DNA of 64,000 nucleotides from Klebsiella pneumoniae (GTDB lineage Bacteria > Pseudomonadota > Gammaproteobacteria > Steroidobacterales > Steroidobacteraceae), in contig CAMCBU010000006.1 in the NCBI GenBank assembly GCA_945873095.1, positions 1 through 64,000 of the forward strand, given 5' to 3'. Both the position numbers and the translations under genes were made by a program. Shown piece by piece: positions 1 to 64,000 of the stretch (its first letter is position 1; each line of letters begins with the position of its first letter). The notes below the pieces were generated by a model, which was not told the DNA's origin, ran no database searches, and saw only the letters and a program-made list of their open reading frames with translations.

Positions 1-130
1 TCGGCGGTATCTTTCTGTTGCACTTTCCGTGGGCTCGCGCCCCCCAGGCGTTACCTGGCACCGTGTCCGAAGGAGCCCGGACTTTCCTCCCCATTTCTTG
101 CGAAATGCAGCGATCACCTGGCCGACTCCG
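1..130 (-). ncRNA. rnpB: RNase P RNA, bacterial type A (5' part, cut by window edge)
   Basis: Catalytic RNA of RNase P, which trims the 5' leader from tRNA precursors. On the minus strand the sequence contains the class hallmark GAGGAAAGTCCGGGCTCC (P4 strand and flanks). It is followed by GTGCCAGGTAACGCCTGGGG and AGTGCAACAGAAAGATACCGCC, which match the conserved order of bacterial RNase P RNA. The 3' part lies beyond base 1, so the gene is partial. The 5' end near 130 is inferred from the promoter just upstream. It sits directly downstream of rsmI on the same strand, as in other gammaproteobacteria. Confidence 0.95.
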
Positions 131-136
131 GTGGGC

Positions 137-165
137 ACGATACGCGCCTATACCGATCACGACAA
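137..165 (-). promoter_or_regulatory. Sigma-70 promoter of rnpB
   Basis: On the minus strand TTGTCG (160-165) and TATCGT (137-142) are separated by exactly 17 bases and would start transcription about seven bases downstream, near the GGAGTCGGCC 5' end of the RNase P RNA. This supports a transcript separate from rsmI, which ends at 237. Confidence 0.7.
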
Positions 166-236
166 CGAGTGGCTCGCGGATCGCGATGACGCAACACCCA
201 CCCCCAACACGCCGACCGCGCCCAGACAGCCGACGG

Positions 237-1172
237 TCAACGCCGTGCGGCCGCGAGCCGCACCGCGGCCTCGTAGGCTGTTTCGCGAGTGCAGCCGGTC
301 AAGTTCACCGCCAGCGCCGCGGCCTTGGAAGCCGGTAAATGGGCGAGCGCCGCTGCAACGACCCGCTCGATCTCGGCCGCATCGACCGTCTCGCCCGCCG
401 GCGCCTCGAGTGCGCCGGCTACCACCAGGGTGATTTCGCCGCGCTGCCAGTCCGGCTCGCGTGCCGATCGCTCGGCCAAGCTCGCCAACGTGCCGCGATA
501 GACGCTCTCGTAAATCTTGGTCAGTTCGCGCGTGACGGCCGCCTCGCGCTCGGGCCCGAAGACGAGCGCCATGTCGGCGAGCGTCTCGCTGATTCGATGC
601 GGCGCTTCGAAAAACACCATCGCCCGCGCCTCGCGGACGAGAGTCGACAAGCGCGTGCGTCGCTCCCCGCCTCGCGCAGGCAAAAAACCCTCGAAGCAAA
701 ATCGCTCCGCGGGAATCGCGGCCACCGACAAAGCCGCAGCGATCGCGGTGGGGCCGGGAATAGCGCGCACCGTAATCCCCGCGGCCGCGGCGCGACGCAC
801 CAAATCGAAGCCCGGGTCGGAGAGCAGTGGGGTGCCTGCATCACTCACGATGGCAATCACCGCACCCTCCTGCAAACGCCGGATCAACTCGTCGCCGCGA
901 GCCCGCTCGTTGTGGGTGTGCAGCGAGACCATCGGCTTTTGCAGCCCGAGCGCCGAGAGGAGCGCGCCGGTACGTCGCGTATCCTCGACCGCGAGCAGGT
1001 CGGCACCCGCGAGACTGTCGCGCGCGCGCGGCGACAGATCCGCGAGATTGCCGATCGGTGTGGCGATGATCTCGAGCCGACCAACCGATACCGTCGCGTT
1101 CGACCCTGTCGTCGCACTGCTTGCCTCGCCCACTATAATCACCCCCGACTCTGCGTCATCCGCGCCGACCAC
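237..1172 (-). CDS. rsmI: 16S rRNA (cytidine-1402-2'-O)-methyltransferase RsmI
   Basis: Methylates the ribose of C1402 in the decoding centre of 16S rRNA using S-adenosylmethionine. The protein shows the tetrapyrrole-methylase-type fold motifs TPIGNLADLSPRA near residue 38, SDAGTPLLSDPG near 110 and GPTAIAAALSVA near 140, and ends in the usual helical tail. The core starts about 30 residues after the annotated start, so the first ~25 residues may not be translated. In-frame GTG codons near 1131-1142 are alternative starts, one preceded by a GGGGG stretch. It diverges from lpoA-yraN, the standard gammaproteobacterial arrangement, and is followed by rnpB. Confidence 0.93.
   Translation of the reverse strand: MVGADDAESGVIIVGEASSATTGSNATVSVGRLEIIATPIGNLADLSPRARDSLAGADLLAVEDTRRTGALLSALGLQKPMVSLHTHNERARGDELIRRLQEGAVIAIVSDAGTPLLSDPGFDLVRRAAAAGITVRAIPGPTAIAAALSVAAIPAERFCFEGFLPARGGERRTRLSTLVREARAMVFFEAPHRISETLADMALVFGPEREAAVTRELTKIYESVYRGTLASLAERSAREPDWQRGEITLVVAGALEAPAGETVDAAEIERVVAAALAHLPASKAAALAVNLTGCTRETAYEAAVRLAAARR
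1134..1139 (+). promoter_or_regulatory. Candidate -10 box for lpoA
   Basis: A perfect TATAAT lies about 80 bases upstream of lpoA on its strand. No good -35 hexamer is present 16-18 bases upstream (the region reads GTCGCA), so the promoter is only a candidate. The box falls inside the long form of the rsmI reading frame, which mildly favours a shorter rsmI. Confidence 0.4.
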
Positions 1173-1219
1173 CGAGGCGCCGTCCGCATCCTGCCCCTGC
1201 CCTGCACGGTATTCAACGC

Positions 1220-3187
1220 ATGATTTGCTCTCGCGCCCCGATTAGCCTGCCCGCCTTGCTACTGTGCCTACTCGCCGCGATAGCCTTGGCTGCCTGCGGC
1301 CCAGTCGAGCGCGCACCTAGCGCGAGCGCCGAGCGGGCCGCCGCCTTGGCAGAGCGCGGTGAGCACGCGGCGGCCGCAAGCGAGTACGAGTTGCTGGCGA
1401 CGAGCGCCCTCGGCGGCAGCGCCAACACTTGGCGCTTGTCGGCGATCGAACAATGGCTGCTCGCCGATCGGATCGAGCCCGCTGCACAGGGTCTCGCGCT
1501 CCTCGCTGCGCCGCTCGAAGCGCCGCTCGAGGTCAGTCAGTCGTTCGAGCGCGATCGCCTGACCGTGCTATTACTTTGGCGTCGCGATGGCGCGATGAGT
1601 GCGTGGCAGAACCTCGCGGCGCTCAGCGCACCGGAGGTCGCAACCCAGGCTGCGGCACGCGCGCGTTTTTTCGAACTCCGTCAACGTCTCGCGCTGGCTA
1701 ACGCCTTACCCGTCGAGGCCGTGCGCAGCGCGCTAGAGCGCGAGAGACTCACCGGCGATCCGCTGGCCGCCGCCGCTGTGCGTGCGGTCTTGTTGGCAGA
1801 CCTTCGCGCCGCGGTCGACACCGGTTTGCGTATCGATCCGAGACTCGGGGGTCGCGATGCGTTGGTACGCGGCTGGCTCGAAGCGGCAAGCCTCGCCGCA
1901 CGCGCCGCGCGAGTGCCGGCGAGCGGCAATGCGGCTATCACGGCAGCCTGGCAGCGCCGCTACCCGAATCATCCGGCCCGCACGGCGCTCATCGCAACCC
2001 ACCTCGAGGCCACACAACCGATGGCACCCGCTGCGATGCCGACGGATGCGCCTCGCGATGGCGCCTCCGGCCGTGTCGCGGCCGAGAGCACGCGCTTGGA
2101 CTCGGCACACATCGCCGTCTTTTTGCCGCTGTCGGGTCGCCTCGCCGCCGCCGGACGCGAAGTCCGCGACGGCTTGATCGCCGCGCACTTCGCACATGGC
2201 GCCGAGGCCCTTGCCCTGCGTTTCTACGACACCGCAACGGCGACGGACGCGGCGACGATGCAAGCGCTCCTCGCGCGAGCTCGCACAGCGGGCGCACGAT
2301 TTCTGATCGGCCCGCTCGGCCGCGACGAAGTGGCCATGGCAGCGAGCCTGCCGAATTCTTTGCCGCAGCTGTTGCTCAACACGCTGCCCGCGCCTGCGAC
2401 GGACGCGCCGGCAACCACCCCACCCGATGCGACCTCTCTCTGGCAGTACGCTTTGCTGCCCGAAGAAGAGGCCAAGCTCGCCGCAGCACGCGCACTCGCG
2501 CTCAACCAGCGCCGGGCCATCATCCTGCTACCGACGGGCGATTGGGCAGCCCGTGTCGGCGCCGCCTTCCGTTCGACTTTCGAAGCGGGCGGCGGACGCG
2601 TGCTCGCGCAGGAATCACTCGCAGACGACAGCTCTGCGGCCATCGAAAAGGCCATGCGGCTCGAGCAGAGCCGCGCGCGTCACCGTCGCCTGCAAGCCAT
2701 CCTCGACGAAACGTTGGTGTTCCAGCCGCGCCGACGCGGCGATGTCGACTTGCTCTTCGCACCGGGTACCGCACAGCAAATTCGGCAGCTGCGACCGCAA
2801 CTGAAATTCCACGGCGCGGCCGATATCCCGACCTATGCCACGGCCGATGCCTGGGATGGCAACCGATCGTCTGAACTCGAAGGGCTGCTGTTCGCCGATA
2901 TGCCTTGGATGTTGTCGCCGGCGACGGGTGCCGCGTCACAACTTGCGATGCAACTCGAGAGCGCCGGTGACGAACCGCGTCGTCATGGGCGACTGTTCGC
3001 GTTCGGCCATGACGCTTGGCTGTTGCAGGCCGCGATACAACAGCGCCTCGCGACGGGCACCACGGCATCGTCGCTACGCATCGACGGCGCGACGGGCATC
3101 TTGTCGATCGGCGCCGATGGCATCATCCAACGCGAGTTGACGCTCGCACATATTGACGCCGGTGTGGCAGCCGCCGTCACCCCCTGA
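1220..3187 (+). CDS. lpoA: Penicillin-binding protein activator LpoA (outer-membrane lipoprotein)
   Basis: Outer-membrane lipoprotein that stimulates the peptidoglycan synthase PBP1a from the periplasmic side. The N-terminus is a lipoprotein signal with hydrophobic core and the lipobox LAAC (Cys at about residue 26). An Ala-rich helical, TPR-like region follows to about residue 280. A periplasmic-binding-protein-like LppC domain then begins at AVFLPLSGRLAAAG and contains FLIGPLGRDEV. At 655 residues it is close to E. coli LpoA. It overlaps yraN by 35 bases and diverges from rsmI, which supports the assignment. I chose the first ATG because it gives a complete signal peptide. Confidence 0.9.
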   Translation: MICSRAPISLPALLLCLLAAIALAACGPVERAPSASAERAAALAERGEHAAAASEYELLATSALGGSANTWRLSAIEQWLLADRIEPAAQGLALLAAPLEAPLEVSQSFERDRLTVLLLWRRDGAMSAWQNLAALSAPEVATQAAARARFFELRQRLALANALPVEAVRSALERERLTGDPLAAAAVRAVLLADLRAAVDTGLRIDPRLGGRDALVRGWLEAASLAARAARVPASGNAAITAAWQRRYPNHPARTALIATHLEATQPMAPAAMPTDAPRDGASGRVAAESTRLDSAHIAVFLPLSGRLAAAGREVRDGLIAAHFAHGAEALALRFYDTATATDAATMQALLARARTAGARFLIGPLGRDEVAMAASLPNSLPQLLLNTLPAPATDAPATTPPDATSLWQYALLPEEEAKLAAARALALNQRRAIILLPTGDWAARVGAAFRSTFEAGGGRVLAQESLADDSSAAIEKAMRLEQSRARHRRLQAILDETLVFQPRRRGDVDLLFAPGTAQQIRQLRPQLKFHGAADIPTYATADAWDGNRSSELEGLLFADMPWMLSPATGAASQLAMQLESAGDEPRRHGRLFAFGHDAWLLQAAIQQRLATGTTASSLRIDGATGILSIGADGIIQRELTLAHIDAGVAAAVTP

Positions 3188-3548
3188 TCGAGCGGCGATC
3201 GGCCGTCTCGCCGAGCAGCGTGCGGCAGCGCTGCTCGAATCGAAGGGTGCGACCATCCTGCTGCGCAATTTCCGCGCCCGCTGCGGCGAACTCGATCTGG
3301 TCGCACTGTACGCGGGCGCCGTACTGGTCGTGGAAGTACGCCGCCGCCAGCGACACGAATGGGGCGGCGCCGCGGCGAGCGTCGATGCCCGCAAACGCCA
3401 GCGCATCGTGCGCACGACCCGCCGCCTATTGCAGTGCCACCCCGAACTGAACCGGCGACCGCTGCGCTTCGACGTGATCGTGTGCGACGGCGAGAGCGGC
3501 GATGACCTTCGCTGGATACGCCACGCGTTCGATGCGTCCGAACGGTGA
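3153..3548 (+). CDS. yraN: UPF0102 endonuclease-like protein YraN
   Basis: Small protein of the UPF0102 family, which has a restriction-endonuclease-like fold; its cellular role is not settled. The family signature GELDLVALYAGAVLVVEVRRR is present near residues 45-65, containing the acidic and lysine/arginine positions expected of this nuclease fold. The listed start is TTG inside the 3' end of lpoA; a GTG three codons later (3162) is an alternative. It is translationally linked to lpoA as in many gammaproteobacteria. It ends six bases before the convergent sspB stop, so the two transcripts meet here. Confidence 0.88.
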   Translation: MTPVWQPPSPPDRAAIGRLAEQRAAALLESKGATILLRNFRARCGELDLVALYAGAVLVVEVRRRQRHEWGGAAASVDARKRQRIVRTTRRLLQCHPELNRRPLRFDVIVCDGESGDDLRWIRHAFDASER

Positions 3549-3554
3549 GAGCGC

Positions 3555-4004
3555 TTACTTGACGACTTTCAGGGACGGCCGGCGGGGCGTCGGTGGGGTC
3601 GGCGGCAGCGGCGGATCCTGCGTCGGACCCTCGGCCGAGCCCGCGCTGATGGTCGCGGAATCGCCGAGTGTCGGTAGCCCGTCGCTCTCGGGCGGAAACA
3701 CCAAACCCTCGCCCGTCTCGCGCGCATAGATCGAGTGCACCGCGAGCATCGGGATTCGCAAGGAGCGAGGCACGCCACCGAAGCGCGCCTGGAAGACGAT
3801 CCAATCGTTGGAGATATCGAGGTTGCGCGTCGCGTCGTAGCCGACGTTCAGCACGATACGTCCTTCGCGGACGAATTCTTTGGGGACATCGACGCCGGTG
3901 ACTCCGGCGTCGACCAACACGTGCGGCGTGAGGCCACTATCGGTCATCCACTGGTGCATCGCACGAAGCAGATAAGGCCGACGTGAAACCCGCGCGCCGG
4001 TCAC
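3555..4004 (-). CDS. sspB: ClpXP adaptor SspB
   Basis: Adaptor that delivers ssrA-tagged proteins from stalled ribosomes to the ClpXP protease. The N-terminal substrate-binding domain starts with RRPYLLRAMHQW and contains ISNDWIVFQARFGGVPR. A Pro-rich linker follows and the protein ends RRPSLKVVK, matching the C-terminal ClpX-binding tail of E. coli SspB (RPALRVVK). The start is GTG, four bases after the petC stop, so it is the last gene of the petABC operon. In many relatives sspA lies between petC and sspB; here there is no room for it. Confidence 0.93.
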   Translation of the reverse strand: MTGARVSRRPYLLRAMHQWMTDSGLTPHVLVDAGVTGVDVPKEFVREGRIVLNVGYDATRNLDISNDWIVFQARFGGVPRSLRIPMLAVHSIYARETGEGLVFPPESDGLPTLGDSATISAGSAEGPTQDPPLPPTPPTPRRPSLKVVK

Positions 4005-4008
4005 AGCG

Positions 4009-4761
4009 TTATTTCACGTCCTTCCAGTATTCCTTCTTGAGGAGATACGCGAAGCCCGTGAACACCAACAAGAACAGGATCACCCAGACGCCAAGCGACT
4101 GACGCTGCGCTTTGACGGGCTCTCCGGCGTAGTCGAGGAAGTTCACGGTGTCGCGTACGAATCCATCGTAGGCCTCGGGCGACAACTGCCCGGGCTCGAG
4201 GACTTCGAAGCTCTCCCAGTGAGGATGCTCGCCCTCGCTGAACTTGGCTGACTGCACGCCTTGCAGCGACGACAGCACATGCGGCATTGCGGTACCCGGC
4301 AGCGCCAGGTTGTTCGTACCGTTGGCGGATTTCGGGTCGGCGTAGAACGTCTTCAAAAACTGGTAGACGTAGTCCGTGCCCTTGGAGCGGGTGATCAGCG
4401 ACAGATCGGGCGGCGCCTTGCCGAACCACGCCTCGCCGTCAGCCGGCGCGAGCGCGGTCGTGATGTAGTCGTTGCGCTTGGAGCCCGGCAACAACAGTTT
4501 CGACTCGAGTTGCTCGTCGGGGATCTTGAGATCCGCCGACAGGCGCGAATAGCGCAGGTATTTGACCGAGTGACAGCCGGCGCAGTAGCCCATGAAGTTG
4601 GCCGCACCCCGTTGCAGCGAGGCGATATTGCTCACGTCGTTGCCGGCCGTCCACTGTGTCCAAGCGCCGCTCGGACCACTTGCGGCTTGTGCCGACGAGC
4701 CGAAGGCCAGCGTAAGGGCCACAGCCGCCGTGAAGATGGAATGACGCATCGCCTTAACCAT
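4009..4761 (-). CDS. petC: Ubiquinol-cytochrome c reductase, cytochrome c1
   Basis: Heme-carrying subunit of the bc1 complex; it takes electrons from the Rieske protein and passes them to cytochrome c. It has a Sec signal peptide ending SSAQA, the heme-attachment motif CAGCHS near residue 60, and a Met ligand region near LPGTAMPHVLSSL. A single C-terminal membrane helix (LGVWVILFLLVFTGFAYLL) is followed by a basic end. Its start overlaps the petB stop by eight bases. The next gene downstream is sspB. Confidence 0.96.
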   Translation of the reverse strand: MVKAMRHSIFTAAVALTLAFGSSAQAASGPSGAWTQWTAGNDVSNIASLQRGAANFMGYCAGCHSVKYLRYSRLSADLKIPDEQLESKLLLPGSKRNDYITTALAPADGEAWFGKAPPDLSLITRSKGTDYVYQFLKTFYADPKSANGTNNLALPGTAMPHVLSSLQGVQSAKFSEGEHPHWESFEVLEPGQLSPEAYDGFVRDTVNFLDYAGEPVKAQRQSLGVWVILFLLVFTGFAYLLKKEYWKDVK

Positions 4762-6001
4762 GGTACGTGACCCTCTCAGGAGCAGGCTTCGTCTTTTCTA
4801 TCCGGGTGTACCACGGCATCAGGATGAAGAAGGCGAAATAGATGGCCGTGAAAACACGCGCCAAGATGACGTAGAGATCGCTCGCAGGCGCCAGACCGAG
4901 ATAGCTCAGCGCGATGAACGCGATCACGAACAGCGTCAGCGCGATCTTCGACAAGATGCCCTTGTAGCGTATCGACTTGACCGGCGAGCGATCGAGCCAC
5001 GGCAGGAAGAACAACACCACGATGGCCAGCAGCATGAGCAGGGCGCCCATCTGCTGATCGGGCACGGCGCGCAACATGGCGTAGAACGCCGTGAAGTACC
5101 ACACCGGGGCGATGTGCTCAGGCGTCGACAAGGCGTTGGCCGCCTCGAAGTTCGGTTTCTCGAGGAAGAGTCCGCCGAAAGTCGGCACGAAGAACATCAC
5201 GCCGCAGAAGAAGATCAAGAACACGCCTACGCCGACCAGATCCTTGATCGTGTAGTACGGGTGGAACGGGATGCCATCGATCGGCTTTCCGTCGGCACCG
5301 AGTTTGGCCTTGATCTCGATACCATCCGGATTGTTCGACCCCGTCTGACGCAGCGCCACGAGGTGCATGAGGATCAGGAAGGCGATCGCGAACGGCACTG
5401 CGATCACGTGCAGTGCGAAGAAGCGATTGAGGGTGGAATCGGCGATGCCATAGTCGCCACGGATCCACTCGACGATCGCCGGACCGACCACCGGGATCGT
5501 GCCGAACAAGTTCACGATCACCTGCGCACCCCAATAGGACATGTTGCCCCAAGGCAGCACGTAACCCATGAAGGCCTCGGCCATCAGCGCGAGGTACAGC
5601 AGCATGCCGAGAATCCACAGCAACTCGCGCGGCGCCCGATATGAGCCGTAGATCATGGCGCGGAACATGTGCAGGTAGACCATGATGAAGAAGAAGGACG
5701 CACCGGTGGAGTGCATGTAGCGGATGAGCCAACCCCACTCCACTTCGCGCATGATGTATTCGACGGAGTCGAACGCCATCAACTCGCTCGGCTTGTAGTG
5801 CATCGTCAAGAAGATTCCCGAGAGAATCTGAATGACGAACACCAACAGCGCCAGCGATCCGAAGAAGTACCAAATATTGAAGTTTTTCGGCGCGAGGTAA
5901 CCGGTGAGCTGCGAGGCGACGAATTCGTCGACCGGCAGTCGCTTGTTCAACCAAACGCGGAAGCCACCCTTGTCGGTGGCGTTGTCAGGCGAGGCGGCCA
6001 T
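4754..6001 (-). CDS. petB: Ubiquinol-cytochrome c reductase, cytochrome b
   Basis: Membrane core of the bc1 complex, with two b hemes and the Qo and Qi quinone sites. About eight to nine membrane segments are visible. Heme-ligand histidines lie in the helices containing RYMHSTGASFFF and RFFALHVIAVPFA. The Qo-site PEW-type signature appears as TPEHIAPVWYFTAFYAML. At 415 residues it is a full-length bacterial cytochrome b. The gene is joined end to end with petA (one-base overlap) and overlaps petC, indicating one operon. Confidence 0.97.
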   Translation of the reverse strand: MAASPDNATDKGGFRVWLNKRLPVDEFVASQLTGYLAPKNFNIWYFFGSLALLVFVIQILSGIFLTMHYKPSELMAFDSVEYIMREVEWGWLIRYMHSTGASFFFIMVYLHMFRAMIYGSYRAPRELLWILGMLLYLALMAEAFMGYVLPWGNMSYWGAQVIVNLFGTIPVVGPAIVEWIRGDYGIADSTLNRFFALHVIAVPFAIAFLILMHLVALRQTGSNNPDGIEIKAKLGADGKPIDGIPFHPYYTIKDLVGVGVFLIFFCGVMFFVPTFGGLFLEKPNFEAANALSTPEHIAPVWYFTAFYAMLRAVPDQQMGALLMLLAIVVLFFLPWLDRSPVKSIRYKGILSKIALTLFVIAFIALSYLGLAPASDLYVILARVFTAIYFAFFILMPWYTRIEKTKPAPERVTYHG

Positions 6002-6618
6002 CAGGCGGCTCCTTGGGTGGCGTCAATGCCGATCACGAGCGTCGAGTCGGACGTGAAGCTGTGCGGCGGAATACCGAGATTGGCGGAGGCTGGCGAGCCG
6101 TTGAAGACGCGCCCGGCCAAATCGAAACGCGAACCATGGCAGGGGCAGAAAAATCCGCCCGGCCAATCGGCGCCCATCTCGGGGTCAGCCTGTGTGAAAT
6201 ATTGTTTGGGCAAGCAGCCGAGGTGCGTACACGCCGCGTAGACGACCAGCACCTCGGGTTTGAGCGAGCGCTGGGCGTTTTTGGTGTAGTCCGGCTGCGT
6301 CGATGCCTCGGACGATGGGTCCTTGAGGTTGGCGCCGAGGCCCTCGAGCTTCGCCACCGCTTCCGGCGTGCGACGCACGACGTAGATCGGTTGCTTGCGC
6401 CAGCTCTGCGTGACCATCTGCCCTGGCTCGAGTTTCGAGAGGTCGATCTCGAGCGGTGCACCGAGTGCGCGCGCACGCTCGGAGGGTTTCCAAGAGGCAA
6501 TGAAGGGCACCAAGGTAAACGCGGCGCCCACGGCACCGGTGGCTACGGTTGCGGCGGTGAGGAAATTACGTCGACTCAGGTCGACCTCTTCGCCAGCTTT
6601 CATCGGTTCGTCGCTCAT
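6001..6618 (-). CDS. petA: Ubiquinol-cytochrome c reductase, Rieske iron-sulfur subunit
   Basis: Carries the 2Fe-2S cluster that accepts the first electron from ubiquinol. The N-terminus has an RRNFLTAATVATGAVG segment typical of the Tat-type membrane anchor of Rieske proteins. Cluster ligands are in CTHLGC and CPCHGSRFD near residues 130-160. Length (205) is normal. It is the first gene of petABC-sspB. The 132-base gap to the divergent protease gene contains a TATAAT on the petA strand. Confidence 0.96.
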   Translation of the reverse strand: MSDEPMKAGEEVDLSRRNFLTAATVATGAVGAAFTLVPFIASWKPSERARALGAPLEIDLSKLEPGQMVTQSWRKQPIYVVRRTPEAVAKLEGLGANLKDPSSEASTQPDYTKNAQRSLKPEVLVVYAACTHLGCLPKQYFTQADPEMGADWPGGFFCPCHGSRFDLAGRVFNGSPASANLGIPPHSFTSDSTLVIGIDATQGAA

Positions 6619-6686
6619 CGCACAGCCTCTCTGCGCCTACCCGACAAAACGGGCGCGCTGCTATTCCGTTGACGTAGAAGCACGGC

Positions 6687-6692
6687 ATTATA
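6687..6692 (-). promoter_or_regulatory. Candidate -10 box for petABC-sspB
   Basis: TATAAT on the minus strand, about 70 bases upstream of petA, in the 132-base gap between divergent petA and the protease gene. I see no convincing -35 box on that strand. A TTGACG at 6669-6674 on the plus strand could belong to the protease promoter. Signals for the two genes would therefore overlap. Confidence 0.45.
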
Positions 6693-6750
6693 CAGCCGCA
6701 GTATCGTCCCGTTCCATCTCGGACTGTCATCTCGATCCTGCCGGAGGCTC

Positions 6751-7965
6751 ATGGGCAAGATATCCCGCGCTGTCGTCTTCCTAGCTGGCGCCCTCGTCGG
6801 CGCGCTGGCGCTCGGCTTCGTCGCGATTGCCGTGCGCCACGATGCGCTGAGCCTGCTCGATCTGCGTGCGCCGGCAGAACGGCCCGCGGCGACCGTGACG
6901 ACACCCGTTGCGGGTCTGGATGACACCGGCGTTGCGTCGAGCCCGAGCGACGCTGGGGTCCCGGAGTCGGCGCAGGCTGGTGGGGCGAGCTATTCGGCCG
7001 CCGTGAGGTTGGCAGCGCCCGCCGTGGCGAATATCTACGTGGCCCGGGTGGTTGCCGAGCGGGTGCCGTACAACTTTCTGCAAGATCCTTTTGGCGAGTT
7101 TTCGCCGCGCTATCGGCGCCGAGTCGAACAGTCCCTAGGCTCCGGCGTCATCGTCGATCCATCCGGCCAGATCGTGACCAACCACCACGTCATCGCCGAT
7201 GCCGATCAGATCCAGGTCCAGCTAGCCGATGGTCGAGTGGCCGAGGCCACCGTCGTCGGTCGCGACCCGGATACCGACCTCGCGCTGCTGCGCATCGACT
7301 TGCCGGATCTACCGAGCATTCGTTTAGGTCGATCCGATGCGCTGGCAGTGGGCGATATCGTGCTAGCCATCGGCAATCCGATCGGTCTGTCGCAGACCGT
7401 CACGCAGGGCATCGTGAGCGCAACGGGTCGGGCCCAGCTCGGCCTCGCGACATACGAGAATTTCATCCAAACCGATGCGCCAATCAACGTCGGCAACTCC
7501 GGGGGTGCTCTCATCAACAGTCGTGGCGAACTCGTCGGCATCAACACCGCCGTGATCGCCAAGACCCTCGGCGTTGAAGGCATCGGTTTTGCGATACCCG
7601 TGAATCTCGTGCGTGGCGTGATCGACGAGATCAACACCCGCGGCCGCGTGGTGCGCGGCTGGATCGGTATCGCGACCGGCACGGTCGATGAGGCCCGGGC
7701 GAAATCTTTGGGCCTGCCCGCAGCGGGCGTGGTGATCGTCCGGATGACGAGCAACAGTCCCGCTCAGCGCGCGGGACTGCGGCCGGGTGATCTCATCTTG
7801 TCGATCGACGGCAAGTCACCCAAAGACTCGCGCGAGGTGCTGCTGCGCATCGCCGACACCACGCCCGGCGAAGCGCTGAAAATCGAGTGGCAACGCGGCG
7901 CCGAGAAGGGTGCGACCGACGTGATCGTCGACGAAGCGCCGCAGCAAGTGCGCGGCCGCAACTGA
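6751..7965 (+). CDS. algW: AlgW/DegS-type periplasmic serine protease
   Basis: Membrane-anchored HtrA protease. In relatives it senses misfolded outer-membrane proteins and cuts the anti-sigma factor RseA/MucA. One N-terminal membrane helix (residues ~5-27) is followed by a linker and the trypsin-like domain. The catalytic His is in TNHHVIADA, Asp in DTDLALLRID and Ser in NVGNSGGAL. A single PDZ domain covers roughly residues 300-395 (RAGLRPGDLILSIDGKSP). One PDZ domain plus a membrane anchor, with no cleavable signal, favours AlgW/DegS over DegP. In Pseudomonas algW lies in the same neighbourhood as petABC and murA. Confidence 0.85.
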   Translation: MGKISRAVVFLAGALVGALALGFVAIAVRHDALSLLDLRAPAERPAATVTTPVAGLDDTGVASSPSDAGVPESAQAGGASYSAAVRLAAPAVANIYVARVVAERVPYNFLQDPFGEFSPRYRRRVEQSLGSGVIVDPSGQIVTNHHVIADADQIQVQLADGRVAEATVVGRDPDTDLALLRIDLPDLPSIRLGRSDALAVGDIVLAIGNPIGLSQTVTQGIVSATGRAQLGLATYENFIQTDAPINVGNSGGALINSRGELVGINTAVIAKTLGVEGIGFAIPVNLVRGVIDEINTRGRVVRGWIGIATGTVDEARAKSLGLPAAGVVIVRMTSNSPAQRAGLRPGDLILSIDGKSPKDSREVLLRIADTTPGEALKIEWQRGAEKGATDVIVDEAPQQVRGRN

Positions 7966-7980
7966 GTTTGCGCGCTGCGC

Positions 7981-9500
<1,520 letters not shown>

Positions 9501-9520
9501 GAGCGGTATGATGCCATCCC

Positions 9521-10510
9521 ATGAGTCACTCTGCGCACCGCAACGACGCTGAACTGGTTGCCGCCGGCAAGCGCGCGCTCGCCACCGAGATTCGCGGGCT
9601 ACAGGAGCTCGACCACCGCATCGACGCCAGTTTTGCGGCCGCCTGTCGGGTCTGTCTCGATTGTCAGGGGCGATTGGTGGTCACCGGCATGGGCAAGTCC
9701 GGCCACATCGCGAGCAAGATCGCCGCCACGCTCGCGAGCACCGGCAGCCCCGCCTTCTTCTTGCATCCGGCCGAAGCGAGTCATGGCGACATGGGCATGA
9801 TCACCCGCCACGACGTGCTGATCGCCTTATCGAATTCGGGTGAAACCCCGGAAGTGATCACCCTGATCCCTGCGATCGCGCGACTCGGTGTGCCGCTGAT
9901 CGCCCTCACCGGTAACCCGCAAGCCACTCTCGCCCGCAGCGCCACCGTGCATCTCGATGTCAGCGTGCCGGCGGAGGCCTGCCCACTGAATCTCGCACCG
10001 ACCGCGAGCACGACCGCGACACTCGCCATGGGCGATGCGCTCGCCGTCGCGTTGCTCGAGGCACGCGGCTTCACGGCCGAAGATTTCGCGCGCTCGCATC
10101 CGGGTGGTGCACTCGGTCGTCGGCTGCTCACCCGAGTCGAGGATGTGATGCGGACCGGCGATGGCATACCGAAGGTCGCCGCTGATCTGACGCTCGCGCG
10201 GGGCCTCCTCGAGATGTCCCGCATCGGCATGGGCATGGCCGTGGTCGTCGACGACGCGCAACGCGCCATCGGCGTGTACACCGATGGCGATTTGCGTCGC
10301 ACACTCGATCGACGGCTCGATCTGCACACCTCGACGATGCGCGAAGTCATGACCCATCCTTGCAAAACGATCGGCCCGCGCGAACTCGCTGCCGAAGCCT
10401 TGCTCGTGATGGAGAAACATCGAATCACCGGCTTGCCGGTGGTGGACGCCAACGGCAGCCTCGTCGGCGCACTCAACATTCACGACTTGTGGCGCAGCGG
10501 GGTCGTGTGA
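9521..10510 (+). CDS. kdsD: D-arabinose 5-phosphate isomerase KdsD
   Basis: Converts ribulose 5-phosphate to arabinose 5-phosphate, the precursor of the LPS sugar Kdo. It contains an N-terminal SIS sugar-isomerase domain (VTGMGKSGHIASKIAATLAS; ALSNSGETPEV) and the conserved SHPGGALGRRL. Two CBS domains follow at about residues 205-325. Length 329 matches the KpsF/KdsD family. It begins a plus-strand operon and its stop overlaps the GTG of lptC by four bases. The phosphatase gene kdsC, normally between kdsD and lptC, is missing. A TATGAT at 9507-9512 so close to the ATG would give an almost leaderless transcript. Confidence 0.94.
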   Translation: MSHSAHRNDAELVAAGKRALATEIRGLQELDHRIDASFAAACRVCLDCQGRLVVTGMGKSGHIASKIAATLASTGSPAFFLHPAEASHGDMGMITRHDVLIALSNSGETPEVITLIPAIARLGVPLIALTGNPQATLARSATVHLDVSVPAEACPLNLAPTASTTATLAMGDALAVALLEARGFTAEDFARSHPGGALGRRLLTRVEDVMRTGDGIPKVAADLTLARGLLEMSRIGMGMAVVVDDAQRAIGVYTDGDLRRTLDRRLDLHTSTMREVMTHPCKTIGPRELAAEALLVMEKHRITGLPVVDANGSLVGALNIHDLWRSGVV

Positions 10511-11055
10511 AGCGCGCAGCGAGATTGGCGGTATATTCTTTGACGATGGGCTGGCTCGCTCTGGCAACGCTCACCGGCTGCACGCGTCGCGACGCGAACG
10601 ATCGCGCGCAGTTCGAATCCGCTGATATCGGCTACTCTGCCTCGGGCATCGAGTTGATTCAAACGGATGCCGAGGGTCGCACTCGTTATCAACTCACCGC
10701 GAGTGAACTTGCGCAAGATCCGCGCTCGCGGGCGATGCGTCTCGCATCCGTCGATCTGCGGATGCAGACCGACGATCACGCCTGGCAGGCTACCGCCCGC
10801 ACCGCGACCCTCTCAGCCGATGCGCGCAAGCTCGCCTTGCGCGACCGAGTACGACTCGAGTCCTCGGGGCAGCCCGCAGTGCGTTTACGCACCGACGCGC
10901 TGGATTACGACCTCTTGACCCGCCGCGCCCGCAGCCCGGGCTCCGCTCGCATCAATTTTGCGGCCGGCGAACTGACGGCCGATCGGATCGACATCGATCT
11001 TGAGCGACAGCGTATTTCTTTGGAAAGCAGCGTACATGGCCGCTTTGCGCGCTAG
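10507..11055 (+). CDS. lptC: LPS export protein LptC with lipoprotein-like signal
   Basis: Periplasmic bridge component that receives LPS from LptBFG and passes it to LptA. I place the start at GTG 10507 because it overlaps the kdsD stop (GTGA); the ORF-track start inside kdsD is a shadow. The 182-residue protein has a basic n-region (KRAAR), a hydrophobic stretch and LTGC at residues 22-25. The LptC beta fold follows (GYSASGIELIQTDAEGRTRYQLTA onward). LTGC fits a lipobox, whereas E. coli LptC has an uncleaved membrane anchor and no cysteine. Position between kdsD and lptA supports the name. Confidence 0.85.
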   Translation: MKRAARLAVYSLTMGWLALATLTGCTRRDANDRAQFESADIGYSASGIELIQTDAEGRTRYQLTASELAQDPRSRAMRLASVDLRMQTDDHAWQATARTATLSADARKLALRDRVRLESSGQPAVRLRTDALDYDLLTRRARSPGSARINFAAGELTADRIDIDLERQRISLESSVHGRFAR

Positions 11056-11656
11056 CGCCCTGCTGATCAGCGGTTATCTGCTCTGCGTCGCGCCGCTCGC
11101 TTGGACGCAAAGCCCGGTGACTCCAGCCGCCCTGATCGTGCTCGATGCCGCCTCCTCGGAGCTGGACTATCGAACCAACACACTGCTCTTCCAAGATCTG
11201 CTCATCACGCAAGGCTCGACTCGCGTCAAAGCCGCTCGAGCGCGCTCGAGCGGCCTCGACTTCGCGGCCTCGAGTTGGACCTTGAGTGGCGGCGTGCAGC
11301 TTGAACTCGATGGTGGCGTCTTGAGCTCGGCCGATGCCACGGTGATCTTTCGTGACAACCGAGTGCTATCGGCGACGATCCGCGGCGAAAACACCGCCTT
11401 CGAGCAGCGACTGCGCAACGGCAATCGCGCCTCGGGCAAGGCGCGAGAAATTCTCTACGACGCAGCGACCGCGACCGTCATCTTGCAGGGTGACGCATTG
11501 CTGAGCGATGGTCGCAACGACATCCGCGGCGAAAAGCTCGTGTACGACCTGGCCGCTGAGCGTGTCAGCGCGGGCAATACGGCCTCGGGTGATCGGGTGC
11601 GCATCACCATCCGGCCGCCCGCGGACGCGAACCCCTCGGTGAGACCGCCGCGATGA
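11036..11656 (+). CDS. lptA: LPS transport periplasmic protein LptA
   Basis: Forms the beta-jellyroll filament that carries LPS across the periplasm. I start it at ATG 11036 (MAALRAS...), which gives a Sec signal peptide ending near APLAWTQ. The track start at 11000 adds an implausible leader. The OstA/LptA repeat pattern is visible ([31 protein letters not shown] and [21 protein letters not shown]). It overlaps lptC by 20 bases and lptB by four (ATGA). The N-terminal half is diverged from E. coli LptA, so some confidence comes from gene order. Confidence 0.88.
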
Positions 11657-12378
11657 GTCGTCTGCATGCGGAACATCTGGCAAAAGCCTACGGCGTAAGA
11701 CCCATCGTGCGGGATCTCTCACTCGAAGTCGGCGCCGGCGACATCGTCGGTCTACTCGGACCGAACGGCGCCGGTAAAACGACGGCGTTCTACATGATCG
11801 TGGGTCTCGTCGCGGCGGACGCGGGTCGAATCCGCATTGACGATCGCGATCTCACCCACGAACCGATGCATCGGCGCGCCGCAGCCGGTATCGGCTACCT
11901 GCCGCAAGAGGCCTCGGTCTTTCGCAAGCTCAGCGTCATCGACAATGTCCGTGCGATTCTGGAGACACGCCACGATCTCGATCGAGCGAGTCGCGCTGCA
12001 CGCCTCGAGCAGATACTCGCAGACCTGCGCATCACCCACGTACGCGACACTCGCGGAGCGGCGCTCTCGGGTGGTGAGCGTCGTCGCGTCGAGATCGCCC
12101 GGGCGCTCGCCGCCGAGCCGCGATTTTTGCTGCTCGACGAACCGTTCGCGGGCGTCGATCCGATCTCGGTGCTCGATATCCAGCGCATCATCCGCGAGCT
12201 CGCCGCGCGCGGCATCGGCATTCTGATCACCGATCACAACGTCCGCGAAACACTCGGTGTCTGCGATCGCTCCTGCATCATCGCCGACGGCACCGTCATC
12301 GCTGCCGGACCGGCGGCAGAAATCCTTGCCAATCCCCGAGTGCGTGAGGTGTACTTGGGCGACACCTTCCGCCTCTAA
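11653..12378 (+). CDS. lptB: LPS export ABC transporter ATP-binding protein LptB
   Basis: Cytoplasmic ATPase that powers LPS extraction by LptFG. All ABC motifs are present: Walker [10 protein letters not shown] near residue 37, signature LSGGERRR near 139, Walker [15 protein letters not shown] near 158 and a switch histidine in [10 protein letters not shown]. It is 241 residues long, normal for the family. It is coupled to lptA by ATGA and lies 24 bases upstream of rpoN, the standard order. lptF and lptG are not in this window. Confidence 0.97.
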
Positions 12379-12402
12379 TTCTCGGTAAGGGGCGTAACGG
12401 CG

Positions 12403-13842
12403 ATGCTCAAACAGTCCCTGCAACTCAAGCTGGGTCAGTCTCTGACCATGACGCCGCAATTGCAGCAGGCGATTCGCCTGCTGCAGATGCCGACACTCGA
12501 GTTGCAGGCGCACATCAATGAAATGCTCGAGACCAACGTCATGCTCGAGCAAGAGGAGCCCGAGGACGAGGTCGAGCTCACCGCCAACTTCACCGTCTCC
12601 GAACCGACCGAATCCATCGAGACGACCGAACCGGTCGAGGTCGAGGTTGTCGATCAACCCTGGGCTGATCAAGCGGGCACCGGCAGTGATGGCGCGCGCG
12701 CCGAAGACGATGAGGACCGAGCCCGTGAGTTCGCTGACGAGCGCGAGCAAAGCTTGCGCGACCACCTGCTTGGACAACTCGAGCTCGCGCGGCTCTCCGA
12801 TACCGATCTAACCGTTGCAACCACCATCGTCGATACACTGAACGACGACGGTTATCTCACCGAAACACTCGCCGACATCGCTGCGACGCTGCGCCCCGAT
12901 CTCGAGTGGGACGAGGAGGAGATCGAGCGCGTGCTGATGCTCGTGCAGACGCTCGATCCGATCGGCGTGGCGGCGCGCAATCTTGCCGAGTGCCTCTCGT
13001 TGCAATTGGCCCAGCTGGCTGCGGACACACCCGGCCTCCCGCTCGCACGACGGATCGCCGAGCGACATCTCGATCTACTCGCCCTGCGCGATCACGGACC
13101 CTTGCGCCGGGCCATCGAGAGCATGCAGGGCGCGGACGAGGAGCTGCTCGAAGTTGCGATCGCGCTGGTGCGTAGTTGTCATCCGCGACCCGGCGCCATC
13201 GTCAGCTCGACGCGTGCGGAGTACGTCGTGCCCGACGTCTTCGTACGTCGTACGAGTCGCGGTTGGACGGTGGAACTCGCACCCGGCACCCTGCCGCGTA
13301 TCCGCGTCAACCAGAGCTACGCTGGCATGCTGGGGCGCGGCGGCGCCCACACCATGCTACGCACGCAATTGCAGGAGGCGCGCTGGTTGCTCAAGAGCCT
13401 CGAGATCCGCAACGACACGCTACTCAAGGTCGCGCGCGCCATCGTCGAGCGGCAAACGGAATTCTTGGCGCAGGGCGAGGAGCACATGCGCCCGATGATC
13501 CTCAAGGACATCGCCTCGGCGATCGAGATGCACGAATCGACGATCTCGCGCGTCACGTCCGGTAAATACATGCACACCTCTCGCGGCGTCTTCGAGTTGC
13601 GGTATTTCTTCTCGAGCCAAGTCGAGGGCGACGATGGCCAGGGAACATCGTCCACGGCGATACGGGCGAAAATCCGCAAACTGATCCGCGACGAGGACCC
13701 GGCGCAACCGCTCTCCGACAATCGTCTGGCCGAATTGCTCTCGAATGAGGGAATACCGGTGGCGCGAAGAACCGTGGCGAAGTACCGTGAGAGCCTCGGT
13801 ATCGCCTCGTCTGCCGACCGCAAACGGGGCGGAGCACGCTAA
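12403..13842 (+). CDS. rpoN: RNA polymerase sigma-54 factor RpoN
   Basis: Alternative sigma factor that recognises GG/GC (-24/-12) promoters and needs AAA+ activators. The N-terminal Gln/Leu-rich activator-interaction region (MLKQSLQLKLGQSLTMTPQL) is intact. An acidic linker covers about residues 45-110. The core-binding and DNA-binding domains follow, with an HTH around MHESTISRVTSGKYM. The RpoN box ARRTVAKYRE is at residues 454-463. Length 479 is normal. A GGGG-containing ribosome site lies just upstream. hpf follows, but the usual ptsN does not. Confidence 0.97.
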   Translation: MLKQSLQLKLGQSLTMTPQLQQAIRLLQMPTLELQAHINEMLETNVMLEQEEPEDEVELTANFTVSEPTESIETTEPVEVEVVDQPWADQAGTGSDGARAEDDEDRAREFADEREQSLRDHLLGQLELARLSDTDLTVATTIVDTLNDDGYLTETLADIAATLRPDLEWDEEEIERVLMLVQTLDPIGVAARNLAECLSLQLAQLAADTPGLPLARRIAERHLDLLALRDHGPLRRAIESMQGADEELLEVAIALVRSCHPRPGAIVSSTRAEYVVPDVFVRRTSRGWTVELAPGTLPRIRVNQSYAGMLGRGGAHTMLRTQLQEARWLLKSLEIRNDTLLKVARAIVERQTEFLAQGEEHMRPMILKDIASAIEMHESTISRVTSGKYMHTSRGVFELRYFFSSQVEGDDGQGTSSTAIRAKIRKLIRDEDPAQPLSDNRLAELLSNEGIPVARRTVAKYRESLGIASSADRKRGGAR

Positions 13843-13868
13843 TCTCGGACCCAAACGAGGAGACGATC

Positions 13869-14186
13869 ATGCAAATTTCCGTCACTGGTCATCACGTGGA
13901 AGTCACCGACGCCCTGCGCGAGTACATCCACAAGAAAATGGATCGTATCGTCCGGCACTTCGATCAACTGATGGATGTGCACTACGTGATCTCGGTCGAG
14001 AAATTGCGGCACAAGGCCGAGGCGACGCTGAAGGTTCGCGGCGGCGACCTCCACGCCGACGCCGAAGACGCCAATATGTACGCCGCCATCGACGCGCTTG
14101 CCGACAAGCTCGACCGGCTGGTCAAGAAGCGCAAGGAAAAAATCACGGATCATCATGCCGAGGAAGGCCGCCGCGCGCGGCAGTGA
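13869..14186 (+). CDS. hpf: Ribosome hibernation-promoting factor (short HPF)
   Basis: Binds the 30S decoding region in slow growth and helps form inactive 100S ribosomes. The 105-residue protein matches the short HPF/YfiA fold: MQISVTGHHVEVTDALREYI at the start and the conserved YAAIDALADKLDRLVKKRKEK helix. It lacks the long-type dimerisation domain, so short HPF (needing RMF-like help) is expected. GAGGAGA is a good ribosome site eight bases upstream. It sits between rpoN and rapZ. Confidence 0.94.
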   Translation: MQISVTGHHVEVTDALREYIHKKMDRIVRHFDQLMDVHYVISVEKLRHKAEATLKVRGGDLHADAEDANMYAAIDALADKLDRLVKKRKEKITDHHAEEGRRARQ

Positions 14187-14189
14187 AGC

Positions 14190-15077
14190 ATGCCGCAGGC
14201 GACCCGCATCATCCTCGTGAGCGGCCTCTCGGGGGCCGGCAAGAGCGTCGTGCTGCACGCCCTCGAGGACCTCGGTTATTACTGCGTCGACAACCTGCCC
14301 ACCTCGATACTCGAGTCCTTCGTCGGACACGCGCTGCGTGCCGGCGATAACGAGGCTTATCAGCATTTGGCTATCGGTATCGATGCGCGCGACTCGGATA
14401 TCGGGCTGAGCGATATCGGTGACACCATCTCGCAGCTGCGTCGCAGTGGTTTGCGTTGCGAGTTGCTCGCTGTGCTCGCAACGGATGCAGAGTTGCTGCG
14501 TCGCTACGGCGAAACCAAGCGTCGTCATCCGCTCGCCAGAGTGGGACGTAGTCTGCAGGAGGCGATCGCAGCCGAGCGCGAACTACTCGACCCGTTGATC
14601 CAATCAGCCGATCTCGTTATCGATACCACCCACATGGGCGTGCACGACCTGCGTGAGGTGGTCGGTCAAAGAATCGATCGACGACGCGCTTCGCAGCTAT
14701 CGGTCACACTCGTGTCGTTCGGCTTCAAGCACGGTGTGCCGGGCGACTGCGATTTCGTCTTCGATGCCCGCACTCTGCCGAACCCCTACTGGAACATCGC
14801 CTTGCGACCGTTCAGCGGGCTCGATCCCGAGATCATCCGGTTTCTCGATGCGCAGCCGGCGGTGACGGCCTTCCTCGATGATCTCGAGCGCTATGTCAGC
14901 GCGCGCATCGATGAGCATCAGGCGGCAAACCGTCGGTATCTGACCATCGGCATCGGTTGCACCGGCGGACAGCACCGCTCGGTCTATCTGCTCGAGCGGC
15001 TACGCGAACGACTCGTGACGCGGCTGCCGGGGCTCGCCGTCCGGCATGCCTCGCTCTCGCAGGCGAAGCGAACATGA
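14190..15077 (+). CDS. rapZ: RNase adapter protein RapZ
   Basis: P-loop protein that in E. coli binds the small RNA GlmZ and guides RNase E to it, controlling glucosamine-6-phosphate synthase. Walker A GLSGAGKS lies at residues 12-19. The family motif DLGYYCVDNLP follows, and the C-terminal sensing domain contains GCTGGQHRSVYL. Length 295 is close to the family norm. It starts three bases after hpf, with ptsN missing between them, and overlaps mgtE by four bases (ATGA). Whether a GlmZ-type RNA exists here cannot be seen. Confidence 0.95.
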   Translation: MPQATRIILVSGLSGAGKSVVLHALEDLGYYCVDNLPTSILESFVGHALRAGDNEAYQHLAIGIDARDSDIGLSDIGDTISQLRRSGLRCELLAVLATDAELLRRYGETKRRHPLARVGRSLQEAIAAERELLDPLIQSADLVIDTTHMGVHDLREVVGQRIDRRRASQLSVTLVSFGFKHGVPGDCDFVFDARTLPNPYWNIALRPFSGLDPEIIRFLDAQPAVTAFLDDLERYVSARIDEHQAANRRYLTIGIGCTGGQHRSVYLLERLRERLVTRLPGLAVRHASLSQAKRT

Positions 15078-16423
15078 GCGATCCCTCGCGCAAGGAATTG
15101 CAGCTCGAAGCGTTACGAGCCGCGCTCGATGGTGGGGCGCTGCGCCCCGCGCAGCGGATGCTCACGGGTTTGCATCCCGCTGAGATCGCGCTGCTGCTCG
15201 AATCGGTCCCACCCCGCCAGCGCGAGCTGGTGTGGAACATGGTCGATCCGGAGCTCGAGGGCGATGTGCTGCTCGAGCTCAGCGAGGGTGTCCGACAAGA
15301 GCTCATCGAGGAGATGGACACCGAAGAGCTGGTCGCGGCAGCCGAGGGCATGGAGGTCGACGATCTCGCCGATCTCGTGCGCGAACTGCCCGAGACCGTC
15401 ACCATGCAGGTGTTGCGATCGATGGATCAACGCGATCGCGAGCGTCTTCGCAACGTGCTTTCTTGGCCCGAGGACAGCGCCGGCGGTCTGATGAACACCG
15501 ACACGGTGAGCGTGCGTCCGGACGTCTCCCTCGAGGTGGTGCTGCGCTATCTACGCATGCGCGGCGAGTTACCGTCGCGCACCGATAGTCTCTTCGTCGT
15601 CGATCGCGACGATCGCTATCTCGGCACGATCTCGCTCACTCGCATCATCACAGGCGATCCGCAGGACACCGTCGGCGACAGCCTCGATACCGAGGCCCCG
15701 CGCATCGAACCGGAAATGCCTGCCCACGATGTCGCACAACTCTTCCAGGAGCGCGATCTCGTCTCGGCCGCCGTGGTCGACACGAGCGGCAGCTTGCTCG
15801 GTCGTATCACCATCGACGACGTCGTCGACGTCATCCGCGAAGAAGCCGCCCACGAAGTCATGTCGATGGCGGGCCTCAAAGACGAGGAAGACCTCTTCGC
15901 CGGGATCGTACCCTCGACCCGTCGTCGCCTGCTCTGGCTCGGGATCAATCTGCTCACCGCCTTCTTGGCAGCTGCGGTCGTCAAGAATTTCGAAGCCACC
16001 ATCGAGAAAGTGGCGGCGCTCGCCGCCTTGTTGCCCATCGTCGCTTCGATGGGCGGTATCGCGGGCACGCAGACCGTGACGCTACTGATCCGCGGCTTGG
16101 CGCTGGGTCAGGTGCAGTGGTCAAACGCCCGCTGGCTGTTGTTCAAAGAAATTGCGGTCGGTGGACTGAACGGTCTGATCTGGGCCGCCGTCGTCGGCGC
16201 CGTCACCGTGGTGTGGTTCGGCACTTGGCAGATCGCCGGCATCATCGCGGCCGCCATGCTCATCAATCTGCTGGCAGCCGCCGCAGTCGGCGTATTGGTG
16301 CCCCTCGCGTTACGCCGACTCGACATCGACCCCGCTCTATCCGCGGGCGTCATTCTCACGACCTTCACCGACTGCATCGGCTTTGCGACCTTGCTCGGGC
16401 TCGGTGCGATCTTCCTGACTTGA
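15074..16423 (+). CDS. mgtE: Magnesium transporter MgtE
   Basis: Inner-membrane Mg2+ channel gated by cytoplasmic Mg2+. The ATG at 15074 overlaps the rapZ stop; the longer track ORF runs back into rapZ and is a shadow. An N-terminal acidic helical domain spans residues ~1-125 (HPAEIALLLESVPPRQR). Two CBS domains follow to ~250. The last 170 residues hold five membrane helices with the conserved pore region ASMGGIAGTQTV and TDCIGFATLLGLG. Length 449 is typical. It ends 24 bases from the convergent pirin gene. Confidence 0.95.
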   Translation: MSDPSRKELQLEALRAALDGGALRPAQRMLTGLHPAEIALLLESVPPRQRELVWNMVDPELEGDVLLELSEGVRQELIEEMDTEELVAAAEGMEVDDLADLVRELPETVTMQVLRSMDQRDRERLRNVLSWPEDSAGGLMNTDTVSVRPDVSLEVVLRYLRMRGELPSRTDSLFVVDRDDRYLGTISLTRIITGDPQDTVGDSLDTEAPRIEPEMPAHDVAQLFQERDLVSAAVVDTSGSLLGRITIDDVVDVIREEAAHEVMSMAGLKDEEDLFAGIVPSTRRRLLWLGINLLTAFLAAAVVKNFEATIEKVAALAALLPIVASMGGIAGTQTVTLLIRGLALGQVQWSNARWLLFKEIAVGGLNGLIWAAVVGAVTVVWFGTWQIAGIIAAAMLINLLAAAAVGVLVPLALRRLDIDPALSAGVILTTFTDCIGFATLLGLGAIFLT

Positions 16424-16447
16424 GTGGCGATCGATAAGCGCCAGAAT

Positions 16448-17314
16448 TCAGCGCGCGGCGACCAATCGACCCGTTTGGTAATCGCGTACCGCCTGTTCGA
16501 TTTCCTCGCGGGTGTTCATCACGAAAGGTCCGTGCTGCACGACGGGCTCACCGAGTGGTTTGGCCGAGAGCACCAGAAAACGACTCCCGTCTCGCGCTGC
16601 CGCAACCTGCAATCGCTCACCCTCGCCCAGAATACCGCCTTGACGCGCGCGTAACGCCGTTGCGCCGGTACCGACCTCGAGGGTGCCTTCGAAGACATAG
16701 AGATACGTGTGATGACCCGACGGTAGTCGCGCATCAAATAGAGCGCCGGGAGGCAGAGTGACATCCCAAAATTCCGGCGCCGTGCTCATGCCGGTGATGG
16801 GGCCATCGAGGATCACGTCGCCCCGCTGCCACCGACCCGCGATGACTTTGATCCGAAACCCGTCTGGCGTCTCGTGCACGGGAATCTCGCTCGCCTCGAG
16901 ATCGCGATACTCGGCCGGACACATCTTTTCTTTGGCAGGCAGATTGATCCACAGCTGGAAGCCGCGCATCAGCCCGCTCTCCTGCTGCGGCATCTCGGAG
17001 TGGATGATGCCGCGCCCAGCGGTCATCCACTGCACACCGCCCGCTTTCAAGTGACCACGATTGCCGAGGTGATCCTCGTGCAACATGTGCCCTGCGAGCA
17101 TATAGGTGACCGTCTGGAAACCGCGATGCGGATGCGCCGGAAAGCCGGCGATGTATTCGTTCGGTCGATCGCTTCCGAACTCATCGAGCATCAAGAACGG
17201 ATCGAGCCGCGCGAACGGCGACTGCCCGAGGCTGCGATACAGCGAGACACCGGCACCATCCGAGGTGCGCAGTGCCTCGATGACGCGTTGCAAGGGTTTG
17301 ATCGAGCCGGACAT
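16448..17314 (-). CDS. Pirin-family bicupin protein
   Basis: Cupin protein of the pirin family; bacterial members include the quercetin 2,3-dioxygenase YhhW, but roles vary. The metal-binding N-terminal cupin shows PHRGFQTVTYMLAG, EDHLGNRGHL and GIIHSEMP, providing the three His and one Glu ligands. The C-terminal half holds the second cupin (HHTYLYVFEGTLEVG). I start at ATG 17314, spaced seven bases from GAGG, rather than the TTG one codon earlier. It stands alone, convergent with mgtE. The physiological substrate cannot be inferred. Confidence 0.9.
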   Translation of the reverse strand: MSGSIKPLQRVIEALRTSDGAGVSLYRSLGQSPFARLDPFLMLDEFGSDRPNEYIAGFPAHPHRGFQTVTYMLAGHMLHEDHLGNRGHLKAGGVQWMTAGRGIIHSEMPQQESGLMRGFQLWINLPAKEKMCPAEYRDLEASEIPVHETPDGFRIKVIAGRWQRGDVILDGPITGMSTAPEFWDVTLPPGALFDARLPSGHHTYLYVFEGTLEVGTGATALRARQGGILGEGERLQVAAARDGSRFLVLSAKPLGEPVVQHGPFVMNTREEIEQAVRDYQTGRLVAAR

Positions 17315-17346
17315 CAAGCGACCTCGTTACCGACCCCGATCGCGAC

Positions 17347-17382
17347 GGATATGGGAACGGACATGGGAACGGACATGGAAAA
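17347..17382. repeat. Three tandem copies of a 12-bp unit
   Basis: GGATATGGGAAC, GGACATGGGAAC and GGACATGGAAAA follow each other in the 213-base gap between divergent pirin and ndh. The unit is a multiple of three and has no stop in some frames, but no gene covers it. The rest of the gap shows a weak CCCGATAGGG hairpin and no clear promoter. Confidence 0.75.
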
Positions 17383-17527
17383 GACAGCGCATCGCGCCTA
17401 TTAAAAATCACTCTCTCCCGATAGGGAAGCGCAAAACAGCCACTCGAAAGACATCACGGCGTCATCGCCGCTCCGGTAACATCCCGCGGCTAATGCTTTT
17501 GCTGCGCGGCTATTCGGACAGGTCAGG

Positions 17528-18850
17528 ATGACCCAAAACAAAAAGATTCCCCGTATCGTCGTCGTCGGCGGTGGCGCGGGCGGCCTCGAACTCGTCACTC
17601 GCCTCGGCGATAAACTCGGTCGCCGCGGTCGTGCCGACATCACGCTGATCGAACGCGGACGCACCCACTTCTGGAAGCCACATCTGCACGAGTTGGCTGC
17701 GGGCACCGTCGATCTCGACGTGCACGAGCTCGACTACCTCGCCCAGTCCCACTGGCACGGGTTCCGTTACCGCTACGGCGAGATGGTCGGGCTCGACCGC
17801 GACGTCAAACAAGTGCTGGTCGGCCCCGTCCACGATGAGAACGGCGATGAAATCGTGCCGGCCCGACGTATCGATTACGACGTTCTGGTGCTGGCGGTCG
17901 GCAGCAGCATCAATGATTTCGGCACACCGGGCGTGGTCGAACATGCCATCGCACTCGAGAGCACGCAGCAAGCCGATCGATTCCATCGCCGGCTCGTGAA
18001 TGCGTTTCTGCGCGCCCACTCACAGACGGCGCCGCTGCGCCCTGAGCAATTGAACGTGGCGATCGTTGGCGCTGGTGCGACTGGCGTGGAACTGGCAGCC
18101 GAACTGCACAACGCGACCCGTGAGCTCGTCTCCTTCAGTCTCGATAACATCGACCCGGACAAGCACATCCGCTTGCACTTGATCGAAGCGTCGCCGCGGA
18201 TCTTGCCGGCGTTGCCCGAGCGAATCTCGGCAGCGGCCCACAGCATGCTCGGCAAATTGGATGTGGAGGTACACACGAACGCACGCGTCGCCGAAGTGCT
18301 CCCCAAGGCCGTGCGCCTCGCCGACGGCAACATCATCGCGGCCGAAATGGTGGTTTGGGCAGCCGGTGTGAAAGCCGCGCCGTTCCTGCGCGATCTGGGC
18401 GTGACGGTCAATGCGCTCAACCAAATCGTCGTCGATGCCACGCTGCGCTCGCGCGACGATCCCGCCGTGTTCGCCATCGGCGATTGTGCGGCGGTGCAAT
18501 GGGCCGCTCACCCCGGCCGCAACGTGCCCCCGCGAGCGCAGGCCGCGCATCAGCAGGCGTCATACCTCATCAAATGGCTGCCGCGCATACTCGCAGGGCG
18601 CGAGCCGCGCCCTTGGCGCTATCGAGATTTCGGCTCGCTGGTATCGCTCGGTGAATACACGACCGTCGGTAACCTCATGGGGAATTTCGTCGGCGGCAAC
18701 ATCTGGCTGGAGGGACTCTTCGCCCGCTGGATGTATCTGTCGCTGTACAAGATGCACGAGTTCGCCTTGCACGGCTTCTGGAAGACGACGCTCAGTACGC
18801 TCGGCCGCCTGATCGCCGCGCAAACCGAGCCGCGCGTGAAACTGCACTGA
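17528..18850 (+). CDS. ndh: Type II NADH dehydrogenase
   Basis: Single-subunit, non-proton-pumping NADH:ubiquinone oxidoreductase on the cytoplasmic face of the membrane. FAD-binding RIVVVGGGAGGLELVTRL is near the N-terminus and the NADH-binding VAIVGAGATGVELAAEL near residue 180. The FAD-contact VFAIGDCAAV lies near residue 315. The C-terminal part contains the amphipathic membrane-association helices (GNIWLEGLFARWMYLSLYKMHEF). Length 440 fits the NDH-2 family. It is monocistronic, convergent with the phytase gene. Confidence 0.93.
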   Translation: MTQNKKIPRIVVVGGGAGGLELVTRLGDKLGRRGRADITLIERGRTHFWKPHLHELAAGTVDLDVHELDYLAQSHWHGFRYRYGEMVGLDRDVKQVLVGPVHDENGDEIVPARRIDYDVLVLAVGSSINDFGTPGVVEHAIALESTQQADRFHRRLVNAFLRAHSQTAPLRPEQLNVAIVGAGATGVELAAELHNATRELVSFSLDNIDPDKHIRLHLIEASPRILPALPERISAAAHSMLGKLDVEVHTNARVAEVLPKAVRLADGNIIAAEMVVWAAGVKAAPFLRDLGVTVNALNQIVVDATLRSRDDPAVFAIGDCAAVQWAAHPGRNVPPRAQAAHQQASYLIKWLPRILAGREPRPWRYRDFGSLVSLGEYTTVGNLMGNFVGGNIWLEGLFARWMYLSLYKMHEFALHGFWKTTLSTLGRLIAAQTEPRVKLH

Positions 18851-18864
18851 AACTCGGCACCGGG

Positions 18865-19899
18865 CTATTCGGCAGGGACCATCGCCGCGAGCAACTCGCC
18901 GAGGTCGTAGTAGTGGAAGGTGCGATCCGTGGACATCGCGACCAACAATCCGCCGGGAAAACCCGGTAGCGACTGCGGCGTGAGATCGATGCCGTCGGTT
19001 TCGAGTGCTGCGTAACGGATACGCCCGAGCAGTCGAGCCGTGGCCTCCAAAGAAAACACCCGCAGCGCACCGGCTTGTTGATCCGACACGAACAGCAACG
19101 AGGGCTTGCCGGGACGATGCATGACCGCGCTGCCCTCGTGATCGCGCGCAAAGCCCGTCAGACCGAACTGCGCCACCTCATCCTCGGCATCTTCGGCGCT
19201 GGGGTCCGCCAGATACTGACGAATGCCGAACGTCTCGTCGCTCGCAAAGACGTGTCCGCCAACGGCGTCAACGGACAAGGCTTCGATTTCCTTAACTCCG
19301 CTCCATTGACCGAACGCGCGGGAGAAAACGCCACGTAAAGTACCCGTACCGTCGTCGACCAAGCGGTACTGATGCAGGTAACCATCGCGAGGCGCAAATC
19401 GATCGGAACGACTCACGATGGCAAAAGTGGCGCCGTCACTCGCTCGCGTATAGGCCGCAACGCCCATGACATCACGGGCCCGCTCACCGACGAAGACCGG
19501 GATGCCGCCTGCATCGACAGGCGCGAAATCCGGCAGACGATATGCCCGCAAACGGTGCGCGAAACGCTCGGCGACCAGCGCCACATCGACACGTCGACCC
19601 GCCAGCACGACTCCGCGTGCGATGTCGACATTGTTGGGACGCGCCAGACCACGCACGACCAGCGCCGATCGGATCCGACCGTCGAGGCCGAATACGTACA
19701 GCGCACCGTCGATATCCTTATCGGTGCCCAGGATCAGGCTCTGCGCCGGATCGTCGGGGTGAATCCAGATCGCCGGATCGTCGGTGTCGTGTCGTACCGG
19801 TTCGGTGACGATGCGAGGTTGCACCACGCGCTCGGCCGCCGTCAAAGGAGTGGCGATGAGCGACAGCAGCAGAAACCACAAATTCGATTGCACGCGCAT
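18865..19899 (-). CDS. Beta-propeller phytase (3-phytase)
   Basis: Secreted calcium-dependent phosphatase that releases phosphate from phytate. It has a signal peptide ending IATPLTAAE. The family motif DDPAIWIHPDDPAQSLILGTD is near residue 40. Repeated propeller blades contain RPNNVDI, SDRFAPRDGYLHQYRL, GGHVFASDE, DHEGSAV and LLFVSDQQ. Length (344) is normal for the family. It lies 22 bases downstream of a PhoD-type phosphatase gene on the same strand, which suggests shared phosphorus scavenging. No Pho box is obvious between them. Confidence 0.88.
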   Translation of the reverse strand: MRVQSNLWFLLLSLIATPLTAAERVVQPRIVTEPVRHDTDDPAIWIHPDDPAQSLILGTDKDIDGALYVFGLDGRIRSALVVRGLARPNNVDIARGVVLAGRRVDVALVAERFAHRLRAYRLPDFAPVDAGGIPVFVGERARDVMGVAAYTRASDGATFAIVSRSDRFAPRDGYLHQYRLVDDGTGTLRGVFSRAFGQWSGVKEIEALSVDAVGGHVFASDETFGIRQYLADPSAEDAEDEVAQFGLTGFARDHEGSAVMHRPGKPSLLFVSDQQAGALRVFSLEATARLLGRIRYAALETDGIDLTPQSLPGFPGGLLVAMSTDRTFHYYDLGELLAAMVPAE

Positions 19900-19921
19900 A
19901 GGTGGTTAGTTTAACGAGGGG

Positions 19922-21247
19922 TCAGGGAATCTGCAGCTCGTGAGCCGCCAACCTCACCGGCTCCCAGACGCTGCGACCTTGCACGTCGCGCAGGTTCAGC
20001 ACCAAACCGCCGCTCGCATCAAACTCCAGCAGGCCGAAATTGCTGCCACCGTCGTAAGGCGGTCGCAGTCGCGCTTCGGCCTGCAGATCGTCGTTCGCGG
20101 ATCGGGTCGGCTGTGCGAGCGGCGAGCTCACGAGCTCGGTTAGATCGTAGCCCCCCTTGGCTCGTCGTGGCACGACATTGAGCTCACCGCGATGCACATC
20201 GCCCGACAGCAGCACCACGCCACTGATACGCTCGTCACGGATGAAATCGAAAATCTCATCGCGCTCGTGTCGATAAGCGCCCCAGCTCTCATCGAACTTC
20301 TCGCCACCGCGGGTCGCCCAGCCGCCTCCGGCGAGCAGCAATTTGTAGGTCGCATCGCTCTCGCGTAGCGCTTGTTTGAGCCAAGCTTTTTGCACCGCAC
20401 CGAGCTGTGTCTTTGCAGGCCCATCGGGTTGATCGCTCGGATCGCGATAACTGCGTCCATCGAGACAGAAGCACTCCACTTGAGCGATCCGCTTGCGGAA
20501 AAAAACGCCGGGCGCCTCAGGTAAACCATAGGCCGGGTTAGCCCAATACTTTTTGAAGCTGGCAAGGCCTAGCTCACGCACGGGCGAGTTTCGATCGCCG
20601 TTGTTGAGACCGTAGTCGTGATCGTCCCAGATCGCCCACTGCGGCACGCTGTGTAGCATCGCCTGGGCACTCGGTACGCTGCGCTGCAACTGGTATTCGT
20701 ATTCGAAAGCCATGGGGGCGAGACTGTCGATGTAGACGTGATCGCCAAGCCAAAAAAATCCATCCGGTTGTGCCGCTGCGATCGCCTCGAAGATCGGCTG
20801 ACGCCCATCGAGGATTCGACGCGCACACGAGCCGAACGCCAAGCGCAGCGGCGCATTGCCACGCGGCAGGGTGCGGAACACGCGCGGTGTGCGCGCATAA
20901 CGATCGGGCTTGCCGTCTAGCAAAACTCGATAGGCGTACGCGGTTGCGGGCGAGAGCCCCTGCAAGGGGATGCGGACGATGTAGTCCTGATCGGGCCGGG
21001 CCTCGATGGCGATGCTGCGAGCAGCGCCCTTCAACGTGGGATCGGTGGAATACTCGATCTCGATCCGATGCGCATCCGAGGCGCGCATCCATAGCACCGT
21101 GCTATCTGATGCGGTGTCACCGATCATCGGCCCTTGCAGGATGCGCGGATAGGTCTGCGCGCGCAGCAAATCCAACCAGCCGGCACCGGTTGCTGCCGCT
21201 AAAAGCGCAAGCGCACGGCGACGTGTCCAGTTTTTCACGAGCGACAT
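19922..21247 (-). CDS. PhoD-type alkaline phosphatase/phosphodiesterase, Tat-exported
   Basis: Calcium/iron-dependent periplasmic or secreted phosphatase. I start at ATG 21247, which overlaps the folA stop (TGATG) and yields the Tat-like signal TRRRALALLAAATGAG; the longer track start runs into folA. An N-terminal fibronectin-like domain (ILQGPMIGDTASDSTVLWMRA) precedes the metallophosphatase domain. Motifs there are LAFGSCARR, FFWLGDHVYIDS, IWDDHDYGLNNGD and VVLLSGDVHRGEL. Length 441 is somewhat short for PhoD but complete. Substrate range is unknown. Confidence 0.88.
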   Translation of the reverse strand: MSLVKNWTRRRALALLAAATGAGWLDLLRAQTYPRILQGPMIGDTASDSTVLWMRASDAHRIEIEYSTDPTLKGAARSIAIEARPDQDYIVRIPLQGLSPATAYAYRVLLDGKPDRYARTPRVFRTLPRGNAPLRLAFGSCARRILDGRQPIFEAIAAAQPDGFFWLGDHVYIDSLAPMAFEYEYQLQRSVPSAQAMLHSVPQWAIWDDHDYGLNNGDRNSPVRELGLASFKKYWANPAYGLPEAPGVFFRKRIAQVECFCLDGRSYRDPSDQPDGPAKTQLGAVQKAWLKQALRESDATYKLLLAGGGWATRGGEKFDESWGAYRHERDEIFDFIRDERISGVVLLSGDVHRGELNVVPRRAKGGYDLTELVSSPLAQPTRSANDDLQAEARLRPPYDGGSNFGLLEFDASGGLVLNLRDVQGRSVWEPVRLAAHELQIP

Positions 21248-21750
21248 CAGCTCACCCGCTCGAGATCTTCGAAAGTCATCGAGTACGCATGCTGCGAATC
21301 TGCCGGATAGCTCTCCGACGACACCACCTGCCACGCGTTGGGATCGAGCGGCGAGAAGTGGGTGTCGCCGTGCACGGTTGCGTGCACGCGCGTGCGCAAG
21401 ATCCGCCCGGCCAGCGGCAGCGCGAGCCGATAGATCTCAGCGCCACCGATGATCATCACCTCCGGTACCTCGCCTGCCGCTTGCAACGCCGCGTCGAGGG
21501 TGGGAACCACCGTCACGGCCGCATCTTGTACCGATGATGCGCCTTGCCGCGTCAGCACGATGTTATGTCGCTGCGGCAAAGGGCGCCCGATGGATTCGAA
21601 GGTCTTGCGGCCCATGATCACGGGTTTGCCCAGAGTCGCCGCTTTGAAACGCCGCAAATCCTCGGGCAAACGCCAGGGCAGCTGACCATCGACACCGATG
21701 ACACCGGCATCGGTCATCGCAACGATCAAAGTCACGCGTGGCCTTGCCAT
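21247..21750 (-). CDS. folA: Dihydrofolate reductase
   Basis: Reduces dihydrofolate to tetrahydrofolate with NADPH, regenerating the cofactor oxidised by thymidylate synthase. I start at ATG 21750 (MARPRVTLIV...). The 56-residue extension in the track is lysine-rich sequence antisense to nothing and in another frame of the SET gene tail. Motifs: GVIGVDGQLPWRLPEDLRRFK near residue 17, MGRKTFESIGRPLP and IIGGAEIY. Length 167 is normal. It lies 17 bases after the SET gene and close to thyA, the functional partner. Confidence 0.95.
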   Translation of the reverse strand: MARPRVTLIVAMTDAGVIGVDGQLPWRLPEDLRRFKAATLGKPVIMGRKTFESIGRPLPQRHNIVLTRQGASSVQDAAVTVVPTLDAALQAAGEVPEVMIIGGAEIYRLALPLAGRILRTRVHATVHGDTHFSPLDPNAWQVVSSESYPADSQHAYSMTFEDLERVS

Positions 21751-21767
21751 GGGATCGGCGCCGAGAC

Positions 21768-22352
21768 TCAAGGTCGTCTGACGACGCGTTTGGTTTTCTT
21801 TGCGGAAACCTTTTGCTTGGCGTTCTTTGTCTTGGTTTTTTTCTTTTGGGTTTTTTTCTTGTTGGCTTTTTTCTTTTGGGCCGGTCGCTTGGCAGGCCAC
21901 AGCATCGTCCCGCGGCACTTGGGCGAGCCACAGCGACAGGCATAGATCTCATCGACATTCGGCGGATCGTTCTTGTCGCGACCGATCTCGTAGTCGTAGC
22001 CGAGCTCCTCGCCCTTGGCGATATCGCGTACCGCATCGATGAACACGCGACGCTCGGCGATCGCCGACTCGCAGTTACCGTCGCAGGAATGGTTGATGTA
22101 CCGCGCTGCGTTGCCCTTGCGACCGCCATCGATCACCGTCTTTCGATCGACGATGAACAGGAAGGTGTGGTTATCGTTCGGGTCGTGATCGGCGTAGCGC
22201 TCGTCGGCTTCCCGGTGTGAGATGCGCTCCCCGATGTACTCGACGATGCGGGTACCCTTCGGGATCCGCTTGGCGGCGAAGATGCCCTTGCCGTGAATCT
22301 TGGAATTGCGGACCTGAATCCATGGACTGGTTCGCATCAGGGGTATCGCCAC
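21768..22352 (-). CDS. SET-domain lysine methyltransferase with lysine-rich C-terminal tail
   Basis: Predicted SAM-dependent protein lysine methyltransferase. SET motifs are complete: GKGIFAAKRIPKGTRIVEYIG near residues 21-41, NHSC at 87-90 and GYDY at 118-121. The post-SET CRCGSPKC at 139-146 supplies three Cys that, with the Cys of NHSC, form the zinc site known from eukaryotic H3-type SET enzymes. Residues ~158-194 are a very basic tail of K/T/A/N resembling histone H1 tails. GTG 22352 is the likely start: GGGAG lies seven bases upstream, while ATG 22337 has no ribosome site. Located between thyA and folA. Substrate unknown. Confidence 0.9.
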   Translation of the reverse strand: MAIPLMRTSPWIQVRNSKIHGKGIFAAKRIPKGTRIVEYIGERISHREADERYADHDPNDNHTFLFIVDRKTVIDGGRKGNAARYINHSCDGNCESAIAERRVFIDAVRDIAKGEELGYDYEIGRDKNDPPNVDEIYACRCGSPKCRGTMLWPAKRPAQKKKANKKKTQKKKTKTKNAKQKVSAKKTKRVVRRP

Positions 22353-22382
22353 GCAGTATCTCCCGGAACAATGAGTCGGATG

Positions 22383-23177
22383 TCAAACGGCCACCGGCGC
22401 CTTGATCGCCGGGTGAAATTGGTAGTTTCGAAACTCGAAATCGTCGAACACATAATCGAACAGCGTCGGCGGCCGGCGGCCGATGACGAGCTGCGGCAGC
22501 GACAGCGGCGCGCGCGATAATTGCAGGTCCGCTTGCTCGAGATGATTCGAATAAAGGTGGCAATCGCCGCCCGTCCAGACGAAGTCGCCAACCTGCAGAT
22601 CGACTTGCTGTGCCACCATGTGCGTCAGCAACGCATACGAGGCAATGTTGAACGGCACGCCGAGAAAGATGTCGGCACTGCGCTGATACAGCTGGCACGA
22701 CAAGCGTCCGTCGGCCACATAGAACTGAAAGAACGCATGGCACGGCATCAAGGCCATGTCCGCCAAGGCGCCGACGTTCCACGCGCTCACGATGATTCGG
22801 CGTGAATCGGGTTGCTCACGCAACTGCCGTAGCACCTCGCTGATCTGATCGATCGAGCCGCCGCTCGGCGTCGGCCATGAACGCCACTGCTTGCCATAGA
22901 CGGGTCCGAGTTCACCCTGCTCGTCGGCCCACTCATCCCAGATCGTCACGCCATGCTCGCGCAGATAACGCGTGTTGGTTTCCCCTTTAAGGAACCACAA
23001 CAGCTCATGCACGATGGACTTCAGATGGATCTTCTTGGTGGTAACCAGCGGAAAACCGCCACCGAGATCGAAGCGCATCTGATAACCGAACACGGAGAGC
23101 GTGCCGGTCCCGGTCCGATCGGTCTTGCGCGCGCCGTGCTCGCGCACGTGACGCATGAAATCCAGATATTGCTGCAT
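22383..23177 (-). CDS. thyA: Thymidylate synthase
   Basis: Makes dTMP from dUMP with methylene-tetrahydrofolate. From ATG 23177 the protein is 264 residues, exactly the E. coli length; the track's upstream extension lies in lgt. Catalytic cysteine is in [14 protein letters not shown] at position ~146. Substrate-binding motifs [29 protein letters not shown] and [20 protein letters not shown] are present, and it ends in KAPVAV. It sits four bases after lgt. Order lgt-thyA is common in gammaproteobacteria; folA follows after the SET gene. Confidence 0.98.
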
Positions 23178-23181
23178 GGGC

Positions 23182-23979
23182 TTACGCCGTGATCCTGTTA
23201 CCCGAAGGCAGATCACGCCGATACGCCAACAACAGCAGAACCACACCGGCGAGCAACATCGGCAAAGTGAGCACGTGACCCATGGTGAGCCAACCACCCG
23301 CGAGATACCCGATATGGGCATCCGGCAGACGCCAGAACTCGACGATCAAACGTCCCGACGCATACATGATCAGGAAGAGTCCGGAGGGTGCCCACTGCGG
23401 ACGCGGCTTCGAGGTGAACCACCACAGCACCGCCGCGAGCAACGCCCCTTCGAGCAGTGCCTCGTAAAGCTGGGTTGGATGGCGAGCCACGCCATCGACC
23501 AGCATGGCCCAAGGCACATCGCCCGGCCGACCCCAGAGCTCGCCGTTGATGAAGTTGCCAACGCGCACGGCAAGGATGCCGATACCCGGTAGCGCTGCCG
23601 CAAAATCGAAGACGTCGGCGACGCGCCGACCGCGCCGTTTTGCAAACAAGGCGAGCGCGACCAGCACGCCGATGAGTCCGCCGTGGAAAGACATGCCGCC
23701 TTCCCAGACCCGCAACAAATACAGCGGGTCTTGCAGCCAGAACTCCATGCCGTAGAAAAGGGTGTAACCGATTCGACCGCCCACGATGACGCCGAGCATC
23801 GCGAAGAACAAAAAGTCGTCGACATCGACGACCTTCCAAGTCGAGCCAGGCTGTGCAGCGCGACGCCGCGCCAGCCACCACGCCACGGCGAAAGCGACGA
23901 GGTAGGTCAGGCCGTACCATCGGACCTTGAGCGGGCCTAGCTCGAGTGCAACAGGATCAAAGCCGGGATAGACGAGCAT
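23182..23979 (-). CDS. lgt: Prolipoprotein diacylglyceryl transferase
   Basis: Inner-membrane enzyme that transfers diacylglycerol from phosphatidylglycerol to the lipobox cysteine of prolipoproteins. About seven membrane segments are visible. Motifs: [21 protein letters not shown] (HGGL) and the Lgt signature [19 protein letters not shown] near residue 140. Length 265 is slightly short but complete. It is four bases upstream of thyA. Several predicted lipoproteins in this window (LpoA, perhaps LptC) would be substrates. Confidence 0.96.
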
Positions 23980-23994
23980 GCCGTGATTCTACCC

Positions 23995-25230
23995 TCAGCT
24001 ACGTGTCACACGGCAGAAGAAAGCCTTCAGGTAGCGTGTCTCCGGAATCGCCGGATGCACCGGATGATCGGGCGATTGCATACCCTGGTAGACGATTTGG
24101 ACTGAACGATCCACATGCCTCGCCGCGGACTGAATCGCCGTTTGCAACGAGTCGATCGCCAGGTGGTAAGAGCACGAACAGCTGATCAGCAAACCCTCGT
24201 CGGCGAGCACCCGCAGCGCGAGTTGGTTCAACTTTCGGTAAGCCGCTTCGCCTTGAGGAATGTCTTTGCGCCGTTTAATGAACGCCGGTGGATCGACGAT
24301 CACCACGTCATAGCGCTCACCGGCCTCGGCGAGCTGTGAGAGCACCTCGAATGCGTCGCCGCGATGGGCGAAGAATTGGTGGTCGAAGAATGCGGCGGAC
24401 TCAGCCGGGTACGCTTGCCTCGCCACATTCGCTTGCGCGCGCTCGAGCGCCGATGCCGACGCATCCACACAGTCGATCCGACTCGCCCCGAGCGTAGCGG
24501 TAGTCGCGGCCCAACCGCCCGCGTAGCAGCAGACATCGAGAACTCGCGCACCCGCCTTCATGAACCGAGCCAGCTGGCTGCGATTGAAGGCTTGATCGTA
24601 AAACCAACCGGTTTTCTGGCCGCCCCCCAGTTCCGTCTCGAAGACGACCTGACCGCCATCGGCAGCCGATTCGACCACCTCCACCCGCTCCGGCGGTTCA
24701 CCCCACGCGGCATGGACCTCTTCGGGCAAACCTTCGAGTGCTCGCGCGCCACCGTCGTTCTTCCACAGCAGCACGCGCGGCTTCAGCACGCGGCGTACGG
24801 CCTCTTCGATGATCTGCTGCTGCAAGCTCATGCCGGCGGTGGTCAACTGACCCACCACGACGTCGTCGAAACGATCGAGTACGAGCCCGGGCAATCCGTC
24901 CGATTCGCCGTAAACCCAGCGATAGTGCGGTGAACGAAAGAGACGCTCACGCCAGCTCAAGGCACGGCGCAACTTCGCCGCGAACCAAGCAACATCGATG
25001 GTCTCGTCCTGACGCGAGAGCAGACGCGCGGCGATCAGCGTGGATGGATTGAGATAAGCCGTGCCGAGCGCCTGACCGCGCTGATCCTGCACGGTCACCA
25101 ACTGTCCCGACTCGAAGCTCGTCAGCGGTGTTTGGCTGGTATCGATCTCGTTGCTGAAGATCCAGAGATGCCCAGCGCGCAGTCGGCGCTCCTCGCCACG
25201 GCGCAGGCGCAATAACGGTCTGGAACTCAA
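23995..25230 (-). CDS. rlmI: 23S rRNA (cytosine-1962-C5)-methyltransferase RlmI
   Basis: SAM-dependent m5C methyltransferase acting on 23S rRNA. The N-terminal PUA domain (LRRGEERRLRAGHLWIFSNEID) is followed by an EEHEE-type linker domain and a Rossmann methyltransferase domain. Motifs are RVLDVCCYAGGWAATTATLGA, VIVDPPAFIK and the catalytic-type cysteine region LLISCSCSYHL. Length 411 compares with 396 in E. coli. It lies 15 bases upstream of lgt on the same strand and 34 bases after the small DUF6356-type gene. Confidence 0.93.
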   Translation of the reverse strand: MSSRPLLRLRRGEERRLRAGHLWIFSNEIDTSQTPLTSFESGQLVTVQDQRGQALGTAYLNPSTLIAARLLSRQDETIDVAWFAAKLRRALSWRERLFRSPHYRWVYGESDGLPGLVLDRFDDVVVGQLTTAGMSLQQQIIEEAVRRVLKPRVLLWKNDGGARALEGLPEEVHAAWGEPPERVEVVESAADGGQVVFETELGGGQKTGWFYDQAFNRSQLARFMKAGARVLDVCCYAGGWAATTATLGASRIDCVDASASALERAQANVARQAYPAESAAFFDHQFFAHRGDAFEVLSQLAEAGERYDVVIVDPPAFIKRRKDIPQGEAAYRKLNQLALRVLADEGLLISCSCSYHLAIDSLQTAIQSAARHVDRSVQIVYQGMQSPDHPVHPAIPETRYLKAFFCRVTRS

Positions 25231-25264
25231 GGGATACTCCGCGCGATCGGCAATCGAGCCGATG

Positions 25265-25498
25265 TTACCGGATCGGCAGACCCTTCAGGGCACGCTCACG
25301 CCGCGCGTTCATCTGCGCATGCAGCTCCTTCATGACGTCCGAGCCGGTGGTGACGAACAAAAACGGCAACAGCCCGTGCAGGATGCAGGCGATGCCCGCC
25401 AACAACATTCGGCAACCGAAGGACGTGGCCTGCAGCAGGTGACCAAAGTAGCTCTCACCGATACTGGCGGGATGGGCGGTGAAAAGGCGGGACCACAT
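25265..25498 (-). CDS. Small membrane protein of the DUF6356 type
   Basis: A 77-residue protein with one or two hydrophobic segments (SFGCRMLLAGIACILHGLLPFLFV) after the recognisable N-terminus RLFTAHPASIGESYFGHLLQAT, then a basic tail. The LFTAHP..GESY and HGLLPFLF pattern is what I recall for DUF6356; function is unknown. I start at ATG 25498; the track uses a TTG three codons earlier. It heads the minus-strand run toward rlmI-lgt-thyA, and an AT-rich regulatory region separates it from the divergent Lrp-type gene. Confidence 0.75.
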   Translation of the reverse strand: MWSRLFTAHPASIGESYFGHLLQATSFGCRMLLAGIACILHGLLPFLFVTTGSDVMKELHAQMNARRERALKGLPIR

Positions 25499-25571
25499 GC
25501 GCTTCAAGATAATCGGCCAGCGGCGAGATAGGGTTGCGAAAATCGAATTCCATTGGCTCTTGCGAGCAATT

Positions 25572-25599
25572 TTGTTTCTTAAAATTTAATTTTTATGTA
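25572..25599 (+). promoter_or_regulatory. AT-rich promoter/operator of the Lrp-type gene
   Basis: A sharply AT-rich island in a GC-rich window. It contains the near-perfect palindrome AAAATTTAATTTT (25581-25593), TTGTTT (25572-25577) and TATGTA (25594-25599) spaced 16 bases. Lrp/AsnC proteins commonly autoregulate by binding AT-rich palindromes like this. The predicted transcript would begin only a few bases before the ATG at 25610, and no Shine-Dalgarno sequence is visible. Confidence 0.55.
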
Positions 25600-25609
25600 A
25601 ATTCGTCTC

Positions 25610-26077
25610 ATGGACAAACTCGATAAGCGAATTTTAGACTTGCTGCAGAAGGATGCCGATCTGACCGCAGCCGATATCGCCGAACGAGTCGGCCTCTCAA
25701 AGGCCCCCTGTTGGCGTCGCATCCAGCGCCTACGCGAACGCGGCATCATCAAACGCACGGTGGCACTGCTCGACGCGCGGGCGCTCAATGTCGGGACGAC
25801 GGTGTTCGTGACCATCAAGGCGCCGAGTCACAGCGCAGGTTGGTTCGACAAGTTCGCCAAGGTGATTCGCGAGCTCCCCGAGGTCACCGAGTTGCATCGC
25901 ATGAGTGGTGATGTGGACTATCTGCTGCGGGTGGTCGTGCCGGACATCGACGGCTACGATGTCGTCTACAAGAAACTCATCGGTGCACTCGAGATGCTCG
26001 ATGTCAGCGCAAGCTTCTCGCTCGAGACCATCAAGTCGACGACGGCTCTGCCCCTGCATTACGCCAAAGCAGACTGA
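25610..26077 (+). CDS. Lrp/AsnC-family transcriptional regulator
   Basis: DNA-binding regulator that usually responds to an amino acid. N-terminal winged HTH: LDKRILDLLQKDADLTAADIA and GLSKAPCWRRIQRLRERGII, the classic Lrp pattern. The C-terminal RAM ligand-binding/oligomerisation domain starts around VFVTIKAP and contains VTELHRMSGDVDYLLRVVVPD. Length 155 is normal. It is a lone plus-strand gene, divergent from the DUF6356 gene; its last 47 bases overlap the convergent HIT-type gene. The target amino acid is not evident. Confidence 0.93.
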   Translation: MDKLDKRILDLLQKDADLTAADIAERVGLSKAPCWRRIQRLRERGIIKRTVALLDARALNVGTTVFVTIKAPSHSAGWFDKFAKVIRELPEVTELHRMSGDVDYLLRVVVPDIDGYDVVYKKLIGALEMLDVSASFSLETIKSTTALPLHYAKAD

Positions 26078-26501
26078 GCCTTCGGCAGAGCGCCGCCTTC
26101 AGCGTCTCGAACACGAGCGGATCGAATGCGGGTGCGGCGGCCCAGTCGTACGCCCACGGATGCGCTACATCCAGCGGAGCCTTTTCGTCGGCGTAACGCG
26201 GCACGAGATGCACATGCAGCGCGGGTTCCAGATTGCCGAACATCGCGTAGTTGATCCGCAGCGCACCCGTCTCGGCGAGCAGGGCATCGCCGAATGCCGC
26301 CATATCCGCCAAGAACTGCGCTCGGCCTGGCGCATCGACCGCGTTCAGATGCGGCACAACAGGATCGGGCAACAGCAAGCAATAACCACGCAGGAACTGA
26401 CGCTCCCCGAAAACAGCCCAACCTGAGGGCAGGCGCGCGATCAGCGTCGGATCGCGCCCCTCGCGCAGCGCCGCGACACGCCGATGGATGGCCGTGCTCA
26501 T
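26031..26501 (-). CDS. HIT-like domain protein
   Basis: Predicted nucleotide-binding hydrolase/transferase of the HIT superfamily. The motif LHVHLVPRY near residue 115 gives the paired histidines of the HIT active site. Upstream sequence GYCLLLPDPVVPHLNAVD and INYAMFGNLEPALH fits the HIT fold (strand-rich core, N-G/N before the motif). 156 residues. It is the last gene of the long minus-strand run, six bases after the HAD gene, and its 3' end overlaps the convergent lrp gene. Exact substrate (for example a dinucleoside polyphosphate) is not determinable. Confidence 0.75.
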   Translation of the reverse strand: MSTAIHRRVAALREGRDPTLIARLPSGWAVFGERQFLRGYCLLLPDPVVPHLNAVDAPGRAQFLADMAAFGDALLAETGALRINYAMFGNLEPALHVHLVPRYADEKAPLDVAHPWAYDWAAAPAFDPLVFETLKAALCRRLSLLWRNAGAEPSST

Positions 26502-26507
26502 GTCATG

Positions 26508-27104
26508 TCACTCCGGATCGAGCCCCAAAGCGCGCAGTGTACCGGTGGTCAACGCGGGGTCGCGATGGACGAACGCCTGCCAGCCACGCGCACAGGCGGC
26601 ATCCACGTTCTCGGCGCGATCGTCGATGAAGACCGTCTGCTCGGGCGACAAGCCGAACCGTCGCTCAGCCTCGAGGTAGATCCTCGGATCAGGCTTCATG
26701 ACGCCGGCCAAGTCGGAACGCAGCACATCGAGGGCGTAACGATGCAAACCTACGACCTGCTCAAGATGGGCCCAGTGCAGATCGCCCACGTTGGTCAACA
26801 GAAAAATTCGGTGACGCCGGCGCAACCGCTCGGCGAGTCGCAACATCGAGGGATCCGGTCGCAGCATGTCGACCCAGGCGGCCTCGAGTGCCGGTGCCGC
26901 AATCGGCTGCGGTGCCAACGCCGCCACCTGCTGCAGAAGTTGGGCTCCGCCCAATCGACCGGTTTCATGCGCGGTGAGATCGATGCGGCCGGTGACGTCT
27001 TCCAAAGTTCGAACCGACGCGCCGTGCTCGCGCAGCAAATCGAGTAGACGCTCAGGCTGCAGTGCGACGAGAACTCGACCGATGTCGAAAACTACATCGA
27101 CCAT
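26508..27104 (-). CDS. HAD-superfamily hydrolase (YihX-like)
   Basis: Predicted cytoplasmic phosphatase of HAD subfamily IA. Motif I is VFDIGRVLV with the nucleophile Asp7; position +2 is Gly rather than Asp, as in the YihX glucose-1-phosphate phosphatase group (FDLGNV). Motif II IFLLTN, motif III KPDPRIY and motif IV VFIDDRAENVDAA are present, with a helical cap between. 198 residues. It overlaps the comB-type gene upstream by 13 bases and is followed by the HIT gene. Confidence 0.85.
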   Translation of the reverse strand: MVDVVFDIGRVLVALQPERLLDLLREHGASVRTLEDVTGRIDLTAHETGRLGGAQLLQQVAALAPQPIAAPALEAAWVDMLRPDPSMLRLAERLRRRHRIFLLTNVGDLHWAHLEQVVGLHRYALDVLRSDLAGVMKPDPRIYLEAERRFGLSPEQTVFIDDRAENVDAACARGWQAFVHRDPALTTGTLRALGLDPE

Positions 27105-27802
27105 GCGCGCAACTCACCCGCTCGAGCGGGGCCCGATCCGTACTCGCTAGGCACCATCGCCACCGCGAACGGGACCGCATCGATCGCCGTGCAGTGGGTA
27201 AAATCCTCCAGCGGCGCCCAGTCAGCCGCCGGATCAAAGAATTTCTCCGCAGCGGGCGCTGCGCGCAAACGCGCCACCCAATCACTCGTATCGAATCGCT
27301 CGCCCCGCAAGCCCGCGAGCAAAGCGTCGCGACACAGATCATCTTCGATGCATCGCTCGCGCGCTTCGTGGCCCATCGCGACGATGGTCACCTCCTTCGG
27401 CTGCAACGCACGCACCGCCGCGATCGTCGCCGATAGATTGACGAGCGCTCCGGTAAAAACCTGATCGGCGACGAGGAAGGCGGCGGTCAGGCCTTGCGTA
27501 CCCGCATGGGTCGTGTGAATGAGCGTTCGAGCATGCAAATTTTCACGCAATACTTCGGTCGGCGAGTTTCCGCAATCGAAACCGGGCAGTTTGCGCGCAT
27601 GCCGTTCGCCAATCAGCAAAGCCCGCGGGTCTGCCGCCTTCATCGCCCGAGCGAGCTCAATCTCGGCCACCGGCACGACGCGCTCGGCGCCCGCCGCGAG
27701 CGCATGGGCGATCAACGAACAGGCACGAAACACATCGATGACGATGGCAACCCCTTGCGCCGAAGCGGCGCCCGCCACGAAGTCGCTCGAGTGCAGCCGC
27801 AT
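27092..27802 (-). CDS. ComB-family 2-phosphosulfolactate phosphatase-like protein
   Basis: Member of the ComB family, Mg-dependent phosphatases named for 2-phosphosulfolactate in coenzyme M synthesis; bacterial members often have unknown substrates. Recognisable blocks: VAIVIDVFRACSLIAHALAAGA, LLIGERHARKLPGFDCGNSP, LIHTTHAGTQGL and the acidic CIEDDLCRDAL. 236 residues, full length. Its ATG directly abuts the stop of the decarboxylase gene and it overlaps the HAD gene, so it is co-translated with both. No comA or comC homologue is nearby. Confidence 0.82.
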   Translation of the reverse strand: MRLHSSDFVAGAASAQGVAIVIDVFRACSLIAHALAAGAERVVPVAEIELARAMKAADPRALLIGERHARKLPGFDCGNSPTEVLRENLHARTLIHTTHAGTQGLTAAFLVADQVFTGALVNLSATIAAVRALQPKEVTIVAMGHEARERCIEDDLCRDALLAGLRGERFDTSDWVARLRAAPAAEKFFDPAADWAPLEDFTHCTAIDAVPFAVAMVPSEYGSGPARAGELRAWSM

Positions 27803-28960
27803 CTAGCGCTCGATCGTAAGCACGCTGCCGCGATCGTGACGATTCGAGTTCACCGACACCACCGTGGCCTTCGGAAAGAAATTGAACTCCGAGGCGCTCG
27901 CCCAGGTGTAGGCACCCATCGCACGTCCGACGATCAGATCGCCGGGCTCGAGTTCGGGCAGCAGGATGTTCTCGGAGATCACATCGATGCTGTCGCAGGT
28001 CGGACCCGCCAAGACCGAAGGGTGACGCTTGCCGCGCTTGAGCGTCTCGATCGGATAGCGCGCGTGGTCGAACAGTTGCCCACTGTAGGAACCGTACAGA
28101 CCATCGTCGAGGTAATACCACCAAAGCCCCTCGCGTTCGGCACGCCCCATCACCGACGCCACGCCGATCGCCGCGGGACCTGCGATGTAGCGCCCCGGCT
28201 CAGCGATGATGCGTACGCGCTTGGGCAACTTCGACAACGCAGCGCGGATCGGCGCGCAGAACTCGTGGATGATCGGTGCGCGCTGCGAATAGTCGATCGG
28301 GAAGCCCCCGCCGATATCGAGCGTATCGCAAGGTCCGAGTTTCTCCCGACGTGCCACCGCAAGCAGCCGAGCGCAGGCGTCGATCGCTTCGACGTGCTTC
28401 GAGGGATCGGCGGCTTGCGAGCCCACATGGAAAGACAAACCGCGCACGATGAGCCCCAAGTCGTGCGCCTTGCGAGCGAGCGCCAAGAGATTCTCGGGAT
28501 CGCAACCAAACTTACGCGAGAGATCGCACACGGCACCGGGACTGCGGAACGACACCCGCAGCAACACTTCGGCCTCATCGGCATAAGGGACGAACTTGCG
28601 CAATTCGTCCGGATTGTCGGCGACGAATACTTTGACGCCGCGCGCCAACGCCGCGCGGATGTCGATATCGCGCTTGATCGGATGCGTATGGATGCAGAGC
28701 TTTGGGTCGGCACCGAGCTTCGCGACGAGCTCCACTTCGCCGCTCGTCGCCAAATCCAAAAATCCACCCTCGGCAAGCACCGTTTGCACGACCGCCGGAT
28801 GTGGTAGCGGTTTCAGCGCATAGTGCAGATCGACGCCGGGCAGCGCACGCTGCAGGCCGCGGTACTGCTGCCGGATCCGCTCGCAATCGATGATCAGGAG
28901 CGGCGAGCCGAACTCGCGCACCAGACGTCGAATCTCTCGCGGCACAAAAGGGTCAATCAT
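27803..28960 (-). CDS. speC: PLP-dependent ornithine/lysine decarboxylase (fold type III)
   Basis: Alanine-racemase-fold amino-acid decarboxylase, most likely ornithine or lysine decarboxylase, making putrescine or cadaverine. PLP lysine is in HYALKPLPHP near residue 50. Other motifs: SFHVGSQ, LDIGGGFPID, AEPGRYIAG (phosphate and ring contacts) and GPTCDSIDV with the catalytic Cys-Asp. I start at ATG 28960 (MIDPFVP...), giving 385 residues, the usual size of this eukaryote-like decarboxylase type; the track start extends into sua5. The specificity between ornithine and lysine cannot be decided by eye. Confidence 0.85.
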   Translation of the reverse strand: MIDPFVPREIRRLVREFGSPLLIIDCERIRQQYRGLQRALPGVDLHYALKPLPHPAVVQTVLAEGGFLDLATSGEVELVAKLGADPKLCIHTHPIKRDIDIRAALARGVKVFVADNPDELRKFVPYADEAEVLLRVSFRSPGAVCDLSRKFGCDPENLLALARKAHDLGLIVRGLSFHVGSQAADPSKHVEAIDACARLLAVARREKLGPCDTLDIGGGFPIDYSQRAPIIHEFCAPIRAALSKLPKRVRIIAEPGRYIAGPAAIGVASVMGRAEREGLWWYYLDDGLYGSYSGQLFDHARYPIETLKRGKRHPSVLAGPTCDSIDVISENILLPELEPGDLIVGRAMGAYTWASASEFNFFPKATVVSVNSNRHDRGSVLTIER

Positions 28961-28995
28961 GATGTTGGAGTACCTAAAACGCAGTGGATAAGAAT

Positions 28996-30006
28996 TCAGC
29001 GTGCCGCAGCACGGCTCAGTCGATCCCGCACGGCATCCCACTCGGGACCCGTCGGAACCTGCTCGATGAGGATACGCGCGGCGTTTTCTTTGTCGAGCGA
29101 GCGCAAGTTGGCGTACAGATCGTGGGCGTAAGCGACCGATGACGCGGGCGCTTGCAGCCAACGGCGCACAGGCAGCGACATCGCGCCGCAAGCCGATGCC
29201 GGGCGCGTCTCCGCTCTACGACGTGCGAGCACGGCAACGGCTTCACCGGATGCACTGCAGGACTCGATCCGAGCATCGAGCGCCTCGACCGCCACGAGCT
29301 CGACCGGCGTCTGCGGTGCGTAGTGCTGCGGCGTGGAGCCCGGCACGCGCGGCGCAGTGGCCGACGAACCAAGCGCGAGCGGACCGATCAGCGCTTCGAG
29401 CCGCTCGCGGCCAATGATCCCGGGTCGCAGGATGCGCGGCGGCGTCTCGAGCAGCGAGAGAATTGTCGATTCGACACCCACTTCGCAGTCACCGCCCTCG
29501 AGAATCATCACGCCCTCGGGAAACTCTTCACGCACATGCAGGGCACAGGTCGGTGACACACGACCGTAGCGGTTAGCCGATGGCGCTGCGATGCCACTAC
29601 CGAAAGCACGCAGCAAGCGCTGCGCAACCGGATGACTCGGCACACGCACGGCGATGCTGGCCTGCCCGCCGGTCAAGACGGGCGAAACCTCGGCAGCGCG
29701 CGGTAACACCAACGTGAGTGGTCCCGGCCAAAACCGTTGCGCAAGCTGCTCCACTTGCTTCGCCGTGGGCGCGGGCAACTTAGCCACCCAACGTGACAGC
29801 GGCGCGCCATCGGCCAAATGCAAAATCAACGGATGATCGGTGGGACGACCCTTGGCCGCATAGATGCGTGACAACGCGGCCGAATTACCAGCATCCGCGC
29901 CGAGCCCGTAGACGGTCTCGGTGGGAAACGCGACGAGCTCTCCTGCCCGCAGCGCCTTCACGGCCGCAGCGATGTCGGCATCGCTGGCTTCGATCGGAGC
30001 GTTCAT
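28996..30006 (-). CDS. L-threonylcarbamoyladenylate synthase, Sua5 type
   Basis: Makes threonylcarbamoyl-AMP for the t6A37 modification of ANN-decoding tRNAs. The YrdC domain covers residues ~10-200 (LVAFPTETVYGLGADA, KGRPTDHPLI, WPGPLTLVLPR, SIAVRVPSHPVA, APSANRYGRVSPT). A C-terminal Sua5 domain follows after the HYAPQTPVEL linker. Length 336 identifies the long Sua5 form rather than the short TsaC form. It lies 35 bases upstream of the decarboxylase gene and nine bases downstream of the DUF72 gene. Confidence 0.93.
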   Translation of the reverse strand: MNAPIEASDADIAAAVKALRAGELVAFPTETVYGLGADAGNSAALSRIYAAKGRPTDHPLILHLADGAPLSRWVAKLPAPTAKQVEQLAQRFWPGPLTLVLPRAAEVSPVLTGGQASIAVRVPSHPVAQRLLRAFGSGIAAPSANRYGRVSPTCALHVREEFPEGVMILEGGDCEVGVESTILSLLETPPRILRPGIIGRERLEALIGPLALGSSATAPRVPGSTPQHYAPQTPVELVAVEALDARIESCSASGEAVAVLARRRAETRPASACGAMSLPVRRWLQAPASSVAYAHDLYANLRSLDKENAARILIEQVPTGPEWDAVRDRLSRAAAR

Positions 30007-30015
30007 CGCGAGATT

Positions 30016-31068
30016 TTACCCGAGGGCTGTCTCGGGCGCGGCAAACTCACGGGCGAGTTCGATGATGCTCTTCGGCGCTGACCCTTCGGCTTTATTGTTG
30101 ACGATGATCGTCACGTCGCGCCCGGCGGCGAGCGCGCGCCGTGCCAGCCCAACGATGTGTTGCCGCGCAGTGGGATCGGGATCAATCAACTGATCGAAGG
30201 GTGCGTAAGCGGCCTTGGCCGCCTCGTAACTGCGACCCGGCGCCAACAACCAACGGAGGACGAGTGGTCCGCTGGTGCTCGAGGCCTGCTCTGTGCTGCT
30301 CTCGCCCTGCGCGTCGACAGAGGGCATGCGCGGATGCTGCGCGTAGCCATGCACGGCACCCGCGGCGCGCAACATCTGCTGATAATCCGCACCGAGCATC
30401 TCGGGATCACGCCACTCGATGGCGTAGTTCACACCAACGGGCAGTGCGCGCAAAAAATCGTGGAGCCGCTGCAGCAATTCGCGGCGATAACCGAGTACAC
30501 GGGACCCGAGCGGCGAGAACTGGAACAACACGACGCCGAGCGTTTCGCCGAGCGCGCGTCGGGCCGGATCGATCACATGCCGAATCGCATGGTCCACATC
30601 GAGAAAAACATCGGGCACGTCCTCGAGATAGACCGGCCGGCGCGCCGACTTCGGCAGCATCAACGCGGCATGCGCCTTCAACAAAAAACGAAAATCGGTA
30701 CTGACCGCTTTGCGCATACGCGCCAAGGTGTCGGCATCGAGCGGTCGGTAGTAGCTTCGATCCACACCGACCGATCGCAACAAAGGATGAGCGGCGTAGG
30801 CGGAAAGTCCCGATCGGGCGAGCGTCGACTCGGCGTATTCGTCCGCGTAGACGAGACCATGCCAACCCGAGAAAGACCAAGTCGATGTTCCCATCCGCAA
30901 GCGAGCGGGCAGTTGCGCAGCCAGCGAGGCGTATTCGAGGGCCGCGGCTGCCACGGCCACTCGCGAGGACTGCGCGACACGACGAGGTGTGCCGCGACCC
31001 GCCGCAGGCGCCAACGGTTCGCCGAAAAGATCTAATCCGGCGGGCTCTGGGACCGCGGGATCAGACAT
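30016..31068 (-). CDS. DUF72 (YecE-like) protein
   Basis: Protein of the DUF72 family, a TIM-barrel fold of unknown biochemical role. Family features: MGTSTWSFSGWHGLVYADEY near residue 62, SVGVDRSYYRPLDADTLARM, FRFLLKAHAALM, GVVLFQFSP and VGVNYAIEWRDPEML. I start at ATG 31068 (MSDPAVPEP...), giving 350 residues; the track's extra 65 residues lie in the upstream kinase gene. The N-terminal ~60 residues form an Ala-rich leader not typical of the family. It is two bases after the kinase gene. Confidence 0.85.
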   Translation of the reverse strand: MSDPAVPEPAGLDLFGEPLAPAAGRGTPRRVAQSSRVAVAAAALEYASLAAQLPARLRMGTSTWSFSGWHGLVYADEYAESTLARSGLSAYAAHPLLRSVGVDRSYYRPLDADTLARMRKAVSTDFRFLLKAHAALMLPKSARRPVYLEDVPDVFLDVDHAIRHVIDPARRALGETLGVVLFQFSPLGSRVLGYRRELLQRLHDFLRALPVGVNYAIEWRDPEMLGADYQQMLRAAGAVHGYAQHPRMPSVDAQGESSTEQASSTSGPLVLRWLLAPGRSYEAAKAAYAPFDQLIDPDPTARQHIVGLARRALAAGRDVTIIVNNKAEGSAPKSIIELAREFAAPETALG

Positions 31069-31070
31069 CG

Positions 31071-32009
31071 TCAAAGAGTCAACGACGCACCGAAGGCCGT
31101 GCGATAGCGTGTCGCGAACTCCTCGCGAGAGAAACGATGGTTCTGCGTGCCATGCTGAGTGATCTTGAGCGAGCCCATCAGCGAGGCGATGCGTCCGGTC
31201 GTCTCCCAATCGAGCCCACGCTGCAAGCCGAACAGCAAGCCACCCCGATAGGCATCGCCACAACCGGTCGGGTCGGCGATCTTCTCTGGTGCCACCGCGG
31301 GGATCTCGATCATTTCGCCATCGGCGTGGATCTGCGAACCGGCCGCACCGCGGGTGACGATCAGCGCGGCCACCTTCGCCGCGATCTCCTCAAGCGACCA
31401 ACCGGTGCGCTCGACGAGCAGACTCGCCTCGTAATCATTGACCGCGACCCAACGCGACTGCCCGATGAGCGTGCGCAGGTCGTCGGGGCCGAGCAGCGTC
31501 ATGGCCTGCCCGGGATCAAAGATGAAGGGGATGCCGGCCGCCGCAAATTGCGCGGCATGCTCGCGCATGCCGAGATGACTCTCGGGCGCCACGATACCGA
31601 GGTCGATGCCGGCGTTCTTGGGGACCTTGTTGACGTGCGCATGATTCATGGCGCCCGGGTGAAAGGCTGTGATCTGGTTGTTGTCGGCGTCCGTCGTGAT
31701 GTAAGCCTGCGCGGTGTATTCATCCTCGAGCTGTCGGATGTGATCGAGCGCGAGACCGCAGTTCTGCATCCAAGCACGATACGGACCGAAATCCGTTCCG
31801 ACCGTCGCCATCACCTTGCCCTCACCGCCCAAGAGCTTGAGGTTGTAGGCGATGTTACCGGCGCAACCACCGAAGTTACGTCGTAACCCCGGCACGAGGA
31901 AAGCCACGTTCAACATGTGGATACGATCGGCGAGGATGTGATCTTTGAAGTGACCCTCGAAGACCATGACGGTGTCGTAGGCTACCGAACCACAGATGAG
32001 TGCCGTCAT
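31071..32009 (-). CDS. PfkB-family (adenosine kinase-like) kinase
   Basis: Ribokinase-fold kinase, closest in look to the adenosine kinase group. It has the N-terminal GSVAYDTVMVFEGHF and NFGGCAGNIAYNL (substrate pocket). The C-terminal PfkB signature DPTGCGDAYRGGLLFG contains the catalytic Asp and anion hole. 312 residues from ATG 32009; the track's upstream extension overlaps dgkA and is not credible. It follows dgkA by 28 bases. Substrate (adenosine or a sugar) is not proven by the sequence. Confidence 0.87.
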   Translation of the reverse strand: MTALICGSVAYDTVMVFEGHFKDHILADRIHMLNVAFLVPGLRRNFGGCAGNIAYNLKLLGGEGKVMATVGTDFGPYRAWMQNCGLALDHIRQLEDEYTAQAYITTDADNNQITAFHPGAMNHAHVNKVPKNAGIDLGIVAPESHLGMREHAAQFAAAGIPFIFDPGQAMTLLGPDDLRTLIGQSRWVAVNDYEASLLVERTGWSLEEIAAKVAALIVTRGAAGSQIHADGEMIEIPAVAPEKIADPTGCGDAYRGGLLFGLQRGLDWETTGRIASLMGSLKITQHGTQNHRFSREEFATRYRTAFGASLTL

Positions 32010-32037
32010 GTCGAGTCTCCGTCCCGCTCTACGGGCA

Positions 32038-32421
32038 TCAATAATCGAATAGCACCAGTGCCCACACGACTGCGAGCAGGGCAAATGACGTGAACACCGC
32101 GGCCGAACCGATATCTTTGGCGAGACCCGAGAGGGCATGGCGCTCGAGACCGATGCGATCCACCGTCGCTTCGACTGCGCTGTTGAGCAGCTCGACGATC
32201 AGCACGATGAAGATCGGTCCGACCAACAGCGCCCGTTCGACGCCGTTCTCTCCAAGCCACAGCCCGAGCGGAAAGAGCATCACGCAGAGCGCGAGCTCCT
32301 GCCGAAAGGCGGCCTCTTCGCGGTACGCACCGACGAACCCCTTCCAGCTGTTGCCAAACGCGCGCAACAGTCGGATCAGGCCCGTCGGCTTCAGTCGATC
32401 GGTCGGTGTCGAGTTATTCAC
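32038..32421 (-). CDS. dgkA: Diacylglycerol kinase DgkA
   Basis: Small trimeric inner-membrane kinase that recycles diacylglycerol to phosphatidic acid. Signature blocks: [21 protein letters not shown] and the catalytic [14 protein letters not shown], with three membrane helices. I start at GTG 32421, because it overlaps the gcvPB stop as GTGA and gives 127 residues, close to the E. coli 122; the track's TTG adds eight unlikely residues. Coupling of dgkA to the glycine-cleavage operon is unexpected functionally. Confidence 0.93.
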
Positions 32422-33905
32422 GCGGCAGAGTTTACCGACTTCCAAGTCAGATCTAGCTGTTTTGCAGCGCGAACGTCATCCAACCTTCGGACCGGCATGG
32501 TGTGCGGTGCCGTCTTCAGCGTGCTCGCATCGGCTTGCGCCTCGGCCAAGATGCTCGCCATCGCCGCGACGAAGCCATCGAGTGTTTCGCGGCTCTCGGT
32601 CTCGGTGGGCTCGATGAGCAAACACTCGGGTACGAGCAAGGGGAAGTAGGTGGTCGGCGCGTGGAAGCCGTAATCGAGCAGTCGCTTGGCGATATCCATC
32701 GCCGTGACGTTCAACTCCTTCGCTTGCCGCTTCATGGTCACGATGAACTCGTGGCTCGCGCGTCGCTCGGGGTAGGCCAGATCGAAACCCACCTGCCGCA
32801 ACCGCGCCATGACGTAGTTGGCGTTGAGCGTGGCGTACTCGCCGACACGACTCATGCCCTCACGACCCAACATGCGCATGTAGATGTAGGCACGCAACAA
32901 GACACCGGCATTACCCATGAAGGCCGACAACCGACCGATCGACTGCGGGCGATCCGCTTCGGAGAGCCAGCGGTACTGATCGCCCTCGCGTCCCACGATC
33001 GGCACCGGCAGGAAAGGCTCGAGTCGCGCGCTGACACCCACGGCACCGGCACCCGGTCCACCGCCACCGTGCGGCGTGGAGAAGGTCTTGTGCAAGTTCA
33101 TGTGGATGACATCGAAGCCCATGTCGCCCGGGCGAACCTTGCCGAGGATCGCATTCAGATTCGCGCCATCGTAGTAGAGCAAACCGCCGGCACCGTGCAC
33201 CAGCTTCGCCACTTGTTCGATCTTGCGCTCGAACACACCGAGCGTCGACGGATTGGTGAGCATGATGCCTGCGGTGTTGGGGCCCACGGCCTTCGCGAGC
33301 GCATCGAGATCGACGTCGCCCTGGGCATCGACCGGAATTTCTTTGACGATGCAGCCGCACATGGTCGCCGTCGCAGGATTCGTACCGTGCGCTGCCTCGG
33401 GCACGATGATCTCGTTACGGGCCAGATCACCGCGCGCGCGATGATAAGCGCGGATCATCGCCACACCCGCAAATTCGCCGTGCGCGCCGGCCATCGGGTT
33501 GAGCGATACCGCCTTCATACCGGTGACTTCCTTGAGCATTTCCTGCAACTCGAACATGCAGGAGAGGAAGCCTTGGCCTTGCGAATCCGGCGCGAGCGGA
33601 TGGCGCGCGAGGAACTCGGGGAGCATGGCGTATTGATTACAGGCCTTCGGGTTGTACTTCATCGTGCACGAACCGAGCGGGTAGAAATTCGTGTCGATGG
33701 AGAAGTTCAACTGCGAGAGTCGCGTGAAGTGACGCACGGCATCGAGCTCACTCACCTCCGGCAGCATCGGTGCCACGCGACGACGCAGCGCCGAGGGAAT
33801 CTTATCGGCGGCAGAGGCCACATCTGCACCCGGCGGCTGCTGCGCGTGGGCACTGCGACCCGCCCGTGAATATTCGAAAATCGATTTTTCGAGGATCTGG
33901 TTCAT
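32418..33905 (-). CDS. gcvPB: Glycine dehydrogenase (decarboxylating) subunit 2
   Basis: C-terminal half of the split P protein; carries the PLP that decarboxylates glycine in the glycine cleavage system. PLP lysine is in [17 protein letters not shown]. Other conserved blocks: [25 protein letters not shown] and [17 protein letters not shown]. Start ATG 33905 has an excellent AAGGAGA ribosome site; the track's upstream extension is spurious. 495 residues. It follows gcvPA after 13 bases. Confidence 0.96.
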
Positions 33906-33918
33906 GGCTTCGTTCTCC

Positions 33919-35292
33919 TTAAGCCGCACGCACCTTTTGCACGGCAGCGCCGAGCGCTGCGGCATAGCGGGCGAGATCGCCCGCCGTCTTGGTTTCGGTT
34001 GCACACACGAGTAGCGCCGAACCCAACTCCGGATAATCCCCGGAGAGATCGAAGCCGCCCAAGATGCCCTGGGTCTCGAGCTCACGCAGCACCGCTGAGG
34101 CCGGTCGATCGAGCAACAAAACCGCCTCGTGGAAACGCGGCCCCTTGAAGGCAGCACGTACCCCCTTCACTTGGGTGAGCGCCTCGACGAGTTCGTCACT
34201 GCGCTGCATCGAGGCGGCTGCGACTTTCGACAGACCCTGCGGTCCGATCAAGGTCATGTAGATCGTTGCCGCGGTCATCAGCAGGCCCTGATTGGTGCAG
34301 ATATTGGAAGTCGCCTTACCACGACGGATGTGCTGCTCGCGGGCCTGCAAGGTCAGCGTATAACCCGGCTTGCCATCGAGATCGACGGTGCGACCCACGA
34401 TACGGCCCGGCATCGAGCGCACATATTCCATGCGCGTCGTCATGAAGCCGAAGTACGGGCCACCCGACGAGAGCGGAACGCCGAGCGGTTGACCTTCACC
34501 GACACAAATATCGGCGCCGGTCTTGCCCCACTCCCCCGGCGGCTTCAACAACGCGAGCGAAGTCGGATTGACGACCGCGATGACGAGCATGCCCTGCTCG
34601 TGCGCCCAATCGGTCAACGCATCGACGTCCTCGAGTTGACCAAAGAAATTGGGTTGCTGGATGACCAGAGCCGCGATGTCTTCGCCCGCATAGGCGGCGA
34701 GTGCCGCGCGGTCGATGCAGCCGTCCTCGCGACGGTAAGCCACCGTCTCGAAACGCAGGCCTTGGTTGCCCGCGGTGCTGATCGCCACCCGCCGGTAGTT
34801 CGGATGTACCGTCTGCGGCACGAGTACCCGCAAGCTCTTGGACTTGCGATGGGCGCGCACGGCCATCAGCGCCGCCTCTGCCACGGCTGAGCCGCCGTCG
34901 TAAAGCGAGGCGTTCGAGACCTCCATGCCCGTGAGACTCGAAATCATCGTCTGGTATTCGTAGATCAACTGCAGCGTGCCCTGGCTCGCTTCGGCCTGGT
35001 AGGGCGTGTAAGCACTGTAGAACTCACCGCGCGTGGTGATCGTCCAGACGGCCGATGGGATGTGATGCTCGTAGGCACCGGCACCCAAGAACGACAACGG
35101 TCGACCGTCGAGTCGCGCGCGCTCGCTCATCAGTCGACCGATCTCCATCTCCGAGAGACCTTCGGGGATACCATCGAGACCTTGGATGCGCAGGCTTGCC
35201 GGAATCTCATCGAACAGCGCATCGATCGACGGCGCGCCGATGGTCACGAGCATCTCGCGTACATCCTGCTCCGTGTGCGGAATGAACGGCAT
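33919..35292 (-). CDS. gcvPA: Glycine dehydrogenase (decarboxylating) subunit 1
   Basis: N-terminal half of the split P protein; partners with GcvPB as an alpha2beta2 enzyme. Typical blocks: [15 protein letters not shown] at the start, [35 protein letters not shown] and [17 protein letters not shown]. Length 457 is normal for the split form; E. coli uses a single fused gcvP, so this lineage has the two-gene version. It starts two bases after gcvH ends, within the riboswitch-led operon. Confidence 0.96.
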
Positions 35293-35294
35293 GA

Positions 35295-35690
35295 TCAGCC
35301 CCCCTCGGCGGCCAGCACGGCCGAATAGGCGCTAGCGTCGAGCAGCGCATCGACGCCCGAGACGGCGGCCGGTTGCACGCGATAGAGCCAACCCTTGCCG
35401 TAGCAGTCTTCGTTGATGAGCTCCGGGCTGCCCGACAAAGACTCGTTGACCTCGACCACCGTGCCGGCCACCGGCGAGTAGACATCGCTCGCCGCCTTGA
35501 CCGACTCGACGACGGCGCAAGCGCCACCGATGGCGAGCGCCGTGCCGACTGGTGGCACATCGACGAACACGAGATCGCCGAGCGCGTGCTGCGCGTGATC
35601 GGTGATACCGACTTCGATGCGGCCATCCGGCAGCGAGCGGGCCCATTCGTGGGATTTGGCGTAGCGCAGATCGGCGAGAACTTGGCTCAT
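35295..35690 (-). CDS. gcvH: Glycine cleavage system H protein
   Basis: Lipoyl carrier that shuttles the aminomethyl group between P, T and L proteins. The lipoylated lysine is in [18 protein letters not shown] near residue 64, and the fold signature [19 protein letters not shown] precedes it. ATG 35690 has GAGGAG eight bases upstream and gives 131 residues; the track start adds five residues. Located between gcvT and gcvPA. Confidence 0.97.
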
Positions 35691-35701
35691 GGGGATACTC
35701 C

Positions 35702-36802
35702 TCAAAGGCTGATGAGAGCGCGTCCGTGACGAACGAAAGGCAACTTCACGACCCGGGCGGCGAGCAACTTGCCGCGGATGTCGACTTGTACGGTCTCGCC
35801 GGTGGCACGCGGCACACGGGCGAAGGCGACGGAGCGCTCGAGCGTCGGCGCGAAGGTGCCGCTCGTCACCTCGCCTTCGCCCACGCCGGGCACCACCACC
35901 TTTTGATGCGAACGCAACACGCCGCGATCCTCGAGCAGCAAGCCGACGAGTTTCAGCGGCGAACCACCGGACTGGCGGATGGCCTCGAGCGCTGCACGCC
36001 CGACGAAATCACGCTCGGGGGGCTCGAAGGCGACGGTCCAAGCGAGACCCGACTCGAGCGGATGGCGAGTCTCGTCCATGTCGTTGCCATAGAGATTCAT
36101 GCCCGCCTCGAGACGCAACGTGTCGCGCGCGCCGAGACCGCAGCTCGCGACACCGGCCGCGTTGAGCGCTCGCCACACGGACTCGGCCTCGGCGGCGGGA
36201 ATCACGACTTCGAAACCATCTTCACCGGTGTAGCCGGTGCGCGCGACGAACCACGCACCGCATTCGGTGCCAAAGAAAGGCTCGAGCAACAGCGCGCGCG
36301 CGCGATCCTCGGGCTCTAGCAACTCCGCCACCGCCGCACGCGCCTTCGGACCTTGTACGGCAATCATGGCAAGGTCCGTACGCTCGAGGATCTCGATGTC
36401 GAGACCCCAATCGGCCGCACACCGACGCATCCAGGCGAGGTCGTGATCCCGCGTACCCGCATTGACGACGATTCGGAAATGACTCTCGGTCAAAAAATAG
36501 ATGATCAGATCGTCGATCACACCGCCCGTGGCGTTGAGCATGCAGCTGTAGAGCGCTTTGCCCGCGATGCGCAATTTACCGACATCGTTCGCCACGAGGC
36601 GCAGCAGAAAGGCACGCGTGGCAGCCCCACGCAGATCGACGACACACATATGGGAGACATCGAACATGCCGGCATCGCGCCGCACATGATGATGCTCCTC
36701 GATTTGCGAGCCGTAGTTGACTGGCATATCCCAGCCGCCGAAGTCGACCATGCGCGCGCCTTGCGCGACATGCAGATCGTATAGCGGTGTCTTGCGTCCC
36801 AT
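35702..36802 (-). CDS. gcvT: Glycine cleavage system T protein (aminomethyltransferase)
   Basis: Transfers the methylene group from the lipoyl arm to tetrahydrofolate, releasing ammonia. [11 protein letters not shown] at the start, [55 protein letters not shown] and [17 protein letters not shown] are all conserved. The ATG at 36802 has GGGAGG upstream; the long track ORF reads through the riboswitch and terminator and is false. 366 residues. It is the first gene behind the glycine riboswitch. Confidence 0.97.
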
Positions 36803-36838
36803 GCTCTGCGCCCTCCCCGAGCCGACCGGCCCAGGCCC

Positions 36839-36874
36839 AAAAAACCTAGGCCAAAAAACCGAGGCCAAAAAAAA
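36839..36874 (-). repeat. Three U-tracts spaced 14 bases, downstream of the riboswitch terminator
   Basis: On the minus (RNA) strand the terminator's U8 is followed by GGCCTCGG-U6 and GGCCTAGG-U6, then GGGCC. The tracts lie at 36867-36874, 36853-36858 and 36839-36844, a regular 14-base period. They sit between the riboswitch terminator and the gcvT ribosome site. Confidence 0.85.
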
Positions 36875-36904
36875 GAGCGGCGGAGGCCTATCGACCTCCG
36901 CCGC
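36867..36904 (-). terminator. Intrinsic terminator of the glycine riboswitch
   Basis: On the minus strand GCGGCGGAGG and CCTCCGCCGC form a perfect 10-bp stem with an eight-base loop, followed by TCTTTTTTTT. It is directly 3' of the second glycine aptamer and 65 bases before gcvT, so it is the expression platform: glycine binding should favour read-through. Confidence 0.92.
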
Positions 36905-37095
36905 CCCTCTGTCCTTGAACCTGAGAGATCGGGTACTTGCCGTACCGCTCCCCTTCGGTGGGCTCCCGGTGGGGAGCCGCTCTCCAGAATTCGCCTGCGA
37001 CCTGCCGTTCTTTTGCCTGAGCGTTTCCGGGCGGAAACTTGCGCCTTCGGCGTCCGAAGCCGCCCTAACGGGGCGCTCGAATCTCTCCGGCGAGG
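36905..37095 (-). promoter_or_regulatory. Tandem glycine riboswitch
   Basis: Two consecutive glycine aptamers on the minus strand. Aptamer 1 (about 37012-37094) runs from CCGGAGAG through GCCGAAGGCGCAAG to CGCTCAGGCAAAAG. Aptamer 2 (about 36913-36988) runs from TCTGGAGAG through CACCGAAGGGG and ACGGCAAGT to CTCTCAGGTTCAAGGACAG. These are the conserved GGAGAG, CCGAAGG/GCAAG and CUCAGG elements of the class. The terminator downstream controls gcvT-H-PA-PB and whatever is co-transcribed. A TATGAT upstream near 37121-37126 may be its -10 box. Confidence 0.95.
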
Positions 37096-37187
37096 TCTGA
37101 TAACGCGAACGGGCGTAATCATAGCAGCCCGCACGATCGCGCGGCGTCTGACTTACACTGTCCATACGTCCTGACAGGAGCCCCCCG

Positions 37188-38968
37188 ATGCCGTCCAACT
37201 TGCGGTCCCGACTCTCGACCCTGAAGTTACTTCCGGTCGTCGCCTTGAGTCTGCTCACGATGCCTATGGGTATGACAGCCGAGCCCGCCTCGCCGTCCCT
37301 GTCGGCTTTGTTCGAGCGCACTTGGGAGGCGGAACTCGCGGCCGATCCGCAAAGCGCGACCTATCTCGGCGACACCCGTTACAACGACCGCTGGACCGAC
37401 CTGTCGATCGCCGCGATCGAGCAGCGGGTAGCCGCGGATCGCGCCACCCTCGAGTCACTCAAAGCGATTCCGCGGGACACCCTCACACCCGCCGAGCAGC
37501 TCGATTACGATCTTTTCGAACGCGAGTACCGGCAGCGCCTGGCCACCGCACCGTTCAAGCCGTGGCTTTATCGCATCGATCATCAAGGCGGCATCCAGAC
37601 GCTGTCGGAAATCACCGAGCTGCTGCCCTTCCAGTCGGTCAAGGACTACGAAGATTGGATTGCGCGCCTCAACGGGATCGGCACGCTCATCGATCAACAC
37701 ATCGCGCTGCTCGATCTCGCCGTTCGCGAGGGGCGCACGCAACCGCGCGTGATCATGCAAAGAATTCCGGCACAGCTCGCCTTGCAAAACGTGTCCAAGC
37801 CCGAGGACAGCCCGTTCTATGCGCCTTTCGGTCGCTTCCCAGACCATCTCGATCCCGCTAGCCGGGCACGCCTGAAGGCCGCCGGTCTGCGCGCCATCGA
37901 GACCGTCGTGCTGCCCGCCTATCGGCGTTTCACGACGGCATTCGAGCAACGCTACCTACCGGCCACACGTGACAGCGTCGGCATCTCGGCGACCCCCGCG
38001 GGTGCCGATTTCTACCGCGAACGCATCGCCTATCACACCACGAGCAGCGCGCTGACCGCGGAGGAAATTCACGCCATCGGCCTGTCCGAAGTTGCACGGA
38101 TTCGCAGCGAGATGCTCGCGATCAAAGATCGCGTCGGCTTCAAAGGTAGCTTGCAAGAGTTTTTCGTCTTCCTGCGTACCGACCCACAGTTCTATCACCC
38201 GACACCGGAAGCCTTGTTCGAGGCCTATCAAGCCGTCTCGAAGCGGATCGACCCTGGTCTCGTCAGACTCTTTGGCAAACTGCCACGCACTCCCTATGGT
38301 GTGCGCGCGATCCCTCGCACCAGCGCGCCGAACACCACCACCGCCTATTACCAGCCGCCGGCAGCCGATGGCACGCGACCGGGCTTTTACTACGTCAATC
38401 TGTATCGCCCCGAGGTGCGTCCCAAATACGAAATGGAAGTCTTGTCGGTGCACGAGGCGGTACCAGGACATCACTTGCAGATTGCGCTCGCCATGGAACA
38501 GGCGTCGATGCCGCAGTTCCGTCGTAACGCCGGCTACACGGCCTACGTCGAAGGCTGGGCGCTCTACTCCGAGAGCCTCGGGGAAGAGCTCGGTCTCTAC
38601 CAAGACCCTTACTCGAAGTTCGGGCAATTGACCTATGACATGTGGCGTGCCGTACGACTCGTGGTTGACACTGGGCTGCATTCGAAAGGCTGGAGTCGCG
38701 AACAGGCGATCGAGTTTTTCAAGAACAACGCGGCCAAGACCGAAGCCGACATCATCAATGAAATCGATCGCTACATCGCCTGGCCGGGCCAGGCACTGGC
38801 CTACAAAATTGGACAGCTGCGCATCCAGTCGCTGCGGCGCGAAGCTGAGCGGCAGCTTGGTGATCGTTTCGACATCCGCGCCTTTCATGATGTGGTGCTC
38901 GAGACCGGGGCCGTGCCACTCGATGTCATGGAGGGTAAAGTGCGCGCTTGGATAACGAGGCAGGCACG

Positions 38969-38972
<4 letters not shown>
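37188..38972 (+). CDS. DUF885 family zinc peptidase-like protein (exported)
   Basis: Probable periplasmic metallopeptidase of the DUF885 family (M32/M3-like fold). It has a signal peptide ([20 protein letters not shown]). The zinc motif [12 protein letters not shown] is near residue 425, and a downstream Glu ligand region is [10 protein letters not shown]. 594 residues, full length. The family contains uncharacterised bacterial lipoproteins and exported proteins; no lipobox is seen here. Its stop overlaps the ispG start (ATGA). It diverges from the glycine riboswitch operon. Confidence 0.87.
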
Positions 38973-40188
<1,216 letters not shown>

Positions 40189-40192
<4 letters not shown>

Positions 40193-40542
40193 GTCGTGAC
40201 GAGTCGCAAAAAAATTCCTTGGCCGCCAAGAGATGCCTGCCCTGTGAAGGTGGCGTTCCGGCGCTCAGTCGCCCCGAGTGTGAGCGCCTGCTTGCACAAC
40301 TCGCATCGGATTGGCGTCTGTCGCCCGATGGTACGGAGCTGCAACGCGAGCTCGTGTTCAAGGATTTCTTTCGCACCATGAGCTTCGTCAACGCGCTGGC
40401 CCATGTCGCCAATGCCGAAGATCATCATCCGGATCTCGCCATCGGCTACAACTATTGCCGCATCCGCTACACCACCCATGCGATTGGTGGGCTATCGGAA
40501 AACGATTTCATCTGCGCCGCCAAAATCGACGCGCTAGGCTGA
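40189..40542 (+). CDS. phhB: 4a-hydroxytetrahydrobiopterin dehydratase (pterin-4a-carbinolamine dehydratase)
   Basis: Recycles the pterin cofactor of aromatic amino-acid hydroxylases. The active-site block [20 protein letters not shown] carries the catalytic His pair, preceded by [15 protein letters not shown]. 117 residues, with a slightly long N-terminus containing LPCEGG. ATG overlaps the ispG stop. No phenylalanine hydroxylase gene (phhA) is nearby, so the role here could be a different one. Confidence 0.9.
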
Positions 40543-40578
40543 CCGCCTGCGATCGCCCTGTATCGACGCCAACCTCGG

Positions 40579-41844
40579 CTAGGCGCTGCGCCTCGCAAAG
40601 CGCGGCAGTTCACCCTCGAGCCCGAGCGCTCGCAGCGCAAACGGTCGACGTAGCGTTGCATTGCGTCCAATCAGACTCATCCCGCGCTCGGCCAGCGCAC
40701 CGATCGCCCCGCCGCCAAACGCGAGGTAGCGGTTGATGCCATCCAACGCGAAACTCATCAGTTCATTCTCACTCTTGCGCCAACGCTCGTAGCGGCGTAA
40801 CGCAAGACTGGCACCCGGTGATTCACCGCGCGCGATCGCCCACTCGATCACCTCGGCCAAACTCGCTGCGTCGAGCAAACCGAGATTCACGCCCTGCCCC
40901 GCCAAGGGGTGGATGATGTGCGCCGCATCGCCGATCAAGGCGCAGCGCTCGCGCGTGTAGCGCTCGGCATTGACGCGACGCAGCGGAAAGCTGCGACGCT
41001 CGCTAGCGAGTCGCAAGTCACCGAGCACGCGATCACTCGCTTCGGTCACGGCTCGATTGAATTCATCGTCACTCGCGGCCAGCAAGCCCTCCGCTTTCGC
41101 GCGCGGCAACGACCACACCAACGAACACTCGCAGGTGGCCAGTGGCAGCAAAGCGAGCGTTCCATCACCCAGAAATCGCTGCCACGCCGTGTTTTCATGC
41201 GGAGCCTCGCACGCGAGATTGGCGACGATCGCCAGCTGCCCGTAATCCTGCGACTCGATACCGAGTCCGGCCATGCGGCGCACCATCGAACGCGCGCCAT
41301 CTGCACCGATGACCAAGCGAGTCGTTACCGATTCAGTCGCCGTCCGGAGCGCCACGGCATCGGGCAAAAAATTCAACCGCTGCACGGACTCTTCCCGCAG
41401 CACACCGCCTGCCGCCTCGAACGCAGCGAGTGCGGCGCGCTGCAAAGCGCCGTTACCGACGATGTACCCGAGATTGGGTTCGGCCAGCTCCGCCGCCTCG
41501 AAACGCAAACTGCCGTCACCGCGCGGCGGAGCGCTCGCGGGCCAGACGTGCATGCGCTCGTAGGCCGACAACGCCCGAGGTTGCGCGGCTAGTGCCGACC
41601 AGACACCGGCATGCTGCAAGATGCGCTCGCTCGCTCGCGAGATCGCGAACACGCGCAGATCCGCGAGGTCCTGCGCGGGTGGCGTCGGCCACTCGCGCGA
41701 AGGAACGTCGCGCTCGAGCAGCAAAACGCGGCCGGCACGACAAAGCCCGGCGCGCAGCAGCAGCGCACCTTGCGCCGCACCGACGGGACCGCCGCCCACG
41801 ATGGCGACATCGAAATCCGTCTCGCCAGCGATGCCCGCACTCAC
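40579..41844 (-). CDS. ubiI: UbiI-like FAD-dependent ubiquinone hydroxylase
   Basis: Class A flavin monooxygenase of the UbiH/UbiF/UbiI group, probably hydroxylating the ubiquinone ring at C5. N-terminal FAD motif FDVAIVGGGPVGAAQGALLL, mid motif VIGADGARSMVRRMAG and the GD motif CALIGDAAHIIHPLAGQGVNLGL are present. GTG 41844 overlaps the ubiH stop (GTGA); the track start inside ubiH is a shadow. 421 residues. The assignment to UbiI rather than UbiF rests on position after pepP-ubiH (E. coli order) and on the presence of coq7 in the window, which covers the C6 step. Confidence 0.8.
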   Translation of the reverse strand: MSAGIAGETDFDVAIVGGGPVGAAQGALLLRAGLCRAGRVLLLERDVPSREWPTPPAQDLADLRVFAISRASERILQHAGVWSALAAQPRALSAYERMHVWPASAPPRGDGSLRFEAAELAEPNLGYIVGNGALQRAALAAFEAAGGVLREESVQRLNFLPDAVALRTATESVTTRLVIGADGARSMVRRMAGLGIESQDYGQLAIVANLACEAPHENTAWQRFLGDGTLALLPLATCECSLVWSLPRAKAEGLLAASDDEFNRAVTEASDRVLGDLRLASERRSFPLRRVNAERYTRERCALIGDAAHIIHPLAGQGVNLGLLDAASLAEVIEWAIARGESPGASLALRRYERWRKSENELMSFALDGINRYLAFGGGAIGALAERGMSLIGRNATLRRPFALRALGLEGELPRFARRSA

Positions 41845-43079
41845 AGCGGCAAGCCGCGCGCGAGGCGCGGGGTACGACCCGCGAACCCCCAACTCAAGCG
41901 CGACATCGCCTGTTTCGCTGTGGGCGACAGATCGAACAACCATAAACCGACATCACGCATCAAAGGCACACCGGGACGCTGATCGCCGAAGAGTTTCACG
42001 AGTCGATCGGTGAAGTCGATGATGCCGTCGCGATCGGCGCTGCGTCGCCGCGCGAACTCGGCGAGCAGTGTTGCCGAGCCCACATCGACACCGCACCCAT
42101 CGCGCCTCGCATCGGTCAGCGCACCCATCAATATCTCAGCGAGCGTCACCGCATCGCGCAGACCCAAATTGAAGCCTTGACCGGCGACCGGGTGCAACGC
42201 TTGCGCGGCGTTACCGATGAGCACGCAGCGATCGGCCGTGACCGCAGCCGAACGGGTCAAGCGCAGCGGGTACGCCTGCCGCCGACCGACGCGCAGCAAA
42301 CGACCGATACGCCAACCGAAGGCCGACTGCAGGCGCGCGAGGTAATCGGCATCCGAGAGGGCGAGAACTTCCTCGGCCGCACTCGGCGACAACGTCCACA
42401 CGATCCCATAGTGCCCATCGTACAAGGGCAATACCGCGAACGGCCCCGACGGCGTGAAACGCTCGTACGCCGTGCCATCGGCAGGTCTCGAGCTGGCGAC
42501 GTGCGCCACGATCGCGACCTGCTGATAATCCTCGACGTTCGCCTCAAGCCGAGCCGCGCTGCGGACCAAAGAATTCGCCCCATCGGCCGCCACCACGAGT
42601 CGCGCCCGCAGTGGCCGCTCGCTAGGCTCGGTGTGAAGTACGACTCCCTCGTCGTCAAAGGCCACCGCGGTACAGCGGGCCGGCATGCGGCGCTCGAGAC
42701 TCGCCTGCTCCGCGAGTGCCGCAGTCAAAACGCGCCCCATCGCGCGATTGGTGATGACGTATCCAAACGCGTCGATGTCGTGCTCGCGCGAATCGAGTCG
42801 GGCGAAACCGGCACGACCTGCATCCGAGACGTGGATTTCCCGAATCGGCGCGGCCTCGGTGGCCATCGCAGACCAGACACCGAGTGACTCGAACACCCGT
42901 CGTGTGCCATTGCCGAGTGCGGTGGTCCGATCATCGAAACTCGGTTGGGCGGTGGCATCGGGTGCCACGCCCTCGATCAGCGCGATGCGCAAATCGGTCG
43001 GCCGCAGCGCGAGTGCCAAACTCGCACCGACGAGCCCACCGCCCACGATCGCCAGATCGACCTCGAGGTGCTCGCTCAC
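41841..43079 (-). CDS. ubiH: 2-octaprenyl-6-methoxyphenol hydroxylase UbiH
   Basis: FAD monooxygenase that hydroxylates C1 of the ubiquinone precursor. FAD motif DLAIVGGGLVGASLALAL, the UbiH-typical SFDDRTTALGNGT, VVAADGANSLVR and CVLIGNAAQALHPVAGQGFNLGL are seen. Two GTG starts are possible: 43100 (track) and 43079; I prefer 43079 because GTGAGGA lies about eight bases upstream. About 412 residues. It lies between pepP and ubiI as in E. coli, overlapping ubiI by four bases. Confidence 0.9.
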   Translation of the reverse strand: MSEHLEVDLAIVGGGLVGASLALALRPTDLRIALIEGVAPDATAQPSFDDRTTALGNGTRRVFESLGVWSAMATEAAPIREIHVSDAGRAGFARLDSREHDIDAFGYVITNRAMGRVLTAALAEQASLERRMPARCTAVAFDDEGVVLHTEPSERPLRARLVVAADGANSLVRSAARLEANVEDYQQVAIVAHVASSRPADGTAYERFTPSGPFAVLPLYDGHYGIVWTLSPSAAEEVLALSDADYLARLQSAFGWRIGRLLRVGRRQAYPLRLTRSAAVTADRCVLIGNAAQALHPVAGQGFNLGLRDAVTLAEILMGALTDARRDGCGVDVGSATLLAEFARRRSADRDGIIDFTDRLVKLFGDQRPGVPLMRDVGLWLFDLSPTAKQAMSRLSWGFAGRTPRLARGLPL

Positions 43080-43103
43080 TGCATGATCCTCACGCCGCAC
43101 TCA

Positions 43104-44462
43104 TCACGCTGCACTCATCAGGGCTTCGATCTCCGCGACAGCCTTGGGCACGCTCGCGGTGAGCACCTCGGGCTCATCCGCCGTGACGAGCACATCATCT
43201 TCGATGCGGATACCCAGGCCGCGAAATTCCGGCGGTACGCCGCGGGTCCCGGGCGCGACATAAAGCCCAGGCTCAATCGTCAGCACCATGCCAGGTTCGA
43301 GCAGGCGCCAAGCATCGCCGATTTTGTAATCGCCTACGTCGTGCACGTCCATGCCGAGCCAGTGCCCGGTTCGATGCATATAAAACCGCCGATACTCCTG
43401 CGACTTGATCAACGCAGGGAGACGACCCTTGAGCAGACCCAGTTTCACCATGCCGGCGGTCAACACCTCGACGGCGACCTCGTGCGGGCGGTTCCAGTCG
43501 TTACCGACGCGCACCGCGTCGATCGCCGCGAGGTTCGCCTCGAGCACCACCTCGTAAGCGGCGCGCTGGGCATCCGTGTAGCGCCCGTTCACTGGAAAGG
43601 TGCGCGTGATGTCGGAAGCGTAAGTCTGATATTCGCAACCCGCATCGATCAGCAACAGCTCGCCATCGTTCAAGACGGACTCGTTTTCGCGGTAGTGCAG
43701 GATGCAAGCATTGGCGCCACCGCCCACGATGGGCAGGTAGGAGAGATCCGCGCGCCATCTCGCAAACTCGTGGCGCAGTTCGGCCTCGAGCTCGTACTCG
43801 TAACAGCCGGGCCGACAAAACCGCATGGCGCGCACATGCGCAGCGGCGGCGATCCGCGCCGCCTCTCGCATGCGTTCGATTTCGCCACGGCTCTTGAAGA
43901 GTCGCATCTCGTTGAGCACGTGTTCGAGCGCCACCATCTCATGCGGCGCATGACGCCCTTGCTTGGCCTCGGCACGCAGACGATTCACCCAACCGACGAC
44001 CCGCTGGTCGAACTCGCGATCGTGCCCCACCGAGTAGTAGAGCTTGGCTCGATCCTCGAGCAAGCCCGGGAGAATCTCGTCGATGTCGCTGATGGGGAAA
44101 GCATCTGCGGCGCCGTATTCGCGCCGCGCACCGACTGGGCCTGCGCGCCGCCCGTCCCACGTTTCGCGCGCCGGATCTCGATCGCGCACGAACAGGAGAT
44201 AGTCCCCCTGCGGACGGCCCGGTATCAACACTGCCACCGACTCGGGCTCATCGAAGCCCGTCAGGTAGTGGAAATAACTGTCCTGACGGTAAGCGAATTC
44301 GACATCGTTGTTGCGCATCGGCACGGGTGCCGCCGCGACGATCGCGATGGCGTCGCGACCCATCGTCTTCATGAACTGACGGCGACGGCGTGCGAACTCG
44401 TCCCGCCCGAGTGGCGGTAGAGCACCCGTCGGGCCGAGTTTAGTGGAGCGAGACCGGACCAT
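43104..44462 (-). CDS. pepP: Xaa-Pro aminopeptidase PepP
   Basis: Removes N-terminal residues preceding proline; a dinuclear manganese peptidase of the M24B family. The N-terminal domain contains FAYRQDSYFHYLTGFDEPES. The catalytic domain has LLIDAGCEYQTYASDITRTFPVNG (metal Asp pair), HRTGHWLGMDVHDVG (His) and MVLTIEPGLY / GLGIRIEDDVLVT (Glu pair). ATG 44462 gives 452 residues and overlaps the ygfB end by 23 bases; the longer track start is inside ygfB. Order ygfB-pepP-ubiH-ubiI is as in E. coli. Confidence 0.95.
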   Translation of the reverse strand: MVRSRSTKLGPTGALPPLGRDEFARRRRQFMKTMGRDAIAIVAAAPVPMRNNDVEFAYRQDSYFHYLTGFDEPESVAVLIPGRPQGDYLLFVRDRDPARETWDGRRAGPVGARREYGAADAFPISDIDEILPGLLEDRAKLYYSVGHDREFDQRVVGWVNRLRAEAKQGRHAPHEMVALEHVLNEMRLFKSRGEIERMREAARIAAAAHVRAMRFCRPGCYEYELEAELRHEFARWRADLSYLPIVGGGANACILHYRENESVLNDGELLLIDAGCEYQTYASDITRTFPVNGRYTDAQRAAYEVVLEANLAAIDAVRVGNDWNRPHEVAVEVLTAGMVKLGLLKGRLPALIKSQEYRRFYMHRTGHWLGMDVHDVGDYKIGDAWRLLEPGMVLTIEPGLYVAPGTRGVPPEFRGLGIRIEDDVLVTADEPEVLTASVPKAVAEIEALMSAA

Positions 44463-45009
44463 CAGGTGCACTGCCTCCGGTGGTCGCATCGCGAAACGGC
44501 GCAAGCTCGTCGAACAACAACTGCACGCCGACCCGCACGAACTCGATGAGCTCCGCGAGCGCCTCTTCGTTGCTATCGGCCGACTCTGCCTCATCGACAC
44601 TCAGCTGCGTGATCGCGGTGAGATCTCGAACCAATTCGCCCACCTCGGGCGAGAGCGCGTCGATGTCGGGTATCGGTGTGGAACCGAGGCCGTACAGGAA
44701 ACCCTGACACCACTCACCCAAGGCCGCTGCGCGCTCAGCGAGCGGGCGGTCATCATCGGGTAGCAGCATGACGAACTCCATCTGTCCGTTACCGAGCACG
44801 TGTCGCGTCCATTCGAAAACCGCATACAGATCGCCTTCGGCGCCACCGGCGACACCTTCGGGGAACACTTCGCGCAGCCAGTCTTGCAGAGCGACGCCGT
44901 TGCTTGCGCAGAGCGTGCCGGTCAACGTGCCGTGTGCTTCGGGCAGATCGGTCAGGGCCCGCGATTCATCGAGTCGGCTCTCGATCGTTCGGTAATCAGG
45001 GTGGCTCAT
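44440..45009 (-). CDS. ygfB: UPF0149 family protein YgfB
   Basis: All-helical protein of the UPF0149 (YecA/YgfB) family; the biochemical role is unclear, though YgfB has been linked to regulation in Pseudomonas. Characteristic blocks: LPEAHGTLTGTLCA near residue 23, ALGEWCQGFLYGLG near 95 and ADSNEEALAELIEFVRVGVQLLFDEL near the end. ATG 45009 gives 189 residues; the track start adds sequence upstream of the divergent gene. It heads the pepP-ubiH-ubiI run and diverges from the zapA pair with a 58-base gap. Confidence 0.92.
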   Translation of the reverse strand: MSHPDYRTIESRLDESRALTDLPEAHGTLTGTLCASNGVALQDWLREVFPEGVAGGAEGDLYAVFEWTRHVLGNGQMEFVMLLPDDDRPLAERAAALGEWCQGFLYGLGSTPIPDIDALSPEVGELVRDLTAITQLSVDEAESADSNEEALAELIEFVRVGVQLLFDELAPFRDATTGGSAPDGPVSLH

Positions 45010-45067
45010 ATTGAGATTATGCCCTCCGCCCGTGGACACCGGTAATCGCAGGCCTATAATTTTGCCT

Positions 45068-45307
45068 ATGCAAGCCACTGCAACCGAAACGGCCGCCGGC
45101 CTCGACGCCGAAATCAAACGCCTCGAGAAACAACTCGACGAGGTGCTCTCGCTGCTCGGTGCTCTGCGCGAGGAAAATCGCGCACTGCGCCAACGGCAGG
45201 ATCACTTGGCCACCGAGCGGGCTAACCTGTTACAGAAAAACGAAGCCGTGCGTACGCGCGTCGAGGCGATGATCGGTCGCCTGAAGACCTTGGAGCACGG
45301 CGCATGA
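45068..45307 (+). CDS. ZapB-like coiled-coil protein (TIGR02449 type)
   Basis: A 79-residue protein that is almost wholly coiled coil: LDAEIKRLEKQLDEVLSLLGAL, ENRALRQRQDHL, and AMIGRLKTLEHGA at the end. Its position immediately before zapA with an ATGA overlap matches the small TIGR02449 proteins of this locus, thought to be cell-division related; it also resembles ZapB. Start ATG 45068 excludes the track's upstream extension. Function is inferred from context only. Confidence 0.85.
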   Translation: MQATATETAAGLDAEIKRLEKQLDEVLSLLGALREENRALRQRQDHLATERANLLQKNEAVRTRVEAMIGRLKTLEHGA

Positions 45308-45627
45308 GCGGCACCGAAAAAGAGTCCGCTCGGGTCAGCGTTCGCATTCTCGAGAAGGAATTTCTCGTCGCCTGCCCGATGGAGGAGCGATCCGCCCTGC
45401 TCGATTCAGCCGAATACCTCAACCAGCGAATGCGCGAGATCCGCGACAGCGGCAAAGTGGTGGGTTACGACCGCATCGCCGTCATCGCGGCTCTGAATCT
45501 CGCCAACGATCTGCTGCGGCTGCAAGCGAAGGAACAACGCAGCGAGACCGAAGCTGCATCCAAGCTACGAGTCATGCGCGAACGGATCGGCACAGCGCTC
45601 GAGCGCGATCGACAACTCGAGCTCTGA
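45304..45627 (+). CDS. zapA: Cell division protein ZapA
   Basis: Binds and bundles FtsZ at the division site. The N-terminal VSVRILEKEFLVACPMEERSALLDSAEYLNQRM matches the ZapA head. The IAVIAALNLANDLLRLQ helix followed by an acidic/basic coil is the dimer/tetramer region. 107 residues is typical. Coupled by ATGA to the coiled-coil gene and followed by 6S RNA, the conserved gammaproteobacterial order. Confidence 0.93.
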   Translation: MSGTEKESARVSVRILEKEFLVACPMEERSALLDSAEYLNQRMREIRDSGKVVGYDRIAVIAALNLANDLLRLQAKEQRSETEAASKLRVMRERIGTALERDRQLEL

Positions 45628-45654
45628 CGAGCGCGCCTCTTTGGTGTACCCTTT

Positions 45655-45856
45655 CGGCGGCGTCACCTGCCGTGTTCGATAGTGAATCGGGTTACCTCTC
45701 GACCCTAAGTTTGAACGCCCAGGGGCATCAAGGCTTGCTGTCAGCATTGTGCATGTCCGCCTCGAGCGGAAAGCCTTACCTGACGTAGTCCGCCCCACTT
45801 GTTGCTCTGTGTCGAGAGCAACGGTTCACACCGGCACTGGCGGGTGACGTCTGCGA
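45655..45856 (+). ncRNA. ssrS: 6S RNA
   Basis: Small RNA that mimics an open promoter and sequesters sigma-70 RNA polymerase in stationary phase. It occupies the 242-base gap between zapA and the 5-formyl-THF cyclo-ligase gene, its standard place. The ends pair: CGTCACCTGCC (45661-45671) with GGCGGGTGACG (45839-45849), an 11-bp closing stem with one G-U pair that can extend further. A roughly 200-base rod with interrupted internal pairing is expected. The exact ends are estimates; the primary sequence is diverged from E. coli, as is normal for 6S RNA. Confidence 0.85.
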
Positions 45857-45869
45857 TTTTCTCGAGGGA

Positions 45870-46487
45870 GTGTTCGATTTGAGCGACTGCGTGCCGCTCG
45901 CCGCTCGGGCGGCTTTGCGACGGGAACTGCGGCGGCGTCGAGCCTCGCTGTCGCAGTCGGAACGCGCAGCGGCGCACCGCCAAGTCGCACGGCACCTCGC
46001 GAGACTCGGCCGGCTCCGACCGGGCTTGCGTGTCGGCATCTACCTGCCCATCGGCGGTGAGTTCGATACGACGCCACTGCTTGAACTCTTGCGCCGACGC
46101 CGTTGTGTCGCCTACCTCCCTCGCATCACCACCGCGCGCGCGCAGCGGATGACGTTCGCGCGAGTGACGCCGAATCTTCGGCGAAATCGGCACGGTATCC
46201 TCGAGCCGAAGGGGCACACCCACACACCCGCACAAGACCTAGATCTGATCTTGCTGCCCTTGGTGGGATTCGATGCACACGGCCACCGCTTGGGCAGCGG
46301 TGCAGGCTATTACGACCGTGCGCTGTGTTTTCGTCGCCGACGAAGCTACTGGCGCGGGCCCACACTCATCGGCATCGCTTACGAATGCCAACGAGTCGCT
46401 GCACTCGCAGCAAGACCCACCGACATTCCGCTCGATGCGGTCATCACCGAACGTGGAATCGCATTCTTCATCGGAGAAATTACATGA
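45870..46487 (+). CDS. fau: 5-formyltetrahydrofolate cyclo-ligase
   Basis: Converts 5-formyl-THF to 5,10-methenyl-THF with ATP, returning stored folate to use. Motifs: ARAALRRELRRRRASLSQSER at the start, GIYLPIGGEFDTTPL and the signature DLILLPLVGFDAHGHRLGSGAGYYDR. 205 residues from GTG 45870. A TTG at 45879 is a serious alternative start because GAGGGAG lies eight bases before it. It follows 6S RNA as in E. coli and overlaps the EVE gene by four bases. Confidence 0.92.
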   Translation: MFDLSDCVPLAARAALRRELRRRRASLSQSERAAAHRQVARHLARLGRLRPGLRVGIYLPIGGEFDTTPLLELLRRRRCVAYLPRITTARAQRMTFARVTPNLRRNRHGILEPKGHTHTPAQDLDLILLPLVGFDAHGHRLGSGAGYYDRALCFRRRRSYWRGPTLIGIAYECQRVAALAARPTDIPLDAVITERGIAFFIGEIT

Positions 46488-46948
46488 AGTATTGGCTGAT
46501 GAAGTCTGAACCGTCGACATTCAGCATCGACGATCTTGCCAGCGCACCCCGCCGGACGACCTGCTGGGACGGCGTGCGCAACTACCAGGTGCGAAACATG
46601 CTGCGCGACGAGATGGTCGTCGGCGATCTCGCCTTCATGTACCACTCGAGTTGCGACGAGCCGGGCATCGTCGGCGTGATTGAAATCGCGAAGCCGGGTT
46701 ATCCCGATCACACCGCCTTCGATCGCAAGCACGAGCACTACGATGCGGCGTCGCAGCCCGAAGCGCCGCGTTGGTACATGGTCGACGTGCGCTTGAAACA
46801 GCGTTTTTCTCGAGTGATTTCGCTCGATGAGCTGCGTCGTCACGAGTCGAAACAACTGCGCGAGATGTTGCTCTTGAAGCGCGGCAATCGTCTTTCGATC
46901 ACACCCGTCGATGCATCGCACTGGAAGTTCATCCTGTCGCTGCAGTGA
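46484..46948 (+). CDS. EVE (PUA-like) domain protein
   Basis: A 154-residue stand-alone EVE domain, a PUA-related fold thought to recognise modified bases. Typical features: MKYWLMKSEPSTFSIDDL at the start, WDGVRNYQVRNMLRDEM (the conserved W.GVRNYQARN block), LAFMYHSSC, GIVGVIEIA and RWYMVDVRLKQRF. Coupled to fau by ATGA, a frequent pairing in gammaproteobacteria. Function in the cell is unknown. Confidence 0.92.
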   Translation: MKYWLMKSEPSTFSIDDLASAPRRTTCWDGVRNYQVRNMLRDEMVVGDLAFMYHSSCDEPGIVGVIEIAKPGYPDHTAFDRKHEHYDAASQPEAPRWYMVDVRLKQRFSRVISLDELRRHESKQLREMLLLKRGNRLSITPVDASHWKFILSLQ

Positions 46949-46966
46949 GCAGCGCTGACCGCTTGC

Positions 46967-46994
46967 TTGTTTTTTGCAATCGCGTGTATATACT
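46967..46994 (+). promoter_or_regulatory. Promoter of the lysine-rich mini-gene
   Basis: TTGTTT (46967-46972) and TATACT (46989-46994) are spaced 16 bases in an AT-richer stretch just after the EVE gene. Transcription would start near 47001, about 28 bases before the mini-gene ATG. Together with the terminator at 47157 it defines a transcript of roughly 190 bases. Confidence 0.65.
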
Positions 46995-47028
46995 CGCTCT
47001 CGGACTAACCCGTAACTGGAGAAATACA

Positions 47029-47097
47029 ATGGCTAAGGCCAAAAAGAAAGCTAAGGCGAAAGCTAAGGCTAAGAAGAAGGTCGCCAAGAAGAAGTAA
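47029..47097 (+). CDS. 22-residue lysine/alanine-rich peptide
   Basis: Too short for the ORF track. ATG 47029 is preceded by GGAGA at good spacing and the frame ends at TAA 47095-47097. The product is 22 residues, 13 of them Lys and 7 Ala apart from Met and one Val, with repeated AKAK/AKKK blocks like a histone H1 tail. Own promoter, ribosome site and downstream terminator argue that it is expressed. It may be a real nucleic-acid-binding mini-protein, or a leader peptide for rpiA. Right after the stop, AGACTC-TTCGT-GAGTCT forms a hairpin. I do not recognise a named family. Confidence 0.6.
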   Translation: MAKAKKKAKAKAKAKKKVAKKK

Positions 47098-47156
47098 GAC
47101 TCTTCGTGAGTCTCGGCGAGTGGGATGAGAATCGCATTCGCTGTCTTCTGAAAGAC

Positions 47157-47192
47157 AAGAAGGTGCCCGCGCAAGCGGGCATCTTCTTTTTT
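47157..47192 (+). terminator. Strong intrinsic terminator between mini-gene and rpiA
   Basis: AAGAAGGTGCCCGC and GCGGGCATCTTCTT form a 14-bp stem (one G-U pair) around a GCAA tetraloop, followed by a T run ending TTTTTT. It ends 16 bases before the rpiA ATG. A second hairpin, TGTCTT-CTGA-AAGACA (47142-47157), abuts its 5' arm, and CTTCT at 47145-47149 could pair with AGAAG of that arm. Confidence 0.93.
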
Positions 47193-47208
47193 GCCCGAGG
47201 AAAATCGC

Positions 47209-47868
47209 ATGAATCACGCTGATAACGGTAAGCAAGCAGCAGCGCTCGCAGCACTGCGCTATCTCGAGGACGGCATGGTGATCGGCGTTGGCACCGGCTC
47301 GACGGTCAATCACTTCATCGATGCGCTTGCGCCCTGGCGTGATCGCCTGAAGGGTGCCGTGTCGAGCTCGGATAGCTCCACCAGCCGTTTGCGTTCGATC
47401 GGTATCGAGGTCGTCGACCTCAACCGGACGGGTGATCTTGAACTCTACGTTGATGGCGCGGACGAGACGGATCGGCATCGTCGACTCATCAAGGGCGGCG
47501 GCGGCGCACTCACCCGCGAGAAAATCGTTGCGGCCGCATCGCGTCGCTTCGTCTGCATCGTCGATGAGAGCAAGGTGGTCGATGTGCTCGGTCGCTTTCC
47601 GCTGCCGGTCGAAGTGATTCCGATGGCACGCTCGTATGTGTCGCGGCAAATGGTGAAGCTCGGTGGGCAACCGCTGTGGCGCGAGAACGTGGTCACCGAC
47701 AACGGCAATCAGATCATCGACGTGCACGGACTGACGATCCTCGATCCGATCGCGCTCGAGAACAGCATCAACGGTATCGCCGGCGTCGTCGCTGTTGGTC
47801 TGTTTGCAAGGCGCGCCGCCGATGTCGTCCTGGTGGGCGGTCCGAGCGGCGTTCGTACCCTCGACTGA
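47209..47868 (+). CDS. rpiA: Ribose-5-phosphate isomerase A
   Basis: Interconverts ribose 5-phosphate and ribulose 5-phosphate in the pentose phosphate pathway. Motifs: [17 protein letters not shown] near residue 25, [25 protein letters not shown] (catalytic Asp) and [18 protein letters not shown] (catalytic Glu, substrate lysine). From ATG 47209 it is 219 residues, exactly the E. coli length, with GAGG upstream. The terminator 16 bases upstream leaves no room for a conventional separate promoter, so expression may depend on read-through. Confidence 0.96.
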
Positions 47869-47892
47869 GCGCAGCGCCAACCCCCGCAACGC

Positions 47893-47927
47893 ACAAGGCC
47901 CGCATCGCTGCGGGCCTTGTCGGTTTT
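47893..47927 (+). terminator. Intrinsic terminator after rpiA
   Basis: ACAAGGCCCGC and GCGGGCCTTGT form a perfect 11-bp stem with loop ATCGCT, followed by CGGTTTT. The T run touches the 3' CCA of the convergent tRNA gene. On the minus strand no T run follows, so it mainly serves rpiA. Confidence 0.85.
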
Positions 47928-48000
47928 GGCTGGGGGACTAGGATTCGAACCTAGGTAAACGGAGTCAGAGTCCGTTGTCCTACCGCTAGACGATCCCCCA
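47927..48000 (-). tRNA. glnU: tRNA-Gln (anticodon CTG)
   Basis: Read on the minus strand, TGGGGGA pairs with TCCCCCA as acceptor stem (U1-A72, typical of tRNA-Gln), then G73 and an encoded CCA. The anticodon stem is ACGGA/TCCGT with loop CTCTGAC, giving anticodon CTG for codon CAG. The T arm is CTAGG-TTCGAAT-CCTAG. The D arm contains AGCGGTAGGA. 74 bases. Isolated between rpiA and rpsI. The gene symbol is nominal. Confidence 0.96.
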
Positions 48001-48039
48001 AAAACGGTGGCCGTGACGGCAGTCCGTGCACCTGCGCGA

Positions 48040-48429
48040 TTAGCGCTTGGAGTACTGCGGTCCGCGACGAGCCTTGCGACGACCGACCTTCTTGCGCTCG
48101 ACTTCGCGAGCATCGCGGGTTACGAAACCCGCTGCACGCAACGGACGACGCAGGGTCTCGTCGAATTCGATCAACGCACGAGTGATGCCCTGACGGATCG
48201 CACCCGCCTGACCGGTGATGCCACCGCCGGCGACGGTGACCTTCACGTCAAAACGCTCGGTCGTCTCGGTCAACTCCAAGGGCTGACGGACGATCATGCG
48301 GCCCGTCTCACGTCCGAAGAACACGTCGATCGGGCGATCGTTGATGGTGATCTTGCCGGAGCCGGGCTTCAAATGAACCCGAGCGGTGGAGGTCTTGCGA
48401 CGGCCGGTGCCGTAATTCGTAGCGGGCAT
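48040..48429 (-). CDS. rpsI: 30S ribosomal protein S9 (uS9)
   Basis: Small-subunit protein whose C-terminal tail reaches the P-site tRNA. It shows [50 protein letters not shown] and the basic tail ending GPQYSKR, which is the universally conserved P-site-contacting end. 129 residues. It follows rplM after 13 bases, the universal L13-S9 operon. Confidence 0.98.
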
Positions 48430-48442
48430 TCGATAGTTCCTG

Positions 48443-48871
48443 TCAGATGTTCAAAGGCTTCGGCTGTTGCGCCGAGTGCGGATGCTGATCGCCCGCGAAA
48501 ACATGCAGCTTACGATACATGCGACGACCGAGGATGGTCTTCGGCAGCATGCCCTTGATGGCGAACTGCAGCACGCGCTCCGGATGCTCCTTCAAGAGCT
48601 TCTCCAACGCGATCGACTTGATGCCGCCGATGGCGCCGGTGTGGTGGTAGTAGATCTTGTCGGTGAGTTTCGCACCGGTGACCTTCACCTGCTCGGCGTT
48701 GACCACGACGATGTGATCGCCCATGTCGACGTGCGGGCTGTAATCGGCCTTGTGCTTGCCCTTCAGGCGCAGCGCAATCTGCGACGCCAGACGGCCGAGG
48801 GTTTTACCCTTGGCGTCGACGACGAACCAATCACCGCGTACGGTCGCGGGTTTTGCAAATACCGTGCTCAT
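48443..48871 (-). CDS. rplM: 50S ribosomal protein L13 (uL13)
   Basis: Early-assembling large-subunit protein. Conserved blocks: [55 protein letters not shown] and [22 protein letters not shown]. From ATG 48871 it is 142 residues, the E. coli length; the track's 79-residue extension runs through the promoter and is false. First gene of rplM-rpsI. Confidence 0.98.
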
Positions 48872-48941
48872 GTTCCAAGCTCTCCGACTGCGGCGGGCGC
48901 CCCGAATGGCGGGGTACCGCAAGTCCCGAAAAAGGCGCGAG

Positions 48942-48970
48942 AGTGTACGTGACCCGCCCCGGCTTTGCAA
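48942..48970 (-). promoter_or_regulatory. Promoter of rplM-rpsI
   Basis: TTGCAA (48965-48970) and TACACT (48942-48947) on the minus strand are separated by exactly 17 bases. The transcript would have a leader of about 65 bases with GC-rich hairpin potential (GCGGTACCCCGC, CGCCATTCGGGGCG), which might mediate L13 feedback control. Confidence 0.8.
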
Positions 48971-49087
48971 AACCCTCCCGACTCGGCCGGCTGGACGACC
49001 CCTCGACCCCCACCTCCGGTGCCGCGCAGCCATTTTGCCCAAGGACCCTAAAGCCGCGCCGCGCCCGGCCGTAACAACCACTGAGAT

Positions 49088-49729
49088 ATGAGCAAACCCA
49101 TGCAACAACCCCTCGACAACCTGCTGATCACCCTCGATCGAGCCCTGCGCTCGGTGCTGGCCTCGCCGGTCGCCGCAAGGCCCATGCCCGGCGCGGATCT
49201 GCCCGAGCCCAGCTTATCGGCGGCGGAGCGACGCGAATCAGCCAAGCTGATGCGGGTCAACCACGCCGGCGAAATCGCAGCCCAGGCGCTCTACCACGGT
49301 CAGGCCGCTTTCGCACAACGCCCGCAAGTGCGGACGATGCTGCTGCAGGCGGCTCGTGAGGAGGCCGATCACCTCGCGTGGTGCGAACAGCGCCTGCGGG
49401 AACTCGGTTCGCGTCCGAGCGTGCTCGGCCCGCTCTGGTACGCCGGCTCGTTCGCTATCGGCGCAGCCGCTGCGGTCGCCGGTGATCGCATCAGTCTCGG
49501 CTTCGTGAGCGAAACCGAAAAACAAGTCGAAGGCCACATCGACAATCATCTGCAGCGCTTGCCGCAGGCCGATACGCGCAGTCGCGCCGTGCTCGAAGTC
49601 ATGCGCGGCGACGAGATCGCCCATGGCGCAGCCGCACGCGACGCCGGCGGGACCGAGTTACCGCCGCCCGCTCGCGATGCGATGCATGCGACGGCCAAGC
49701 TCATGACGAGCACGAGTTATTGGCTTTGA
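49088..49729 (+). CDS. coq7: Ubiquinone biosynthesis di-iron hydroxylase Coq7
   Basis: Hydroxylates C6 of the ubiquinone precursor; functional replacement for UbiF. The di-iron ligands are in [43 protein letters not shown] and [12 protein letters not shown]. 213 residues, the gammaproteobacterial Coq7 size. It is followed after 27 bases by the CRP-family gene, the order seen in Xanthomonas and near vfr in Pseudomonas. With ubiH and ubiI in this window the three ring hydroxylation steps are covered. Confidence 0.96.
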
Positions 49730-49756
49730 CCGCCCCTTCGTAACGGAGATACCACC

Positions 49757-50563
49757 ATGCTGCCCAACCACAAACCTGCCAACGCGAATCTGGTTCGACC
49801 CGTCTCGAGCACGCCGGGCTTGCGCAGTGCCGTGGTTCCGCAGCGTCCGCTCGGGCCGCCGCCCAAACCCGTCGCCGCCGCACCGAAACCGATCTCGCCG
49901 ATGCAACGGTTCATCGACATCGGCGTGAAGCGACAGGTTGCCTCGCGCACGGTGCTCGTCCGTGGCGGTGAACCGCCTGATGTGCTCTTTCTCGTGGTGT
50001 CTGGCTCGGTCGAAGTGGTGATCGAGGATGACCAAGGCAAGCAGATGGTGCTCGGCTACCTCAGCAAGGGTGAATTCTTTGGCACCATGGTTTCGCTCGG
50101 CACCGAGCCCGGGCGCAGCATGTTCGTCCGCGCCCGCGGTCGCGCCGAAATCGCCGAAATGCGTTACGCGCGCTTCCAGCAATTGGCGGCCGAGCAGCCC
50201 ATGCTCGCACTCGAGCTCGCCTCGCAATTGGCCGAGCGACTCGAGCATGCCACGCGCAAACTGCGCGATCTCGCCTTCGTCGACGTCAGCGGACGCATCG
50301 AGCGCAGCCTGCGCGAACTCTGTGACGAGCCCGACGCGATGACCCATCCCGATGGCATGCAGATTCGTGTCTCCCGACAGGAACTGGCACGACTCGTCGG
50401 TTGCTCGCGAGAGATGGCCGGACGTGTACTGAAATCACTCGAGAACGAGGGGGTCTTGCGCGCAAGCGGCAAGACGGTCGTGCTGCTCGGTTTCAGACCC
50501 GCGAAGCTGAGTCAGCCCGCGGCAACGACGGCCGAGCGCATGTCACGCACGGTCGCCGCGTAA
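49757..50563 (+). CDS. clp: CRP/FNR-family regulator, Vfr/Clp type
   Basis: Global transcription regulator of the CRP family. A 45-residue Pro-rich N-terminal extension precedes the cyclic-nucleotide-binding beta roll ([33 protein letters not shown]). A dimer helix and winged HTH follow ([21 protein letters not shown]), nearly identical to Xanthomonas Clp and Vfr. At the phosphate-binding cassette residue 110 is Thr (FFGTM) where Crp and Clp have Glu, while Arg120-Ser121 are kept. A ~20-residue C-terminal tail is encoded antisense to rpe. 268 residues. Ligand response may differ from classical CRP. Confidence 0.9.
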
Positions 50564-51186
50564 TCGCGGCTGCCGAAGATCGCGGAGCCCGCGACGAACG
50601 TATCGGCGCCGGCAGCCGCAACAGCGCCGATGTTGTCCGTCTTGATGCCGCCATCGACTTCGAGACGAATCTCACGACCTGTCGCATCGATGCGTTCACG
50701 CACCGCCCGAATCTTCGCGAGAGTCGACGGAATAAACGACTGGCCACCGAAGCCCGGGTTCACCGACATCAACAAAACCAGATCGATGTGCTCGAGCGTG
50801 TGATCGAGCCATGCGAGCGGCGTAGCCGGGTTGAGCACGAGCCCCGGACGACAGCCGGCTTCGCGGATGAGGCCGATGGTGCGATCGACATGCTCGCTCG
50901 CCTCGGGATGGAAGCTGATCCAGTTGGCGCCGGCGCGCGCGAAGTCGCCCACTAATCGATCGACGGGCCGCACCATCAAATGCACATCGATCGGCGCTTG
51001 GATGCCGTGCTGACGCAGCGCTTCGCACACGAGTGGCCCGACCGTGAGGTTGGGGACATAGTGGTTGTCCATCACGTCGAAGTGAATGACATCGGCGCCG
51101 GCTGCGAGCACGGCGTTGACCTCGTCACCCAAGCGCGCGAAGTCCGCCGAGAGTATCGAAGGCGCGATCCACGGTGAGAGCTTCAT
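50512..51186 (-). CDS. rpe: Ribulose-phosphate 3-epimerase
   Basis: Interconverts ribulose 5-phosphate and xylulose 5-phosphate. TIM-barrel motifs: [36 protein letters not shown] (catalytic Asp, metal His), [22 protein letters not shown] and [12 protein letters not shown]. From ATG 51186 it is 224 residues, normal. The ATG overlaps the djlA stop (ATGA). Its 3' end overlaps the convergent CRP gene by 52 bases. Confidence 0.96.
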
Positions 51187-52268
51187 GACTTGATTCCTCG
51201 ATTCTCGCGTATCACGTTCCACGCTTCGATGATCTGCTGGGTGCGCTGCTGCGCGTGCGCCAACATCGACTCCGGCAAACCGTTGGCCTTGAGCTTATCA
51301 GGGTGGTTGCGCGAGAGCTGGCGTCGGTAGGCTTTGGACAGTTCAGCAGGGCCGGCCGAGGCAGGCAAACCCAGCACCTCGTAAGCCTCGGCGAGCGACA
51401 TACGTGCCGCGGTCGCCGGGCGTGCACCACCGCTGCTGCGGGCGCGCTGCTGCTCGGCGCCCCGACGGGTCTTGCGCGCCGAGTCGGCACCGGCCCCCGA
51501 CGACGGGTCGCGTGGCTCGTCCGTCGTTCGGCCCGAGCCCGGTCGATTCCAATCTGCCGCATCACCGCGGTTGCCACGCGCGCGATAGCGAATCCGCAGC
51601 GCCGCCTCGAGATGCGCGAACTCGAGACCCGCCACACCGAGCATCGCGGCCACTTTGGTCAACAACGGTCGCGCCGGACCACGCAAATCCGAACCACCGA
51701 TCGCCGCACGGATTTGAATTTCGAGAAACGTGCCGAGCATATCGGGACGACCCGCACACGCACGCCGCAGCGCCATCACGGCGCGCGAGATGTCGTAGCC
51801 TGACTGCTTGCCGAGATTGAAGCGCTCGATCGCGCGCGCGGTTTGCGTGGCATCGAGCTGGAAATCCTGCATGACGGCGCGTGCCGCGCGGATGTCTTGC
51901 TCCGACACGCGACCGTCGCATTTGGCGACGTGCCCCATGACCTCGAAGGTCGTATCAAAGAATCGCTCACCGACCTGCTGCGGTGCGTCCGCCATCGCAG
52001 CGGACTCTGCTGCACCCTGCTCCTGCGCGAACGGATCGCCGTCTTCGACGTGATGGAACGACTGGGCTCGCGGCTTGGAAGACGGCGCCGTGGGAGCAGA
52101 CGAGGCCGACTGCGAGGGCGGCGTTTTACCGGCGGCGGATCCATCACCCTGACTTCCAGCGACCTTGTCGTCGACGAGATGACCCGCCAACACGCCGAGC
52201 GCGGCACCGACCGGACCACCGACCAGCATGCCGACAGCACCGCCGACGAGTTTCCCGCTCCACTGCAT
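51183..52268 (-). CDS. djlA: DjlA-like co-chaperone (TerB and J domains)
   Basis: Membrane-associated DnaJ-like co-chaperone. The N-terminus is a glycine-rich hydrophobic segment ([21 protein letters not shown]) like the DjlA membrane anchor. A disordered Ser/Pro stretch and a TerB-like helical domain (~100-225, [19 protein letters not shown]) follow. After a basic linker the C-terminal J domain contains [21 protein letters not shown] and NHPDK. 361 residues. Coupled to rpe. It diverges from purC. Confidence 0.88.
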
Positions 52269-52324
52269 GCTGCAATACTACCAATCCCCGGCGCAGGGCC
52301 GGCAACTCGACGAGAATCATCCGC

Positions 52325-53224
52325 GTGCAATCGACTCCCTTAGTGCATACCACCCACCTGCGCCACCTGCCGCTGCTGCACCGCGGCAAGGTTCGAGACA
52401 TTTACGACATCGATGCCGGTCATATGCTGATCGTGACGACGGATCGCCTCTCCGCCTTCGACGTCGTGCTGTCAGACCCGATTCCCCACAAAGGCCAGGT
52501 ACTAACGGAGATTTCCGATTTTTGGTTCAAGCGCACGAGCTCGATCGTGCCGAACCAATTGTCCGCTCGTAGCCCCGACGAGTTGCCACTCGATGCCGAC
52601 GAACGCGATCAACTTCGCGGCCGCGCGATCATCGTTCGCAAGCTCAAGGCGCTGCCCCTCGAAGCGGTGGTGCGCGGTTATTTGATCGGTTCCGGCTGGA
52701 AAGACTACAAAGCCACCGGTCATGTCTGCGGAATCAAGCTGCCTGCAGGCCTCGCCTTGGCGGAACGCTTGCCCGCGCCGCTCTTCACACCCGCGAGCAA
52801 AGCGCCCGCTGGCCAGCATGACGAGAACATCCGCTACGAGGACGTCGAGGCTTTGATCGGTGCCCCGATGGCGGCGCAGGTGCGCGAGACGGCGCTCGCG
52901 CTCTATGAATTCGCTGCCCGTCACGCGCGCGATCGCGGGATCATCATCGCCGACACCAAGTTCGAATTCGGTCTCGATGCCCTGGGTCGACTGACGTTGA
53001 TCGACGAAGTCTTAACACCCGATTCGTCGCGCTTCTGGCCAGCCGATACCTACCGAGTCGGCATCAGCCCGCCGTCATTCGACAAGCAGTTCGTACGTGA
53101 TTATCTCGAAACGCTCGATTGGGACAAACGCGCACCGGCACCGAAGCTGCCCGCTGACATCATCGAGAAAACGAGCGAGAAGTATCAGGAAGCGTTGCGC
53201 AGACTCACTCGCCCGCAATCGTAA
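52325..53224 (+). CDS. purC: Phosphoribosylaminoimidazole-succinocarboxamide synthase
   Basis: Joins CAIR and aspartate (SAICAR synthetase) in purine synthesis. Motifs: [56 protein letters not shown] and [14 protein letters not shown]. The GTG at 52325 gives 299 residues, matching the long yeast-like form found in many gammaproteobacteria; the 413-residue track ORF extends into djlA. Its stop overlaps the convergent pmbA by 20 bases. purE-purK lie 1.7 kb downstream. Confidence 0.95.
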
Positions 53225-54551
53225 ATTCGCCGACCCAGATCGAGCCGACGCGCACGCCACCGCGCGCATCGACGTCGCTACCGATTGCCTGTAGGCCTGC
53301 GAAGAGATTTTTGAGATTGCCGGCAATGGTCACCTCGTGCACCGGATAGGCGATCTCGCCGCCTTCGATCCAGAAGCCGGTGGCACCGCGCGAATAGTCG
53401 CCCGTTACCCCATTGACGCCCTGACCCATGAGTTCGGTGACGAGCAAGCCTCGACCCATACGCTGCAGCAAGCTCGCTTGGTCAGCTTGATCGACACTCG
53501 CATCGACCATGAGGTTGTGCAGACCACCCGCGTGACCCGTGCTCACGAGGCCGAGTTTGCGCGCGCTGTAGCTGCCGAGCAGATACCCATCGACGACGCC
53601 ATCGCGAACGAGCTCACGATCAACCGTGCGCACGCCCTCGCTGTCGAAATTGCTGCTGGCAACACCTTTGAGCAGGTGCGGTCGCTCGTGCATCTGCAGC
53701 CACTTTGGGAAGATCCGCTCACCGGCAGCACCGAGTAAAAAGCTCGCCTTGCGATACTGGGCGGAACCTCGGATCGCACCAATGAAATGACCAATGAAAC
53801 CGCGCGCTACCTCCGGCGCCAATATCACCTGTGCCGGACCCGTCGGCAGACGCCGTGCACCGAGTCGCGCGATGGCGCGCCGACCGGCACGACGACCCAC
53901 CAGCTCTGCCGCCTCCAGATCGCGCGGATCGCGCGCCGAGGTGTACCAATAATCGCGCTGCATATCCTCGCCCGACTGGGCGAGCAACACACAGCTCAGC
54001 GAGTGGCTCGTGCCGCAGTCGCCGGAGAGGAACCCGAGCGTGTTGCCATAAACTCGCACCCCACGCTGACTGCTGACCGAGGCACCCTCGGAATTGCTCA
54101 AGCGCGTATCGACCGCGCGACCTGCCGCTTCGCACTCGCGGGCGAGCTCGATGGCCGAGTCGGCGGACAACTCCCACGGGAAATCGAGTTGCAGATCACG
54201 GAATTGCGTCTGCAACAATGCCGGATCGGCTAAGCCCGCGAACTCATCCTCGGCCGTATGCCGCGCGATCGCGCAGGCCTTGGCCACCATGTCCTCGACC
54301 GATTGCGCCGACAAGTCACCCGTGCTCGCCGAACCCTTGCGGTGACCGAAATACACCGTGATACCGAGCGCACGATCGCGTTGATATTCGACCGTCTCGA
54401 CTTCGCCGAGGCGCACCGACACCGAGAGCCCCTGTTGCAGACTCGCATCGGCCTCGGCTTGGGTTACACCGGCTCGACGTGCGGCATCGAGAGCCCGCGA
54501 GACGACGTCTTTGAGTTCGGGAATACGCGATGCGTCGACTTGCTGTGACAT
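53205..54551 (-). CDS. pmbA: Metalloprotease TldE/PmbA
   Basis: Subunit of the TldD/TldE protease, which in E. coli matures microcin B17 and degrades CcdA. Features: [18 protein letters not shown], the GLGV-type substrate region, [41 protein letters not shown] and [23 protein letters not shown]. It lacks the HExxxH of TldD, as expected. 448 residues from ATG 54551. The partner tldD is 2 kb away on the same strand. It diverges from darP by 17 bases. Confidence 0.95.
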
Positions 54552-54568
54552 GAGGCAGAATTGTAGCC

Positions 54569-54922
54569 ATGTCACGCTTCATCAGATACCCATCGCCCAA
54601 TCTGCAGCCCCCCGACTTGCAGAGCCCCGAATTGCAGAGCCCCGAATTGCAGAGCGAGACGCCGCCCGTCGATGAGCGTCCGAGCAAAAGCTCGCGCAAG
54701 CGCGCAGCCCACGCCGCACAGGCCCTGGGCGAGCGATTGATCCAGCTCAAGGAATCGGAATGGGCGAAGTTGCCGCTGCCTGACACGCTGCTCGATGCCC
54801 TGCGTGCTGCCAAGCGCATCAAGGCGCGCGGCGGTTTGGCACGGCAAAAACAGTACATCGGCAAACTGATGCGCGAGCTCGATACGGCGGCCATCGAGGC
54901 GGCCTTGGAGGATCTGGGCTAG
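54569..54922 (+). CDS. darP: Ribosome biogenesis factor DarP/YjgA, half-length
   Basis: DarP (DUF615) assists 50S assembly. Residues ~40-117 match the N-terminal helical half: KRAAHAAQALGERLIQLKESEW, AKLPLPDTLLDALRAAKRIKARGGLARQKQYIGKLMRELD. The protein then stops at 117 residues, whereas E. coli YjgA is 183 and the second helical half is absent. purE begins ten bases later, so the missing part is not in another frame. The N-terminus carries LQPPD/LQSPE repeats from a 15-bp tandem repeat. Next to pmbA, the normal neighbour. Confidence 0.85.
   Translation: MSRFIRYPSPNLQPPDLQSPELQSPELQSETPPVDERPSKSSRKRAAHAAQALGERLIQLKESEWAKLPLPDTLLDALRAAKRIKARGGLARQKQYIGKLMRELDTAAIEAALEDLG
54602..54655 (+). 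repeat. 15-bp tandem repeat inside darP
   Basis: About 3.6 copies: one degenerate CTGCAGCCCCCCGAC, then two perfect TTGCAGAGCCCCGAA (54617-54646) and a partial TTGCAGAGC. Each copy encodes five residues (LQPPD, LQSPE, LQSPE, LQSE), so copy-number change would keep the frame. Confidence 0.9.
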
Positions 54923-54931
54923 AATGCGCCG

Positions 54932-55420
54932 ATGAAGCCTCTCGTCGGCGTCGTCATGGGTTCGCGCTCGGATTGGGAAACGATGCGCGCTGCTACCTCG
55001 ATCCTCGAGCAACTCGGCGTGCCGCACGAAGTGCGCGTCGTTTCAGCGCATCGCACACCCGATCTGTTGTTCGAATACGCCGCAACGGCGGAGTCTCGTG
55101 GCCTCCACGTCATCATTGCGGGTGCGGGCGGCGCGGCTCACCTGCCGGGCATGATCGCCGCCAAGACGACCCTGCCTGTGCTCGGCGTGCCGGTGCAATC
55201 GAAGGCATTAAACGGTCTCGATTCGTTGCTGTCGATCGTACAGATGCCGGCGGGCGTGCCCGTCGCCACCTTCGCCATCGGTAACGCCGGCGCAACCAAC
55301 GCCGCTCTGACGGCAACGGCCATTCTCGCGCGACACGATGCGACGCTCGATGCCGCCTTGAGGGCGTATCGCGCACAGCAAACCGCAGCCGTGCTCGAGC
55401 ATCCCGACCCGCGTTCATGA
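54932..55420 (+). CDS. purE: N5-carboxyaminoimidazole ribonucleotide mutase PurE
   Basis: Converts N5-CAIR to CAIR in purine synthesis. Class I PurE features: [34 protein letters not shown] (catalytic His), [15 protein letters not shown] and [22 protein letters not shown]. 162 residues. Its stop overlaps the purK ATG, and PurK supplies its substrate. Confidence 0.97.
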
Positions 55421-56520
55421 CCATCGGCATCGTCGGCGGCGGTCAGCTCGGTCGGATGCTGGCGCTGGCGGGTTATCCACTCGGCCTCGACTTCCTCTTT
55501 CTCGATCGCAGCAACGACACCCCGGGCGGTCAGGTGGCGCCGTCGCTCGTCGGCGAGTTCACCGACCAACGTTTGCTGCGCACACTCGCCGCGCGCAGCG
55601 ACGTCATCACCTTCGATTGGGAGAACATCTCGGTCGAGAGTCTGCGTGCGCTCGGGCGCAGCGCGAAGATCGCCCCGCCACTGGCCGCACTCGCCGCCTC
55701 GCAAGATCGCATCGCCGAGAAGCGTTTGTTCGAGCGGCTCTCGATACCCACGACGCGCTATGCCGCCGTCGATTCGCGCGCATCTCTCGAGAGGGCACTA
55801 CGTGATGTCGGCTTGCCGGGTGTGTTGAAAACCCGTCGCTTGGGCTACGACGGCAAAGGTCAAGCGGTGGTACCGAACCGCGATGCGGCCTTCGCCGCGT
55901 TGGAGCAGTTGCAAGGCGCCGACTTGATCTACGAAGAATTCGTACCCTTCGATTTCGAAGTGTCGATCATCGGCGCGCGCAGCGCGCGTGGCGAAATCGC
56001 GATCTACCCGCTCAACCGCAACCGTCATCGCGATGGCATCCTGCGTCTGACTCGGGCGCCGTGGGACGCACCTGCCTTACAAAGAAAGGCGGCGAAGCAC
56101 TTGCGATGCATCCTCGAACATTTTCGATATGTCGGCGTGCTCAACGTCGAGTTCTTCGTACGTGGCGGCCGGCTGTATGCCAATGAAACCGCACCCCGCG
56201 TGCACAACTCGGGACACTGGACGATCGAGGGCGCGGCCACGAGTCAGTTCGAGAATCACCTACGCGCGATTTTGGGCTTACCGCTAGGCGCAACAGCGGC
56301 CCGGGCGCATGTGGCGATGATCAACTTGATCGGCACGATGCCGACAAGCGAGGAGGTGCTCGCCACACCCGAGGCCCACTGGCACGACTATGGCAAAGAT
56401 CCGCGGCCGGGCCGCAAGCTCGGGCACGTCACCGTGCTCGCCGCGACTGCGACGCAACGTGATGCGCTCGCGCGGCGATTACTACGCTGCATCGACCCTG
56501 CATCCGCGCGAAATCTTTGA
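55417..56520 (+). CDS. purK: 5-(carboxyamino)imidazole ribonucleotide synthase PurK
   Basis: ATP-grasp ligase that makes N5-CAIR from AIR and bicarbonate. [23 protein letters not shown] at the N-terminus, [13 protein letters not shown] (ATP loop), [12 protein letters not shown] and [25 protein letters not shown] with the catalytic Glu/Asn/Arg are clear. 367 residues. Coupled to purE by ATGA. It converges on tldD with a 48-base gap. Confidence 0.96.
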
Positions 56521-56531
56521 TGGATGTTTTG

Positions 56532-56562
56532 AAAAAACCGTGACGGCAACGACGCTCGTTGC
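56532..56562 (-). terminator. Candidate terminator of tldD
   Basis: On the minus strand, GCAACGA-GCG-TCGTTGC (56546-56562) forms a perfect 7-bp stem seven bases after the tldD stop, but the T6 run comes only after eight further bases (CGTCACGG). The geometry is imperfect, so activity is uncertain. Confidence 0.4.
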
Positions 56563-56568
56563 GGGTTG

Positions 56569-58032
56569 TCAGCCCGTGCCCCCGACGGTGATCCCGTCGA
56601 TGCGCAAGGTTGGCTGACCCACACCGACCGGCACACTCTGCCCTTCTTTCCCACAAGTGCCGACGCCATCGTCGAGTTTGAGATCGTTACCGACCATCGC
56701 GACGCGCGTCAGCACATCCGGGCCGTTGCCGATGAGCGTCGCACCTTTGATCGGCGCGCCGATGCGACCGTTCTCGATGAGATAGGCCTCGCTCGCCGAA
56801 AACACGAACTTGCCCGAGGTGATATCCACCTGACCGCCACCGAAATTCACGGCGTAGATACCCTTGTCGACGGAGGCGAGAATCTCACCCGGGTCGTGCG
56901 GGCCGGGACGCATGTAGGTGTTGGTCATACGCGGCAACGTGAGATGGGCGAACGATTCGCGTCGGCCGTTACCGGTCGACCGAGTGCCCATCAAGCGCGC
57001 GTTCAACTTGTCCTGCAAATAGCCTTTGAGGATGCCGTTTTCGATCAAGGTCGTGCAGCGAGTGGGGGTGCCCTCGTCGTCGACATTGAGCGAGCCGCGG
57101 CGCGCAGAGAGCGTGCCGTCGTCCACCACGGTGCAATGCTCCGCAGCGACTCGCTCACCGACGCGATTGCTGAAGGCCGAAGTCCCCTTGCGATTGAAGT
57201 CACCCTCGAGCCCGTGGCCGATGGCCTCGTGCAACAAGATGCCGGGCCAGCCGGCACCGAGCACCACCGTCATGGCCCCCGCGGGTGCCGGCACCGCAGT
57301 GAGATTGACGAGCGCTTGGCGTGCCGCCTCGCGCCCGAGATGCAGCGGGCGATCACCGGCGACGAGCTCAGCCAAAGAATAACGACCACCCATACCGGCA
57401 AAGCCAGTTTCGCGCCGCCCATCCTGCTCGGCGATTACCGACACGTTGAATCGAACGAGCGGACGCACGTCGGCAACCAAGGTGCCGTCGCTATCGGCCA
57501 CCATCACGACATCGAATGACGACGAAACGGAGGCCATGACTTGCTTGATACGCGGATCGATACGCCGCGTTTCGCGATCGACGCGCTCCAACCACTTGAC
57601 CTTCTCGTCATCGGACAAAGATCCGACCGGATCGATCGGGCTATAAAGTTGATGACCCTGCTGACGTCGCAGCACCGGCTGACGCACCTCACTGCCCGAA
57701 GCGGCAATCGCCCGTGCAGCGCGCGCTGCGTCTTCGAGCGCAGCCGGCTGAATTTCGTCGGAGTAGGCAAAGCCGGTTTTTTCGCCCGAGATGGCGCGAA
57801 CCCCAACTCCCTGCTCGATGGCTGCGCTGCCCTCTTTGACGATGCCATCCTCGAGCGACCAGCCCTCATCACGCGAGAACTGGAAGTACAAATCCGCCGC
57901 ATCGACCTGCGATGCACGCACGATACCGAGCGCCCGCTCCAAGTGCGACAACTCGAGACCCGCCGGGTCGAGGATCAGTTGCTTGGCGAGACCGAAAGCA
58001 TCGTCACGAGCGTCATCGAGTTGCATGGTCAT
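56569..58032 (-). CDS. tldD: Metalloprotease TldD
   Basis: Catalytic subunit of the TldD/TldE peptidase. The zinc motif [20 protein letters not shown] lies near residue 258, with downstream [22 protein letters not shown] providing the Cys/His-type ligand region and [16 protein letters not shown] near the end. From ATG 58032 it is 487 residues; the track start adds 18 upstream residues. Located 63 bases downstream of the nitrilase gene, a common pairing (nit-tldD) in gammaproteobacteria. Confidence 0.95.
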
Positions 58033-58095
58033 GGTCTTTCTAGAAGCGATAGTTCGTATAGATGGAGATGAAGGAGTGCTAATCAACCGATCGGG

Positions 58096-58920
58096 TTACA
58101 AGCGTCGGTGCGAGAGCACGGGAAACTCCGCGCGCACCTGCGCCTGCGCGTCGAGATCGAATTCTGCCACCACCACACCCTCGCCGCGCGGCAGCCTCGA
58201 CTGTATCGCACCCCAATGATCGATGATCATCGAGTCACCCCAGGTCTCACGCCCATTGGGGTGCAGCCCGGTCTGGCCGGCTGCCACGACGAAAGCCAGA
58301 TTCTCGATCGCACGGGCACGCAGCAGCGTCTCCCAGTGCGCGCGCCCGGTCGGCACCGTGAAGGCCGCCGGCACCACGAACCAGCGTGCGCCGGCCGCAG
58401 CGAGCGAACGAAAGAGTTCCGGAAAACGCAGGTCGTAACACACGGCAAGGCCCAGCGGCCCCGCCGGCGTGTCGAGCACCACCGGCGCGGCGCCCGGCGC
58501 GATACTCGCCGACTCACGATACGTCTCGCCACGCTCAGCCACGTTCACGTCGAACAGGTGCATCTTGTCGTAGCGCGCCACCTGCTTGCCCGACTCGTCA
58601 AACACCAGCACGGCTGCCGCGACTCGCGACTCGCCCGCCAGCTTGATCGGCAAGGTGCCAGCGACCACCCATAAACCACAGTCGCGCGCCGCGTCGGAGA
58701 AGGCTTGCTGCAGAGGACCTGAACCCTCCTGCTCGGCTATGGCGAACTTGTCGGCCTCGCGTCGCCCCATGAGCGCGACGTTCTCGGGCAAGAGCGCGAT
58801 CTTGGCGCCCGCTTGCGCCGCTTGTTCGAGCAGGCGCCGAGCGTTCGCCATGTTCGCAGCCGCATCGTCACCTGAAGTGAGTTGGATCGCAGCCACTTTG
58901 ACCCGCGACGGCGACGTCAT
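58096..58920 (-). CDS. Carbon-nitrogen hydrolase (nitrilase superfamily, Nit1/Nit2-like)
   Basis: Amidase of the nitrilase superfamily; by similarity and context likely the deaminated-glutathione amidase or omega-amidase group. The Glu-Lys-Cys triad is visible: ALLPENVALMG (Glu), RYDKMHLFDV (Lys) and GLAVCYDLRFPELFR (Cys). 274 residues, full length. It overlaps rng by four bases, the classic rng-nit-tldD order. Confidence 0.9.
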   Translation of the reverse strand: MTSPSRVKVAAIQLTSGDDAAANMANARRLLEQAAQAGAKIALLPENVALMGRREADKFAIAEQEGSGPLQQAFSDAARDCGLWVVAGTLPIKLAGESRVAAAVLVFDESGKQVARYDKMHLFDVNVAERGETYRESASIAPGAAPVVLDTPAGPLGLAVCYDLRFPELFRSLAAAGARWFVVPAAFTVPTGRAHWETLLRARAIENLAFVVAAGQTGLHPNGRETWGDSMIIDHWGAIQSRLPRGEGVVVAEFDLDAQAQVRAEFPVLSHRRL

Positions 58921-60437
58921 ACCAGCACCACGTCGTAACGGTCGACGCCGTAGAGCGCCTCGGCCTGCAAACGGATCGGCCGTTCGGTCTCGGCTTCGAG
59001 TTCGGCGAGTACGGTTGATTCCTCGCCGAGCAAACGCTCGATCACATCTTGGTGGGCCAACACCAGCAACTCGCGACTCCCAAACTGCCGTGCCTGGCGC
59101 AGGATTTCGCGAAAGATATCCTGGCAGACCGTCTCGACCGAGCGAATCGACCCATGCCCCTCACAGCCGGGGCACACCTCACAGAGCAAGTGCTCGAGAC
59201 TCTCGCGCGTGCGCTTACGCGTCATCTCGACCAGACCGAGCGGCGAGATCGGCGCCACCTGCGTCTGGGCGTGATCGCTCGCGAGTGCTTGCTCGAGCGC
59301 TGCGACCACCTGTGAGCGGTGCGACTCATCGCGCATGTCGATGAAGTCGATGATGATGATGCCGCCCAAGTTGCGCAGACGCAGTTGGCGTGCAATCGCA
59401 ACCGACGCTTCGAGGTTGGTACGAAAGATGGTGTCCTCGAGATTACGATGACCGACGAAACCGCCGGTATTCACATCCACGGTCGTCATCGACTCGGTCT
59501 GATCGATGACGAGATAGCCGCCCGACTTCAACGATACTTTTCGCTCGAGTGCGCGATTGATCTCCTCTTCGATGCCATGCAGGTCGAAGATCGGCCGCGG
59601 GCCTGCGTGCCATTCCATCCGCGGTGCATCGGAGGGGATGAAATCGGCGACGAACTGGCGCAGACGCGCGAGCTCCTCCGCATCGTCGACGAGCACGCGC
59701 TCGACGCTGCGCCCAAGCTCATCGCGCAGCATGCGCAACGCCAGCGGCAACTCCTCGTGCACGAGCTCACCGGGCGAGGCTCGCAAGCCACGCTCTCGTA
59801 CATGCAGCCAAAGCCGATCGAGGTAGGCGAGATCGGCGGCGAGTCGCTCGGGCTGCACGCCCTCCGCCGCGGTACGCACGATGTAGCCACCCGCATGCTC
59901 GTCACCGAGCAGCGTCTGCATGACTTCGCGCAATCTTTGACGCTCGCGCTCATCCTCGATCCGCGCTGAGATGCCGATACCGCGACCACGCGGCATGAAC
60001 ACCACGTATCTCGAGGGCAAAGAAATGAAGGTCGTCAACCGCGCGCCCTTGGCACCCATCGGATCCTTGACGATCTGCACGATCAGATCGTCACCCGGAT
60101 TGATCAGTCTACGAATATCGACATCTTCATCACGCGATGCCGCGGTGAGCCCCGCAGGACCACCCGAGGCAGCCGTCGCCGCGACACGCTGCGCATCAAA
60201 ATGCGCCTCGGCGCCCACGATATCGTGGGCATGCAGAAACGCCGTACGGGCGAGACCAGCTTCGACGAATGCCGCCTGCATGCCGGGCAGCACGCGAGTC
60301 ACACGGCCTTTGTAGATATTGCCGACGAGCCCGCGCCGACTCTCGCGTTCGACAAACAGCTCCTGCAGCACGCCACCCTCGAGCAACGCGGCCCTAACCT
60401 CGCGCGGAGCGACATTGATGAGAATTTCGGCGGTCAT
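58917..60437 (-). CDS. rng: Ribonuclease G
   Basis: Endoribonuclease that matures the 5' end of 16S rRNA and degrades mRNA. It contains the S1 domain (GNIYKGRVTRVLPGMQAAFVEAGLARTAFLH), the catalytic region with LVIDQTESMTTVDVNTGGFVG and GGIIIIDFIDM (metal Asp residues), and the zinc-link CEVCPGCEGHG. ATG 60437 overlaps the maf stop and gives 506 residues; the track start is five codons upstream. It lacks the long C-terminal scaffold of RNase E. Order maf-rng is conserved. Confidence 0.97.
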   Translation of the reverse strand: MTAEILINVAPREVRAALLEGGVLQELFVERESRRGLVGNIYKGRVTRVLPGMQAAFVEAGLARTAFLHAHDIVGAEAHFDAQRVAATAASGGPAGLTAASRDEDVDIRRLINPGDDLIVQIVKDPMGAKGARLTTFISLPSRYVVFMPRGRGIGISARIEDERERQRLREVMQTLLGDEHAGGYIVRTAAEGVQPERLAADLAYLDRLWLHVRERGLRASPGELVHEELPLALRMLRDELGRSVERVLVDDAEELARLRQFVADFIPSDAPRMEWHAGPRPIFDLHGIEEEINRALERKVSLKSGGYLVIDQTESMTTVDVNTGGFVGHRNLEDTIFRTNLEASVAIARQLRLRNLGGIIIIDFIDMRDESHRSQVVAALEQALASDHAQTQVAPISPLGLVEMTRKRTRESLEHLLCEVCPGCEGHGSIRSVETVCQDIFREILRQARQFGSRELLVLAHQDVIERLLGEESTVLAELEAETERPIRLQAEALYGVDRYDVVLV

Positions 60438-61012
60438 GCCCCAGCCTGCCATATCGGTACACCGGCGGCGACCAACAAGGCTGCGGTTTCCGCCAGCGGC
60501 AGACCCATGACGCCCGAATAACTGCCGGAGATCGACTCGATGAAGATCGCGCCCAGGCCCTGAATCGCGTAACCACCGGCTTTGTCGCGAGGTTCGCCGC
60601 TAGCCCAATAGGCCGCACGCTCGCTCGCGGTCACCGCACGAAACACGACGCGCGTCACCGACAAACGCACGGCCACGCCCGCGCTCGTCGCGAGCGCGAC
60701 GGCCGAGTACACCGCGTGTTCCCGCGCCGAGAGCCGCTCGAACATCATGCGGTGCTCGCGCTCGTCGGCCGGCTTGCCGAGCGCGAGCCCATCGATCGCC
60801 ACCGTGGTATCGGCACCGAGCACAGGCACCGAATCGCGGCGTGCGCCAAAAATATGAGCTGCCTTTGAGTAGGCCAAGCGCTGTACGTAATCGCCCGGCG
60901 CCTCGTGAGGCAGCGCCGTCTCGTCGATATCCGCAGCCTGCACGACATGCGGCACGCCGATCTGCTGCAGCAATTCGCGACGACGAGGCGAGGCGGAGGC
61001 GAGTATCAACAT
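60434..61012 (-). CDS. Maf-family nucleotide pyrophosphatase
   Basis: Hydrolyses nucleoside triphosphates such as dTTP, UTP or modified nucleotides, acting as a house-cleaning enzyme. Motifs: LILASASPRRRELLQQIG at the N-terminus, VLGADTTVAIDG, LGKPADEREHRMMFERLS and KAGGYAIQGLGAIFIESISGSYSGVMGLPL. 192 residues from ATG 61012; the track extension enters rlmH. Matches the YhdE-type (dTTP/UTPase) group by its position before rng. Confidence 0.94.
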   Translation of the reverse strand: MLILASASPRRRELLQQIGVPHVVQAADIDETALPHEAPGDYVQRLAYSKAAHIFGARRDSVPVLGADTTVAIDGLALGKPADEREHRMMFERLSAREHAVYSAVALATSAGVAVRLSVTRVVFRAVTASERAAYWASGEPRDKAGGYAIQGLGAIFIESISGSYSGVMGLPLAETAALLVAAGVPIWQAGA

Positions 61013-61020
61013 TACAACGC

Positions 61021-61491
61021 TCAATCTCGGTGGTAAGGGTGACCGAGCGACAACGACTGCGCGCGGTACAGTTGCTCGGCCAACATCACGCGCGCTAGGC
61101 CGTGCGGCAAGGTCAAACGGGATAGCGACCAACTTTCGGCGGCGCGCGCCCGTACTGCAGGCGCATGACCATCGGGTCCGCCGATCAACAAAGCCAGATC
61201 GGGCGATTCGCCCGCCAGCTGCTGCAGACGTTGCGACCACGCGCGCGACGTGAAGGTTTTACCGACTTCGTCGAGCAAGATCACGCGCTCACGATCGCGC
61301 AAGGCCGCTAGGACTTTCTCCCCCTCACGCAAGGTAGCAGCTTCCGCCTTGCCGGTCGCACTGCGCGCGGCCGCCTCGATCGCGACGAGCTCAACGCGCC
61401 ACGGCGAACGAATACGCTTCAAATATTCGTCCACCGCCGCATCGACCCACGGGGGTTGGCGATGCCCGACAGCGAGGATACGCAGCCGCAC
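61021..61491 (-). CDS. rlmH: 23S rRNA (pseudouridine-1915-N3)-methyltransferase RlmH
   Basis: SPOUT methyltransferase acting on pseudouridine 1915 of assembled 70S ribosomes. Signature blocks: LLDEVGKTFTSRAWSQRLQ, LALLIGGPDGHAPAVRARA, SLSRLTLPHGLARVMLAEQLYRAQSL and the C-terminal HPYHRD. 156 residues from a GTG start. It lies between rsfS and maf, the conserved order. Confidence 0.97.
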   Translation of the reverse strand: MRLRILAVGHRQPPWVDAAVDEYLKRIRSPWRVELVAIEAAARSATGKAEAATLREGEKVLAALRDRERVILLDEVGKTFTSRAWSQRLQQLAGESPDLALLIGGPDGHAPAVRARAAESWSLSRLTLPHGLARVMLAEQLYRAQSLSLGHPYHRD

Positions 61492-61518
61492 GCCCGTGAT
61501 CCGTCGCGGCGGCGCGGC

Positions 61519-62064
61519 TTAACGGTTGGGTGTCTTGGCCGGCGACTTGCCGCGCGGTTTCACCGTGCGAGCACCATCTCGCTTCGGCGCGCCGCTATTT
61601 CGCTTGGGCGCTGCACCGGCGCGCGGCGATGAGCGCTTCGGCTTGGTTACCGATGCACGCTCGGCAACCTTGGCCGGAGCCGGTTCCCACAATTGCTCGA
61701 GCTGATAGAACTCGCGCGTGCGCGGCAACAAGACGTGCACCATCACGTCCGGCAGATCGACCAACACCCACTCGCCCTGCTCCTCGCCCTCGACACCGAG
61801 CGGTCGATGCCCGGCCGCTTTGACCATCTGCACGACTCGATCGGCAACGGCTCGCAAGTGTCTGTCTGAGGTGCCGCTCGCGATCACCATGTAATCGGTG
61901 ACATCGCTAGAGCCACGCACATCGAGCACTCGCACATCGACCGCTTTCATGTCGGCGAGCGCCGCTTCGACCACCGGCAACACACCCGTCACGCGCGGCC
62001 GGGCTTGCGCCTTGCCCCGTTTTTCGCGGGCGGGAGGACGAGAATTCGGGCGGGTTGTCTTCAT
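61519..62064 (-). CDS. rsfS: Ribosomal silencing factor RsfS with basic tails
   Basis: Binds uL14 and blocks subunit joining in nutrient limitation. The core (residues ~27-135) shows VVEAALADMKAVDVRVLDVRG, DYMVIASGTSDRHLRAVADRV and EGEEQGEWVLVDLPDVMVHVL. Unlike the ~105-residue E. coli protein it has a basic N-terminal 25 residues and a ~45-residue K/R/P/S-rich C-terminal tail (SSPRAGAAPKRNSGAPKR). 181 residues. Order nadD-rsfS-rlmH is conserved. Confidence 0.94.
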   Translation of the reverse strand: MKTTRPNSRPPAREKRGKAQARPRVTGVLPVVEAALADMKAVDVRVLDVRGSSDVTDYMVIASGTSDRHLRAVADRVVQMVKAAGHRPLGVEGEEQGEWVLVDLPDVMVHVLLPRTREFYQLEQLWEPAPAKVAERASVTKPKRSSPRAGAAPKRNSGAPKRDGARTVKPRGKSPAKTPNR

Positions 62065-62115
62065 GCGAATGGCAAAGCTCCTCGAAGCGGCGATGAGGTG
62101 AAATCGATCGTGAAA

Positions 62116-62757
62116 TCAGCGACGAGCATAACATCCCGTCTCGAGGATGATCCGCCGCACGGGCTCGGGCACGAGAAAACGCGGATCACCGCCCGAGATG
62201 AGAATCGCGCGCAGTTCACTCGAGGCGATCTCGAGTTGCGTCACGGCGTGCACATACACCCGACCGCTCAGTGCGGTATGCAAGGATGCCACTGAACTGA
62301 CACCCGCACTTGCCACCAACTCCGCCAGCGGACCGGTCGCAGGCAAACTCCAGCCGGGCCGATGCGCGACGACGATATGACAAAGCGACAGTAACTCCGA
62401 GGCACGATGCCACTTGGGCAACCCCAAGAATGCATCCATGCCGAGTATCAAACAGAGCGGATGCTCGGGAAACTCTCCGCGCAACTCTTCGAGTGTGTCG
62501 ATGGTAAAAGTGGTTCGCTCGCGTTCGACTTCGCGATCATCGGCCACGAAACCGCTCTGCCCCTCGATGGCCGCGCGCACCATCGCAAGGCGCATCGCCG
62601 GGCTCGCGAGCGGCGCATCGCGATGCCCCGGGCGGCCACTTGGAATCCATCGAAGCTCCTGCAACTGCAACCGTTGCGACAACTCGAAGCCGGTACGCAG
62701 ATGACCGAAGTGGATGGGGTCGAAAGTACCGCCAAAGATTCCGATCGGTGCTCTCAT
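62116..62757 (-). CDS. nadD: Nicotinate-nucleotide adenylyltransferase NadD
   Basis: Adenylates nicotinate mononucleotide in NAD synthesis. Nucleotidyltransferase motif GIFGGTFDPIHFGHLR is at the N-terminus; LCLILGMDAFLGLPKWHRASELL follows. The C-terminal ISSTxxR-type motif appears as IASSELRAILISGGDPRFLVP. From ATG 62757 (overlapping the holA stop as ATGA) it is 213 residues. The track's upstream 69 residues lie in holA. Confidence 0.96.
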   Translation of the reverse strand: MRAPIGIFGGTFDPIHFGHLRTGFELSQRLQLQELRWIPSGRPGHRDAPLASPAMRLAMVRAAIEGQSGFVADDREVERERTTFTIDTLEELRGEFPEHPLCLILGMDAFLGLPKWHRASELLSLCHIVVAHRPGWSLPATGPLAELVASAGVSSVASLHTALSGRVYVHAVTQLEIASSELRAILISGGDPRFLVPEPVRRIILETGCYARR

Positions 62758-63761
62758 CCGGCACGTATCGGTCGCAGGCCGCAGAATTCGGCACAGAGCA
62801 GCGCAAGCTCGTTCCAAGGATCGCCAGCCAAACGCCCTTTGATCATGCGATCGACCCTCAGCGCACGCGAGCTGAGTCGCGCATAAGGTAATTTCGCAGC
62901 TCGGGGTCGCGCGCGTTCGAGCGCTGCCAACTGACTCGGCGGCAAGCGCGGGCCCGGACGGCACGACGGATCTTCACCGCGACGCAACGACCAAAGATTT
63001 CGCAACTCGCGCGTGATGGACCAGAGCACCAACGTGGCTTCGACACCCTCGCCGCGCAAACCGGCGAGCACTCGCAAAGCACGCGGTGCATCGCCCTGCA
63101 ACACGGCCTCACCCAACGCAAACACATCGTATCGAGCACTCGAAGCAACCGCTTCCAAAATTGCCTGCTCGTCGACGCGCCCGGCGGGTAACAACAAGCG
63201 CAGCTTCTCGATCTCTTGCTGCGCGGCAAGCAAATTACCCTCGACACGCACCGCGAGCAGTGACAGTGCCGCAGGCGTGAGATCGAGACCCGCTTGGCGC
63301 GCCCGCGCCGACAACCATGGCTCGAGTTGTCGCGGCGTGATCTCCCAAATCGGCAACCAAGCACCGCGCGACTCGAGCGCCTTGACCCACGCCGTCGCTT
63401 GAGTCGCCGGATCGAGTCGTGGCGTTATCACGAGTAGCAGCGTGTCCTCGCCCGCCATCTCGATCAAACGCTGCAGGACCGCGCCCCCCTCCTTACCCGC
63501 CTTGCCCGAGAAACGCACTTCGAGAATCTTGCGATCGCCGAAGAGGGACATGGATCCGGCACCGGCTGCGATATCACCCCAATCGGCAACGCGCTCGGGG
63601 AAGTGCACTTCGCGTTCGCTATAGCCTGCCTGTCTCGCGGCAGCCCGCAGGGCGTCGGCTGCCTCGGCAACCAACAGATCTTCATCGCCCGACAACAGGT
63701 ACGCGGGTGCAAGACGGGCCTGGCGAAGGTGGGTCGGAAAGGTGTCGAGACTGAGTTTCAT
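62754..63761 (-). CDS. holA: DNA polymerase III delta subunit HolA
   Basis: Clamp-loader wrench subunit that opens the beta clamp. N-terminal domain: PAYLLSGDEDLLVAEAADAL and SLFGDRKILEVRFSG (beta-binding region). Mid and C-terminal domains: LAVRVEGNLLAAQQEIEKLRLL and SSARYDVFALGEAVLQGD. 335 residues. It is the first gene of holA-nadD-rsfS-rlmH-maf-rng-nit-tldD. lptE and leuS, usually upstream of holA, are not here; a TonB receptor gene diverges instead. Confidence 0.95.
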   Translation of the reverse strand: MKLSLDTFPTHLRQARLAPAYLLSGDEDLLVAEAADALRAAARQAGYSEREVHFPERVADWGDIAAGAGSMSLFGDRKILEVRFSGKAGKEGGAVLQRLIEMAGEDTLLLVITPRLDPATQATAWVKALESRGAWLPIWEITPRQLEPWLSARARQAGLDLTPAALSLLAVRVEGNLLAAQQEIEKLRLLLPAGRVDEQAILEAVASSARYDVFALGEAVLQGDAPRALRVLAGLRGEGVEATLVLWSITRELRNLWSLRRGEDPSCRPGPRLPPSQLAALERARPRAAKLPYARLSSRALRVDRMIKGRLAGDPWNELALLCAEFCGLRPIRAG

Positions 63762-63799
63762 GGCGAGTTGGGGTGATTATCCGCCCAAGCCACTTACAC

Positions 63800-63841
63800 C
63801 GATAACGTTATAAAGTAATATGTTACTGAATAACGCTATCG
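63800..63841 (+). promoter_or_regulatory. Zur-like operator pair upstream of the TonB receptor gene
   Basis: An AT-rich segment holds two boxes of the form GTTA-N5-TAA: GTTATAAAGTAAT (63807-63819) and GTTACTGAATAAC (63822-63834). This resembles the Zur consensus GTTATAnnATAAC. They are embedded in a larger inverted repeat, CGATAACGTTAT and ATAACGCTATCG (11 of 12 positions), with a nested AGTAA/TTACT. Zinc-dependent repression of the receptor is inferred. Confidence 0.55.
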
Positions 63842-63851
63842 GAACCCTGCC

Positions 63852-64000
63852 ATGACCCGTCGACACACCCCAAGACTCATCAGGCTAGCCCCGCTCGCCC
63901 TCGGCGCCATGCTCGCGCCCGTGGCCGCGGTTGCGGCCGCGGCGTCGATGGCGGCAGAAACGCTGCAAGAAGTCATCATCACGTCAACGCCGCTGCGCAC
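63852..64000 (+). CDS. TonB-dependent receptor, N-terminal fragment (cut by window end)
   Basis: Too short for the ORF track because the window ends. ATG 63852 opens a frame with no stop to base 64000 (49 codons). The product has a basic start (MTRRHTPRLIR), a long Ala-rich signal peptide ending near AAASMA and then AETLQEVIITSTPLR, a TonB-box/plug-domain beginning typical of outer-membrane TonB-dependent receptors. The Zur-like boxes directly upstream hint at zinc uptake (ZnuD-like), but the barrel is not visible, so substrate is unknown. Confidence 0.75.
   Translation, partial: MTRRHTPRLIRLAPLALGAMLAPVAAVAAAASMAAETLQEVIITSTPLR

Follow-up and report, generated by a model that had tools for sequence, protein, structure and literature searches.

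Named relatives, mostly environmental MAGs, place the window, a stretch of 64,000 nucleotides, in the Steroidobacteraceae (Gammaproteobacteria). Its minus strand carries a tight gene cluster in which a SET-domain gene lies between thyA and folA, and a very short ORF lies on the plus strand some distance away. The features are as follows.

19922..21247 (−), PhoD-like phosphatase (PF09423), its start overlapping the folA stop
21247..21750 (−), folA, dihydrofolate reductase, start MARPRVT, 17 nt downstream of the SET stop (PF00186, E 9e-57)
21768..22352 (−), CDS of the SET-domain protein, a predicted lysine methyltransferase of 194 aa (PF00856, E 6.3e-25; ORF; homologues)
21771..21884 (−), basic, acid-free, low-complexity tail, residues 157-194 (composition; tails of relatives)
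21915..21938 (−), CRCGSPKC of the post-SET, residues 139-146; its three Cys and C90 are the presumed zinc ligands (all four unchanged across 106 homologues)
21990..22001 (−), GYDY, residues 118-121 (sequence)
21990..22292 (−), SET domain core, residues 21-121 (Pfam match; residue conservation)
22083..22094 (−), NHSC, residues 87-90 (sequence)
22359..22364 (−), GGGAGA, likely ribosome-binding site of the SET gene (sequence)
22383..23177 (−), thyA, thymidylate synthase, start MQQYLDF, 30 nt upstream of the SET start (PF00303, E 1e-122; NF002499)
23182..23979 (−), lgt-like gene upstream of thyA, a conserved neighbour in the family (ORF; order in relatives)
47029..47097 (+), 22-aa ORF MAKAKKKAKAKAKAKKKVAKKK between an EVE-like gene and rpiA

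The SET ORF, first noted in a sequence-only reading of this DNA, was confirmed; it opens with GTG, and the Shine-Dalgarno-like GGGAGA stands 6-7 nt upstream of this start. The PF00856 domain is matched nearly in full (88.1 bits against a cut-off of 22.4), and the Pfam scan returned nothing else apart from an overlapping PRDM2_PR match below cut-off. The motifs NHSC, GYDY and CRCGSPKC are all present as that reading had described, the post-SET segment being of the CxCx4C type. Moreover, across 106 distinct homologues, GxG, NHxCxxN and ELxYDY (which contains the catalytic Tyr) show little or no variation. The catalytic Tyr121, Asn87, His88 and the presumed zinc ligands Cys90, Cys139, Cys141 and Cys146 are identical in all 106, with no loss of active-site residues, supporting the earlier proposal of a folded SET enzyme with its zinc and catalytic residues in place. 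At the F/Y-switch position, 104 of these 106 sequences have Tyr, as the window protein does (Tyr119).

The best PDB sequence matches are yeast Set1 and the human MLL proteins (E 4e-27 to 1e-21). An AlphaFold model built from 31 natural sequences of unaltered loci (alignment A2) has a mean pLDDT of 81, falling to about 55-61 in the tail. Foldseek matched this predicted model best to MLL SET domains (E 1e-13), indicating the SET pseudoknot fold at the level of prediction. With MLL1-4 and yeast Set1 (KMT2) the window protein shares NHxC, YDY, the CxCx4C post-SET and Tyr at the F/Y switch. It differs from them in being bacterial, free-standing and only 194 aa long, at ~35% identity, and in carrying a basic tail after the post-SET; Pfam found no PHD, WIN or other eukaryotic KMT2 domain in it. 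Tyr at the F/Y switch favours mono- or dimethylation, as established for SET7/9, G9a and MLL1, and mono- or dimethylation is therefore predicted here from Tyr119.

The last 38 residues comprise K16, A4, T4, Q3, V3, R3, P2, N2 and S1, with no Asp or Glu. The tail described earlier, of about 37 residues and mostly Lys, Thr, Ala and Asn, is indeed Lys-rich, with Asn a minor component. K+R makes up 0.525 of the last 40 residues, against a highest value of 0.375 among 59 window ORFs picked by a simple longest-ORF rule, which did not pick the SET ORF itself. Among 323 ORFs of related loci chosen by the same kind of rule, K+R of the last 40 residues reached at least 0.40 in only four, all of them SET proteins. 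In almost all members of the family the post-SET is followed by ~13-129 residues that form a basic tail poor in acidic residues; its sequence and length drift while its composition is kept. Because the genus relatives that were read carry such a tail, we regard it as real and not as a frame artefact. In some distant relatives (L092, L099 and L111) the tail is acidic or almost absent, which argues that it is an addition outside the catalytic unit.

The neighbouring PF00303 and PF00186 matches bear out the placement of the SET gene between thyA and folA. The order lgt-thyA-SET-folA-phoD-like runs on one strand with gaps of 4, 30 and 17 nt, followed by the overlap of folA with the phosphatase gene; the name lgt is taken from sequence and gene order, not from a family scan. 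This spacing suggests that lgt, thyA, SET and folA are likely to share one transcript. A synteny comparison, which the sequence-only reading had proposed for thyA-SET-folA, showed that the SET gene nearly always directly follows thyA in family loci, with lgt ahead of thyA; folA is either next to SET or roughly 1-2.5 kb away (~5 kb in one case). Cluster position by itself is no demonstration of a role in folate or thymidylate metabolism.

Within an order sample of 296 genomes, the SET gene was present in 84 of 89 Steroidobacteraceae as against 11 of the 207 others, these 11 with weaker scores. Strong matches outside the family (E < 1e-30) were confined to a few other families in the class sample, and remoter relatives were found in Myxococcota, Gemmatimonadota, Nitrospirota, Chloroflexota and others; the query of these distant-relative and class searches derived from alignment A1, in which one row (from L020) had its first three residues altered, affecting N-terminal columns only. 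Identity matrices gave r 0.62 for SET-ThyA and 0.75 for SET-Lgt, next to 0.71 for the ThyA-Lgt control, with 0 of 1000 permutations as high; part of the loci in the two collections come from identical genomes, and this overlap raises agreement between nearest neighbours equally for all pairs. A tree-distance comparison was weaker (r 0.25, 3 of 2000 permutations as high), and because distances over a 140-residue domain are noisy it was replaced by the identity matrices with their ThyA-Lgt control. Since SET distances agree with those of ThyA and Lgt as well as the latter two agree with one another, the gene behaves as a vertically inherited core gene. Ka/Ks of the SET domain is 0.04-0.11 between close relatives, and the gene is best read, from these comparisons, as vertically inherited and under purifying selection. 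The earlier view of a chromosomal core gene is upheld; a mobile or recently acquired gene was rejected on the basis of distribution, synteny and congruence.

We propose, at roughly even confidence, that the gene encodes an endogenous, vertically inherited and active zinc-bound lysine methyltransferase that works inside the cell on a basic, nucleic-acid-bound target, with a tail that tethers the enzyme to nucleic acid and may be automethylated. The SET domain would bind AdoMet, with the catalytic Tyr121 at the lysine channel, and C90 together with C139, C141 and C146 would hold a zinc ion, by which the post-SET is closed over the substrate. The expected product, given Tyr119 at the F/Y switch, is mono- or dimethyllysine. 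The enzyme is probably co-produced with Lgt, ThyA and FolA and would act in the cytoplasm. Its disordered, acid-free, Lys-rich tail may tether it to DNA, RNA or ribosomes and probably supplies lysines for automethylation. The enzyme's most likely target would be a further protein segment from the same cell that is likewise basic and bound to nucleic acid. Near-universal presence in the family, a fixed housekeeping locus and an intact active site imply a native substrate; likewise, such long retention in a fixed housekeeping cluster suggests methylation of the bacterium's own proteins instead of a weapon or a recent acquisition. Against this proposal, full activity of MLL SET domains depends on partner proteins, and basic low-complexity tails may be functionally loose.

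Known bacterial systems offer partial parallels. Bacterial SET proteins had been described as mostly known from pathogens, a view now outdated: a 2014 review (PMC3980110) puts the number of bacterial genomes with SET genes above 500, among them those of free-living species, and favours a bacterial origin of SET genes. SET enzymes of free-living bacteria are thus a kind already known. The same review lists substrates for a handful of bacterial SET enzymes, nearly all of them host histones; endogenous ones are the H1-like Hc1 for cpnSET and the archaeal chromatin protein MC1-alpha for Go1-SET. By description, the window protein resembles chlamydial NUE (CT737) and cpnSET, which are likewise small SET enzymes of bacteria with basic residues at the C-terminus, and also the prokaryotic Go1-SET of Methanosarcina mazei with its endogenous chromatin-protein substrate (PMC3980110), which is, in contrast, archaeal. 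NUE is reported to automethylate on lysines outside its SET domain (PMC2904774), and automethylation of the window protein's tail would be comparable. However, with NUE of C. trachomatis no methylation of Hc1 was observed (PMC2904774), a further point against our proposal. NUE is moreover a type III effector, whereas the window genome showed neither an injectisome nor a homologue of Hc1. Our literature search returned no paper linking a SET domain with thyA/folA or with Steroidobacteraceae.

A serious rival, to which we assign clearly less weight than to the endogenous enzyme with a basic, nucleic-acid-bound target, is a specific housekeeping methylase of one translational or metabolic protein (a ribosomal protein, an elongation factor, ThyA or FolA), the tail binding rRNA or being neutral. 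The thyA-adjacent position fixed in the family and the congruence with ThyA and Lgt fit it, and methylation is known for the ribosomal proteins and EF-Tu of bacteria. Yet gene order can persist without any link in function, folA often lies a further 1-2.5 kb off, and no ThyA, FolA or Lgt match was seen near SET in distant relatives outside the family.

A SET protein that has no catalytic activity and is retained as a binding scaffold would accord with the weakness of MLL-type SET domains without partners, but the catalytic and zinc residues are all invariant in the 106 homologues, drawn from several phyla, while the tail drifts; this conservation makes such a scaffold improbable. Least probable of all, by a hair, is a secreted effector acting on eukaryotic host chromatin in the manner of NUE or LegAS4: the catalytic domain resembles H3K4 methyltransferases, the basic tail could serve as a nuclear localisation signal and the NCBIfam AnkI/LegAS4 model, built on another bacterial SET group (Legionella AnkI/LegAS4/RomA), matches the SET part weakly (E 1e-16), but this match reaches 60.6 bits against a cut-off of 550, the window protein has no ankyrin part, and the gene is near-universal, sits in a housekeeping cluster and belongs to a family known largely from environmental genomes. 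The genome has no VirB4-type match, and in both of its type III export clusters the genes are arranged as in flagellar systems (FliN-FliO-FliP-FliQ-FliR-FlhB), which makes a secreted effector unlikely; no type III injectisome or VirB-type type IV system, and hence no machinery matching that of AnkI/LegAS4, was found in the genome, the FliQ matches falling in flagellar-type clusters.

For the preferred reading, an active endogenous enzyme with a basic target, speculative candidate substrates are its own tail, the Lys/Ala-rich N-terminus of RpoD and a microprotein of 15-22 aa. A strict KK-rich motif scan of the genome returned only the SET tail and the RpoD N-terminus (MSKKSKATASKKPARPAAAKASAKKAAPKKATPAK...), and this pattern missed the 47029-47097 microprotein; a KKKAKK DNA pattern found nothing in the window. 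RpoD was assigned from its sequence and its position next to dnaG. Hc1 was rejected as a substrate, the best PF07432 match in the genome being below cut-off (E 0.64). RsfS (ORF 61519-62064), whose basic tail was suggested earlier, has a moderately basic C-terminus (K+R 0.325), but nothing links RsfS to the enzyme.

The Lys-rich 22-mer, the other substrate suggested earlier, looks like a genuine family-wide microprotein. All 12 of the genus loci that were read, counting that of the window itself, have it at this position, and variants of 15-22 aa are conserved across Steroidobacteraceae. A strict pattern recovered its start in 58 of 150 family genomes and in 2 of 369 genomes of the class. The leader GGACTAACC...GGAG...ATGGC is present in 90 of 150 family genomes and is conserved as TATATACTC...GGACTAACCCG...GGAG, and a hairpin follows the stop codon in many relatives. 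NCBIfam has no model for the microprotein; its filters perform poorly on such short, biased sequences. From this conservation, 47029-47097 is likely a real, expressed microprotein, and it looks like an independently transcribed one. It is still present in G247 and G272, two near-complete genomes in which no SET gene was detected, and so the SET-microprotein pairing is not obligate; that the microprotein exists only as the enzyme's substrate is unlikely. Its persistence in these two genomes also counts against our proposal.

A bolder extension of the preferred reading, which we consider rather doubtful, is native chromatin lysine methylation in free-living bacteria, in which a core MLL-like SET enzyme would act on H1-like Lys/Ala-rich segments (its own tail, the RpoD N-terminal extension and the microprotein) and tune nucleoid or transcription-machinery binding. 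Should the target prove to be a protein of the nucleoid or of transcription, lysine methylation in the style of chromatin would reach into ordinary bacteria. A named strain among the relatives, Peristeroidobacter soli JW-3 (L093), makes the substrate question experimentally approachable.

Several further observations were made. The 2.49 Mb assembly has no SET gene besides the window copy, unlike some genus members (G003, G004, G006, G012, G019 and G021), which have a second, diverged SET gene with open frames of ~150-185 aa. The protein read as RpoD (L207 1-1605(−), G000 contig C46) has a long H1-like, Lys/Ala/Pro-rich N-terminal extension. ORF sequences place two separate flagellar-type export clusters (L208 and L209, G000 contigs C10 and C17) in this one 2.49 Mb genome. 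A Steroidobacteraceae-like contig (L047) is publicly labelled Klebsiella pneumoniae and is apparently a misnamed MAG. The window also holds an RNase P RNA cut off by its edge (1-129, −), tandem glycine riboswitch aptamers (36902-37100, −) and a 6S RNA (45661-45850, +).
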